From a virus, in the IMG/VR virus record IMGVR_UViG_3300031658_000034, positions 1 through 36,464 of that record: a stretch of 36,464 nucleotides of DNA. One strand, written 5' to 3'. Within the stretch, counting starts at the first letter, position 1; each line of letters begins with the position of its first letter. Shown one piece after another: positions 1 to 36,464 of this stretch. The notes beneath the pieces were generated by a model. That model had not been told where the DNA came from. It searched no databases and worked only from the letters and a program-made list of their open reading frames with translations. A program made the translations under genes and the position numbers.

Positions 1-166
1 CAGGGGACTCTCCTGTTACTCTCCCGTCACCTAGAATAGACTGCATAGCGACATGTAGGTTAGCTTTCAGTTCTTCAGGAGTTATGGCAGTATGCTCTCC
101 ATCAGGATCGTTACCTGATGGGGCTACGGATCCTGTGATAATGGCGGTGAATCCAATTTCTTTCAT
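1..166 (-). CDS. Partial hypothetical protein, C-terminus off the left edge
   Basis: This open frame starts with ATG at 166 and runs off the left edge, leaving 55 visible residues. A good ribosome binding site (AAGGAGCAAC) precedes the ATG. The visible part begins MKEIGFTAIITGSV and contains an acidic DPDGEHT stretch. It lies 8 bases downstream of the primase/helicase stop codon, so it belongs to the same minus-strand replication operon. In N4 the gene that follows the gp43/gp44 region encodes a single-stranded DNA-binding protein, but too little is visible here to claim that. I do not recognise the family. Confidence 0.6.
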   Translation of the reverse strand, partial: MKEIGFTAIITGSVAPSGNDPDGEHTAITPEELKANLHVAMQSILGDGRVTGESP

Positions 167-174
167 GTTGCTCC

Positions 175-2100
175 TTATTTTTTAGAAAGATTCTTACCTA
201 CTGTAACCATCACAGTAGACATAATTTCACTCTCGTCTAACTTATCTGGGAGCTTATCATTCAGTCCCATTACACGTTGACGTATGGCATCAAACTCATA
301 CCCACCATCAAGTAATACCATGGCAAATCTCAATAAGATATTGTTACGGTTTCCCCCAGCAATGTTATTAATAACCCATCTTTCTAGGTTATCCATAGAC
401 TGTTGTGAATCCAGTAATATTTTACGTTCTTCGTTTTTAGTAGTTTTTGGGATGAAAGGAAGGGCATCAAGCAATTCCCCTTGGTTATATTCATAGTGCC
501 CAGGATGGGATAACCACTTCTTACATCGGTGATTAGTGCCTGTATCTACAGCAAATGGTAACCAACCAAATAGGTTAGACATGAATTCTTTATAGTCCTT
601 AGCATCAAGGGATAACTCATGGCTTAGTGGCATTATGATTCTGAAGCGATTCTCAGTATCTGTATGTCTCTTGGTCGTGTAGATCAAGAAAGTGTACTCT
701 TTCAGTAGTAGCATAGCCGTACTGAAGTTAACTCCTCCGTCTACGTCAATTACCGCTAGGTTGAACCCAGGCTTAGCGTTCTCCTCATTACGGTACCCAT
801 CTATTAAATGATGAGATACCCAATTAAACCCAGGGGATTGAGTTACTTTATAAAATTGATCAAATGATGGGCGTTCGTTTATGTAACCTGTAGTAATGTC
901 TCTACTATAGGAAGCCGTTACTTCTGTCAGGTCAGTTAGTTTTAAGGTTTCTCCCCGTAAGAATTCAACACCATTCATGTAAGTCTTCTTAATGATGATA
1001 TTGTTCGTGTACCCATAAGCAATAGCTAGGTTAAGTAAATCAGTCTTATTTGACGCACTACCTTTGTAGAAGGGTAAGTCTTCTGCTAAATCAGCCTGTG
1101 TTACATCGGCACCAATCGACGCTATATACTTAGCTAGTTTTATCCATGGCTTATCTCTAGACAGTAACGTACCAAAGGCTTTGCCAGAATCTTCTGCTAA
1201 TTTAATTGCGTTAAAAATATGTGCTTCAGTTACTTCAGGTACATCATCAATAAATGCGTATGCTCCAGCTAGTTTTAATACCTTGAAACTGCGTTCTGAT
1301 AGTTCACGTTTTTGTACTTCCTGGTGTTCAGGGAGTTTATTTGCCCGATCTTCACAATCTAATTGGTACTCATTTAAAGTGATACAGGTATCTCTTTTAA
1401 TAATGAGTTTCTTATTAGCATTCATAATGTCAGCTAGGTTGTCTAAACGGTCTGCTAAGGCGTCCAATAGTGCTATGTTGCCCAAGTCTGTACGATCATC
1501 AAACATCTGCTGAGCCGTCCGTTTAGCCTTCCTACGGGTCTGTGGTACATACCCAAAGAAACAACGTCTAGCGTAGCCTTGATCTAGCATAGTCATTAGT
1601 GCGTCTTCTGTCTTAGCACCATCTAAGAGTCTATTAGGCACACCAAACATAAGTAAATTAGCAGGAGTCTTACCAATGATCTCTTCGCTTCTAACACTCT
1701 CAGTCGTATTCTTGACTAATTTTTGCTTGACGTACCCTTTATCAAATAACTCAATAAAGGTGTCAAATACCTCTGTATTCGCGGTTAAATTGGCTCCTAC
1801 CTCGTCCATGATAAGGTTCATAGACCCTGCGTTAGCCATTAGTAATTTATGCCTCATCTGTTTGACTGCAGGTCCAGTACCTGAATCAAATGAGAATGCT
1901 ATATTGCCTGAGCTTTCAAATTCCTTTTCTACTCTAGCTAGTTCATCATCTGGGTCAGAGTTCTTACGGTGAGAGCGTTTAACTGCTAACTTTGGTAAAT
2001 TATCTGCAGCTAATACTGGGAATGTTTCATCTAAGAAACGATGTCGGAATTGGTTAAGTACCTTTTCTTCCATCATGTTCGTGCCCATGGTCTTACCATA
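175..2100 (-). CDS. Primase/helicase fusion protein, 3' exon (P-loop ATPase, AEP-type primase, PriCT)
   Basis: This is the large second exon of a gene whose first exon is 2368-2583. The spliced reading frame has 713 codons. In the joined protein, Walker A (APSGYGKT) is at residues 69-76 and straddles the splice junction. Walker B (NLIMDE) is near residues 167-172, and the N-terminal ATPase resembles DUF3987-type P-loop proteins. A primase domain of the archaeo-eukaryotic type follows: DVDGG near residue 524, a FRIIMPL segment near 558, and a basic HRCKKWLSHPG patch. The last 70 residues resemble PriCT (GGNRNNILLRFAM). The likely role is DNA unwinding and primer synthesis during replication, as for the N4 gp43-type protein. 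An in-frame ATG exists inside the upstream intron, but translation from there would lack half of Walker A. The ATPase fold and splice are clear; the primase assignment is good but rests on motifs alone. Confidence 0.85.
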   Translation of the reverse strand, partial: YGKTMGTNMMEEKVLNQFRHRFLDETFPVLAADNLPKLAVKRSHRKNSDPDDELARVEKEFESSGNIAFSFDSGTGPAVKQMRHKLLMANAGSMNLIMDEVGANLTANTEVFDTFIELFDKGYVKQKLVKNTTESVRSEEIIGKTPANLLMFGVPNRLLDGAKTEDALMTMLDQGYARRCFFGYVPQTRRKAKRTAQQMFDDRTDLGNIALLDALADRLDNLADIMNANKKLIIKRDTCITLNEYQLDCEDRANKLPEHQEVQKRELSERSFKVLKLAGAYAFIDDVPEVTEAHIFNAIKLAEDSGKAFGTLLSRDKPWIKLAKYIASIGADVTQADLAEDLPFYKGSASNKTDLLNLAIAYGYTNNIIIKKTYMNGVEFLRGETLKLTDLTEVTASYSRDITTGYINERPSFDQFYKVTQSPGFNWVSHHLIDGYRNEENAKPGFNLAVIDVDGGVNFSTAMLLLKEYTFLIYTTKRHTDTENRFRIIMPLSHELSLDAKDYKEFMSNLFGWLPFAVDTGTNHRCKKWLSHPGHYEYNQGELLDALPFIPKTTKNEERKILLDSQQSMDNLERWVINNIAGGNRNNILLRFAMVLLDGGYEFDAIRQRVMGLNDKLPDKLDESEIMSTVMVTVGKNLSKK

Positions 2101-2367
2101 CGTTGTATTCAATACAGGGCGTTATTCCTGTACCCGGTCTCTTATGACCTGCTATATATTTCTATGTAGACTTGACTATATCTTTACCTTCTAGGAAGGT
2201 ATCCCCCATTTCCACTCACTTGAGTGTACTTCCTTTCGGAATAGTCGATGAACCTTACTTATTACTAAGTCTTGGCTGCTGATTGTCTTCGTCTTTAAAC
2301 GGTCAGAGTTCCCAGCAATTAAAGGGATGCAAATTACACCTCACGATGTAAAGGGGCTATGTTAATA
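2101..2367 (-). ncRNA. Group I intron (no ORF) in the primase/helicase gene
   Basis: These 267 bases separate two halves of one protein and carry group I core sequences on the minus strand. They include TTGCTGGGAACTCTG, then GACAATCAGCAGCCAAG (P-Q region), GGTTCATCGACTATTCCG (R region) and AAAGATATAGTC (S strand of P7), in the correct order. The predicted 5' exon ends in U (CATCTGGT), the intron ends in G (ACAACG), and the exons join as GGT-TAT-GGT-AAG, restoring Walker A. P1 is well formed: GGU|UAU pairs with AUAGCC over six pairs, with the splice-site U in a wobble with G. The intron is compact and has no endonuclease, so it is probably spliced but no longer mobile by itself. Confidence 0.88.
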
Positions 2368-2583
2368 ACCAGATGGGGCAAGATTTAATACGTACATGTT
2401 GACAGGTATCTTGCCACGGTCAGGAGAGTTAATTGTGCATCGCATATGTGATGCGGCTAATGAGAAATAATAGCCTACAAGTAAATGAAAGAATAAAGAG
2501 TCCTCTTGTTGGGTGTGATCTTGTAGAATCTTTACTAATTCCTCACTAGTGGGGTGATACTTCATATCTTCAAATGCTGTCAT
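2368..2583 (-). CDS. Primase/helicase fusion protein, 5' exon
   Basis: The first exon encodes residues 1-72 of the primase/helicase, from MTAFEDMKYHPT to the first half of Walker A (LNLAPSG). Unspliced reading would stop two codons later inside the intron, giving a useless 73-residue peptide. The segment is mostly helical and contains a hydrophobic stretch (FHLLVGYYFSLAASHM) that is probably buried core rather than a membrane span. The start ATG lies 9 bases after the stop of the upstream nuclease gene, whose terminal GGATAG supplies a weak ribosome binding site. The gene therefore depends on intron splicing for any active product. Confidence 0.85.
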
Positions 2584-2592
2584 TGCTTTTCT

Positions 2593-3588
2593 CTATCCTA
2601 TTATTAGTTCACCACTACGAATGAATGCGTCCTTCTGAGTGCATTCTGTAAATGCAGGGCACCACTTGCATGCGGTAACCTGTCCTGGAACTTCTTTAAT
2701 TGCCCCTGCACCTTTACCTGTGGAGGACATATAAATTACTGCTTCTTGGTTTGAAGCAAAATTCTTGGTACTACGTTTGGCATTAGTATCCCCATTCTTG
2801 TAGTACTTAAATTGAGGGAGACTTCGCCATAAATCATCAGCAGTACAGTGAGGAATATCTGCTTCATCTGCATCCCAATACTTATCAATTGCTGCTAATT
2901 TATTACTAATAAGAGTGTCAGTAGCCGGGTGAGAGAGTAAATCAAAGTGTTGTGTTATTACTGGCTTACTAGGGTAGTTAGGGTCCGTCTTAACAAAGGC
3001 CTGTTTCCAATCAGTGAACATGTAATGAATCTGCATAGTATCTGCAGTAATAATTCTTGGGTTAAGCCAACGGTATATACTACCTTGCTCCACGTACTTA
3101 ATAGCGCCCGTTTGTTTCTGGTACGCATAAATACTGGTGCTCTTGAAATCTTGTACTATCCCTTGCCCAACGAAATCAAATTTACCTGTTACAGTCCATT
3201 TACCTAATTTACGCGATGCACGCCGTTCTAAGTAAATAGGGATTACCCCTTCAATTGCTAATTCTGTATCAGTAGGGTTAACCCTGACGCGCTTAATGAC
3301 GCTACTAGGAGTGCCTAACGCTGCCATACCTTCTGCATAGTGGTTTAACCAAGCATCCTCAATAGCATTATGTAACGCCGTTCCCATGCGGCTTTTGAAC
3401 ATACCTACTAAATCAGGTAATGCTTCCCCTGAGGGGATTCGTGAGGGTAGGATGATCTGTCGTATAGGACGTAATAAAGTAGACGCGCTGATGGTGTTAG
3501 GATCGCTGTTATGGTCATATTCATCACGAGCAAGCCATACGCCTAGAGCAAGTGATACTGCTCCTACGTTGTTATATTGTGCTGCCAT
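2593..3588 (-). CDS. PD-(D/E)XK nuclease, Cas4/RecB-like with C-terminal cysteine cluster
   Basis: This 331-residue protein has the core of a PD-(D/E)XK exonuclease. There is an N-terminal ALHNAIEDAW helix (residues 71-80, the HxxxE type), GKFDFV with Asp138, then IVQDFKS with Asp147 and Lys149, and EQGSIYRWL near 167-175 as the QxxxY motif. Near the C-terminus, cysteines 307, 310 and 316 (ACKWCPAFTEC), perhaps with an earlier Cys, look like an iron-sulfur or zinc cluster as in Cas4/AddB nucleases. It lies directly upstream of the primase/helicase, matching the N4 gp44/gp43 neighbourhood. The likely role is processing of DNA ends during replication or recombination. A ribosome binding site (AGGGAGACAG) precedes the ATG. 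The substrate and polarity cannot be read from sequence. Confidence 0.8.
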   Translation of the reverse strand: MAAQYNNVGAVSLALGVWLARDEYDHNSDPNTISASTLLRPIRQIILPSRIPSGEALPDLVGMFKSRMGTALHNAIEDAWLNHYAEGMAALGTPSSVIKRVRVNPTDTELAIEGVIPIYLERRASRKLGKWTVTGKFDFVGQGIVQDFKSTSIYAYQKQTGAIKYVEQGSIYRWLNPRIITADTMQIHYMFTDWKQAFVKTDPNYPSKPVITQHFDLLSHPATDTLISNKLAAIDKYWDADEADIPHCTADDLWRSLPQFKYYKNGDTNAKRSTKNFASNQEAVIYMSSTGKGAGAIKEVPGQVTACKWCPAFTECTQKDAFIRSGELIIG

Positions 3589-3630
3589 ATCTGTCTCCCT
3601 GTTAGTTTACAAAAGCACCAGGAGGGTGCT

Positions 3631-3699
3631 ATGAAAGATATGTTACTATCTAAGTGTTGTATAGGATGCGATAATGCCCCTAAATATTACTTAATATAA
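3631..3699 (+). CDS. Small ORF, cysteine-containing peptide leading the late operon
   Basis: A 22-codon open frame (MKDMLLSKCCIGCDNAPKYY plus two residues) begins right after a near-ideal ribosome binding site (AGGAGG, 6 bases before ATG). It ends 9 bases before the tail-protein gene. The three cysteines in CCxxC spacing are unusual for so short a peptide. The AGGAGG lies in the loop of a hairpin formed by AGCACC (3614-3619) and GGTGCT (3625-3630), directly before the ATG, so initiation could be structurally controlled. It may be a real micro-protein or a leader peptide coupling translation into the tail operon. No homologue is recalled. Confidence 0.45.
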   Translation: MKDMLLSKCCIGCDNAPKYYLI

Positions 3700-3708
3700 A
3701 GGCTATTA

Positions 3709-5607
3709 ATGGTTACTTCCTGCGGAACAGGAGTTGGAACAATTGGCCCCCTACCTGGGGATCCAGACAACAATGTTACTTTAAGTGCTTCTCCTGCTTT
3801 TGGTGGTATTGATATTGCCTGGACTTACCCAGTATCTAATCCCCACGCAGTATCGCACACCTTATTATTCAGAAGCAATGCTTCTAATTTTAATTCAGCA
3901 GTTGAGATAGCAGTGGTATCTGGTAGTACTTATTACGATAAATTGCCCACAGGGGTTACTTATTATTACTGGATTCAGCTTGTTTCTATTAACGGCACAG
4001 TAGGAGAACTTATAGGCCCTGCTTCTGCAATGGCACGTGCTCTTGTAGATGACGTAATAGATGCAATTACTGGGGAGATTGGTGACAGCGCATTATCAGA
4101 CATATTAAGAACAAAAATTAACTTAATTCCTACAATTGAGTTTGACCTTATTAAGGAGGTCAATGATCGAATAGCAGAATCTGCTGCCGTTAGTTCATTC
4201 TTTGCACAGTTACAGGCATTCACAGATGATGTGCATGCTTTAATTCTAAGTGAGATCACTACACGTACTACTGCTGATAGTGCTCAAATTAATGTTATCG
4301 ACGCCATAGGGGTTAGTGTAGAAGGAAACAGTTCAGCCTTAGCTATTGAGAAAATTGTAAGAGCCAGTGCAGATGATGCTTCTTCAGTTTTATTCACGGC
4401 ATTGCAGTCCATAGTCACAGATCCTACTACAGGACTAGTTAGTACTCGTGCTACATTAATTAATGAGTATCAAACTAGTACAAGTATTACTGCAGCATTT
4501 GCTAGTTTTAAAACAGCAATCACAACAGAATTTGTTGATGCTACTAGTGCTGCTGTAGGTATTGAGGCAAAAGCCAGGTCTGAGGCAGATAAAGCCTCTG
4601 CAGACTTAATTATAAAACTAGAGAGTACAGTTGATGATCCTACTACAGGGGTAGACGCAACACGTGCAACATTACTTAATAAATACACTACTACAACAGA
4701 TGCAGACACAGCAGCAGCAACACTCAACACACAGTTACGTGCTTATACTAATTTAGGTTCTAGCACCTTCTTACAGGCAACCCCCCCTACTAAAAGAGGG
4801 CAGGATCCTAAGACAGGGGCTAACGTACCCCTACAACAAGATGATGTGTGGTACGACTCTTCAGGTTCTCCCCCTAAGAATACCTTGAATATATGGAATG
4901 GGGGGAGTTGGGTGCCCTCAGTAGATGCTAGTATTGAGGGGGCTGCTGTCGCTGCAGTAAGCACATTAGAATCTACTATGATAGGTTTCTGTACAAAGAA
5001 TGGTGCAGCGACTAGTGCAGAGACGGAATCCACGTGCATCTCTTCTGGAGGAGAATGGCACGGAGGGTTTCCTCTTGCTAAGGCAGTTAAACAGGTAACA
5101 GTTGTTGGCCCTAGTGGTGAGGTTGCTACTGTAGAAACAGCAGCCTCTGCACAGTACACTCTTAATGATGGGTTGAAGAATCAATACACAGTTAAATTAA
5201 CCAATGGGGATCTTATTGGTGGTTTTGGTTTATATGGGGATAGTACAGGGATTGAGGCCGGATTTGATGTAAATAAATTTTGGATAGGATCACCTACAGC
5301 AGGTGGAAATAGGCCCTTCTCACTAGTTAACGGGGTGGTTTCCATAAATAGACTTAGGATAACTGGCTTAGTTCCGCTTAGTGAGACCATTTACTTTCTC
5401 AATGGCGCAGCTTCAGGCTCTTTTGCACACGGGTCAGGGAGGCATGTAATTGTGTATGCTGCATTGGGGACGAAGAGCGGGTACCCTATTGCCGGGATAC
5501 GCGTAACCCTCATGACAACTAACGCGTTAGGGTGGGCTGCACATATGTACACTAATACAGGAATTGGTTTTACTGGTTTAGCAGCAGTTCAATTTGGGTA
5601 TATATAA
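3709..5607 (+). CDS. Tail tip/fibre protein related to lambda gpJ C-terminal region
   Basis: This 632-residue virion protein opens the plus-strand late block. Residues about 20-110 look like a fibronectin type III domain (GGIDIAWTYPVSNP...YYYWIQLVSINGTVG). Residues 120-340 are helical, alanine/threonine-rich and twice carry the motif DPTTGxxxTRATLxNxY. Residues 340-400 contain QDDVWYDSS and NIWNGGSW, typical of tail-fibre linker modules. Residues 470-560 (YTLNDGLKNQYTVKL, GGFGLYG, FWIGSP) match the DUF1983-type segment of lambda gpJ host-specificity proteins. The likely role is a receptor-binding or tail-tip fibre. Start ATG 3709 has AAAGG 8 bases upstream. The stop overlaps the next start as TAATG. 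A gpJ-type module in an N4-like podophage suggests acquisition from a siphophage lineage. Confidence 0.75.
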   Translation: MVTSCGTGVGTIGPLPGDPDNNVTLSASPAFGGIDIAWTYPVSNPHAVSHTLLFRSNASNFNSAVEIAVVSGSTYYDKLPTGVTYYYWIQLVSINGTVGELIGPASAMARALVDDVIDAITGEIGDSALSDILRTKINLIPTIEFDLIKEVNDRIAESAAVSSFFAQLQAFTDDVHALILSEITTRTTADSAQINVIDAIGVSVEGNSSALAIEKIVRASADDASSVLFTALQSIVTDPTTGLVSTRATLINEYQTSTSITAAFASFKTAITTEFVDATSAAVGIEAKARSEADKASADLIIKLESTVDDPTTGVDATRATLLNKYTTTTDADTAAATLNTQLRAYTNLGSSTFLQATPPTKRGQDPKTGANVPLQQDDVWYDSSGSPPKNTLNIWNGGSWVPSVDASIEGAAVAAVSTLESTMIGFCTKNGAATSAETESTCISSGGEWHGGFPLAKAVKQVTVVGPSGEVATVETAASAQYTLNDGLKNQYTVKLTNGDLIGGFGLYGDSTGIEAGFDVNKFWIGSPTAGGNRPFSLVNGVVSINRLRITGLVPLSETIYFLNGAASGSFAHGSGRHVIVYAALGTKSGYPIAGIRVTLMTTNALGWAAHMYTNTGIGFTGLAAVQFGYI

Positions 5608-6020
5608 TGTTACGAAACTACTTTATTTTCTTAGATGTAAATGATTGTGTTTTGTCCTGCAGATCATTCCCTGAAGTATCACATGTAGAGGATGCCCTTG
5701 AGGAATCCTCTAATTACGCCAGTTACCAAGAGATAACAGAAGAGCAATCACAAATTATTTCAGATAATTTTATGCTGAATAATCTCACTGTAGATAGTGA
5801 AGGGAATGTAACCTCTTTTGTTCTACGAGATAGCGGGGAAGTCTCCCCATGGGATGAGGTACGTACTGTACGTGATAGTTTATTACGCGAGACTGATTGG
5901 ACACAGTTACCTGATGTCTCTTTAGCTACGCGGGAGAAGTACACTAGTTACAGACAAGCCTTACGTGATATTACATTACAACTGGATCCCCTTAAAATAG
6001 TATGGCCTAGTCTGGGATAA
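5607..6020 (+). CDS. Tail fibre assembly / tail assembly chaperone-like protein
   Basis: This 137-residue protein begins in the TAATG overlap with the gpJ-like gene, so translation is probably coupled. Its C-terminal third (VRDSLLRETDWTQLPDV, then TREKYTSYRQALRDI, and a proline-containing IVWPS end) is the characteristic ending of phage tail assembly chaperone/fibre-assembly proteins. The N-terminal half (residues 1-80) is acidic and fits a fibre-specific recognition domain. It probably helps folding or trimerisation of the neighbouring tail protein. Position directly after the fibre gene supports this. It is unlikely to be part of the mature virion. Confidence 0.75.
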   Translation: MLRNYFIFLDVNDCVLSCRSFPEVSHVEDALEESSNYASYQEITEEQSQIISDNFMLNNLTVDSEGNVTSFVLRDSGEVSPWDEVRTVRDSLLRETDWTQLPDVSLATREKYTSYRQALRDITLQLDPLKIVWPSLG

Positions 6021-6023
6021 AAG

Positions 6024-7625
6024 ATGAATACTAATCAAATTAATAGTACGGGGTTAAACGCCACTAGTGTTAAAGGGAATAACGCTACACTGACTGGTGG
6101 CATATTATCCGTTGTACTAGTATCTGCACTGCTTATATCTAGTCCTGTATTGTCTGACGGTATAGGGAACACCCCTATTTTAAGTGGCAGAATAAGTAGT
6201 CATTTATCTGGAGGATTCCAATCTCCTGATTTACTGTCCGGTAGTCAATTCATAACTACCCGGCTCCAGGGCAATATTATATCTACTGGCTTAGTAAGTG
6301 CTAATATTGGAATTGCACCAAGCCTACGGGATGGCATCTATTCTGATTCTGTTACTTTAGGTAATTTACAAGCAAGTGCTTACTTACAAATTGCGGATAC
6401 GGTTAGTGCCTCTAGTGTAATAGGGGGGCTACAAGCTCTTAGTATAACTTTGTCTCCTGGTGGTACCTTCTCCAATAGTTACCTTATGGGGAACATTATA
6501 GGTAGTACTGTACTGCTTGGGGACGGGCTACAGTCCACTAGTCTCCTTACAGGTGATCTACTTACAGGTAGGACAATATCTGGTGGTTTTGGTAGTTCAG
6601 GTAGCGTAGGGGGTGAATACTTTATATCTGCCTTCCTACAGAAAGGGGTATTGCTTGTAAACACCCTAGGTGGTGAGATTGATATCGAAGCCATACTAGT
6701 AGGGGGTACCTTACAAGTATCTGCCTTAGATAGCCCTCCTATGGCACTCGGTGCTAATATAAGGAATGGTATAGGTAGCAATGCAGGATTAGGGGCTAAA
6801 TTACTTAGTTCTCCTTTCTTTGCTGGGGGAGTTGTTAGTAACGCGAGCCTATCTGCAGATAACGTAATTGGCGCTTATTTACCTGAGGGTATCTATTCTT
6901 CTAGCATTGTAGACAGCATCAATATTGCGGCCTCTCAGACCCTCACAGGAGGGTTATCTAGTACAGGTGTAGTGACTAGTGGTAGTTTTATAGATGCGTA
7001 CCTCTCACAGGGTATTTCATCAGATAATCAACTCTCATCTGGTTATGTAATCTGGGCTAACCTAGTAAGTGATATTACTAGTGGGGCTACTTTTACCGCT
7101 GATTATAAAATATCCCCTATCCTTTCTGGAGGATTTACTAGTGCAGCTACATTTGACGCTGTATTAAACACCACCACCCTACTTCAATCTGGGATATTTA
7201 GTGATACCTTATTTACTGATAAACAGGTTGTGGATGCTATACTTTACACAGGCATCGATTCAGATACACAGGTTACTAGTGGTTACCGGATATCCTCCCT
7301 ATTACAAGGGAATACCTCTAGTGGCTCTGCTGTAAGTGCTGAGTACTTTATCACTGCCTGGTTACAGGAAGGTGTCTTAAGCCCTGCTGTACTAGCTGGG
7401 GGGCTTACTCTCAGTCCTATGTTACGTGGTGGAACCACGAATATTTCAAGTGTAGGAGGCCCCCTTAAAGCAGACGCAATATTACAAAGTACAATAACAT
7501 CAACTAGTTCATTTAATGGTGATATTCTAGTGGGGTTTGCTGACCCACTAATAAATAATAGGTTTTTGCAAATCGTATCAGCTACAGAAGTACTTTCACT
7601 TGTTACACCAACTAAGGACATATAA
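6024..7625 (+). CDS. Virion-associated repeat protein with about 24 tandem 20-residue repeats
   Basis: Residues 23-506 of this 533-residue protein resolve by eye into about 24 tandem units of 20 residues (a few 18-22). A rough consensus is LxxG[IVG]xSxxx[LV]x[SG]xxxIxAx; examples are LSQGISSDNQLSSGYVIWAN and LYTGIDSDTQVTSGYRISSL. The units are rich in Gly, Ser, Thr and alternating aliphatic residues, have no cysteine and almost no charge, which suggests a beta-solenoid or stacked beta-hairpin rod. A 22-residue polar N-terminus and a 27-residue C-terminal cap flank the repeats. It lies between two tail-protein genes in the late operon, so a virion fibre or spike shaft is the likely role. No known family is recalled. 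The start ATG 6024 is 4 bases after the previous stop, with only a weak ribosome binding site (GGGATAAAAG). Confidence 0.7.
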   Translation: MNTNQINSTGLNATSVKGNNATLTGGILSVVLVSALLISSPVLSDGIGNTPILSGRISSHLSGGFQSPDLLSGSQFITTRLQGNIISTGLVSANIGIAPSLRDGIYSDSVTLGNLQASAYLQIADTVSASSVIGGLQALSITLSPGGTFSNSYLMGNIIGSTVLLGDGLQSTSLLTGDLLTGRTISGGFGSSGSVGGEYFISAFLQKGVLLVNTLGGEIDIEAILVGGTLQVSALDSPPMALGANIRNGIGSNAGLGAKLLSSPFFAGGVVSNASLSADNVIGAYLPEGIYSSSIVDSINIAASQTLTGGLSSTGVVTSGSFIDAYLSQGISSDNQLSSGYVIWANLVSDITSGATFTADYKISPILSGGFTSAATFDAVLNTTTLLQSGIFSDTLFTDKQVVDAILYTGIDSDTQVTSGYRISSLLQGNTSSGSAVSAEYFITAWLQEGVLSPAVLAGGLTLSPMLRGGTTNISSVGGPLKADAILQSTITSTSSFNGDILVGFADPLINNRFLQIVSATEVLSLVTPTKDI

Positions 7626-7627
7626 CC

Positions 7628-8050
7628 ATGGCAAATTTAGTATCCGCCGAATTACGTACCGCACTCTTAGCAGCTTACTTCTCAGCAGGTGCTGCTCCTA
7701 CTAATTTGTACCTTCGTCTATATAAAGATGAAGCCAATATTTTAGAAGCTACCGTGCTAACCGATATTACTGCCAATTTACAAACTGGTGGTGGTTACGG
7801 AACTAAAACTTTAGCCCCTGGCGATTGGACTGTTGAAGCCGGCACAGGAGGTATCCGTGCAAGACTTGTAGATCAGACTTGGACTACCACAGTTGATAAC
7901 TGGGATACCCTTCGCTGGGCTGTCATTTCAACTACTGCAGACGATACTGGGATTATCTTACTAGCCCGCGATTATGGTACTGGTAAGACCGTAACAGGTA
8001 TTGGTGCTAATGTGACAGTTGATGATTTGTTCTATCAAGTTAACGACTAG
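7628..8050 (+). CDS. Putative virion/tail protein, unknown
   Basis: This 140-residue protein follows the repeat protein by 2 bases in the late operon. The N-terminus (ANLVSAELRTALLAAYFSAGAAPTNLYLRLYKD) and the remaining body, rich in Thr, Gly and beta-prone residues, resemble small phage head-tail or fibre-associated beta-sandwich proteins. There is no signal peptide, membrane span or catalytic motif. The neighbouring genes are all tail components, so a structural or fibre-attachment role is inferred only from position and composition. Confidence 0.65.
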   Translation: MANLVSAELRTALLAAYFSAGAAPTNLYLRLYKDEANILEATVLTDITANLQTGGGYGTKTLAPGDWTVEAGTGGIRARLVDQTWTTTVDNWDTLRWAVISTTADDTGIILLARDYGTGKTVTGIGANVTVDDLFYQVND

Positions 8051-8052
8051 AT

Positions 8053-8361
8053 ATGATTACTGAAACTCTCTTCGTAGGGCGAAACAATACCTTCTCGCTG
8101 AAATTAATACGCGGGGAGAGTTTCGTACCACTAATTAGTATCTTAACTTATTCACTTACTCTGACTAGCCCTACAGGTACAGTATTAACATTTACTGATT
8201 TAAGCCTGTTTACTGAGAAGGATGATGGAATTGTTGAGATAAATATTGCCCCTCTATTAACTACTGCTGATATAGGTACACACAAGGCAATATTAATAAC
8301 TTTTGACACTGTTAATACGTTAGGTGTGAGATGGCCTAAATTTAAAATCAAGGTGAAATAA
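8053..8361 (+). CDS. Putative small virion protein, unknown
   Basis: This 102-residue protein is predicted to be mostly beta (NTFSLKLIRGESFVPL, SLTLTSPTGTVLTF, GTHKAILITFD), resembling an immunoglobulin-like fold of small tail or fibre-base proteins. The start ATG is 2 bases after the previous stop, and its stop overlaps the next start (TAATG). The arrangement argues for fixed stoichiometry with the flanking tail proteins. No family is recognised with confidence. Confidence 0.6.
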   Translation: MITETLFVGRNNTFSLKLIRGESFVPLISILTYSLTLTSPTGTVLTFTDLSLFTEKDDGIVEINIAPLLTTADIGTHKAILITFDTVNTLGVRWPKFKIKVK

Positions 8362-8747
8362 TGACACAATTATTTGCTAATAATTTTGCTACTACAGTAG
8401 GCGCTACCTTTGGTATTGCAGATACAACTCTTAATGTAGTTAGCTCCACTGGCTTACCTGCTGTAGGAGGAGGGGATACTTTACGATTAACAGTATTTCG
8501 TATAACTGGAGTAGAAGAGCGTGAACATGAAGTGGTTGAAGTTACCTCTTGGGTAGGTAATGCTCTTACAGTAGTTAGATCCGTAGAGGGTGCTGCAGCT
8601 ACTGAATTTGCTATAGGAGACAGAGTAGAACTACGTGTTACTGCTGCTACCTTAACCGCTAAAGCAGATGGGGCTACTACCTATACGAAAGTTGAGATCG
8701 ATGCGCTACCTAATCCTGTCGCCATATCTATTATCTTTGGGAGTTAA
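8361..8747 (+). CDS. Putative tail/fibre-base protein
   Basis: This 128-residue protein starts in a TAATG overlap. Its body (ATTVGATFGIADTTLNVVSSTGLP...DTLRLTV, then VVEVTSWVGNALTVVRSVEGAAATEFAIGDRVELRVTAATL, abbreviated) resembles the small modules at the N-terminal end of phage tail fibres, where a VVRxxEGTxA-type strand is common. The C-terminal YTKVEIDALP segment is a frequent fibre linker. It probably forms part of the fibre attachment or an accessory fibre segment. It precedes the first large fibre gene by 2 bases. Confidence 0.6.
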   Translation: MTQLFANNFATTVGATFGIADTTLNVVSSTGLPAVGGGDTLRLTVFRITGVEEREHEVVEVTSWVGNALTVVRSVEGAAATEFAIGDRVELRVTAATLTAKADGATTYTKVEIDALPNPVAISIIFGS

Positions 8748-8749
8748 CC

Positions 8750-9889
8750 ATGGCTTTTCTAGAAAAAATTACCGAACTTACTACAACTGATACTGACCTT
8801 TACGAGTGCCCTGCAACGCTAAGTGGAAGTGTGCACGGGTTGGTGTTTACTAATATTACTGCAACAAACCAAGTAATTACTATTAAGCACTTTTCTCAGA
8901 CTACTGGGTTGACTGTAACTATAAGTAGTGCTGCGCAAAATGTACCTTTAAATAGTCAACTAACTTGGCCTAAACCAATAAATATGATCGCAGGGGACAA
9001 GCTTATTGCTTCCTGTACTAATACTGCTTCCGTAGTAGCTGTCATTTCAGTATTTCTAGATTTAGCTGCAACACCTTCTTCTGCTTTTGTTCCTAAGGGT
9101 TCTTGGTCCTCTGTGGCTAATTATGTAGTAAATGATGTTGTAGAATTATCAGGTACTTCTTACATTGCAGTGTCCGATAATTTAAATAGTTCCCCCCCTT
9201 CTGTAAATTGGATGGTATCTGCCTCTATTGGAGCTACAGGAGGAGTTAGTAGCGTTAACTCTGCCACAGGAGCAGTAGTCCTTACAAAAACTGATGTTGG
9301 CTTAGGCAATGTAGACGACACTAGTAACGCCACAGAGCGTGCTGCAGTAGCTACCTTGAGTAATAAGACCCTGACAGCTCCTGTACTAGGCACGCCTACT
9401 TCAGGGACCCTTACTAATACTACTGGTTTACCTCCTACTGGGGTAGTTGGTACAGCGGCTATTCTAGGTGCTAATACATTCACAGCTGCACAAATCCTAT
9501 CAGACCAGGAAGTCTCACGAGCATTGCTTATAGATTTTGGCTTCCCTACAGTTGATAAGGGTAACAGCGGCACAACAACACAGACCTACGACTACACAGC
9601 GGGCTCAGTGCAGACTTCTACAGTTACCGGGGCGCATACTATAGCCATCAGCAATTGGCCTCCTACAGGCAATCTAGGGGAGCTTCTGTTGATACTAACG
9701 AATGCAGGATCAGCAGCGGTGACGTGGCCTACAATTAGTTGGTTATTGCCTGATGGCACAACCTCTACAGCTATTGCTACATATTTAGCCGCTAATGGCA
9801 GTAGAGTAGCATTACAGAGTTCGGGTGTTGATCAAGTGTTGCTGTGGACTAGAGACGCAGGAACGACTATCTACGGTAAGTTGGTGTAG
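8750..9889 (+). CDS. Tail fibre protein with carbohydrate-binding-like module
   Basis: This is a 379-residue fibre protein. Residues 1-105 form a beta-rich attachment module. Residues about 118-160 (GSWSSVANYVVNDVVELSG, YIAVSDNL, NW) look like the short CBM5/12-type sugar-binding fold often found in fibres. Residues 165-215 hold a classic fibre shaft linker (SVNSATGAVVLTKTDVGLGN, then NVDDTSNATERAAVATLSNK). The C-terminal part is a beta-sandwich-like head ending TTIYGKLV. Codon use changes within the gene at about 9560: upstream is dominated by T/A-ending codons, whereas downstream has more GCG, GGC, CGG and CAG. This points to a recombination point between a fixed N-terminal adaptor and an exchanged receptor-binding tip. 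The start ATG is 2 bases after the previous stop. Confidence 0.75.
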   Translation: MAFLEKITELTTTDTDLYECPATLSGSVHGLVFTNITATNQVITIKHFSQTTGLTVTISSAAQNVPLNSQLTWPKPINMIAGDKLIASCTNTASVVAVISVFLDLAATPSSAFVPKGSWSSVANYVVNDVVELSGTSYIAVSDNLNSSPPSVNWMVSASIGATGGVSSVNSATGAVVLTKTDVGLGNVDDTSNATERAAVATLSNKTLTAPVLGTPTSGTLTNTTGLPPTGVVGTAAILGANTFTAAQILSDQEVSRALLIDFGFPTVDKGNSGTTTQTYDYTAGSVQTSTVTGAHTIAISNWPPTGNLGELLLILTNAGSAAVTWPTISWLLPDGTTSTAIATYLAANGSRVALQSSGVDQVLLWTRDAGTTIYGKLV

Positions 9890-9891
9890 CC

Positions 9892-11850
9892 ATGAGCCTA
9901 TTACATAAAAAAGCAGCAGGAGCTACTGTACCTGCGAAGCTTTATGTTGATGATGTTTTCAGCACGTATTTATATACTGGAACTAGTGCTGCTAATACTA
10001 TAACTAATGGAATTGACCTTGCTGGTGAAGGCGGGATGGTTTGGATAAAAGGTCGAGACGTTGCTAGGGATCACTATCTTTTCGATACAGAAAGACCTAT
10101 AGGCGGTGGTGTGGAGGGTTTGCGTCCCAATTCTACTATTGCTGCGTTTGCTGCTATATCCAATCTTTCATCGTTTAATTCTGACGGTTTTAGCTTAGGA
10201 ATTAACAGTCAAACCAATTTCGCGGGTAGCACGTTTGCAAGCTGGACATTCAGAAAAGCACCTAAATTCTTCGACGTTGTTACTTATACCGGGGATGGGC
10301 ACAATGGTAGAACAGTAGCGCATAGCCTTGATGCTGTACCGGGTATGATGATTGTAAAAAGTCTGTTTATGACAGGTTCAGGAGGTCCAGCAAACTGGTC
10401 CGTGTACCATCAAGGCGTTTCGCCTGCAAAATCGCTAAATTTAAACTTAACTAATGCTGCCGCTACTAATAATGGTTTATTCGGAACTCCAACATCCACA
10501 GACTTTGTAGTACACCAACCCGGTGGGGGTGACACGCTTAATGCTCTTGGTGATGAATACGTAGCCTACCTATTCGCCCATGACACTGATGCAGATGGGC
10601 TTATTCAGTGTGGGAGTTATGCGGGCACTAGCTCAGATTTATCTGTTAATCTAGGTTGGGAGCCTCAGTATGTTCTGATAAAATCATCAACTGCCACTGA
10701 AGGTTGGCATGTTATGGATACAATGAGAGGTATAACGTCGGGCGGTAATGATCCTTATTTTCTTGCGAATACATCTAATGCAGAGGTCACATCAATAAAT
10801 CTTCTCAGTGTTACCCCTACCGGGTTTGAATTAAGACCTGTATTTAACCCCGCTGTAAACTCGTCAGGTAACACCTACATATACATGGCAATACGCCGCC
10901 CTAACAAGCCGCCTACTGTGGGGGCTGAGGTTTATAATGCTATTGCAAGGACGGGTACAAATGCTGCTGCTACAATTACTGGTTTAGGGTTTACCCCTGA
11001 CGCATCTATCCATCGCAGTAGAACAGGTGCAGAGGAGACTTACTGGCGAGCTAGAACAACAGGTGCAGGGGAGGCTAATAGATCAAACAGAGCAGTAGCT
11101 GCAACCGTGTCTTCTGTATTTGGGTTCAGGTCGTTTGATATGGATGGGTTTACTGTTGCAGGTGACACTAGCTGGAACGATGCGAACGGAAGCACCCTGC
11201 CTTATATAAATCATTTCTTCAAACGCGCCCCCGGATTCTTTGATGTAGTGGCTTATACTGGTACAGGTGTAGCACATACGGAAGCGCATAGTTTAGGCGT
11301 AGTTCCTGAAATGATGATTTTAAAGAATAGGCTAAGAGTCAGCATTCATTCTTTTTGGCCAACTTATGTTGCAAATGCGGGGACGGGCTATTTAAGGCTT
11401 AATGAGGCAAACGCGTATGATTCTTTCACAGGCTTCTACACTTCCTCCGCTTTTACAGATAGCACAGTAACCATTACTGGTGGTGGCTACGCATCAAATT
11501 TCGCGGGGGACTCGTATATAGCATACCTATTCGCAACCCTAGACGGTATTTCAAAAGTAGGCAGTTACACAGGCAACGGATCATCGCAGACAATTGATTG
11601 TGGTTTTGCTGCGGGTGCGAGATTCGCTCTTATAAAGAGAACTGACTCAACGGGAGATTGGTATATTTGGGACACAACTAGAGGCATAGTAGCAGGCAAT
11701 GACCCCCACCTATCTCTTAACACAACAGCCGCAGAGGTAACAGGGGATGATTCAATTGACCCTGACAATAGCGGCTTCATCGTAAACCAAGTCGCAGCGA
11801 CTAATATCAATGTGACCAGCGCAACATACATCTTTCTTTCAATAGCTTAA
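9892..11850 (+). CDS. Large tail fibre with repeated DUF7483-like domains
   Basis: This 652-residue protein is built from repeated related units. FFDVVTYTGDG...AHSLDAVPGMMIVK near residues 126-156 recurs as FFDVVAYTGTG...AHSLGVVPEMMILK near 447-480. A second type recurs near 240 (GSYAG...MDTMRGI) and near 556 (GSYTG...WDTTRGI). Units of this type (tyrosine-Thr-Gly strand, PxxMIxK strand, DTxRG turn) are typical of DUF7483 domains in phage fibres and probably contact host surface glycans. Codon use is more GC-rich and varied than in genes 3709-9500, suggesting recent transfer together with the end of the preceding gene. The start ATG is 2 bases downstream of the previous stop. An assembly protein gene follows directly. 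Confidence 0.75.
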   Translation: MSLLHKKAAGATVPAKLYVDDVFSTYLYTGTSAANTITNGIDLAGEGGMVWIKGRDVARDHYLFDTERPIGGGVEGLRPNSTIAAFAAISNLSSFNSDGFSLGINSQTNFAGSTFASWTFRKAPKFFDVVTYTGDGHNGRTVAHSLDAVPGMMIVKSLFMTGSGGPANWSVYHQGVSPAKSLNLNLTNAAATNNGLFGTPTSTDFVVHQPGGGDTLNALGDEYVAYLFAHDTDADGLIQCGSYAGTSSDLSVNLGWEPQYVLIKSSTATEGWHVMDTMRGITSGGNDPYFLANTSNAEVTSINLLSVTPTGFELRPVFNPAVNSSGNTYIYMAIRRPNKPPTVGAEVYNAIARTGTNAAATITGLGFTPDASIHRSRTGAEETYWRARTTGAGEANRSNRAVAATVSSVFGFRSFDMDGFTVAGDTSWNDANGSTLPYINHFFKRAPGFFDVVAYTGTGVAHTEAHSLGVVPEMMILKNRLRVSIHSFWPTYVANAGTGYLRLNEANAYDSFTGFYTSSAFTDSTVTITGGGYASNFAGDSYIAYLFATLDGISKVGSYTGNGSSQTIDCGFAAGARFALIKRTDSTGDWYIWDTTRGIVAGNDPHLSLNTTAAEVTGDDSIDPDNSGFIVNQVAATNINVTSATYIFLSIA

Positions 11851-11859
11851 AGGAACAAC

Positions 11860-12315
11860 ATGGCATACCTAAACACAGAAACAAAAGAATATCCTGTAAG
11901 CGAGAAAGAGTTACGCTTACGTTACCCTAATGTAGCATTTCCCAAGGTACTGACAGATGTCCCAGCACCTTGGGTTAATGTATTCCCAACACCGAAGCCA
12001 GTTATTACTAACCTTCAGAAAGCATTACAGATAGGCACGGAGATCGACAAGTTAGGCAATCATGTGCAAGTGTGGGTTACCTCAGATAAGTTCTCAGATA
12101 TCACTGTCGAAGGCGTGACAACTACTAAACTTGAGCAAGAGACAGACTACTTAGCAAATGAACTGGCTAGAAGTAACGAAGTAGCTAACGCTCTAGTGAT
12201 AGCTGAAATGGACGCTGCTGACCTCAAGATCATACGCTCAGTAGTTGAAGGTGATACTAACAGGTTAACTGCACACAAGGCTTCTCAGGCGCTATTACGT
12301 GCTAAGCTGAAATGA
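11860..12315 (+). CDS. Tail fibre assembly-like protein
   Basis: This 151-residue protein begins YLNTETKEYPVSEKELRLRY and contains PWVNVFPTPKP, the usual opening of fibre-assembly/DUF4376-neighbour proteins that sit beside a fibre gene. The C-terminal half is helical and charged (ELARSNEVANALVIAEMDAADLK...), as expected of a chaperone-type coiled coil. A ribosome binding site (AAAGGAACAAC) precedes the ATG. It is the second such protein in the block; each follows a different large tail protein, which suggests dedicated chaperones for each. Confidence 0.7.
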   Translation: MAYLNTETKEYPVSEKELRLRYPNVAFPKVLTDVPAPWVNVFPTPKPVITNLQKALQIGTEIDKLGNHVQVWVTSDKFSDITVEGVTTTKLEQETDYLANELARSNEVANALVIAEMDAADLKIIRSVVEGDTNRLTAHKASQALLRAKLK

Positions 12316-12325
12316 ATATCTAATT

Positions 12326-12360
12326 ACTAAACCAATGGCTTATTTTAGCGTTGGTTTAGT
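12326..12360 (+). other. Long inverted repeat after the tail operon
   Basis: A perfect 10-base inverted repeat (ACTAAACCAA at 12326-12335, TTGGTTTAGT at 12351-12360) lies between the tail genes and the lysis genes. It forms a stem with a 15-base loop. There is no clear T-tract after it on either strand, so it may be an attenuator or RNA-processing site rather than a strong terminator. The sequence to 12413 is AT-rich and could hold a promoter for the lysis genes, but no clean consensus is visible. Confidence 0.4.
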
Positions 12361-12413
12361 TAAGGTATGTTATTCTAAGTGATCATTATGTAATTAATCT
12401 ATAAGGGGTTGTC

Positions 12414-12668
12414 ATGAGTAAGGTAGTGACCAAAATCAATGAAGAGATAGCGAAAGCCAAACAAGATATGAAAACTATGAATCTAGTTGGTTTAAGGAAA
12501 CGTGCTCTAGCTTGGTTTGATCGAATACAGGAAGTAAACGGCACATCAGATACCCGTCTTGATGCGGTACTACAGAAGACCATAAATAGTAAATACACCC
12601 CTGCAATATTCATCATTACAGCGGTTACTCTGATATCAGTAGGAATTATAATAGGAGCGCAATTATAA
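12414..12668 (+). CDS. Small membrane protein of the lysis cassette (C-terminal TM)
   Basis: This 84-residue protein has a charged helical N-terminal part (residues 1-58, several Lys/Glu) and one strongly hydrophobic C-terminal segment (PAIFIITAVTLISVGIIIGA, about residues 62-82). Such a single C-terminal anchor places the N-terminus in the cytoplasm. It is the first gene of the lysis cassette, preceded by AAGGGG 7 bases before ATG, and its stop overlaps the next start (TAATG). It could be an antiholin or a lysis-timing factor; a holin of unusual topology is possible. Function is inferred from position. Confidence 0.6.
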   Translation: MSKVVTKINEEIAKAKQDMKTMNLVGLRKRALAWFDRIQEVNGTSDTRLDAVLQKTINSKYTPAIFIITAVTLISVGIIIGAQL

Positions 12669-12955
12669 TGTCTGATGATGCCCCACATGAATGTAATAGG
12701 GATAATAAGTCTTTCCATATGGATTGGACTATTACCCTAGGTAACTTATTAACAATGGGGGCATTAGCTGTAGCTATATTCGCCTACTCAACAACAATTG
12801 AAACTAGATTCGTTAAACAGTCTGGTGACATTGGGAACAATACTAGTAGTATTGAAAGAGTATCTGCAGACAGGGCAATAGATCGCACTGAAATTAATCT
12901 GACCTTACGTGATATTGCTAAGGAATTAAAAGAGCTAAATCAACGGAGTCATTAA
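12668..12955 (+). CDS. Small membrane protein with coiled-coil tail, lysis cassette
   Basis: This 95-residue protein has a polar start (MSDDAPHECNRDNK), one transmembrane segment at about residues 21-42 (WTITLGNLLTMGALAVAIFAY) and a charged C-terminal helix (residues 45-95) with heptad-like spacing and the end DIAKELKELNQRSH. This layout is common in phage lysis or superinfection-type membrane proteins coded beside holins. Start and stop are coupled to the flanking genes. It could be a holin, antiholin or spanin-accessory protein; the sequence alone does not decide. Confidence 0.55.
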   Translation: MSDDAPHECNRDNKSFHMDWTITLGNLLTMGALAVAIFAYSTTIETRFVKQSGDIGNNTSSIERVSADRAIDRTEINLTLRDIAKELKELNQRSH

Positions 12956-12957
12956 CA

Positions 12958-13197
12958 GTGGGAACTATGGTATCTCGTGCATTTGAGAAGCACCTACTAT
13001 TCCGTAAATTATGTATTGCATACGTCCTCGTCTATATGTGGGCATTTACCCTTCCTACTATGGAATTAGCAGTAACCCTAGCAGAGCATGCTTATTCCGG
13101 TACTGAGAATGCATTAGTTATAGGTGCTGTACTTGGCTTACCCTTAGGGGTTATTGGTTATCTCTTTAAACTCTACTCAGAGTCCAGGAATCCATGA
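12958..13197 (+). CDS. Putative holin (two transmembrane segments)
   Basis: This 79-residue protein has two hydrophobic segments (about residues 20-38, IAYVLVYMWAFTLP; and 50-70, ALVIGAVLGLPLGVIGYLF) with a short polar loop and a charged tail (YSESRNP). Two spans, small size and the position directly before the spanin gene are typical of class II holins, which form lesions that let endolysin reach the cell wall. The frame opens with GTG at 12958 (GGAG about 10 bases upstream); an internal ATG at 12967 is an alternative start. The stop overlaps the spanin start (ATGA). Confidence 0.65.
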   Translation: MGTMVSRAFEKHLLFRKLCIAYVLVYMWAFTLPTMELAVTLAEHAYSGTENALVIGAVLGLPLGVIGYLFKLYSESRNP

Positions 13198-13694
13198 TAT
13201 TACTCTTACGCTACCTACCCTACCTAATAGGCGTAGGAGCTGTTCTAGCCGCTTATATCTACTGGTATGACCACACGTATTCAGAAGGGTATGATGATGC
13301 TGTAGTGCTCTACGAGAAGCGTGATGCAGCTACCTTAGTGAAGGCTCAGGCATTAATGGTTAAGCGTACAGAAGAGAATGCTGTATTACTGGAAGAACAA
13401 CAGAATCGTTACATGGGGGCAATAGAGGTCTATGCTAAGCATATTGAAGATATCAATGCTGCTGCTATTAGGAATGCTGGTAAGCGGTTGTATGTCCACA
13501 CCAAACCGAATACTACCTGTAGCACTACCCTGCCCTCCGGTGCAGGAGATACCAGTGGAATTGGTGCAGGAGGTAGAGAGTTTCACTCAGCAGAATTGGC
13601 AGGAGAAGTTGTTACTACCCTTCAGTCTAACGCAAGAGAAGTAGCTGTAGGATTCGCTACTTGCCAGAGGTTACTTGATATAGTTACACACTAG
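13194..13694 (+). CDS. Rz: Rz-like i-spanin
   Basis: This 166-residue protein has an N-terminal signal-anchor (residues about 4-24, LLRYLPYLIGVGAVLAAYIY) followed by a long charged helical region (residues 30-95, KRDAATLVKAQALMVKRTEEN) and a C-terminal part with two cysteines. It is the inner-membrane spanin that, with the embedded Rz1 lipoprotein, fuses inner and outer membranes in the last step of lysis of Gram-negative hosts. The start ATG overlaps the holin stop. The gene wholly contains the Rz1 frame at 13432-13644. It is the last gene of the plus-strand block and is followed by a terminator. Confidence 0.82.
   Translation: MILLLRYLPYLIGVGAVLAAYIYWYDHTYSEGYDDAVVLYEKRDAATLVKAQALMVKRTEENAVLLEEQQNRYMGAIEVYAKHIEDINAAAIRNAGKRLYVHTKPNTTCSTTLPSGAGDTSGIGAGGREFHSAELAGEVVTTLQSNAREVAVGFATCQRLLDIVTH
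13432..13644 (+). CDS. Rz1: Rz1-like o-spanin lipoprotein nested in the i-spanin gene
   Basis: This 70-residue frame lies entirely inside the i-spanin gene in the +1 frame. It has a lipoprotein signal: LLLLGMLVSGC with the lipidated cysteine at residue 20, then a proline-rich stretch (PVALPCPPVQEIP) typical of Rz1 outer-membrane lipoproteins, followed by a polar helical end. The nested arrangement is that of lambda Rz/Rz1. The ATG at 13432 has a weak AGAGG just upstream; the internal Met9 codon is an alternative start that would still leave a signal with the lipobox. Confidence 0.85.
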   Translation: MLSILKISMLLLLGMLVSGCMSTPNRILPVALPCPPVQEIPVELVQEVESFTQQNWQEKLLLPFSLTQEK

Positions 13695-13710
13695 TTTTCT
13701 CGTGTCCCCA

Positions 13711-13745
13711 GGGTATCCCTTCTAACAAGATCGGATACCCTTTTT
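13711..13745 (+). terminator. Rho-independent terminator ending the late block
   Basis: GGGTATCC (13711-13718) pairs with GGATACCC (13733-13740) in a perfect 8-bp stem, followed directly by TTTTT. It lies 16 bases after the spanin stop and between convergent genes, so it ends plus-strand late transcription; the stem could also act against minus-strand read-through. Confidence 0.85.
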
Positions 13746-13929
13746 AATGTTCGCTTCTAAATAATAGAGGCTTACCTTCAAATAATTCTTGAGTACCATC
13801 TGGATGGATTATGTGTAGGGGTTTATCCCATTTATTAAATTTACAGAATGCCCGTGCTCTTCCTCTAGTTGTGAAACCAAAATAATGTTTCTTCTTATTG
13901 TCCCTATCCGTACTATAAACTGAATACAT
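13744..13929 (-). CDS. Small hypothetical protein
   Basis: This 61-residue basic protein (MYSVYSTDRDNKKKHYFGFT..., ending LLFRSEH) is the last minus-strand gene before the convergent late block. It has no membrane segment or known motif. It begins with a tyrosine-rich MYSVYS opening loosely like the MYQIYS opening of the paralogue family at 32.3-33.2 kb, but the rest does not match. AAAAAGGATTAATT upstream supplies the ribosome binding site. Confidence 0.5.
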   Translation of the reverse strand: MYSVYSTDRDNKKKHYFGFTTRGRARAFCKFNKWDKPLHIIHPDGTQELFEGKPLLFRSEH

Positions 13930-13934
13930 AATTA

Positions 13935-14334
13935 ATCCTTTTTACCTGTAATACACCAACAAGTCATGGGTACTTACTCAACCACTTAACCTAACCTAGG
14001 TATGATTGCATCTATCAGTAAATCCCCCATGCTTCTTAACCATCTGTAACGCAGATGAATCGTGTAATACACTAACAGAGATGCAGGCTGGGATTGATAC
14101 CAGCTAAATTAAGGGGCTTCGCGTTATATACGGAGTCGAACCGCTGCTCTTGAGTATCCAATTTAAACACGCTTAATCTTGCAGATGCCCTTCTGAACGT
14201 GTCCCTCCACGCCGCTGCATCTCTGTTAGCCCTCGTCTTTCCGAGGTGTCATGTAGGGGTATATGCGTAATGCACAAGACACCGTGCCTAGCGTCATAGT
14301 CTGTGCATACACGTGGGGGCCTCTTTTTCTGTAT
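13935..14334 (-). ncRNA. Structured non-coding region, class unknown
   Basis: About 400 bases without a credible protein frame are packed with inverted repeats. A perfect 15-base pair CTAACAGAGATGCAG (14072-14086) and CTGCATCTCTGTTAG (14215-14229) encloses 128 bases. A GCTGG/CCAGC hairpin (14087-14091, 14100-14104) sits directly on that helix. Further hairpins are CATCTG/CAGATG (14041-14057), GTGT/ACAC (14062-14072) and CCTCG/CGAGG (14231-14246). The minus strand also reads GGTTCGACTCC (14132-14142), like a tRNA T-loop, but no full tRNA cloverleaf can be drawn. The region follows an HNH gene on the same strand. It may be a structured RNA, a decayed tRNA or tmRNA-like gene, or part of an intron-like mobile element. 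Confidence 0.45.
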
Positions 14335-14907
14335 CTAAGTATTAAGTAACTCGTAGTGGGGGTTGGGTGCTCCGTGGTTTATATGGAACCCATGAGAAAT
14401 ATTTGCTTGTTGTCTGGCTAATATAGCATCAGATTTTTTCTCAAATATTCCAAGATACTTTGTTTTATTATCAATTATAATTTGTGCCGCCCATTTTCCT
14501 GCACCAGAATGCCAAGTTACTCCGCAAAAACCACTAGTGTTATTGGTGTTTAGTCTATGATTTTTGCTATTTTCTATGTTATTTACTTCACGAAGGTTAT
14601 CCCATCGGTTATTTAAACCATTACCATCTATATGGTCTGTTTGATCATTAGGAAATGCTCCGGTCATATATAAAAAAGATAGCCTATGTGAGGCGTACAA
14701 TTCACTTCTAATACCTATTGCTAGATATTTGTTGTTATGTAGCCTATTCTTACTGCCTGTTCTTATAGAGCCAGCAATATCACCAATATTCACTCGGTTA
14801 CTCGTTCTAGTTAATCTTGTGAAAATACCAGTTAGAGGGGCATAGTGAAATAATTCTTTTAACCCTTCTTGTGTTAGTTTTGATTCTTTTGCTTTATTAA
14901 TAGTCAT
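14335..14907 (-). CDS. HNH homing endonuclease with AP2-like DNA-binding domain
   Basis: This 190-residue protein has an N-terminal recognition segment (LTQEGLKELFHYAPLTGIFT, continuing RL), an HNH nuclease core (QTDHIDGNGLNNRWDNLREV, then NNIENSKNHR; residues about 90-118) and a C-terminal AP2-like domain (GVTWHSGAGKWAAQI, LGIFEKKSDAI). It is typical of free-standing phage homing endonucleases that cut a cognate allele and spread their own gene. The 120 bases upstream and the 400 downstream hold no protein gene and contain inverted repeats, so it may be carried by a larger RNA element. ATG 14907 is used; the upstream ribosome binding site is weak (CGGAGTATCAAA). Confidence 0.82.
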   Translation of the reverse strand: MTINKAKESKLTQEGLKELFHYAPLTGIFTRLTRTSNRVNIGDIAGSIRTGSKNRLHNNKYLAIGIRSELYASHRLSFLYMTGAFPNDQTDHIDGNGLNNRWDNLREVNNIENSKNHRLNTNNTSGFCGVTWHSGAGKWAAQIIIDNKTKYLGIFEKKSDAILARQQANISHGFHINHGAPNPHYELLNT

Positions 14908-15028
14908 TTTGATACTCCGATACAGTAGTTGAAGTTAGATGGTAATCATTACGTATCGGGTAATAAAAGCTCTCGCGAAGCCTGTCCCATCTACTCGTAT
15001 TGTAGCATCGACATCTTAATATCAGAAG

Positions 15029-15481
15029 TTAAGTGTCAAGTAATTCCCAATGAGCGCCATCTGTAAAAGCTCTTTTACCCTTGGCTTTACGAGAGGTAAC
15101 ATAAACCTTAACTAAGTTCTCAGGGAGATCAGTACTCTCTGTTAAGTTAATATTCCATGCACCACCCCAACGAATAGCTACACCTTGTTCTCTAGCTGCT
15201 TTTCTCACTGCTAAGCAGATTACATAAATAGGGTCCCATTCCCATCGTAGCTTCCCATTGATATAAGGCACAAGGTCTACTGCGTTACCTGTGAGATGCT
15301 TGCTGTTCATGGTTTGACTTGCGCCCTTAGCTACTAAGATTCTCTGTTCCTCTACTGTACGCATACCATCATGGACAGTAAAGTCCTGGGAAGTTAGTTC
15401 AATTGCTCTTTCTACTACAGCTACTAAAGCACTATTTACACCAACTAATTCCTTAACTGAATGGTTCCCTAATTTATACAT
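15029..15481 (-). CDS. Endolysin, M15 family L-alanyl-D-glutamate (VanY-like) peptidase
   Basis: This 150-residue protein shows the zinc peptidase signature of the M15 family. HDGMR is at residues 37-41, SKHLTGNAVDL gives His62 and Asp69 as zinc ligands, and GAHWEL gives His144. It would cut the peptide stems of host peptidoglycan in the last stage of lysis, as in T5 endolysin and related phage enzymes. There is no signal peptide, so it depends on the holin for export. Unusually it lies on the minus strand after the replication genes, whereas the holin and spanins are on the plus strand 1.3-2.6 kb away. AAGGAAAAAT precedes the ATG. Confidence 0.85.
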   Translation of the reverse strand: MYKLGNHSVKELVGVNSALVAVVERAIELTSQDFTVHDGMRTVEEQRILVAKGASQTMNSKHLTGNAVDLVPYINGKLRWEWDPIYVICLAVRKAAREQGVAIRWGGAWNINLTESTDLPENLVKVYVTSRKAKGKRAFTDGAHWELLDT

Positions 15482-15492
15482 ATTTTTCCTTA

Positions 15493-15969
15493 TTAATAAA
15501 CGAGACCTTTATTCTTACGTAATGACCCAATTGCAGAATGTACCTGTTGAACTGTTAGGCCTAATTTCCTAGCTATAACCTCTCTAGACATCCCAGGTTT
15601 GATTATTTCATGTACCTTGGTAGTGTTAGGTACCATATCACGTCCTAAATCATTAGCACGTAATCTGTAGCATATTCCTGCGAAAGTACGGAATGATATT
15701 GTGCCAGATTCCCCTTGTTTCAGGAATCCTCTAGCAACCAAATCTTCATACACTACATCATTCATGACAGTATTCAGTTTAAGTAACCTAATTAACTCTT
15801 TTTTATCTGAGGTTAATTGTTTAACCGTACGGCGGATTTGATAAGTCCTCCCCCTACAGTTCAGGGGTTTATCTATTTCCGCGTAAGGAGTACCGTCTAT
15901 ACCAACTAAACCAAGCCCCATCATCCATTGGTTAGGTTTCTTTTTAGGGGGCGCTTTTTTATCCCCCAT
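15493..15969 (-). CDS. Hypothetical protein with winged-helix-like C-terminus
   Basis: This 158-residue protein is basic at its start (GDKKAPPKKKPNQW). The C-terminal 35 residues (GMSREVIARKLGLTVQQVHS and on to RKNKGLVY) look like a helix-turn-helix or winged-helix DNA-binding end. Residues 40-100 are helical with no recognisable motif. The start overlaps the upstream stop (TAATG) and the endolysin follows 11 bases after its stop. A regulatory or DNA-binding role is possible but not shown. Confidence 0.6.
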   Translation of the reverse strand: MGDKKAPPKKKPNQWMMGLGLVGIDGTPYAEIDKPLNCRGRTYQIRRTVKQLTSDKKELIRLLKLNTVMNDVVYEDLVARGFLKQGESGTISFRTFAGICYRLRANDLGRDMVPNTTKVHEIIKPGMSREVIARKLGLTVQQVHSAIGSLRKNKGLVY

Positions 15970-16271
15970 TAGTAGCGCAACAGTGGACGAGGGGCTATTT
16001 GTTGATTAGCTGGCTTGCCTCTGTTATTCCTTTGGATTATGTAATTGTCACTGCGAATTCGTCGATTCATGTCGTATATCGCATCGTCATAGGCATCCTC
16101 ATACGCCTCAGCTTCCATATTTAACATATCTTGATAATGGTGATCTGATATCTGATTCTGTGTCATACCAGAATGGGTATGGTTAAACACCTGGGTACGC
16201 CCACTAGTAGGGAGGAGTATAGCTATAAATATAAACATACCTGCTAACATTAATGCTGTTCTGTTTCTCAT
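15969..16271 (-). CDS. Small secreted or membrane-anchored protein
   Basis: This 100-residue protein has an N-terminal signal or anchor (positive MRNR, hydrophobic core ALMLAGMFIFIAILLP at residues 6-21) followed by a hydrophilic domain with repeated acidic and tyrosine residues (EAEAYEDAYDDAIYDMNRR). It probably acts in the periplasm or at the inner membrane, for example in lysis control or superinfection exclusion; this is inference. The start overlaps the upstream stop (ATGA) and the stop overlaps the next start, so its translation is coupled on both sides. Confidence 0.6.
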   Translation of the reverse strand: MRNRTALMLAGMFIFIAILLPTSGRTQVFNHTHSGMTQNQISDHHYQDMLNMEAEAYEDAYDDAIYDMNRRIRSDNYIIQRNNRGKPANQQIAPRPLLRY

Positions 16272-16450
16272 TTGGATTCCTCTTTTCTTGAGTCACTAAA
16301 ACTGTTGGTATCTTGTGCTATTTTTTCTAAGCTACGAAGCTGTTTTTGTATAGTATCGTGCTCACAAGTTTTAAGTAGTATTTCTCGTTTAAGATTCTCA
16401 AGCAGTACTTTAGTACCGTAGATTGCGGCGTTAATCTTTGTCATTTTCAT
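16268..16450 (-). CDS. Small coiled-coil hypothetical protein
   Basis: This 60-residue protein is predicted to be largely helical and charged (VLLENLKREILLKTC, IQKQLRSLEKIAQD), possibly a short coiled coil. It lies 12 bases after the DNA polymerase stop, with AAGGAATCCAA as ribosome binding site, and its stop overlaps the next start (ATGA). No family is recognised. Confidence 0.6.
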   Translation of the reverse strand: MKMTKINAAIYGTKVLLENLKREILLKTCEHDTIQKQLRSLEKIAQDTNSFSDSRKEESK

Positions 16451-16462
16451 TTGGATTCCTTC

Positions 16463-19105
16463 TTAGTTAATGAATTGTATTCCTTCGCATGTTCTATGCG
16501 CTTTTGCTAATTCGCGTATTTTGATTTTATTTGCTCCGTTAGGCAAATCAAAAGTTTCAGCCCAAGAAGGAAAGCAAATCATGAGATTCGCACCTAATTT
16601 CACCGTATCATGTTGGAGTTCAGGTAATTCTTGCCATTGCATGGATTTAATCAACTCACGATTAACCCACTCAACAATTTCAGCATCGTCTTCTATTGTA
16701 AGATAAATTGAATCATGTATCAGGGCTGTAGGATGAATATCCAAACGGTAAGGGGATGCCCATACCTTCTTCATGAAATCTATTACAGCACGGTTGTTTA
16801 ATAAGCCGTAGGATTGCCCTAGAGCGTTTCCTGCAGTACGCCCTTCAGATGAGGCAGCATGAGGCATTTTAGGAGCGTTAAACACCACCTGTGCAAGCAG
16901 AGGAGTGCGTACTCGTAAACCGAAGGCTACATCGACATACCCTTCCTTAGATGCTTGCTCTAATCTTGTTTGAATGTACTGATCAGATACAACATATAAA
17001 TCATGGTATTCCTTCTCAATACGTTTGGCTTTCTCTTCTGAGAATCCTAAGTTCTTCATCAGAGTATGGAAAGTCCCCTGGTAGGTGAGAGCGAAGGTAG
17101 GGACCTTAGAGTCCTGACGTAACTGTGGGTATTTCTTAATTATACTATTTACAGATACTGGGTCAGTTAGATCGATTTCAGGGCATTGCTCCCTAAAGTA
17201 ATTCGCAGCCCTCAGACTATGGCCATCAAAACCGTCAAGATATACTTTTAGTTTGTTAGGGTCTTTGGTAGTAAGTGCTGATATATAATCTTCTAATGAA
17301 TTGAAGTCAGCACCACAGAAGAGCTGCCCACGAGGAGCAATAAAGCAACTCTTAATTATTTTTGCGTATTCCGAGTTGCTCGGGATCTGTTGTAAATTTG
17401 GCTGGGAACTACTGAGGCGGCCACTTACCGTGCCTCCTAGATTGAATGAACCATGAAGCCATACGGTATCACTCGCATCTCTACTTATTGCTTTCTCAAA
17501 TGCAGGGATGAAGGTGGTAAGTATCTTACTAACTTTCCCATGTTTAATAAGCGCAGTAAGTAATTCTTTATAAGCTGGCTTATCTGTATGGTTTATTAGT
17601 TTACTAATGGTATCTGCACCAGTAGCAGGTAGCTTAGTCTTGGTGTAATCCAATACTGGTAAGCACATCCATTCATACAAGAGTTTCTGTAATTGAGGAC
17701 CTGAGTTAGGATTGAAGGTTACATTATCAAACTTACTTAGTGGATGCTGCTTTACTGTCAACTTAGCATTAGCAGCAGTCATCGCGGCATTCTGTATTAT
17801 GAGATTGAATGTCTTGATTACTGGGTGCGTTACGATAGTATCAAATTGTGATACTTCAATTGCTACGAGTTTTGTTTTAACCTCTTGGATTCGTTTACGT
17901 GACATAGGCATGCCTGTCAGTTCTACTTGAATAAGCACCTTCAAACTGTCTAGCATGAGCCCACGATACAGTTCCCCCTGGTTATCCTGTTCCATTATTG
18001 GCTCGTATTTCTCACGTACATAGTGGGTAGATAACGCGTCAATTAGGTTGTACTCTAATAACTCTGGTAATGGGATTCGTCTTATATCTTTAATATCTTC
18101 CTTAGCATAGTCACCTGCGAATTCATGAGCTAATGCTTTAAGACCTAATACATTTCCTGCTGTAGTGTTAGTTGCTAGGTAGGCAATGATCTTGGTGTCA
18201 TGCATGCGTTCACACATGAGATGTAAGCCAGTAAGTAAACCTTCAGTATCTCCTGGATGCTTCATCCATAATTCATAAATGAGAATCTTTACATCATAGG
18301 TGACATTGTGGAATGTCAGTTCCCCCTTATAGGTCTCAAAGAAATTCCTTAATACAGCTTTAACTTCTGGGTTGTCTTGTTTATGCCCATAATGTATCTT
18401 GCCCTCTATTTTCTCAGGGGTAGGGTAGCTAACATAATCTACGGGAAATGCAATTCCATTATTTTTATCCCAGGCGAAAGATATTGTGGCAATACCTGCT
18501 TCATGGAATTTAAGGCTTGCTGTTTCAATGTCACAAGTGAGACTTGGGTATTGGTGGAGGTCTTCTACTGCCTGAGTGATGGCAGCAGTGTTCTCAGGGT
18601 AGTGGGATGAATGAATGATCCCTTCACCTAATATTTGGTGAGTGCCGGCCACGTGTTCAGCTACAGTTCTAATCCCCATATTTAATTTATCTATAAGAAT
18701 AGGATTGTAAACCAACGCTTGATAGTTGGTACCTAACACAATACTTATGTGCTCATACCCTTTGATTTTACAGGGAAATACATAACCATGGCATGGCTCA
18801 GTTTTCACCTTACCTGCTAGTGTTTTGAAGTAGGCAGCATCAGCTACGTAGAGAGTGCTTACCCCTAAAGCGCCTAATTTAGGTAGTAGGCCGGCCAGGT
18901 ATTCTTTAATGAATTTGACAGGTGCTTTACCATTCTCATTGTAATCAAGAGTGAAAGCAATAATCTCATTATCAGGTAAGCCTTGTTGGTTTAAAGAGTC
19001 CACATAGTACTTACGTAATGCGTATTTATCAAAAGCTATATCTTTACTTAATACAGCAACTGAATATTTACCGTCAGCAGCTTCCTCAAACAGTAGGTGT
19101 CTCAT
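16463..19105 (-). CDS. DNA polymerase, family A with 3'-5' exonuclease
   Basis: This 880-residue replicative polymerase has all expected motifs. The exonuclease site has CDIETA (Asp192, Glu194), TFHNVTYD (His266, Asn267, Asp271) and YNLID (Tyr352, Asp356). The polymerase has GTVSGRLSSSQPNLQQIP (558-575), motif A GADFNSLED (Asp600, Glu605), motif B RQDSKVPTFALTYQG (Arg663, Lys667, Tyr675) and motif C ALIHDS (His797, Asp798). Motif A replaces the usual DYSQIELR with DFNSLED, so the Arg after Glu is missing. The gene is uninterrupted, unlike other replication genes here. It corresponds to the N4 gp39-type polymerase. The start overlaps the stop of the upstream AP2-type gene by 4 bases (ATGA). 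Confidence 0.95.
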   Translation of the reverse strand: MRHLLFEEAADGKYSVAVLSKDIAFDKYALRKYYVDSLNQQGLPDNEIIAFTLDYNENGKAPVKFIKEYLAGLLPKLGALGVSTLYVADAAYFKTLAGKVKTEPCHGYVFPCKIKGYEHISIVLGTNYQALVYNPILIDKLNMGIRTVAEHVAGTHQILGEGIIHSSHYPENTAAITQAVEDLHQYPSLTCDIETASLKFHEAGIATISFAWDKNNGIAFPVDYVSYPTPEKIEGKIHYGHKQDNPEVKAVLRNFFETYKGELTFHNVTYDVKILIYELWMKHPGDTEGLLTGLHLMCERMHDTKIIAYLATNTTAGNVLGLKALAHEFAGDYAKEDIKDIRRIPLPELLEYNLIDALSTHYVREKYEPIMEQDNQGELYRGLMLDSLKVLIQVELTGMPMSRKRIQEVKTKLVAIEVSQFDTIVTHPVIKTFNLIIQNAAMTAANAKLTVKQHPLSKFDNVTFNPNSGPQLQKLLYEWMCLPVLDYTKTKLPATGADTISKLINHTDKPAYKELLTALIKHGKVSKILTTFIPAFEKAISRDASDTVWLHGSFNLGGTVSGRLSSSQPNLQQIPSNSEYAKIIKSCFIAPRGQLFCGADFNSLEDYISALTTKDPNKLKVYLDGFDGHSLRAANYFREQCPEIDLTDPVSVNSIIKKYPQLRQDSKVPTFALTYQGTFHTLMKNLGFSEEKAKRIEKEYHDLYVVSDQYIQTRLEQASKEGYVDVAFGLRVRTPLLAQVVFNAPKMPHAASSEGRTAGNALGQSYGLLNNRAVIDFMKKVWASPYRLDIHPTALIHDSIYLTIEDDAEIVEWVNRELIKSMQWQELPELQHDTVKLGANLMICFPSWAETFDLPNGANKIKIRELAKAHRTCEGIQFIN

Positions 19106-19671
19106 GAAATAAGTTGGTCTCTTAGTTTTTTAGCTGCTGCTAATAATGCATTCTGAGTAACTGGGCAAGTCTCCTTACCCGCGAGTTCAGTAATCCATTC
19201 TGATTTCTTCTCTAAATATACCTGATGAGCTTCTTCAGGAGTCTCATAGGTACCCATATGAATATTTTTATTATGCTTTCTTACCGTTGCTTTGAAACCT
19301 CTACGATTAGTAGTTACCCCTAATGGGTAAGGCCCTCTGATCTTCTCCTGGGTAGTAAGAAGACTGTTGATAGCCTGGGATACGAATAAACAGGTGTTAG
19401 GACCATACACCTTATTCCCTGGGATAAGGATATCTTTATCTAGTTGTTTCCCTTCCCAATCCTGTGTAATCATCCATGCTCTAAAGGTGCTGAATAGGTG
19501 CCATTTAGAGTCAACAGAACACCCAATATAACTGGAGTCTTTAACCTGGGATACTGTGCTGTAACATCTTCGTAACATGGCTTGCCATGCCCTGTAAAAA
19601 GGGCATTTACCTGTGACTACTTTATAAGTAGAGTCATTAATACCCACCCCTTCTACTGTTGGCTTCTTCAT
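19102..19671 (-). CDS. HNH-like/AP2-domain protein, probable homing endonuclease
   Basis: This 189-residue protein has a cysteine/tyrosine-rich N-terminal half (VGINDSTYKV, CPFYRAWQAMLRRCY, DSKWHLFSTFRAWM), then DKDILIPGNKVYGPNTCLFV in an HNH-like position. The C-terminal AP2-like segment is GVTTNRRGFKATVRKHNKNI then MGTYETPEEAHQVY. Proteins of this layout are common in phages as presumed homing endonucleases. It is coupled to the DNA polymerase by a 4-base overlap, so it reads into that gene. AAGGAAACTG precedes the ATG. The catalytic residues are less canonical than in classic HNH enzymes, so a DNA-binding regulator is an alternative. Confidence 0.65.
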   Translation of the reverse strand: MKKPTVEGVGINDSTYKVVTGKCPFYRAWQAMLRRCYSTVSQVKDSSYIGCSVDSKWHLFSTFRAWMITQDWEGKQLDKDILIPGNKVYGPNTCLFVSQAINSLLTTQEKIRGPYPLGVTTNRRGFKATVRKHNKNIHMGTYETPEEAHQVYLEKKSEWITELAGKETCPVTQNALLAAAKKLRDQLIS

Positions 19672-19682
19672 CAGTTTCCTTA

Positions 19683-20054
19683 TTATTCTGTTGGAGCTAC
19701 TATATTACGTTCTACGAACAGTTCATAGTCCATAGGAGACCCCCACTCTTCAATGTCTACCATGTCTTCCCCTATACGGATTGCCCCATAAGGCACAGTA
19801 GTTCTTGTAGTGTTTGGGTCATCCGGGTGACAAGGGACAGGGCTTAAGGTATCCATAAAACTAAAGAATGCTTCGATTTCCCAAACATCGGCATACTCCC
19901 TATACCATTTCCATTGCTCGATACGCCAATAACGAATACCGCCTACATCACTAGACTTGAGCTCTTTCAAAACTCTTGGGATAATAGAGGAAATTAAATC
20001 ATGGGCCAATATTGTGCCATGTACTGCTATAACTAAATCTGAACGGTAGCCCAT
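19683..20054 (-). CDS. Conserved-type hypothetical protein (GYRSD opening)
   Basis: This 123-residue protein begins MGYRSDLVIAVHG, an opening found in several small phage and bacterial proteins of unknown function. The middle is rich in Trp, Tyr and acidic residues (YWRIEQWKWYREYADVWEI) and the end is acidic (IGEDMVDIEEWG). No catalytic motif is visible. AAGGAACATT precedes the ATG. It lies between the helicase and polymerase in the replication run. Confidence 0.65.
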   Translation of the reverse strand: MGYRSDLVIAVHGTILAHDLISSIIPRVLKELKSSDVGGIRYWRIEQWKWYREYADVWEIEAFFSFMDTLSPVPCHPDDPNTTRTTVPYGAIRIGEDMVDIEEWGSPMDYELFVERNIVAPTE

Positions 20055-20062
20055 AATGTTCC

Positions 20063-20593
20063 TTATGTAATAAGATTTAATACCATACGTTGCTTCATTA
20101 AAGCAATGGTATCTTTGTTATCCTCAAGTATTTTAGCAATCACCCAAGGTTGTAATTTAGTCTCTTTACCAATATCTTTTTTAGCGTAGATTTCCATTCT
20201 TCTAATTACTGGTTCATGTAATACTTCAGGAAGAAATAACAGGTAATCAGGTAAATACTTTGAAGAATTCAATACTTGAGATATGTAACCTTGTACATAA
20301 GGCATTTCTTCCTCTGTAACCTTATCAGTATCTATTAGCCACTCATCCATAATAGGGTGCAGGGATTCGTCTAATTTGAATCCTCGTGTTTTAGCTGGTG
20401 ACAGCCCTGTCCCATAGATAGTGTAATAAGTGCCCTTATATGTAAAAGCTGGATAGTTCCGTTTTGTAATAACAACATTAGCTTTGTAGATACTCTGTAA
20501 CCTATCCTTAAACTGTTTTTGTATATGACTATAAATAATTTCAGTCATATCCAGCTTAATATTATTTTTCATATGCATCGGGTGCTCATACAT
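20063..20593 (-). CDS. Hypothetical protein in the replication operon
   Basis: This 176-residue protein starts best at ATG 20593, which has GGAG 6 bases upstream; an in-frame ATG at 20605 lacks a ribosome binding site. It is mixed helix and strand, with YPAFTYKGTYYTIYG, a middle acidic part, and PDYLLFLPEVLHEPVIRRME. There is no known motif. It follows the helicase by 24 bases and is presumably a phage-specific replication or host-takeover factor. Confidence 0.6.
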   Translation of the reverse strand: MYEHPMHMKNNIKLDMTEIIYSHIQKQFKDRLQSIYKANVVITKRNYPAFTYKGTYYTIYGTGLSPAKTRGFKLDESLHPIMDEWLIDTDKVTEEEMPYVQGYISQVLNSSKYLPDYLLFLPEVLHEPVIRRMEIYAKKDIGKETKLQPWVIAKILEDNKDTIALMKQRMVLNLIT

Positions 20594-20617
20594 ACTAATC
20601 TCCATTATTGATTTGGG

Positions 20618-21862
20618 TTAACAGAAGTCACCTGTGAGATACACATTAGTCTTCGCACGTGATATCGCTACATAAAGCATACGGGCTATTTGATTCCCGC
20701 TGTTACATTTACCAATATCATCTAAATCAACAAATACTTGTTCATAAGTTGATCCTTGAGATTTGTTAACTGTTTGAGCGTAGGCTGCACGTAAGTCAAT
20801 CCAGGTTGTTTCAATATCTCTAATAATATCAAAGTTACCCTCTTTCCTAGCACGCTTAAGACGCTCGTTACGCGAATCAAGTGTTTTAGGCATAAACACA
20901 TCAAACCGTCCATCTAAGGTAAAGTCGTTACCTACAACGCCATATTTAGTGATATCTGCTGATATTCCTGTAATCCTGACCATCTGGTCAGTCTTGATGT
21001 TTACTCCCTTGTAAGGGCTAATATACGCGTTACAAACAGCATATTCACCTTCAGCAAAATGGGGGATTCCCTGAACACTAGAACGTACTAGGTTATTAGC
21101 GTTGATTGCAGCTTTATTAGTCCATGTCAGTATCTTAGAGTCTGAGTATTTCCAATCTGGGCGTGAGCAGTCATCTATAGCTGCTTGCATAAAATCCTGA
21201 CGAGAGAGGTATGAGATATGTTTTCCATCAGGCACAAATTGAAAGAATTTCCCTGAGTTGACAGTCTCTCTGAATTGGGTAGATAACGTCTCAATAGGAT
21301 TACCCTCTGCCTGCCGTACTACCTGTGAAAGCATAGCTCCTGGGAAGCCAGCTTTAAATACAGGCGCACTGGTAGCTTTTATAGGGACAAGCTGTGCAGG
21401 GTCACCAATGAAGATGACTTTAGAATCACCTAACTTACTGAAGATTTTCTCTAGTAAGTCGGTGTCTATATAACTGGCTTCATCGATAAATATTAAAGCA
21501 TCTTCAATTAAGGACCTATTGGTAACAATTAATTTAGAGGTATTAGCCTTGAAGTCATTAACTACACGGAAGCCCATGAATGCGTGTATGGTGCTTACTT
21601 CCTTGTCTGTAATCTGTTGTAAGCTCTCTGCTGCCTTATTAGTAGTGGCAGTAAGCATTATCTCTAGTTCCCTCAGATCAGGTCTAATTAACTTAGCTGT
21701 CTTCATGAAAGTAGGGAGTCGTTCTAATAGATGGCGTACTACAGTGGATTTTCCTGTACCAGAATACCCTTGTAAAACGAATACCTTCTCTGCTGGAGAA
21801 AGGATGAATTTATTAATAGCAGTAATTGCTGTCTCTTGATCGGGGGTGAGTGTTATTTTCAT
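20618..21862 (-). CDS. SF1B DNA helicase, Dda/RecD2-like
   Basis: This 414-residue helicase has motif I GYSGTGKST (residues 32-40), motif Ia TATTNKAAESL, motif II IFIDEAS (Asp127, Glu128), motif III FIGDPAQLVPI (151-161), and C-terminal motifs VNKSQGSTYEQVFVDL and MLYVAISRAKTNVYLTG. These are the hallmarks of 5'-3' helicases of the T4 Dda/RecD2 group. It corresponds to the N4 gp37-type protein and would act in replication fork progress or recombination. It lies in the same minus-strand run as the polymerase. The start has AATGAAAATAACACTC context with a modest ribosome binding site. Confidence 0.92.
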   Translation of the reverse strand: MKITLTPDQETAITAINKFILSPAEKVFVLQGYSGTGKSTVVRHLLERLPTFMKTAKLIRPDLRELEIMLTATTNKAAESLQQITDKEVSTIHAFMGFRVVNDFKANTSKLIVTNRSLIEDALIFIDEASYIDTDLLEKIFSKLGDSKVIFIGDPAQLVPIKATSAPVFKAGFPGAMLSQVVRQAEGNPIETLSTQFRETVNSGKFFQFVPDGKHISYLSRQDFMQAAIDDCSRPDWKYSDSKILTWTNKAAINANNLVRSSVQGIPHFAEGEYAVCNAYISPYKGVNIKTDQMVRITGISADITKYGVVGNDFTLDGRFDVFMPKTLDSRNERLKRARKEGNFDIIRDIETTWIDLRAAYAQTVNKSQGSTYEQVFVDLDDIGKCNSGNQIARMLYVAISRAKTNVYLTGDFC

Positions 21863-21866
21863 TGGT

Positions 21867-22208
21867 TTATTGGGGTTCTGTTAATAAGGCTGCTTGACGG
21901 GTACCTGCTACTAACTCGTCATAAGTAACTCCAAGTATCGCTGCCATTTTGTAAGTTATGTACTCTTCATGTGACAGCACTCTGGTCTCTACACTTTCGG
22001 AATTAATAGCTACAATTTTCTCTTTCTTGTAATTCCCTTCTATTTGTTCTGCATGCTCTAGTTGTCGCATCAGAGCAACACCTGCCTTATAAGGTAGGAC
22101 TAAGTTAGTAGAATAATTAAATTTAATTAAGAGGAAACCTTCTTTATGTTTCCCCTTCTCAGCAGTTGCGCGGGCAGTGTCATATTCCTCTTGTGAGTAA
22201 GTAGGCAT
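21867..22208 (-). CDS. Hypothetical protein between VWA protein and helicase
   Basis: A 113-residue product starts at ATG 22208 (MPTYSQEEYD), which has TAGGAAACACC directly upstream. A longer frame reaching 22247 would overlap the VWA gene and lacks a ribosome binding site. The middle (EGFLLIKFNYSTNLVLPYKAG) is beta-like and the end helical. It resembles small conserved proteins of unknown function beside phage helicases. No motif is recognised. Confidence 0.6.
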   Translation of the reverse strand: MPTYSQEEYDTARATAEKGKHKEGFLLIKFNYSTNLVLPYKAGVALMRQLEHAEQIEGNYKKEKIVAINSESVETRVLSHEEYITYKMAAILGVTYDELVAGTRQAALLTEPQ

Positions 22209-22216
22209 GGTGTTTC

Positions 22217-23356
22217 CTATAAGGTGTAATGGATTACTTTCCCCCATGGGGCAGTAAAATTAGGGTTACTGTGTATGCCCCATATGGTGTCTATCTTGGA
22301 GGTTACTCTTGGGTTGAAATCAAATTCTCCATCAGAGAATACTAATAGTATTTGTGGTTTATGCTCATTAGCCCATTTAGTTACTGGAGTGATGTCTGTA
22401 CCCCCTCTTCCAGTAAATTGAAGATTCATCAAGTCACGGGCACTGGTTATATTATCCACAGACTTAATTGAAGAATCGAATTGAATTAATGTAATTTTCT
22501 CGGGTTTCAGATCCTTAAGTATTCCGCCTGTTTCAGATATAGAACGTAGGAACTCAGCATCATCTACTGAACATGATGTATCCACGGCTACGGTTACATC
22601 TATCAAACACTGGCTTAACATAGAAGGGAGATAATGCTTGGGAAAGAATCTCCTATTAGGTCTCTTGAAGGTGTAGTCATTCTTATTGAATTTCTGCATG
22701 TACTTCTGCAAAATACGCTTCCAAGGTAATTTAGGATTAAGTAATTTATCTAGGAATATTTCAATATCTCCCGGAATAGTACCTACCTTATCTCCACTTA
22801 TTTTAGATTGTGTTGCTGCACGCACAAGAAGGTCTTGAATGTCTTCGCGTAGCTCATCCATTCCCTTGCCTTCACCGCATATGGGCGTACGTAAGTCCTC
22901 CATAACAGAAGCCTCAGGATCGTCAGGTAAGAGGTTATATACTTGGTCTGCTGACATTCCTGTAAACTGCTCGTCTGCGTAGCCCTTGTGGTCTCCTGTG
23001 GGCATCCTGAACCCTCTCGCAATTAGTTGTAAATTAATTACATGGTCTGCTGCTATGTTCCATCGCTTAGGTAATTTCCCTTTTACACGAACTGGATCCA
23101 TGTGCAGATATGCTGCATGCATTGTTTCATGCAATAGGAGGAATACTCTCTCTTCATTATTAGCGAGGGCTAAGAAGAAATCAGGATTCCAAGATATAAT
23201 CTTGCCATCACAACAAGCAGTAGGGATCGTTTCATCCCAAATGTGTCTCATACTAAAACACAGGGTAGTGAAGAATGCCGAATCTGCTTTACTCATAAGG
23301 TGTACTTTAGCTTTGCTTAGTGCTTTATCAGCTAATGTGTAATCATAATCCGACAT
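22217..23356 (-). CDS. VWA-domain protein with HExxH metallopeptidase-like N-terminus (gp25-like)
   Basis: This 379-residue protein has a HETMH zinc-type motif (residues 76-80) followed by WNIAADHVIN (99-108), the DUF2201-type N-terminal domain. The C-terminal VWA-like domain has a MIDAS motif DTSCS (259-263) and GRGGTD (317-321). Pairs of a MoxR AAA+ ATPase and such a VWA protein are common and act together as chaperone-like machines; in N4 the equivalents are gp24 and gp25. The AAA+ gene lies 2.0 kb upstream in the same operon. The exact client is unknown. Confidence 0.88.
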   Translation of the reverse strand: MSDYDYTLADKALSKAKVHLMSKADSAFFTTLCFSMRHIWDETIPTACCDGKIISWNPDFFLALANNEERVFLLLHETMHAAYLHMDPVRVKGKLPKRWNIAADHVINLQLIARGFRMPTGDHKGYADEQFTGMSADQVYNLLPDDPEASVMEDLRTPICGEGKGMDELREDIQDLLVRAATQSKISGDKVGTIPGDIEIFLDKLLNPKLPWKRILQKYMQKFNKNDYTFKRPNRRFFPKHYLPSMLSQCLIDVTVAVDTSCSVDDAEFLRSISETGGILKDLKPEKITLIQFDSSIKSVDNITSARDLMNLQFTGRGGTDITPVTKWANEHKPQILLVFSDGEFDFNPRVTSKIDTIWGIHSNPNFTAPWGKVIHYTL

Positions 23357-23373
23357 TCTGTTATTCCCTTTTA

Positions 23374-24021
23374 TTATGTTTTTGGTCGTTTCTCTGGATA
23401 GAGCTTATATAATGCTTTACGTATCTGTACTTCAACTTCTTCTGGGGATACGCTTGCATCGATAGTTATGTTGTCTACTGTATTTGCTGCAGCAATCTGG
23501 TCATACATATCGATTACTCTATTAAAGAATTCTTCTCCTTTAGAATCAAAGTAATCAGCTTTGTTATCCAGACGTGTATTTGCACGGGCTAGTGCTTGTT
23601 CATGGGTTACCTTGAAGTAGAGCTGTAGATCAACCTTACCGGCGTCAAAGCTGAAGGATTCAGCTATTCGCAGTAGATCATCAAGATCCACTCCCATACC
23701 TCCACATTGGTATGCAATAGTAGACGCCCAGTAACGATCACAGACGACTGCCATGCCTCCATCTAGTGCAGGTTTGATGACCTTTTCAATATGATGTAAT
23801 CGAGCAGTACACATCAACATTGCTAATACATCAGGTGAGAAATCATGGTTCTGTGTTTTAACAAGACCACGTACCCAACCCCCTAAATCAGTACCTCCAG
23901 GCTCTGCTGTAGATAACGAGGGCACACCCATTTCTGTTAGTATTGATTTAACAACAGGTATGTTAGTTGTCTTACCTGAGCCATCAATACCTTCCAGAAC
24001 AATTAATTTTCCTTCAATCAT
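23374..24021 (-). CDS. tmk: Thymidylate kinase (dTMP kinase)
   Basis: This 215-residue protein has P-loop GIDGSGKTTN (11-20), PGGTDLG (41-47), the DRYWAS signature (95-100) and TIAYQCGGMG, all standard for dTMP kinase. It converts dTMP to dTDP, supplying dTTP for phage replication. The length matches bacterial enzymes. The start ATG overlaps the upstream stop (ATGA), and the VWA gene follows 17 bases after its stop. Confidence 0.94.
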   Translation of the reverse strand: MIEGKLIVLEGIDGSGKTTNIPVVKSILTEMGVPSLSTAEPGGTDLGGWVRGLVKTQNHDFSPDVLAMLMCTARLHHIEKVIKPALDGGMAVVCDRYWASTIAYQCGGMGVDLDDLLRIAESFSFDAGKVDLQLYFKVTHEQALARANTRLDNKADYFDSKGEEFFNRVIDMYDQIAAANTVDNITIDASVSPEEVEVQIRKALYKLYPEKRPKT

Positions 24022-24497
24022 GGGGTATTACCAGTGAAACCAAGTGCAGCTAACTCGGCCGCAATTGTATTACCGGGTAGATTACTAATAATTACGTCTT
24101 CCTGTGGAATATATTTCTCAAACTCAGGGAAGAAGGCAACAAACTTTTGGGTAGTAGTACATTCATCTAAGCATGCGGATATCTTATGTATTACTTGATT
24201 AATGGATTTATTTTGATTACTTAATTTATCATGTAATACATCTGCTCCCTTTTTGACTACCTCCCCCATCTCGTATTCTTTATTGAAGACAGCAGTGTTG
24301 TAGCCATAAATATACCGAGTAGCTAAATAGCATTTTAAATCAGGATGCTTTTTTAATAAGGTTTGGATTGGTGCAGGTAGTCCTAGGATCGCGTCAGCTT
24401 CAATAATCTTTGTTATCTGCTCCTTATAGTTAATTGTTGGGATATTCCTACGGATACCACTTATTATTTCTTCACGCATTACTTTGGTTAATCTCAT
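24018..24497 (-). CDS. Hypothetical protein, MRLT-opening phage family
   Basis: This 159-residue protein begins MRLTKVMREEIISGI and is mostly helical, with a conserved-looking middle (YIYGYNTAVFN) and a C-terminal FFPEFEKYIPQ segment. The opening is reminiscent of small phage proteins annotated as nucleotide-modification-associated (Nmad5-type), but I am not sure of the match. It overlaps the dTMP kinase start by 4 bases, which would suit a nucleotide-related role. Confidence 0.6.
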   Translation of the reverse strand: MRLTKVMREEIISGIRRNIPTINYKEQITKIIEADAILGLPAPIQTLLKKHPDLKCYLATRYIYGYNTAVFNKEYEMGEVVKKGADVLHDKLSNQNKSINQVIHKISACLDECTTTQKFVAFFPEFEKYIPQEDVIISNLPGNTIAAELAALGFTGNTP

Positions 24498-24520
24498 TTC
24501 ATTTCCTTTATTTGAATTAG

Positions 24521-24817
24521 TTAAACGATATTAGGCTTGATTCTATGCGCACCACGAATGGTGGCGAAACTCACCTTACATTCACGTGCGATCTTGCTAC
24601 CTGCAGCATTCTCATGTAATTCCTGGAAATTCTGCCCCTTAGAGCGTGCAGGACCCTTCTTACGCTCATGACGTAATGATCCGTTACCTTTGGTTTGATT
24701 ATGTAAGATAATGTTGTTAAGGCGCTCTGCTGCTGTGTAACGAGGGATGAAATTTACTGCCATAAAACTAGTGATGGAATTGAAGAAACCTTTGAAATAT
24801 TCTGTAATTTTACTCAT
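24521..24817 (-). CDS. Small basic hypothetical protein
   Basis: This 98-residue protein has an N-terminal amphipathic part (MSKITEYFKGFFNSITSFMA) and a very basic, possibly nucleic-acid-binding C-terminal half (RHERKKGPARSKGQNFQELH, then IARECKVSFATIRGAHRI). The C-terminal stretch reads like a short helix-turn-helix. The start overlaps the upstream stop (ATGA). It may bind DNA or RNA. Confidence 0.55.
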   Translation of the reverse strand: MSKITEYFKGFFNSITSFMAVNFIPRYTAAERLNNIILHNQTKGNGSLRHERKKGPARSKGQNFQELHENAAGSKIARECKVSFATIRGAHRIKPNIV

Positions 24818-25374
24818 TCTATTTCCTTATATAATTGTGTTTTAGCTAATGGAGAGGTGAAGTTTGTGTAACTAGCCACAGATTTAAATGGCGTTTCCGC
24901 TACTGGTGCTGGCGTTATTAACTGGATCACACGGTATTTATTACCATATAGGCCTTGGTTATCCCAAGGGAGAGGTGTTATTCTTTTATTGTATTTCTTC
25001 AGGTATTTTACTAATTCACCAGGTGTATCTATTAGAGCCATTAATTTAGTAAGGTCTGGATTGCGATCTTCATCATAAAGGGTGAGCTTCTTGACCTTAC
25101 CCTCCTCTGTAAATCGACAGGTATCCTTTCCTGCGCCAAACTCATTCCCGTTTCCCCAGTAACTATCGTATGCTATGCCGAGAGCCTGTAATTCATCAAG
25201 GAATTTCAAATCCCCGTAATCTGCATTATCAAAGATATATGTGTAATGGTCTGTTGGTGCGGTATTATCTGGAGTTTTTATGTAATTTGTTTCTTTTATC
25301 CCCTTTAATAACTCATCTAACTTAGAGGAGTGTTCAGCTAGAATTGATAAATCAACGCGTGCAGGATCCCGCAT
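24814..25374 (-). CDS. Conserved-type hypothetical protein downstream of the AAA+ ATPase
   Basis: This 186-residue protein contains a distinctive aromatic/Gly segment (AYDSYWGNGNEFGAGKDTCRF, residues about 69-89) and an acidic first half. It starts 2 bases after the AAA+ stop codon and ends in an ATGA overlap with the next gene. Its fixed position suggests a cofactor of the AAA+/VWA system or a phage-specific accessory; no function can be read. Confidence 0.6.
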   Translation of the reverse strand: MRDPARVDLSILAEHSSKLDELLKGIKETNYIKTPDNTAPTDHYTYIFDNADYGDLKFLDELQALGIAYDSYWGNGNEFGAGKDTCRFTEEGKVKKLTLYDEDRNPDLTKLMALIDTPGELVKYLKKYNKRITPLPWDNQGLYGNKYRVIQLITPAPVAETPFKSVASYTNFTSPLAKTQLYKEIE

Positions 25375-25376
25375 GG

Positions 25377-26232
25377 TTAGTGGAAAAGATCAATTGCTAA
25401 TTCGTCTACCCACTTCTGAATATCAGGGTTAGACATCATATCTATATTTCTACGTACGGTTTCCCGTAAGGTGACTATCTGAAACTCCACAGGTAAACGG
25501 GATATATATATCATTAAATTTCTGGCAGTAGCATGAGTTATGTTATGTGCTAAAGCTCCTGTGAGAGCGAATAACACACTTGGTTCTTCAGGGACTGCTA
25601 CAGTTAAAGGGGACATACTGATATCCTGCATTTTAGGTAAGGTCTCATAAATCTTCATGAATGAGATAAATTCCCTAGCAACACCTTCAGATATAGTACC
25701 TGCAAGTATTGGTAATAAATCCTTAGTACCTAAACCAGTATTCTTCAGATGACGATCTGTGAACTCCCACGTGCGAGGGGCAGCATAGGTTTTATCAGTA
25801 TGATCAGGTTTAAAGGAGTATAGGTTTCCTGGCTTGAATTTAATGTAATCAGTGATGCGATGGTCAATCTTCTTACTAATTGCCCAATCACACCATTCAT
25901 CTACATTTACTTCTAATTCAAAATGAATGAGTCTTGATTGTAATGCTGTACTCATTTCATTTACGATAGCGCCATCAGTTTCTAAGTTACCAGCGCATAT
26001 GATTGCTACATTATTATGTAGGTGATATTTACCCACCATACGATCAAGAATGATTTTATAAGCTGCTGCTGCAACTGCTGGTGCTGCTGAATTAAATTCA
26101 TCAAGGAATAATAAAAAACCATCATATGGTTTATTTGTTTCTTTATTAATAGGGATAGGGTCCCCTTCTATGGGAAAGGTATCCATAGGTACATACCCTG
26201 CTTTATTACCTGTAATAGTAGGAAAACCACAG
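25377..26232 (-). CDS. MoxR-type AAA+ ATPase, 3' exon (gp24-like)
   Basis: This is the second exon of a 344-residue AAA+ ATPase whose first exon is 27107-27285. In the joined protein Walker A (SSPGIGKS) is at 26-33, the DLRLSQCDPCDL segment at 49-60, GFP at 62-64, Walker B (FLLFLDEFNSA) with Asp104-Glu105, and sensor-like AICAGNLET near 134-143. It is a MoxR/RavA-like ATPase that works with the VWA partner at 22217-23356. Reading only from the internal ATG at 26186 would omit Walker A. The splice site is chosen because it restores LxGFP in frame, has U before and G at the end of the intron; an alternative join a few bases away cannot be excluded. Confidence 0.88.
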
Positions 26233-27106
26233 CGTTATATTCACTAATACGCGTTACTGTATTAGCCGCACCAGAGTCCATGGCTCATGTGCTGCTGCAT
26301 ATTGCTATGCAGAGTAGACTATATCAACATCCACTAAGGGATGATTACCGTTTCGGGTCACTTGACCCTACGTCCTGTAACGGACTAGTCGTTTGGCATT
26401 TAATCAATAATGTTTTTCGGTCTATTTATTTTATATAAATCTATTAAATAATTTACATATTGTGCGGCTTCAATTTCAGTATCGAATCTTTTCTGGGGTA
26501 ACATCTTCCCCATATGTTTCATAGTACCTTTCCATTTATTTCTGGAGGGGTCATATGTAACATTCCTAAAATGTGAAGATTTCCCATATTTAGTCCCGAT
26601 CATACGTTCACGATGTTTTTCTATATCACGTAAACCAATTTCGAAAGCGTGCTTATGGTTTTCACTACATGTAACCCACTCAAGGTTATAAGCATCATTT
26701 TTTAGCTTATCACCGTTGATATGGTTAACCATTGGTTTGTTGTCTTTGTTCTTTATAAAAGCTTTTGCTACAACACGATGAACTGCTTCATGAAATACTT
26801 TATCTTTTATAAAAAACTGAACATACAAATATTTACACGATTCAGAGCGTATCCTTACGCTCTTAATGTGCGATTTTGGCTTACCGTGATTATCTATGAT
26901 AGACTTTATCCTACCTTGGTTAGATACCTCGTATCTTCCCTCAAAACCTATCACCGGTTTCCATATTTCATTATTAATATTTAGCATAGGATTTTCCTTA
27001 TATTGGGAATCCGTAGTATACACTAGGATCTTTTAATATATTAGGAGGTTCCCTATTTAGGTAATTTTCGATATGAGATTACTCTCATAAAGCCCCTTAA
27101 TGGTTG
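26233..27106 (-). mobile_element. Group I intron (T4 td-like) carrying an HNH endonuclease
   Basis: This is an 874-base intron in the AAA+ gene. Near its 5' end on the minus strand it reads TAGGGAACCTCC, then AATCCTATGCTAAATA, like the P4-P6 and Q region of the T4 td intron. After the endonuclease it has AACGACTAGTCC, GTAGGGTCAAGTGACC, CGAAACG and GATATAGTCTACTCTGC, strongly resembling the td 3' core (P7, P3, P8, P9). The endonuclease start codon overlaps the core sequence, as in other phage introns. Exon ends are ACCT before and CTGTGG after; the intron ends in AACG. Confidence 0.87.
26400..26987 (-). CDS. Intron-encoded HNH homing endonuclease (NUMOD4-HNH-AP2-like)
   Basis: This protein of 195 residues starts at ATG 26987 (MLNINNEIWKPV), 9 bases after AAGGA; a longer frame to 27023 has no ribosome binding site. 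It has a NUMOD4 motif (IWKPVIGFEGRYEVSNQGRI), an HNH core (HRVVAKAF, VNHINGDKLKNDAYNLEWVT) and a C-terminal AP2-like segment (FRNVTYDPSRNKWKGTM). It makes the host intron mobile by cutting intronless alleles of the AAA+ gene. The frame is AT-rich compared with neighbours, typical of invading intron ORFs. Confidence 0.88.
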   Translation of the reverse strand: MLNINNEIWKPVIGFEGRYEVSNQGRIKSIIDNHGKPKSHIKSVRIRSESCKYLYVQFFIKDKVFHEAVHRVVAKAFIKNKDNKPMVNHINGDKLKNDAYNLEWVTCSENHKHAFEIGLRDIEKHRERMIGTKYGKSSHFRNVTYDPSRNKWKGTMKHMGKMLPQKRFDTEIEAAQYVNYLIDLYKINRPKNIID

Positions 27107-27285
27107 AGGTCGCAAGGGTCACATTGAGATAATCTTAAATCTATAACGAATAAATTATATGTTGCGGCTATTTGACGTACCAAGTCACTCTTACCAATAC
27201 CTGGGCTAGAAGTTAACATAGGTACTAGTTTTCCTTTAATACAAGCAGGTAGCATGCGTAATGCTTGTGAGCATGTAATTTTCAT
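27107..27285 (-). CDS. MoxR-type AAA+ ATPase, 5' exon
   Basis: This first exon encodes residues 1-59 plus two bases of codon 60. It contains Walker A (LTSSPGIGKSDLVRQ) and the conserved VIDLRLSQCDPCDL strand of MoxR ATPases. Without splicing it stops three codons later. The start ATG has AAGGAATAGT upstream and lies 12 bases after the preceding gene. See the 3' exon for the protein description. Confidence 0.85.
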
Positions 27286-27297
27286 ACTATTCCTTAA

Positions 27298-27876
27298 TTA
27301 AAAATTAGTGACTATCGCTAAAGTTGTTAATGCTGTGATTACTACAGTGAATCCACATACCCATACTAGAGTATTGAAGGATTTCTTAGCGTAGGTATCA
27401 GCACATTGGTTAAACCAAGTAGATACTCGCAGGTCATAATCATGAAATGCTTTATCAACTAGTATTTTCATGTCTTCCTTTATTTGGGCGTCATGTGCTA
27501 CGAGTGCCTTAGTAAGCATTACCTGTACATCCACTGTTTCTGGTGATCTTTTTATATCACAAGGTATTACAATTTCAGGTATTACCACCTCAGGGGGTTC
27601 GGGGGCAAATATTGAAGATATCTCTGGTGTACCAAATATGTAAGCTAAAGACTTATCTTGAGGTAGGGAACGGAACGACTCCCCTCTCACTAGCAGCTCA
27701 GGGTAATTACTTTCTAATCTATGATGTATAGCTGCGGATGTTCTTTCGTGTATTTCAGTAAGTGAATTGATACTATAGCCAGCTCGTATTCGAGTATCTA
27801 ATACTACGTCTTCTTCAGTATTCCAAGCTAACCCACCTCTTGGGGCCTCAACAGTTCTTCTTCTTCTTTGTGCCAT
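27298..27876 (-). CDS. SANT/Myb-like DNA-binding protein with C-terminal membrane anchor
   Basis: This 192-residue protein has a basic N-terminus (AQRRRRTVEAPR) and a SANT/Myb-like segment (residues 15-57: LAWNTEEDVVLDTRIRAGYS, then LTEIHERTSAAIHHRLE). A proline-rich linker (EPPEVVIPEIVIP), a helical region, and one transmembrane segment at the extreme C-terminus (residues 167-192) follow. The DNA-binding part would stay in the cytoplasm. A DNA-binding membrane-tethered protein fits the membrane-associated transcription or DNA ejection of N4-like phages; this is inference. AGGAATTAAAGAAA precedes the ATG. Confidence 0.65.
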   Translation of the reverse strand: MAQRRRRTVEAPRGGLAWNTEEDVVLDTRIRAGYSINSLTEIHERTSAAIHHRLESNYPELLVRGESFRSLPQDKSLAYIFGTPEISSIFAPEPPEVVIPEIVIPCDIKRSPETVDVQVMLTKALVAHDAQIKEDMKILVDKAFHDYDLRVSTWFNQCADTYAKKSFNTLVWVCGFTVVITALTTLAIVTNF

Positions 27877-27920
27877 TTTCTTTAATTCCTGTGTTGTTGT
27901 GTATTAAGGGAGCAGTCGTT

Positions 27921-27940
27921 AAAACTGCCCCGGAGGGCAG
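27921..27940 (-). terminator. Probable rho-independent terminator
   Basis: On the minus strand CTGCCC (27935-27940) and GGGCAG (27925-27930) form a 6-bp GC stem with a TCCG tetraloop, followed by TTTT (27921-27924). It lies between the 72-residue and the SANT-like protein genes and probably separates transcription units. Confidence 0.65.
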
Positions 27941-27970
27941 CTTGATATTCCTGATTACTTATTATGGTAT

Positions 27971-28189
27971 TCATTCCTTATTTAATTCCTTCAATAACGT
28001 ATTGTGATAAGCCCCTAGTATTGCAAGCATGTCATTCTTATTTGTAATAGGGAGATTGGATTCAGCTAAGTCAATAACATCCTGTAGCGCCCCCATTGTG
28101 GGGAACAATGGCATAGGGCACGCTTTAGGGGGACTCTTAAGAGTGAACTTAGGTAATTTTACTAATGTAGTTTTTTTGATGTTAGACAT
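27971..28189 (-). CDS. Small hypothetical protein
   Basis: This 72-residue protein begins MSNIKKTTLVKLPKFTLKSP and has a helical C-terminus (LQDVIDLAESNLPITNKNDM). It begins 2 bases after the stop of the HTH/AT-hook protein gene, so the two may be co-translated. No motif or family is recognised. Confidence 0.55.
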   Translation of the reverse strand: MSNIKKTTLVKLPKFTLKSPPKACPMPLFPTMGALQDVIDLAESNLPITNKNDMLAILGAYHNTLLKELNKE

Positions 28190-28190
28190 A

Positions 28191-28514
28191 TTATTTACTA
28201 GGTCGGCCGCGTCTTCTTGGAGAATACCCTTTTTCCCGTAGTACGTTTCTTATTGTCATAGGGGATTTATCATACAAACGGCTTATAGCCTTCTCTGATA
28301 CCCCTGTATTGAATAAACGGGCTATCTCTTCTTTCTGTAAAGGGGAAAAGCATTTAACAGCCCACTCATTATTCCTTCTCTTCCTTTTCACAGTAGGTAC
28401 TACCTTAGTAGGTGCAGGGAGCAGAGAATGTAATGCAGTGCCTATAGGGGCTAACAAAGCGATGGCTTGGATTGCTTTCACAAATATTGATAATAACTTT
28501 GCAAAATGAATCAT
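28191..28514 (-). CDS. Membrane-anchored helix-turn-helix protein with AT-hook-like tail
   Basis: This 107-residue protein has an N-terminal hydrophobic anchor (residues 5-31, AKLLSIFVKAIQAIALLAP), a basic linker (VKRKRRNNE) and a helix-turn-helix (residues 58-95, KEEIARLFNTGVSEKAISRL to MTIRNVLREKGY) like those of transposase or resolvase HTH domains. The tail RRRGRPSK contains an AT-hook-like GRP core. It would place a DNA-binding domain at the inner membrane. In N4, RNAP II transcription takes place at the membrane with phage factors; this protein is a candidate for that kind of role. AAGGAAACCATTTC precedes the ATG. Confidence 0.65.
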   Translation of the reverse strand: MIHFAKLLSIFVKAIQAIALLAPIGTALHSLLPAPTKVVPTVKRKRRNNEWAVKCFSPLQKEEIARLFNTGVSEKAISRLYDKSPMTIRNVLREKGYSPRRRGRPSK

Positions 28515-28532
28515 GAAATGGTTTCCTTGTAT

Positions 28533-28649
28533 TTAATATTCAATTGGTTCAGGTGTTCCTGTTAGTAGAGAGATTATTATTGCAATGGTGATTGCGGGTA
28601 CTCCTATGACTATCGAGAGAATAAATATCTTGATTATTATATCTGCCAT
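28533..28649 (-). CDS. Small single-span membrane protein
   Basis: This 38-residue frame is preceded by AAGGATTACTA and encodes MADIIIKIFILSIVIGVPAI followed by more hydrophobic residues and a short polar tail (GTPEPIEY). Almost the whole peptide is one transmembrane helix. It is first in the unit that follows the RNAP subunit 2 terminator, ahead of the HTH membrane protein. Its role is unknown; such peptides often target host membrane proteins. Confidence 0.55.
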   Translation of the reverse strand: MADIIIKIFILSIVIGVPAITIAIIISLLTGTPEPIEY

Positions 28650-29057
28650 TAGTAATCCTTAATGCCTTAGTTCCGGTTAATGAGGTCTTTCATTCACTCT
28701 AGTAATTTAAGGGGGTTCCTCTATAGGGTGTACATAGTCAAAAAGGGTGTTTTTGCCCTCCTAAGTATATCGGTTGAGTAGTTTTTGAGACTTCTTACTT
28801 TCTTACTTTTTTGAGCTATCTATTTCAGCTCCCAAAACGGGAATTGCTATTACGTGTGTCGACCTAAGCAAGAACTATGTGTACGTGTCAAAGTACTTCT
28901 AATTTGCTTCCATAAATAGCTCAAAAAAATAAGGACAACCGATGTTCTGGTTGTCCTCTGATTGCTATAAGCTCTAAATCGTTATGACATATACATGCAG
29001 CTCCCTCCTCAGTATGTAATTATAAAGCATTGACCGCACGGAGAGCGGCTATGTATT
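28650..29057 (-). promoter_or_regulatory. Intergenic region between RNAP subunit 2 and small-protein unit
   Basis: These 408 bases hold no supportable protein gene. They contain the terminator of the RNAP subunit 2 gene (28923-28957), a 13-base inverted repeat TTTTTTGAGCTAT (28807-28819) with ATAGCTCAAAAAA (28916-28928), and a short hairpin around AAGGGTGTTTTTGCCCT (28743-28759). There is also a pyrimidine-rich run near 28785-28812. A promoter for the genes starting at 28649 is expected here because of the terminator upstream, but no consensus element is clear. Confidence 0.4.
28923..28957 (-). terminator. Rho-independent terminator after RNAP subunit 2
   Basis: On the minus strand AGGACAACC (28949-28957) pairs with GGTTGTCCT (28932-28940) in a 9-bp stem, followed by TATTTTTTT (28923-28931). 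It lies about 100 bases after the RNAP subunit 2 stop and ends that operon. Confidence 0.85.
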
Positions 29058-29576
29058 CTAACTCAGAGCGTAGCTACTTCCTCTAATTTTATCCCCTAAC
29101 CCTATTGATGACATATTGAATTTGCAAGGCATACCATTTATCTGAGTAAGTAGATCATCTAATAAGTTGCTATCAGCTATTTCAGCTATGATCTCTTTAT
29201 AGTTATGCCTCACCCAGTTGACGTTATTAGCATGTGATGCAAATGAATCATGTACTGTAACTATTTCAAATGGCTTATACCGGGTTACTTGATTAATAGT
29301 GCTAGATAATTTCTTCAGGTATTCACTACTTAAACCATGTAAGTTAAATTCATCTATGTATGGGAGTATTACTAAGCTTACCATATGACTCCGTTGATAG
29401 AGACCTTCGTAATAGGATACTTTTGGATCATGTTGTTGTTCTCTTACCTGTCTTGTAGTACGAGAAATTAGTTCCATTTGTATATGCCCCATAGCAGTTT
29501 CTAATACACCAAGATCATAGTTACATCTCCTGTGCATCTCACGTACAACGTAACCATCACATGCATGCACTACATT
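29058..29576 (-). CDS. N4-type RNA polymerase II subunit 2, 3' exon
   Basis: The last exon of RNAP subunit 2 encodes residues 243-414. It begins with NVVHACDGYVVREM, equivalent to the VHSxDGxHxR region of T7 RNA polymerase, and contains motif C TVHDSFASHAN (catalytic Asp352 in the joined protein). The typical C-terminal helical end follows. A TTG codon at 29579 is formed by intron bases and is not a true start; the frame is supplied by splicing to 30867. Without this exon the polymerase lacks one catalytic aspartate. Confidence 0.9.
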   Translation of the reverse strand, partial: NVVHACDGYVVREMHRRCNYDLGVLETAMGHIQMELISRTTRQVREQQHDPKVSYYEGLYQRSHMVSLVILPYIDEFNLHGLSSEYLKKLSSTINQVTRYKPFEIVTVHDSFASHANNVNWVRHNYKEIIAEIADSNLLDDLLTQINGMPCKFNMSSIGLGDKIRGSSYALS

Positions 29577-30866
29577 CAAATGTTAATACTTAACGTTACT
29601 TAAGCACCTAATAATATTTCACTTTCCAACCTTGCTTATTGAAGCTAGAGTCTTGTTTTCTAGTAATACTTTGTTTTACATGATATCTAAGTGTTGCTTC
29701 ACTAAGTTTTATATGTAAAGCCGCTTTATTAATAGATTCAAATGTTTCTAGTGCCCCTTCTGTATTTTCTAAAGTTATTGTTTGTGACTTATGATTGTTT
29801 TTTCCACAAGCTTTAGGCAATGACCTCATACGTTTAGAACGGGCGGTGATACTTCTTTCAACTGCCCCTATAGGATTGGCCGCATCAATAGAATTGAGGC
29901 ATACCCAACCATTCCTACTAGGATCTGAAGTAACATCTTCTCTTATAACTTTCTGAGCTTGGCTTCTTATGGTGTTATAACTAATATTCAACGCATCTGC
30001 TGCTGTTTTGATGCAATCAAATACATGTATATTGGAAGGGTGGGCTATATTAACTAAAGTAATAGTACAGGCATTAGGGCTGTTGGCTCCTTTATGACGT
30101 TCAGCTATTATTAGTTTATGCGCTTGAGATATAGTCTTCCCTTTATGAAAAGAACCTAAAAATGTTTTCATCTCTTTTGAGTGCCTATTAGTAATTCCCT
30201 TAAATTTACTAATTCTACTAATCCCTTTACCTATATTCCCTTTACTAATTTTACTCTTAGTTTCTTGAGAATGTTTTCTACCCGTACAATCAGGAGCATC
30301 TCCACCACCTTTACAAATATTCCATCCTATATTCTCTACAGGGCGTAAATTTATTTCAAGCTGTAAACACTCTTTTCTTGTCCCTTTAAACAGTATATCT
30401 TTGATTATATTGTTATGTTTAATGAAAGCATTTGCTAAGTGCTGATTAGTTCTACCAGTACTATGGTGCCAATGTCTTTCTTTTAAATTACGTGTTACAC
30501 CAATGTAACCTTCTATACTACTATTTAGGTGTTCGGGTAAATGGTACCAATACACATATGTAGTCATAATTAACCCTATTAGTACATGTTATAGATGGGT
30601 TAATTATACGTGAAATATTACTAGTTCTCCAATTTTCATTGGAGTATCGGACTATATCTTCACCCTTTATAGGGGCAAGGCGCTTCGGCTCTCACTTGAG
30701 TAGCCTATCCACATTATTGACCATATTGCTATGGCTTCTCGTGGTAGTCTCTGCACTTTCCTAATTATTACTAATTAGGCTTAGCTCAGGATTAGCATGT
30801 TAAAGCTTTCCCTGAATTCACCTTGTTCTTAACTCCCTATTACTAGGGGTTCAGCCAATATTACTT
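29577..30866 (-). mobile_element. Group I intron carrying a GIY-YIG endonuclease in RNAP subunit 2
   Basis: This 1290-base intron has textbook core elements in its first 280 bases on the minus strand: TTCAGGGAAAGC, CTAATCCTGAGCTAAGCC (P-Q), AAAGTGCAGAGACTACC (R) and GAAGATATAGTCC (S of P7). P1 is convincing: exon CAGCU pairs with GGCUG in the intron, with the splice-site U opposite G. The intron ends in TTTG, and the exons join as CCA-GCT-AAT-GTA, restoring LPANVVH. The endonuclease gene lies downstream of the core, in the 3' part. Confidence 0.92.
29608..30567 (-). CDS. Intron-encoded GIY-YIG homing endonuclease
   Basis: This 319-residue endonuclease has an N-terminal GIY-YIG nuclease (YVYWYHL, then GYIGVTRNLKERHWHH, catalytic-type Arg, Glu in LEINLRPVENIGWN). 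Two NUMOD3-type zinc/DNA-binding motifs follow (GRKHSQETKSKISKGN; KTISQAHKLIIAERHKG) and two NUMOD1-type helix-turn-helix segments (FDCIKTAADALNISYNTIRS; FESINKAALHIKLSEATLRY). It resembles I-TevI/SegA-type enzymes and makes the RNAP intron mobile. AGGG lies about 8 bases before the ATG. It ends 31 bases before the 3' splice site. Confidence 0.9.
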   Translation of the reverse strand: MTTYVYWYHLPEHLNSSIEGYIGVTRNLKERHWHHSTGRTNQHLANAFIKHNNIIKDILFKGTRKECLQLEINLRPVENIGWNICKGGGDAPDCTGRKHSQETKSKISKGNIGKGISRISKFKGITNRHSKEMKTFLGSFHKGKTISQAHKLIIAERHKGANSPNACTITLVNIAHPSNIHVFDCIKTAADALNISYNTIRSQAQKVIREDVTSDPSRNGWVCLNSIDAANPIGAVERSITARSKRMRSLPKACGKNNHKSQTITLENTEGALETFESINKAALHIKLSEATLRYHVKQSITRKQDSSFNKQGWKVKYY

Positions 30867-31592
30867 AGCTGGTAATGATAAACCAGTTTCAGTACCTTCA
30901 TTTTCATACACCTCATAGGTGAAGGTAGCATGATTTAGTTCATCTACTTCAATACTTAATGGTGGATCTTGTTTAACCATTACTTTTATATGTGCATCAA
31001 ATCCATCAGGTAACTTAAACTCATGGCTTAAGGCGTATGCTTGCCAACTGCTTAATAGGTCTTGTAATACTTCCCAAGCACCAGGAGCTACTGATACGAG
31101 TGCTTTATAGAATGCTGCTAACTCAGGTGTATTCTCACCAAAGAGTTGCTTAGGTACTGCTTTACTTCCATAGAAGCAAGTCATACCAGCACGTTTAGCA
31201 TCCTCATCAGATACGGTCACACCCCCGCCTAAGAGGGTACTCATCTCCTCTGTAACAGTTTTGTATGCATTCGCACGCACATTAGGGTTAATCAATCCTG
31301 AGGCTTCTGCACCCTTCTCACAGCGACTTAATGCAGACATGATCTGTATGCCACTAGCTGATGCGTCCACATGCACCATATGCCCTGTAGCGATACCTGC
31401 TTGTGCCTTACGTATTGCCATTACAGCTTTAATGTACAGAGGGCGTTTCTTATCTACATCAGAAGCGAAATCCTCTAATACATCTAAGTTCTCCTCTGCC
31501 CATTTAATACGCCCCTCAAATGTACGTTTATCAAGCCCGTATTGGTTGCTTACGTCTATTAACAACCACTGCCATCCTGTATAGAATCTCAT
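30867..31592 (-). CDS. N4-type RNA polymerase II subunit 2, 5' exon
   Basis: The first exon (242 codons) of the 414-residue subunit 2. It opens with TGWQWLLIDVSNQYGLDK, which aligns to the T7 RNAP segment GYYWLKIHGANCAGVDK. It contains motif A (HVDASASGIQIMSAL, Asp76) and motif B (KRAGMTCFYGSK, Lys133 and Tyr141, equivalent to T7 Lys631 and Tyr639), and ends LSLPA at the intron. With subunit 1 (33212-34117) it forms a two-chain T7-like polymerase like N4 RNAP II, which transcribes middle genes. Total length of the two chains is about 715 residues against 883 in T7. ATG 31592 has AAGGG about 10 bases upstream. Confidence 0.92.
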
Positions 31593-31626
31593 AATTGTTT
31601 GCCCTTAATAAATTAGTAAATAATAA

Positions 31627-32262
31627 TTATCTTTTTAACCGCCCATCTATAGGATGTTTAGGGCATAACCCTTTTTTTATCCATCTTAGGTGGGTACTCT
31701 TACTAACCCCACTTTTATTTAACCAATCAGTAGTATTTTCAGAATCTTCTAAATACGACATATGGTGCTTGATACTAATAGCTACTCTTCTATTTACTGT
31801 TGTGAGTATCCTTTCTTTACGTATTAGTACTGCGGCTTCTAAATCATATCCCCCAATTTTCTTAACTATGTCATGCCCCATACCAATTTCTCGTCTAACA
31901 TCTAGAGATGTACCTTTACGTTTTAGTATGTCCAAGACTACACCTTTCTTTGTTTTCAAATACTCAATACCATTAAGCTTATTTCTTTCTCCTAGAGCCG
32001 CTTTCCCTGCCATAGACATAGGATTTGCTTTATTTAGTTTAGTATTTTCTAAGCATTGTGCTGTTAATGTTTCTTTATATTCTGGATCTTCTAATCGTTT
32101 ATGCGCACTAGCACGTATCAAGTCTGATATATAAGGGTCAACTAAAGGTGCTGTATAAAGTAATCCAAAGGTGTCTCTATATTCTTTCAGATCCATTTTA
32201 TGACCAAGACGAATATGTACTCCTAAGGCTTTGTATTCTTTATTACAAATTTTACATTCCAT
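31627..32262 (-). CDS. MucR-type zinc-finger protein, possible homing-endonuclease relative
   Basis: This 211-residue protein has an N-terminal zinc finger of the MucR/ROS type (CKICNKEYKALGVHIRLGHK then MDLKEYRDTFG; residues 3-34). A NUMOD3-like middle follows (KLNKANPMSMAGKAALGERN) and a basic C-terminal part with a helix-turn-helix look (TTDWLNKSGVSKSTHLRWIK). No full nuclease motif is certain. Such proteins in phages are often mobile DNA-binding or endonuclease-like genes. It is the last gene of the insert separating RNAP subunits 1 and 2. A strong AGGAGG precedes the ATG. Confidence 0.65.
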   Translation of the reverse strand: MECKICNKEYKALGVHIRLGHKMDLKEYRDTFGLLYTAPLVDPYISDLIRASAHKRLEDPEYKETLTAQCLENTKLNKANPMSMAGKAALGERNKLNGIEYLKTKKGVVLDILKRKGTSLDVRREIGMGHDIVKKIGGYDLEAAVLIRKERILTTVNRRVAISIKHHMSYLEDSENTTDWLNKSGVSKSTHLRWIKKGLCPKHPIDGRLKR

Positions 32263-32263
32263 G

Positions 32264-32491
32264 TTATTCCTCCTCTTTAGGTGTTATTAATAGAAGTAGT
32301 TGTAATTTAGGCGGTAAAGGATCTGCTCTAATAAATCGCCAATTAAATCCTTTATAAGAGGAGACAACTTTGCGTTGCCATATATTCATATGAGGCGGAA
32401 GAATGTAAGTACCAATAGGCGTATTTATAGCCTCTATACGTGTGGCTACATATAGTCCTAGTTCCTCAGTATAAATTTGGTATAAGGACAC
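32264..32491 (-). CDS. Small paralogue array, member D
   Basis: This 75-residue protein uses a GTG start (VSLYQIY-, read as Met) with AGGAGG upstream. It shares the array's architecture: YQIYTEELGLY opening, GTYILPP, a W-x-R-x-V strand, FNWRFI, and the ending PLPPKLQLLLLITPKEEE. It is fourth in reading order. The zinc-finger gene follows 1 base after its stop. Function unknown; no membrane segment is likely, since the LLLLITP end is short and followed by acidic residues. Confidence 0.65.
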   Translation of the reverse strand: MSLYQIYTEELGLYVATRIEAINTPIGTYILPPHMNIWQRKVVSSYKGFNWRFIRADPLPPKLQLLLLITPKEEE

Positions 32492-32494
32492 TTA

Positions 32495-32761
32495 TTATTC
32501 CTCCTGGGAGTGGCATGGTGCAATTAATAGAAGCATCTTCAATTTAGCTGGGAGGTGGGCATACTCTACTGATCGCCAATGCCACCCCCTACTATGCTTA
32601 ACGTATCTTTGGTTTAATATTCTAACTTGCCATCCCGGACTCCTACCCTCTTGTATTTGTTCGGCTAATGTCCCCCCCTGTACATATAAGCCTCGCGTTG
32701 ATATTGTAGGTAAAGTTTCTACATCCCTTAAACCAAATAATTCACTATAGATTTGATACAT
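32495..32761 (-). CDS. Small paralogue array, member C
   Basis: This 88-residue protein opens MYQIYSELFGLRDVETL, has GLYVQGG and PGWQVRILNQRY in the middle, WHWRSV, and ends HLPAKLKMLLLIAPC plus a polar tail. The pattern matches the three neighbours though overall identity is low by eye. Its ATG follows the preceding stop directly (TAGATG), with GGGGAG as ribosome binding site. Confidence 0.65.
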   Translation of the reverse strand: MYQIYSELFGLRDVETLPTISTRGLYVQGGTLAEQIQEGRSPGWQVRILNQRYVKHSRGWHWRSVEYAHLPAKLKMLLLIAPCHSQEE

Positions 32762-32989
32762 CTAATCACTCCCCTCTGGTGTTAATAATAGAAGCATACG
32801 TAACTTAGGTGGTAAGTCTTCTTCAGTTACACGCTGCCAAGCCCCCTCTTTGCCATCTACTATGGAAATTTCTGAAGTTACTAAATGCCAGTTTCCTGAT
32901 TTAGTCGCCCTTACATACATTCCTATACTAAAATCAAATGTGGTATTTAATTTACAAAATCCCCCATATAAAGTGTAAGTAAGAGTCAT
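32762..32989 (-). CDS. Small paralogue array, member B
   Basis: This 75-residue protein opens MTLTYTLYGGFCKL, contains IGMYVRATKSGNWHLV and AWQRVTEEDLPPKLRMLLLL TP, with the array's most typical C-terminal motif. The start overlaps the previous stop (ATGA) and uses AGGGG within the upstream gene. Middle strands (MYVRAT; WHLVTS) suggest a small beta barrel with a C-terminal helix. Confidence 0.65.
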   Translation of the reverse strand: MTLTYTLYGGFCKLNTTFDFSIGMYVRATKSGNWHLVTSEISIVDGKEGAWQRVTEEDLPPKLRMLLLLTPEGSD

Positions 32990-33225
32990 AATGGAATCCC
33001 CTGTAGTAGTGCTAACACCCTTAGTCTAGGAGGAAGATCCTCTATGAGAGTAGGTTCTGTCCACCTACCCTCTTCATCTACTAGATACCAGAATTTGCTT
33101 GATTGGGCTTGTATGTATTCCCCTGATTTAGCTTTACCCTTAATACCAAGATACCTTAACCCTTCGGGCTCTGAGTAAACGAGGTAGAGATGCCACGTAT
33201 CCAGAGGTGGTTTATGGGACGCCAT
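32986..33225 (-). CDS. Small paralogue array, member A
   Basis: This 79-residue protein is first in the array and its start lies inside the end of the RNAP subunit 1 gene (14-base overlap: ATGGCGTCCCATAA). It has WHLYLVYSEPEGLRYLG, GEYIQAQ, FWYLVDEEGRW and ends EDLPPRLRVLALLQGIP, matching members B-D. The overlap ties its translation to RNAP subunit 1. The function is not known. Confidence 0.65.
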   Translation of the reverse strand: MASHKPPLDTWHLYLVYSEPEGLRYLGIKGKAKSGEYIQAQSSKFWYLVDEEGRWTEPTLIEDLPPRLRVLALLQGIPL

Positions 33226-34117
33226 CCACTACCGCCTGTTTAGAGAACTCCAGCATTGCTTTCTTAAATGGTGCCCCCTGAGTTGATATGTGATAACCAC
33301 TCGCATAGATACGTCCTCTCTTGTCTACCTTGTGGTTCAGATAGAACTTGTTATCCTGCTCAATCATAAGTAAATAGAAGTGAGAGCTCTGTTTCTGAAA
33401 GGCTCTCCAATCATCTATCTTATGTTGAGTATCTAATTCAAATGTAGGGGTCTCTTTCACTGCGGTTAAGAAATCAACATCTAACTTAAGAGCTACATTA
33501 CTTATAGTATTAAGTACATCAAGACATAGGTCCCCATCATGATGATTACCTGAACCAAGAAGCAAACTATCATTGTGAGTAAGGTACCCACTACTAAAGT
33601 TATGCTTTAAAGGTATTGGCTTACATACCATAGGTGGGAGGTACTGACTACGATTAATAAACTTAAGCAATTCCCCCTCTAAAGGGATAAGGGAAGTAAT
33701 TGTGAGGCTAGACATCTGGTGTTCTTTATCGATATCAAAGGCATCAGTTCTACATAACACTGCCATGAGTTCAGCAGTGCATGTAATGGCATCCTTACGG
33801 TCACTCAGCTTCAAGCGTGAGGCTATTTGAGCTGTTGCAGAGGTAAATAACTCAGCACGCTGAAAGTAAGCAACACCTACGAATATATCCAGTACTAACA
33901 TATCAACATCCATGTTCTGTAATTGGGCAATACGTACATTCTTACTTTCATATTTGTACTCAGTGAATAGGTATTCAGTTACAAGTTCTACTCCATGTAG
34001 CCACTTCTGCTGCATACTTCTATTACCCTCGATAGAAGTCCTTATCTTCTTATCAATATGCTTACGTGAGTAGGACTCCTCAATACATTCCTGAGCTAGT
34101 ATCTGTTGAGCATCCAT
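33212..34117 (-). CDS. N4-type RNA polymerase II subunit 1 (N-terminal T7-like half)
   Basis: This 301-residue protein contains the conserved VDKRGRIYASGYHISTQG (residues 264-281), equivalent to T7 RNAP DWRGRVYAVSMFNPQG, and ends FSKQAVVDGVP, just where T7 continues into GKEGYYWLKIHGAN. Upstream, YLPPMVCKPIPL matches the T7 region ahead of the thumb/palm. The catalytic aspartates are in subunit 2, so both chains are needed, as with N4 gp15/gp16. The start is ATG 34117, preceded by GGAGGGAG; an in-frame ATG at 34132 lacks a ribosome binding site. The start overlaps the macro-like gene stop (TAATG). Here the subunit genes are separated by five genes, whereas in N4 they are adjacent. Confidence 0.92.
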   Translation of the reverse strand: MDAQQILAQECIEESYSRKHIDKKIRTSIEGNRSMQQKWLHGVELVTEYLFTEYKYESKNVRIAQLQNMDVDMLVLDIFVGVAYFQRAELFTSATAQIASRLKLSDRKDAITCTAELMAVLCRTDAFDIDKEHQMSSLTITSLIPLEGELLKFINRSQYLPPMVCKPIPLKHNFSSGYLTHNDSLLLGSGNHHDGDLCLDVLNTISNVALKLDVDFLTAVKETPTFELDTQHKIDDWRAFQKQSSHFYLLMIEQDNKFYLNHKVDKRGRIYASGYHISTQGAPFKKAMLEFSKQAVVDGVP

Positions 34118-34467
34118 TAGTACTCCCTCCATCCTTCAGGTAAATTACAATTCATAGGTGCCCCAACAAACATAGGTGCTATCTCCGTATCCGTGTATCC
34201 AGCTAAACCACAACCAATACGTGTCACCTCAAAGGTGAACTCAGGGTTATTGTTAGCACAGGTAATGAACTTATCTACATGCTGTTTAATGGCCTCTAAC
34301 GGTAGCGTATGAATACGGGCACTCTTAGTAGGGAGAGCATAGCTAAACCCTTGTATGCCCTCACCTCTACCGTAGATAGCTCCATGCTCTTTTAAGGCAC
34401 ATAGGGCAGCACCTCTACCATGCCTTCCTGCATAATTGCTTCCAAATACAAATATTGATTTTGTCAT
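34117..34467 (-). CDS. Macro-domain-like phage protein (A1S_2505-type)
   Basis: This 116-residue protein has the pattern FVFGSNYAGRHGRGAALCAL, GAIYGRGEGIQGFSYALPTK, TRIGCGLAGYTDTEIAPMF and a LPEGW end. This matches a small family of phage non-structural proteins related to macro domains (ADP-ribose-binding fold, with the GxGxA and GCGLAG loops). It may process or bind ADP-ribose derivatives, perhaps against NAD-based host defences; that part is inference. Its stop overlaps the RNAP subunit 1 start (TAATG). Confidence 0.75.
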   Translation of the reverse strand: MTKSIFVFGSNYAGRHGRGAALCALKEHGAIYGRGEGIQGFSYALPTKSARIHTLPLEAIKQHVDKFITCANNNPEFTFEVTRIGCGLAGYTDTEIAPMFVGAPMNCNLPEGWREY

Positions 34468-34470
34468 TTT

Positions 34471-34902
34471 CTACTCCCAAGGACCACCAAGTTTCCACTT
34501 CTTCTCTGCAGCATTATCGTTATCAATTTCTTTCATCCCCTTCTTATATTCATCAAGGTTATGTAGCTCTTCCCGTAATACATCCCACGTAATACCTTTG
34601 TTATTAGCATCCCAAGCATTTGCTGCTGTAAGTACCTCCATAGCATCTTCATTGCTAATACCAATACGTAAGGTGCGTATGTCCTCAATACCCCATATGC
34701 ACGCTACCTGAGTATCAGGATCATGCCCTAGGACTCTCATACCACTTAATACTTCATGTATCTGTTTAACTTGATCTTGGGTAACATTCATCCAATTGGT
34801 TTGGTTACTTTCGTTATCTTTCACTTGTACGCTCATAGGTATATGAGAGCACTGTACTGAAAGTAGCCTATCGAATTGATTATTAATGTATTCTTTATTC
34901 AT
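34471..34902 (-). CDS. Hypothetical early protein
   Basis: A 143-residue product starts at ATG 34902 (MNKEYINNQF), which has AAGGA 10 bases upstream; the longer frame to 34923 lacks a ribosome binding site and would start within the terminator zone. It is acidic and helical, with IWGIEDIRTLRIGISNEDAM and an end KKWKLGGPWE. No known motif. It is the first gene after a strong terminator and so may have its own promoter nearby. Confidence 0.6.
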   Translation of the reverse strand: MNKEYINNQFDRLLSVQCSHIPMSVQVKDNESNQTNWMNVTQDQVKQIHEVLSGMRVLGHDPDTQVACIWGIEDIRTLRIGISNEDAMEVLTAANAWDANNKGITWDVLREELHNLDEYKKGMKEIDNDNAAEKKWKLGGPWE

Positions 34903-34923
34903 GACTGACTTCCTTTTAGGCAT

Positions 34924-34968
34924 AAAAAAACCACCATCAACTACCGTGATAAGGGTAGAAGATGGTGG
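34924..34968 (-). terminator. Rho-independent terminator in the early region
   Basis: On the minus strand an 8-bp stem CCACCATC (34961-34968) with GATGGTGG (34931-34938), extended by an inner CTACC/GGTAG stem, is followed by TTTTTTT (34924-34930). It lies 22 bases after the 104-residue gene stop. RNAP subunit 1 lies downstream, so read-through or a separate promoter must supply its transcription. Confidence 0.88.
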
Positions 34969-34989
34969 CGAACTACAGGAGGTTACTGG

Positions 34990-35304
34990 TTATGCTTGAC
35001 GCAGATGCGCAGTAGCTTCAGCTATAGCACCATCTGTACTGTCATCCATTGCAAATTCAGAACCTTCAGTGATTTCCACAGATTGGAAATCAAAGGTCGC
35101 ATTACGAGCTAACTTCATTGCTCGGTCAGGGTCTTCATCCAACCAGTTAAACAAAGCTAATTCACGTGGCTTTGATGCCTTTAACGGGACACCTATTAGC
35201 TTACGTTTCTTGCCTTCTTTGGTTGGTAACCAGATGTTAATGAAACCGATTGCTTTTTCATTTTGGTTATCGTTCCTAGTATTACTATTATTGGTAAAAG
35301 CCAT
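34990..35304 (-). CDS. Conserved-type early protein, unknown
   Basis: This 104-residue protein contains KAIGFINIWLPTKEGKKRKL and IGVPLKASKPRELALFNWL, a pattern I associate with a conserved small protein of N4-like and related phages encoded ahead of RNAP. The C-terminus is acidic. A single-strand nucleic-acid-binding role is possible from the strand-rich, basic first half, but not established. ATG 35304 has GGAGTAATTATC upstream. A hairpin-prone stretch (GGCA/TGCC elements, 35339-35365) lies upstream. Confidence 0.65.
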   Translation of the reverse strand: MAFTNNSNTRNDNQNEKAIGFINIWLPTKEGKKRKLIGVPLKASKPRELALFNWLDEDPDRAMKLARNATFDFQSVEITEGSEFAMDDSTDGAIAEATAHLRQA

Positions 35305-35405
35305 GATAATTACTCCAGTATATATAGATTAAAAGGTTTGGCAGTATTTGCCGTTCATTGGCAGAGCCATACGAGCTAACACTTACTGCACATGTATCAG
35401 ATCGG

Positions 35406-35813
35406 TTAAAGGAATAGAAATATTCCACAAAGTATTAGAATGAACCCAGCTAGTGCATACCCACGGAATATAGGGGAATACGTACCATCAGGTTCAGTTA
35501 CTACTTCTGGTTTAAAGAGGTAAGAGAAGTTCACATCATAGACACTAGTAAGGGAATTAGAATATTCACCCCAGATATAAGCACTATAGTTAGGGCAGTA
35601 ACTAGTCAGTATTTGACTAACTTCATCACACGAACGTAGTACTTCATTACTTATTCCACGGATAGTCTTACCCTCCTTAAGGTATCGGCGTATGGTTTCT
35701 ACTTCTGGAGGTAACAAGTCTGCACCAGTACGTGGAAATGCCCCCATCCAATGAGGAAGTATTGCTGAAGAATAACTCCCTCCTATATTAAGGTCTTTCT
35801 TAGTTTCTTTCAT
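35406..35813 (-). CDS. Hypothetical protein with C-terminal membrane anchor
   Basis: A 135-residue product starts at ATG 35813 (MKETKKDLNIG), preceded by AAGGAG 7 bases upstream; a longer frame to 35840 has no ribosome binding site. Residues about 40-75 (LPPEVETIRRYLKEGKTIRG, ISNEVLRSCDEVSQIL) look like a helix-turn-helix, and the last 20 residues (YALAGFILILCGIFLFL) form a membrane anchor. It would be another DNA-binding-type protein at the membrane, though the HTH assignment is weak. Confidence 0.6.
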   Translation of the reverse strand: MKETKKDLNIGGSYSSAILPHWMGAFPRTGADLLPPEVETIRRYLKEGKTIRGISNEVLRSCDEVSQILTSYCPNYSAYIWGEYSNSLTSVYDVNFSYLFKPEVVTEPDGTYSPIFRGYALAGFILILCGIFLFL

Positions 35814-35832
35814 TGCTATCTCCTTGGTTACA

Positions 35833-35931
35833 TTAGCCATCGACTAGTGCTAGTGCTGTGAATATTACTATTATTAGTGCGATACATAGTACTGTTCTAC
35901 CTAGGTGAAACTTATGTAGTTTATTAAACAT
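35833..35931 (-). CDS. Small single-span membrane peptide
   Basis: This 32-residue frame starts within the end of the preceding gene (8-base overlap; AAGGGG 6 bases before ATG) and encodes a basic start (MFNKLHKFHLGRTV) and a hydrophobic helix (LCIALIIVIFTALALVDG). Coupling, ribosome binding site and clean membrane profile support it. Function unknown. Confidence 0.5.
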   Translation of the reverse strand: MFNKLHKFHLGRTVLCIALIIVIFTALALVDG

Positions 35932-36445
35932 GTGATCCCCTTAGTGGAAGGCGGGTCTTAACAGCTTCAAGATGAGCTATTATGATTGACATGGGCTTCT
36001 CTGAGTTGTGGGCTAGGCCATTGTATGCGCCTACGTCAGAGAACATGTCGTAACCATACGGGTTGCCCCATATGGTAGGGTTGTTATCGGCCCACTCTTC
36101 TAAACCAACTTCTCCATCTAAAGTAAGCGTTTCGGCTATTAATTCGACTCCTGTGCTATATACCCAACGTTCGGAATAGGGAGGGTGATCATCTTTATAA
36201 ATCGTAGCCATGGCATACCAACCAGCAACACACATGACTGTATTGCAAACTGTAGAGTCCCTTTCCTTGATCACACCCTCCTCAATATCAAAGCACCCCT
36301 CCATGTTAGCTTCTTCCTCTATGGATCTGAGGTTATCTATTACTATTTGCATTTGTTGCTGAGTTGGGTGGAATTCTTTACATAACCTCTGCTCCATGAC
36401 CTCTGGTATAGCTGCATCTACTAAACCTGTATTTATTTTGTTCAT
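35924..36445 (-). CDS. Hypothetical early protein (CxxxxCVAGW motif)
   Basis: This 173-residue acidic protein has the motif CNTVMCVAGWYAMA (residues about 67-80), reminiscent of a CGTxxCIAGWA pattern found in bacterial and phage proteins of unknown function. The rest includes EWADNNPTIWGNPYGYDMFS and a helical end. AAAGGAATAAATA precedes the ATG. It is the first gene visible at the right edge of the window. Confidence 0.65.
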   Translation of the reverse strand: MNKINTGLVDAAIPEVMEQRLCKEFHPTQQQMQIVIDNLRSIEEEANMEGCFDIEEGVIKERDSTVCNTVMCVAGWYAMATIYKDDHPPYSERWVYSTGVELIAETLTLDGEVGLEEWADNNPTIWGNPYGYDMFSDVGAYNGLAHNSEKPMSIIIAHLEAVKTRLPLRGSHV

Positions 36446-36464
36446 TATTTATTCCTTTAAGTAT

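What the first reader, a model, noticed from the sequence alone, without database searches (positions are those of the whole stretch)
6090..7541. Virion protein made of about 24 tandem 20-residue repeats
Manual alignment places nearly every 20 residues in register (L-x-x-G-[I/V/G]-x-S ... I-x-A). It has no cysteine, few charges and a short cap, suggesting a long beta-solenoid rod. It sits between a gpJ-like protein/assembly pair and small tail proteins, so it may be a fibre shaft or a novel decoration. I do not recall a repeat family with this consensus.
Basis: seen in the sequence. Interest (0 to 1): 0.75.

Follow-up and report, generated by a model that had tools for sequence, protein, structure and literature searches.

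The report
Repeat-built string for phage fibre beads
A phage gene encodes a protein made of about 24 copies of a 20-residue unit; the evidence suggests it is the string that threads copies of the neighbouring small protein into a beaded side fibre, a part that published phage structures have left unidentified.

Summary
ORF 6024-7625 (+, 533 aa) has 23-24 tandem 20-residue repeats, far beyond chance (lag-20 z about 10; profiles trained on one half find the other). It has no cysteine and few charges. The proposed stand-alone beta-solenoid rod is not supported: AlphaFold2 gives only a poor solenoid (pLDDT 59.5), and no solved structure matches. Fifteen further viral contigs carry a homologue (373-938 aa) directly upstream of the 140-aa gene at 7628-8050 (P140). 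P140's best fold matches are phage connector and fibre proteins, including GP4 fiber I (8jou_a), the 7-7-1 garland and A511 gp105. In A511 such dimers are strung like beads by an extended chain (PMC10811340). In unrelated phages, genes beside P140-like "bead" genes also encode 20-21-residue repeats (11 of 17 tested, against 6 of 90 other genes), and a test case in phage Slicko01 agreed. Best explanation: the repeat protein is the string of a beaded side fibre, roughly one repeat per P140 subunit. Not shown: presence in virions, direct binding, stoichiometry. In one clade lengths step by about 81 residues (four repeats). New variant of a known kind; it offers a candidate for the unidentified "string" in phage garlands.

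The parts
6024..7625 (+). 20-residue-repeat protein (533 aa), proposed string ('rope')
   Evidence: 15 further homologous contigs
6078..7529 (+). 23-24 tandem 20-residue repeats (residues 19-502)
6024..6077 (+). conserved N-terminal segment of the repeat protein (MNxxQINGxxLN...)
   Evidence: alignment A1
7530..7622 (+). conserved C-terminal cap (residues 503-533; FxDPxLN...SAT...TPxxDI)
   Evidence: alignment A1
7628..8050 (+). P140, proposed bead (T4 gp8 / A511 gp105 / garland / GP4 fiber I fold)
8053..8361 (+). P102, conserved in the cassette; proposed fibre-to-tail collar adaptor by position only
   Evidence: homology to 8jou_D-like proteins not shown
8361..8747 (+). tail fibre N-terminal domain-like protein (phrog_8469, 5.6e-16)
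8750..9889 (+). tail fibre-related protein (379 aa, partial PHROG matches)
9892..11850 (+). DUF7483 virion/fibre protein (652 aa)
   Evidence: PF24299, 3e-94
3709..5607 (+). tail fibre / gpJ-like protein upstream of the cassette
   Evidence: phrog_496, phrog_31
5607..6020 (+). tail fibre assembly chaperone
   Evidence: (PF16778, 2e-14)

Best explanation
The 533-aa protein is the string of a beaded, chain-like side fibre. Each 20-residue unit would act as a short extended stretch that docks on one subunit of the neighbouring 140-aa protein P140, whose dimers are the beads, so that the number of repeats sets the number of beads and thereby the fibre length. The conserved N- and C-terminal ends would anchor the chain at its two ends, for example to the tail collar (perhaps through P102) and to a fibre or head site. 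Shown: the repeats, the pairing with P140 in every relative found, the conserved 20-residue register in strongly diverged sequences, P140's resemblance to known string-binding bead dimers, and the recurrence of repeat genes beside bead genes in unrelated phages. Inferred: virion location, physical binding, dimerisation of P140, one repeat per subunit, and what each end holds.
For: (1) Two viral scans, one seeded by the repeat-protein alignment and one by the P140 alignment, returned the same 15 contigs, and the repeat gene ends directly before P140 in each of the 13 loci read. (2) P140 model (pLDDT 71): Foldseek top hit is 8jou_a, GP4 fiber I and fiber-tail adaptor (E = 0.05, prob 0.82). VIA-align's ten best entries are all phage or virus neck, tail or baseplate proteins, including 8jou_a Z 7.4, 7-7-1 tail fibres 9rkv_A Z 7.0 and A511 gp105 6hhk_A Z 5.6. 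hhalign of P140 against 18 bead proteins gives E = 9e-4, collinear over 106 columns. (3) Literature: Milano garland dimers share the fold of T4 gp8 and A511 gp105; in A511 an extended chain runs across each dimer like beads on a string, and for Milano it is unclear what serves as the string (PMC10811340). The 7-7-1 garland protein is homodimeric (PMC12796354). 8JOU_g is described as a dimeric fibril protein linking an adhesin to the collar (PMC13243795). (4) The gene after a phrog_240-type bead gene has 19-22-residue periodicity in 11 of 17 phages against 6 of 90 other genes (Fisher 3e-7). In phage Oline the repeat gene (gp32, z 6.4) lies on the other side. 7-7-1 gp010 and Milano_002 have 21-residue repeats; in 7-7-1 they lie near the garland gene. 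(5) Prospective test: the Slicko01 protein that is by size the probable relative of LSH1 gp34 (1843 aa) shows 20/40-residue periodicity at about residues 1050-1600 (z about 10). (6) Several other strings have 9-11 repeats, and 8jou contains 10 bead chains. (7) The main clade's lengths are 373/374, 452/453, 532/533, 776 and 938, steps of 80.8 residues or four repeats. (8) AlphaFold2 does not find a confident solenoid.
Against: No complex was modelled and no virion data exist for this virus. In Lessievirus JC1, gp53, gp55 and gp56 were found in virions but gp54, the repeat gene in the equivalent slot, was not (PMC9144972). The window's repeats cannot be aligned with the Lessievirus ones (hhalign prob 0.3%), so the wider class rests on architecture and position. 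All P140 structural matches are moderate (Z below 8, Foldseek E 0.05). Six of 17 next-to-bead genes failed the periodicity cut, and most of the 17 had been looked at before the formal count (Oline's repeat gene was counted as background). 24 repeats is about twice the number in most other strings. Length steps of four repeats fail in the outgroup clade (550, 627 aa).
Confidence: 0.62

Rival explanations
1. The repeat protein folds by itself (as a monomer or trimer) into a beta-solenoid or quadrilateral beta-helix rod of 20 residues per coil and forms a fibre shaft; P140 is only an adaptor at one end.
For: Hydrophobic period of 5 and glycine period of 10. The AlphaFold2 model has several short strands per 20 residues. 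The profile's best PDB hits are pentapeptide-repeat (Rfr-type) proteins, E 0.016-0.09. VIA Z 16 to a beta-helical antifreeze repeat 3p4g.
Against: pLDDT 59.5, pTM 0.51; Foldseek E > 1. No Pfam pentapeptide match. Poor beta-helix predictions are also reported for the LSH1 gp34-type spacers. It does not explain why differently built 20-residue-repeat proteins recur beside bead genes.
Confidence: 0.2
2. The protein is a string, but not of a side fibre: it ties P140 dimers into a collar, garland or head-surface decoration.
For: P140 also resembles neck/connector chains 9mt4_K and 9c39_K (Z 7.8, 7.7) and the 7-7-1 garland. phrog_240 is labelled 'head and packaging'. In the P22-portal-type relatives the cassette follows the adaptor genes.
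Against: The cassette is followed by fibre genes in the window and in most relatives.
Confidence: 0.1
3. It is a non-virion assembly factor or chaperone for P140 or the fibres, degraded or released after assembly.
For: JC1 gp54 in the equivalent slot was not detected by mass spectrometry. A tail fibre chaperone gene lies directly upstream.
Against: Precise 20-residue register, length variation in whole repeats and a conserved C-terminal cap suit a structural protein better. BcepIL02 gp56 and BcepMigl gp28 are annotated as virion structural proteins, although that label may be automatic.
Confidence: 0.06

Closest known systems
Ralstonia phage GP4 fiber I and fiber-tail adaptor (PDB 8jou; Zheng et al. 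2023, paper not held)
   Same: Related Lessieviruses have a cassette of a bead gene (8jou_a relative; 10 chains in 8jou), a repeat gene, a small adaptor (8jou_D relative) and a fibre gene (8jov relative). P140's Foldseek top hit is 8jou_a. From memory and not checked here: the GP4 abstract describes five dimers linked by an elongated rope protein.
   Different: The window's repeat protein has no detectable sequence similarity to the Lessievirus repeat proteins, has about 24 rather than about 10-11 repeats, and lies upstream of the bead gene in an N4-like phage.
Agrobacterium phage Milano / 7-7-1 garland
   Same: Dimeric garland-fold beads; string unidentified in Milano; 21-residue-repeat proteins are encoded in the same region in 7-7-1 (gp010, gp009), with Milano_002 the counterpart of gp010.
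   Different: Myovirus baseplate setting; different repeat consensus (GDW-YP-Y); in 7-7-1 one to four genes lie between the garland-type genes and the repeat genes.
Listeria phage A511 gp105 dimers strung by a baseplate wedge protein (BW3TFN)
   Same: The mechanism: an extended chain running across a row of dimers (PMC10811340). A511 gp105 is among P140's structural matches (Z 5.6).
   Different: There the string is the extended part of a baseplate wedge protein, not a separate tandem-repeat protein.
Pentapeptide-repeat (Rfr) proteins
   Same: 20 residues per unit with hydrophobics every 5.
   Different: No Pfam match; PDB profile hits only at E 0.016-0.09; low-confidence fold.

Membership tests
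GP4 fiber I type string-and-bead cassette | Adjacent bead protein with the 8jou_a fold | tested here: met
   Foldseek top hit E 0.05 prob 0.82; VIA Z 7.4; hhalign E 9e-4. Moderate strength.
GP4 fiber I type string-and-bead cassette | Neighbouring protein of about 20-residue tandem repeats | tested here: met
   other cassettes
GP4 fiber I type string-and-bead cassette | Small collar adaptor homologous to 8jou_D | tested here: inconclusive
   P102 against gp26-like proteins: hhalign E 0.22; position fits
GP4 fiber I type string-and-bead cassette | String physically threads bead dimers in the virion | not testable with these tools
   No complex prediction or virion data available
phrog_19041 (Lessievirus repeat proteins) | Sequence match to the family | tested here: not met
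   Not among the PHROG families matched by any of 12 members; hhalign prob 0.3%
Pentapeptide repeat (Pfam) | Match to the Pfam pentapeptide models | tested here: not met
   weak PDB profile hits only
Beta-solenoid fibre shaft | Confident solenoid fold | tested here: inconclusive
   pLDDT 59.5, pTM 0.51; Foldseek E > 1; VIA aligns it to solenoids

The most novel reading that the evidence does not exclude
20-21-residue-repeat genes are a general, previously unrecognised class of phage string that threads garland/gp8-fold dimers in podo-, sipho- and myoviruses. The repeat count would act as a ruler for bead number, with the 20-residue length fixed by the bead while the sequence is free to drift.
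Probability: 0.45. Interest if true: 0.8.

Novelty: new variant of a known kind. Interest (0 to 1): 0.6.

Why it matters
The Milano study states that the string of its garland is unknown, and the LSH1 study could not explain badly predicted regions next to its bead-like protein. A repeat gene beside the bead gene gives both questions a concrete, testable candidate. If right, it explains why AlphaFold returns poor beta-helix models for these proteins and offers a simple way for phages to set fibre length by counting repeats.

Tried and rejected
Direct searches with the repeat protein found nothing in phages, viral contigs, bacterial genomes or PDB; relatives came only through P140 and the family alignment. 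A hand-made consensus of the repeats gave only one hit at E = 3. Pfam and PHROG matches of the family are chance-level, apart from one member matching phrog_36776 (unknown function) at 3e-5, which was not followed up. The window and Lessievirus repeat proteins cannot be aligned, and P102 against the GP4-type adaptor was uninformative. The first P140 comparison with only four bead proteins failed; the deeper set gave 9e-4. The GP4 paper is not in the library. In Slicko01's first 50 kb the genes that I picked by size showed no repeat; the repeat-bearing gene is at 103569-109100. The 121-aa gene near it was not tested for the bead fold. VIA-align of the repeat protein's own low-confidence model to solenoids was not taken as evidence of fold, since any repetitive beta model aligns to them.

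Full report
OBSERVATION. ORF 6024-7625 (+) encodes 533 residues. Autocorrelation peaks at lag 20 with z = 10.0, with echoes at 10, 40 and 60. An HMM of the unit finds 24 copies, cross-training between halves works, and a de novo finder gives 23 copies, nearly all spaced 20-22. No cysteine; about 9% charged residues. No Pfam, PHROG, PDB or phage-record match. Tandem Repeats Finder reports no array in this gene even at its lowest score threshold, so the DNA copies have diverged far.

SETTING. The window is a 36,464-base fragment of an N4-like (Schitoviridae-type) virus: N4-like RNA polymerase, DNA polymerase, primase and exonuclease are present. The gene lies in a + strand cassette: gpJ/fibre-like protein, fibre assembly chaperone, repeat protein, P140, P102, fibre N-terminal domain protein, fibre-related protein, DUF7483 protein.

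RELATIVES. P140 led to 13 viral contigs, then 15. A separate scan with the repeat-protein alignment returned exactly the same 15 contigs. The repeat gene ends directly before P140 in each of the 13 loci read. The two proteins evolve differently: P140 is 72-89% identical to the window copy, the repeat protein 25-43%, but the 20-residue register stays (lag-20 z 4.6-14). One copy lies in the genome of Giesbergeria anulus, in a provirus-like region. Some relatives have a P22-type portal, Phage_capsid_3 and SU10-type adaptors instead of an N4-like backbone. In a P140 tree the N4-like members do not group together, although most forks are unresolved, so the cassette has probably moved between backbones.

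LENGTH STEPS. In the main clade lengths are 373/374, 452/453, 532/533, 776 and 938, i.e. steps of 80.8 residues or four repeats, with a lag-81 super-period in several (L003 z 24, L007 z 9.7). An outgroup clade (550, 627) is off this grid. This may reflect selection or merely the unit of duplication.

P140 AS A BEAD. The AlphaFold2 model of P140 has pLDDT 71.1, pTM 0.62. Its top Foldseek match is 8jou_a, 'Fiber I and fiber-tail-adaptor of phage GP4', E 0.05, prob 0.82. VIA-align lists the Bas63 connector 7.8, Sf14 neck 7.7, 8jou_a 7.4, 7-7-1 tail fibres 7.0, phi812 baseplate 6.1 and 5.7, A511 gp105 5.6; the best protein from outside viruses is at 4.4. hhalign of P140 against 18 bead proteins gives E 9e-4 over 106 collinear columns, though with a probability of only 22.6%. 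I take 9rkv_A to be the garland protein because its length (139) fits the garland gene gp014; this is inference.

WHY A STRING. The Milano paper says that garland dimers share the fold of T4 gp8 and A511 gp105, that in A511 an extended chain runs across each dimer like beads on a string, and that the string in Milano is unknown (PMC10811340). The LSH1 paper describes 8JOU_g as a dimeric fibril protein joining an adhesin to the tail collar; LSH1's relative of it is encoded next to a protein with a badly predicted beta-helical part (PMC13243795). The DEV paper reports a 15-fold collar like that of GP4 (PMC10925440). From memory only: the GP4 abstract mentions a rope protein linking five dimers.

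GENERALITY TEST. In BcepMigl, JC1, BcepIL02 and several environmental phages the gene after the phrog_240 bead gene is a differently built 20-residue-repeat protein. Formally, 11 of 17 such genes show 19-22-residue periodicity at p < 0.01 against 6 of 90 other genes (Fisher 3e-7). Caveats: most of the 17 had been viewed beforehand, and some phages are related. Of five phages added later, two are positive in this slot (MEP401, PBC5), Oline has its repeat gene on the other side of the bead gene, and two are negative. In 7-7-1, proteins with 21-residue repeats lie near the garland gene, and Milano_002 has them too. As a prospective check I looked in Slicko01, whose protein the LSH1 authors flagged for poorly predicted spacers: the 1843-aa protein has strong 20/40-residue periodicity around residues 1050-1600. 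I identified that protein by size and neighbours, not by a sequence search with LSH1 gp34.

STOICHIOMETRY HINT. Several strings have 9-11 repeats (BcepIL02 11, JC1 10 found plus a gap of one unit, MEP401 10, ct2t2046 10, ctjtQ328 9), and 8jou holds 10 bead chains. This would fit one repeat per subunit, if GP4's own repeat gene is of similar size, which I could not check. In MEP401, Milano_002, Slicko01 and DSL-LC06 similarity at two repeats exceeds that at one, as expected if one dimer covers two repeats; the window does not show this.

AGAINST THE SOLENOID. The model of the repeat protein is weak, Foldseek finds nothing at E < 1.7, and a high VIA Z to solenoids is expected of any repetitive beta model. 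The alternative is kept at 0.2.

VERDICT. A real, unusual repeat protein, most probably the string of a beaded side fibre. The binding, virion location and copy number are not shown.

Noticed in passing
window 2152-2376 (-): Group I intron (RF00028, 84.8 bits) in the DNA primase gene; 79-81% identical to mostly unannotated stretches of many Staphylococcus phages.
   Followed up: partly
window 30627-30876 (-): Second group I intron (95.9 bits) at the end of an N4-like RNA polymerase ORF, next to a homing endonuclease gene at 29608-30567.
   Followed up: no
L003 2279-5095: 938-aa repeat protein with near-identical 81-residue (four-repeat) super-repeats; a near-identical relative in L004 is shorter by 162 residues.
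   Followed up: partly
L040: The cassette lies in the genome of Giesbergeria anulus ATCC 35958, beside a connector-type virion protein gene (phrog_437) and an internal virion protein gene.
   Followed up: partly
L059 12297-14740 (phage 7-7-1 gp010, gp009): 21-residue repeats (GDW-YP-Y and AVAPMADA types) with basic C-terminal tails near the garland gene.
   Followed up: partly
L060 2789-3949 (Mycobacterium phage Oline gp32): A 'minor tail protein' with 20-residue repeats directly upstream of a phrog_240 bead gene.
   Followed up: partly
window 11860-12315 (+): Weak OmpA-like C-terminal match (E 0.006, below cut-off) in a 151-aa ORF after the fibre genes.
   Followed up: no
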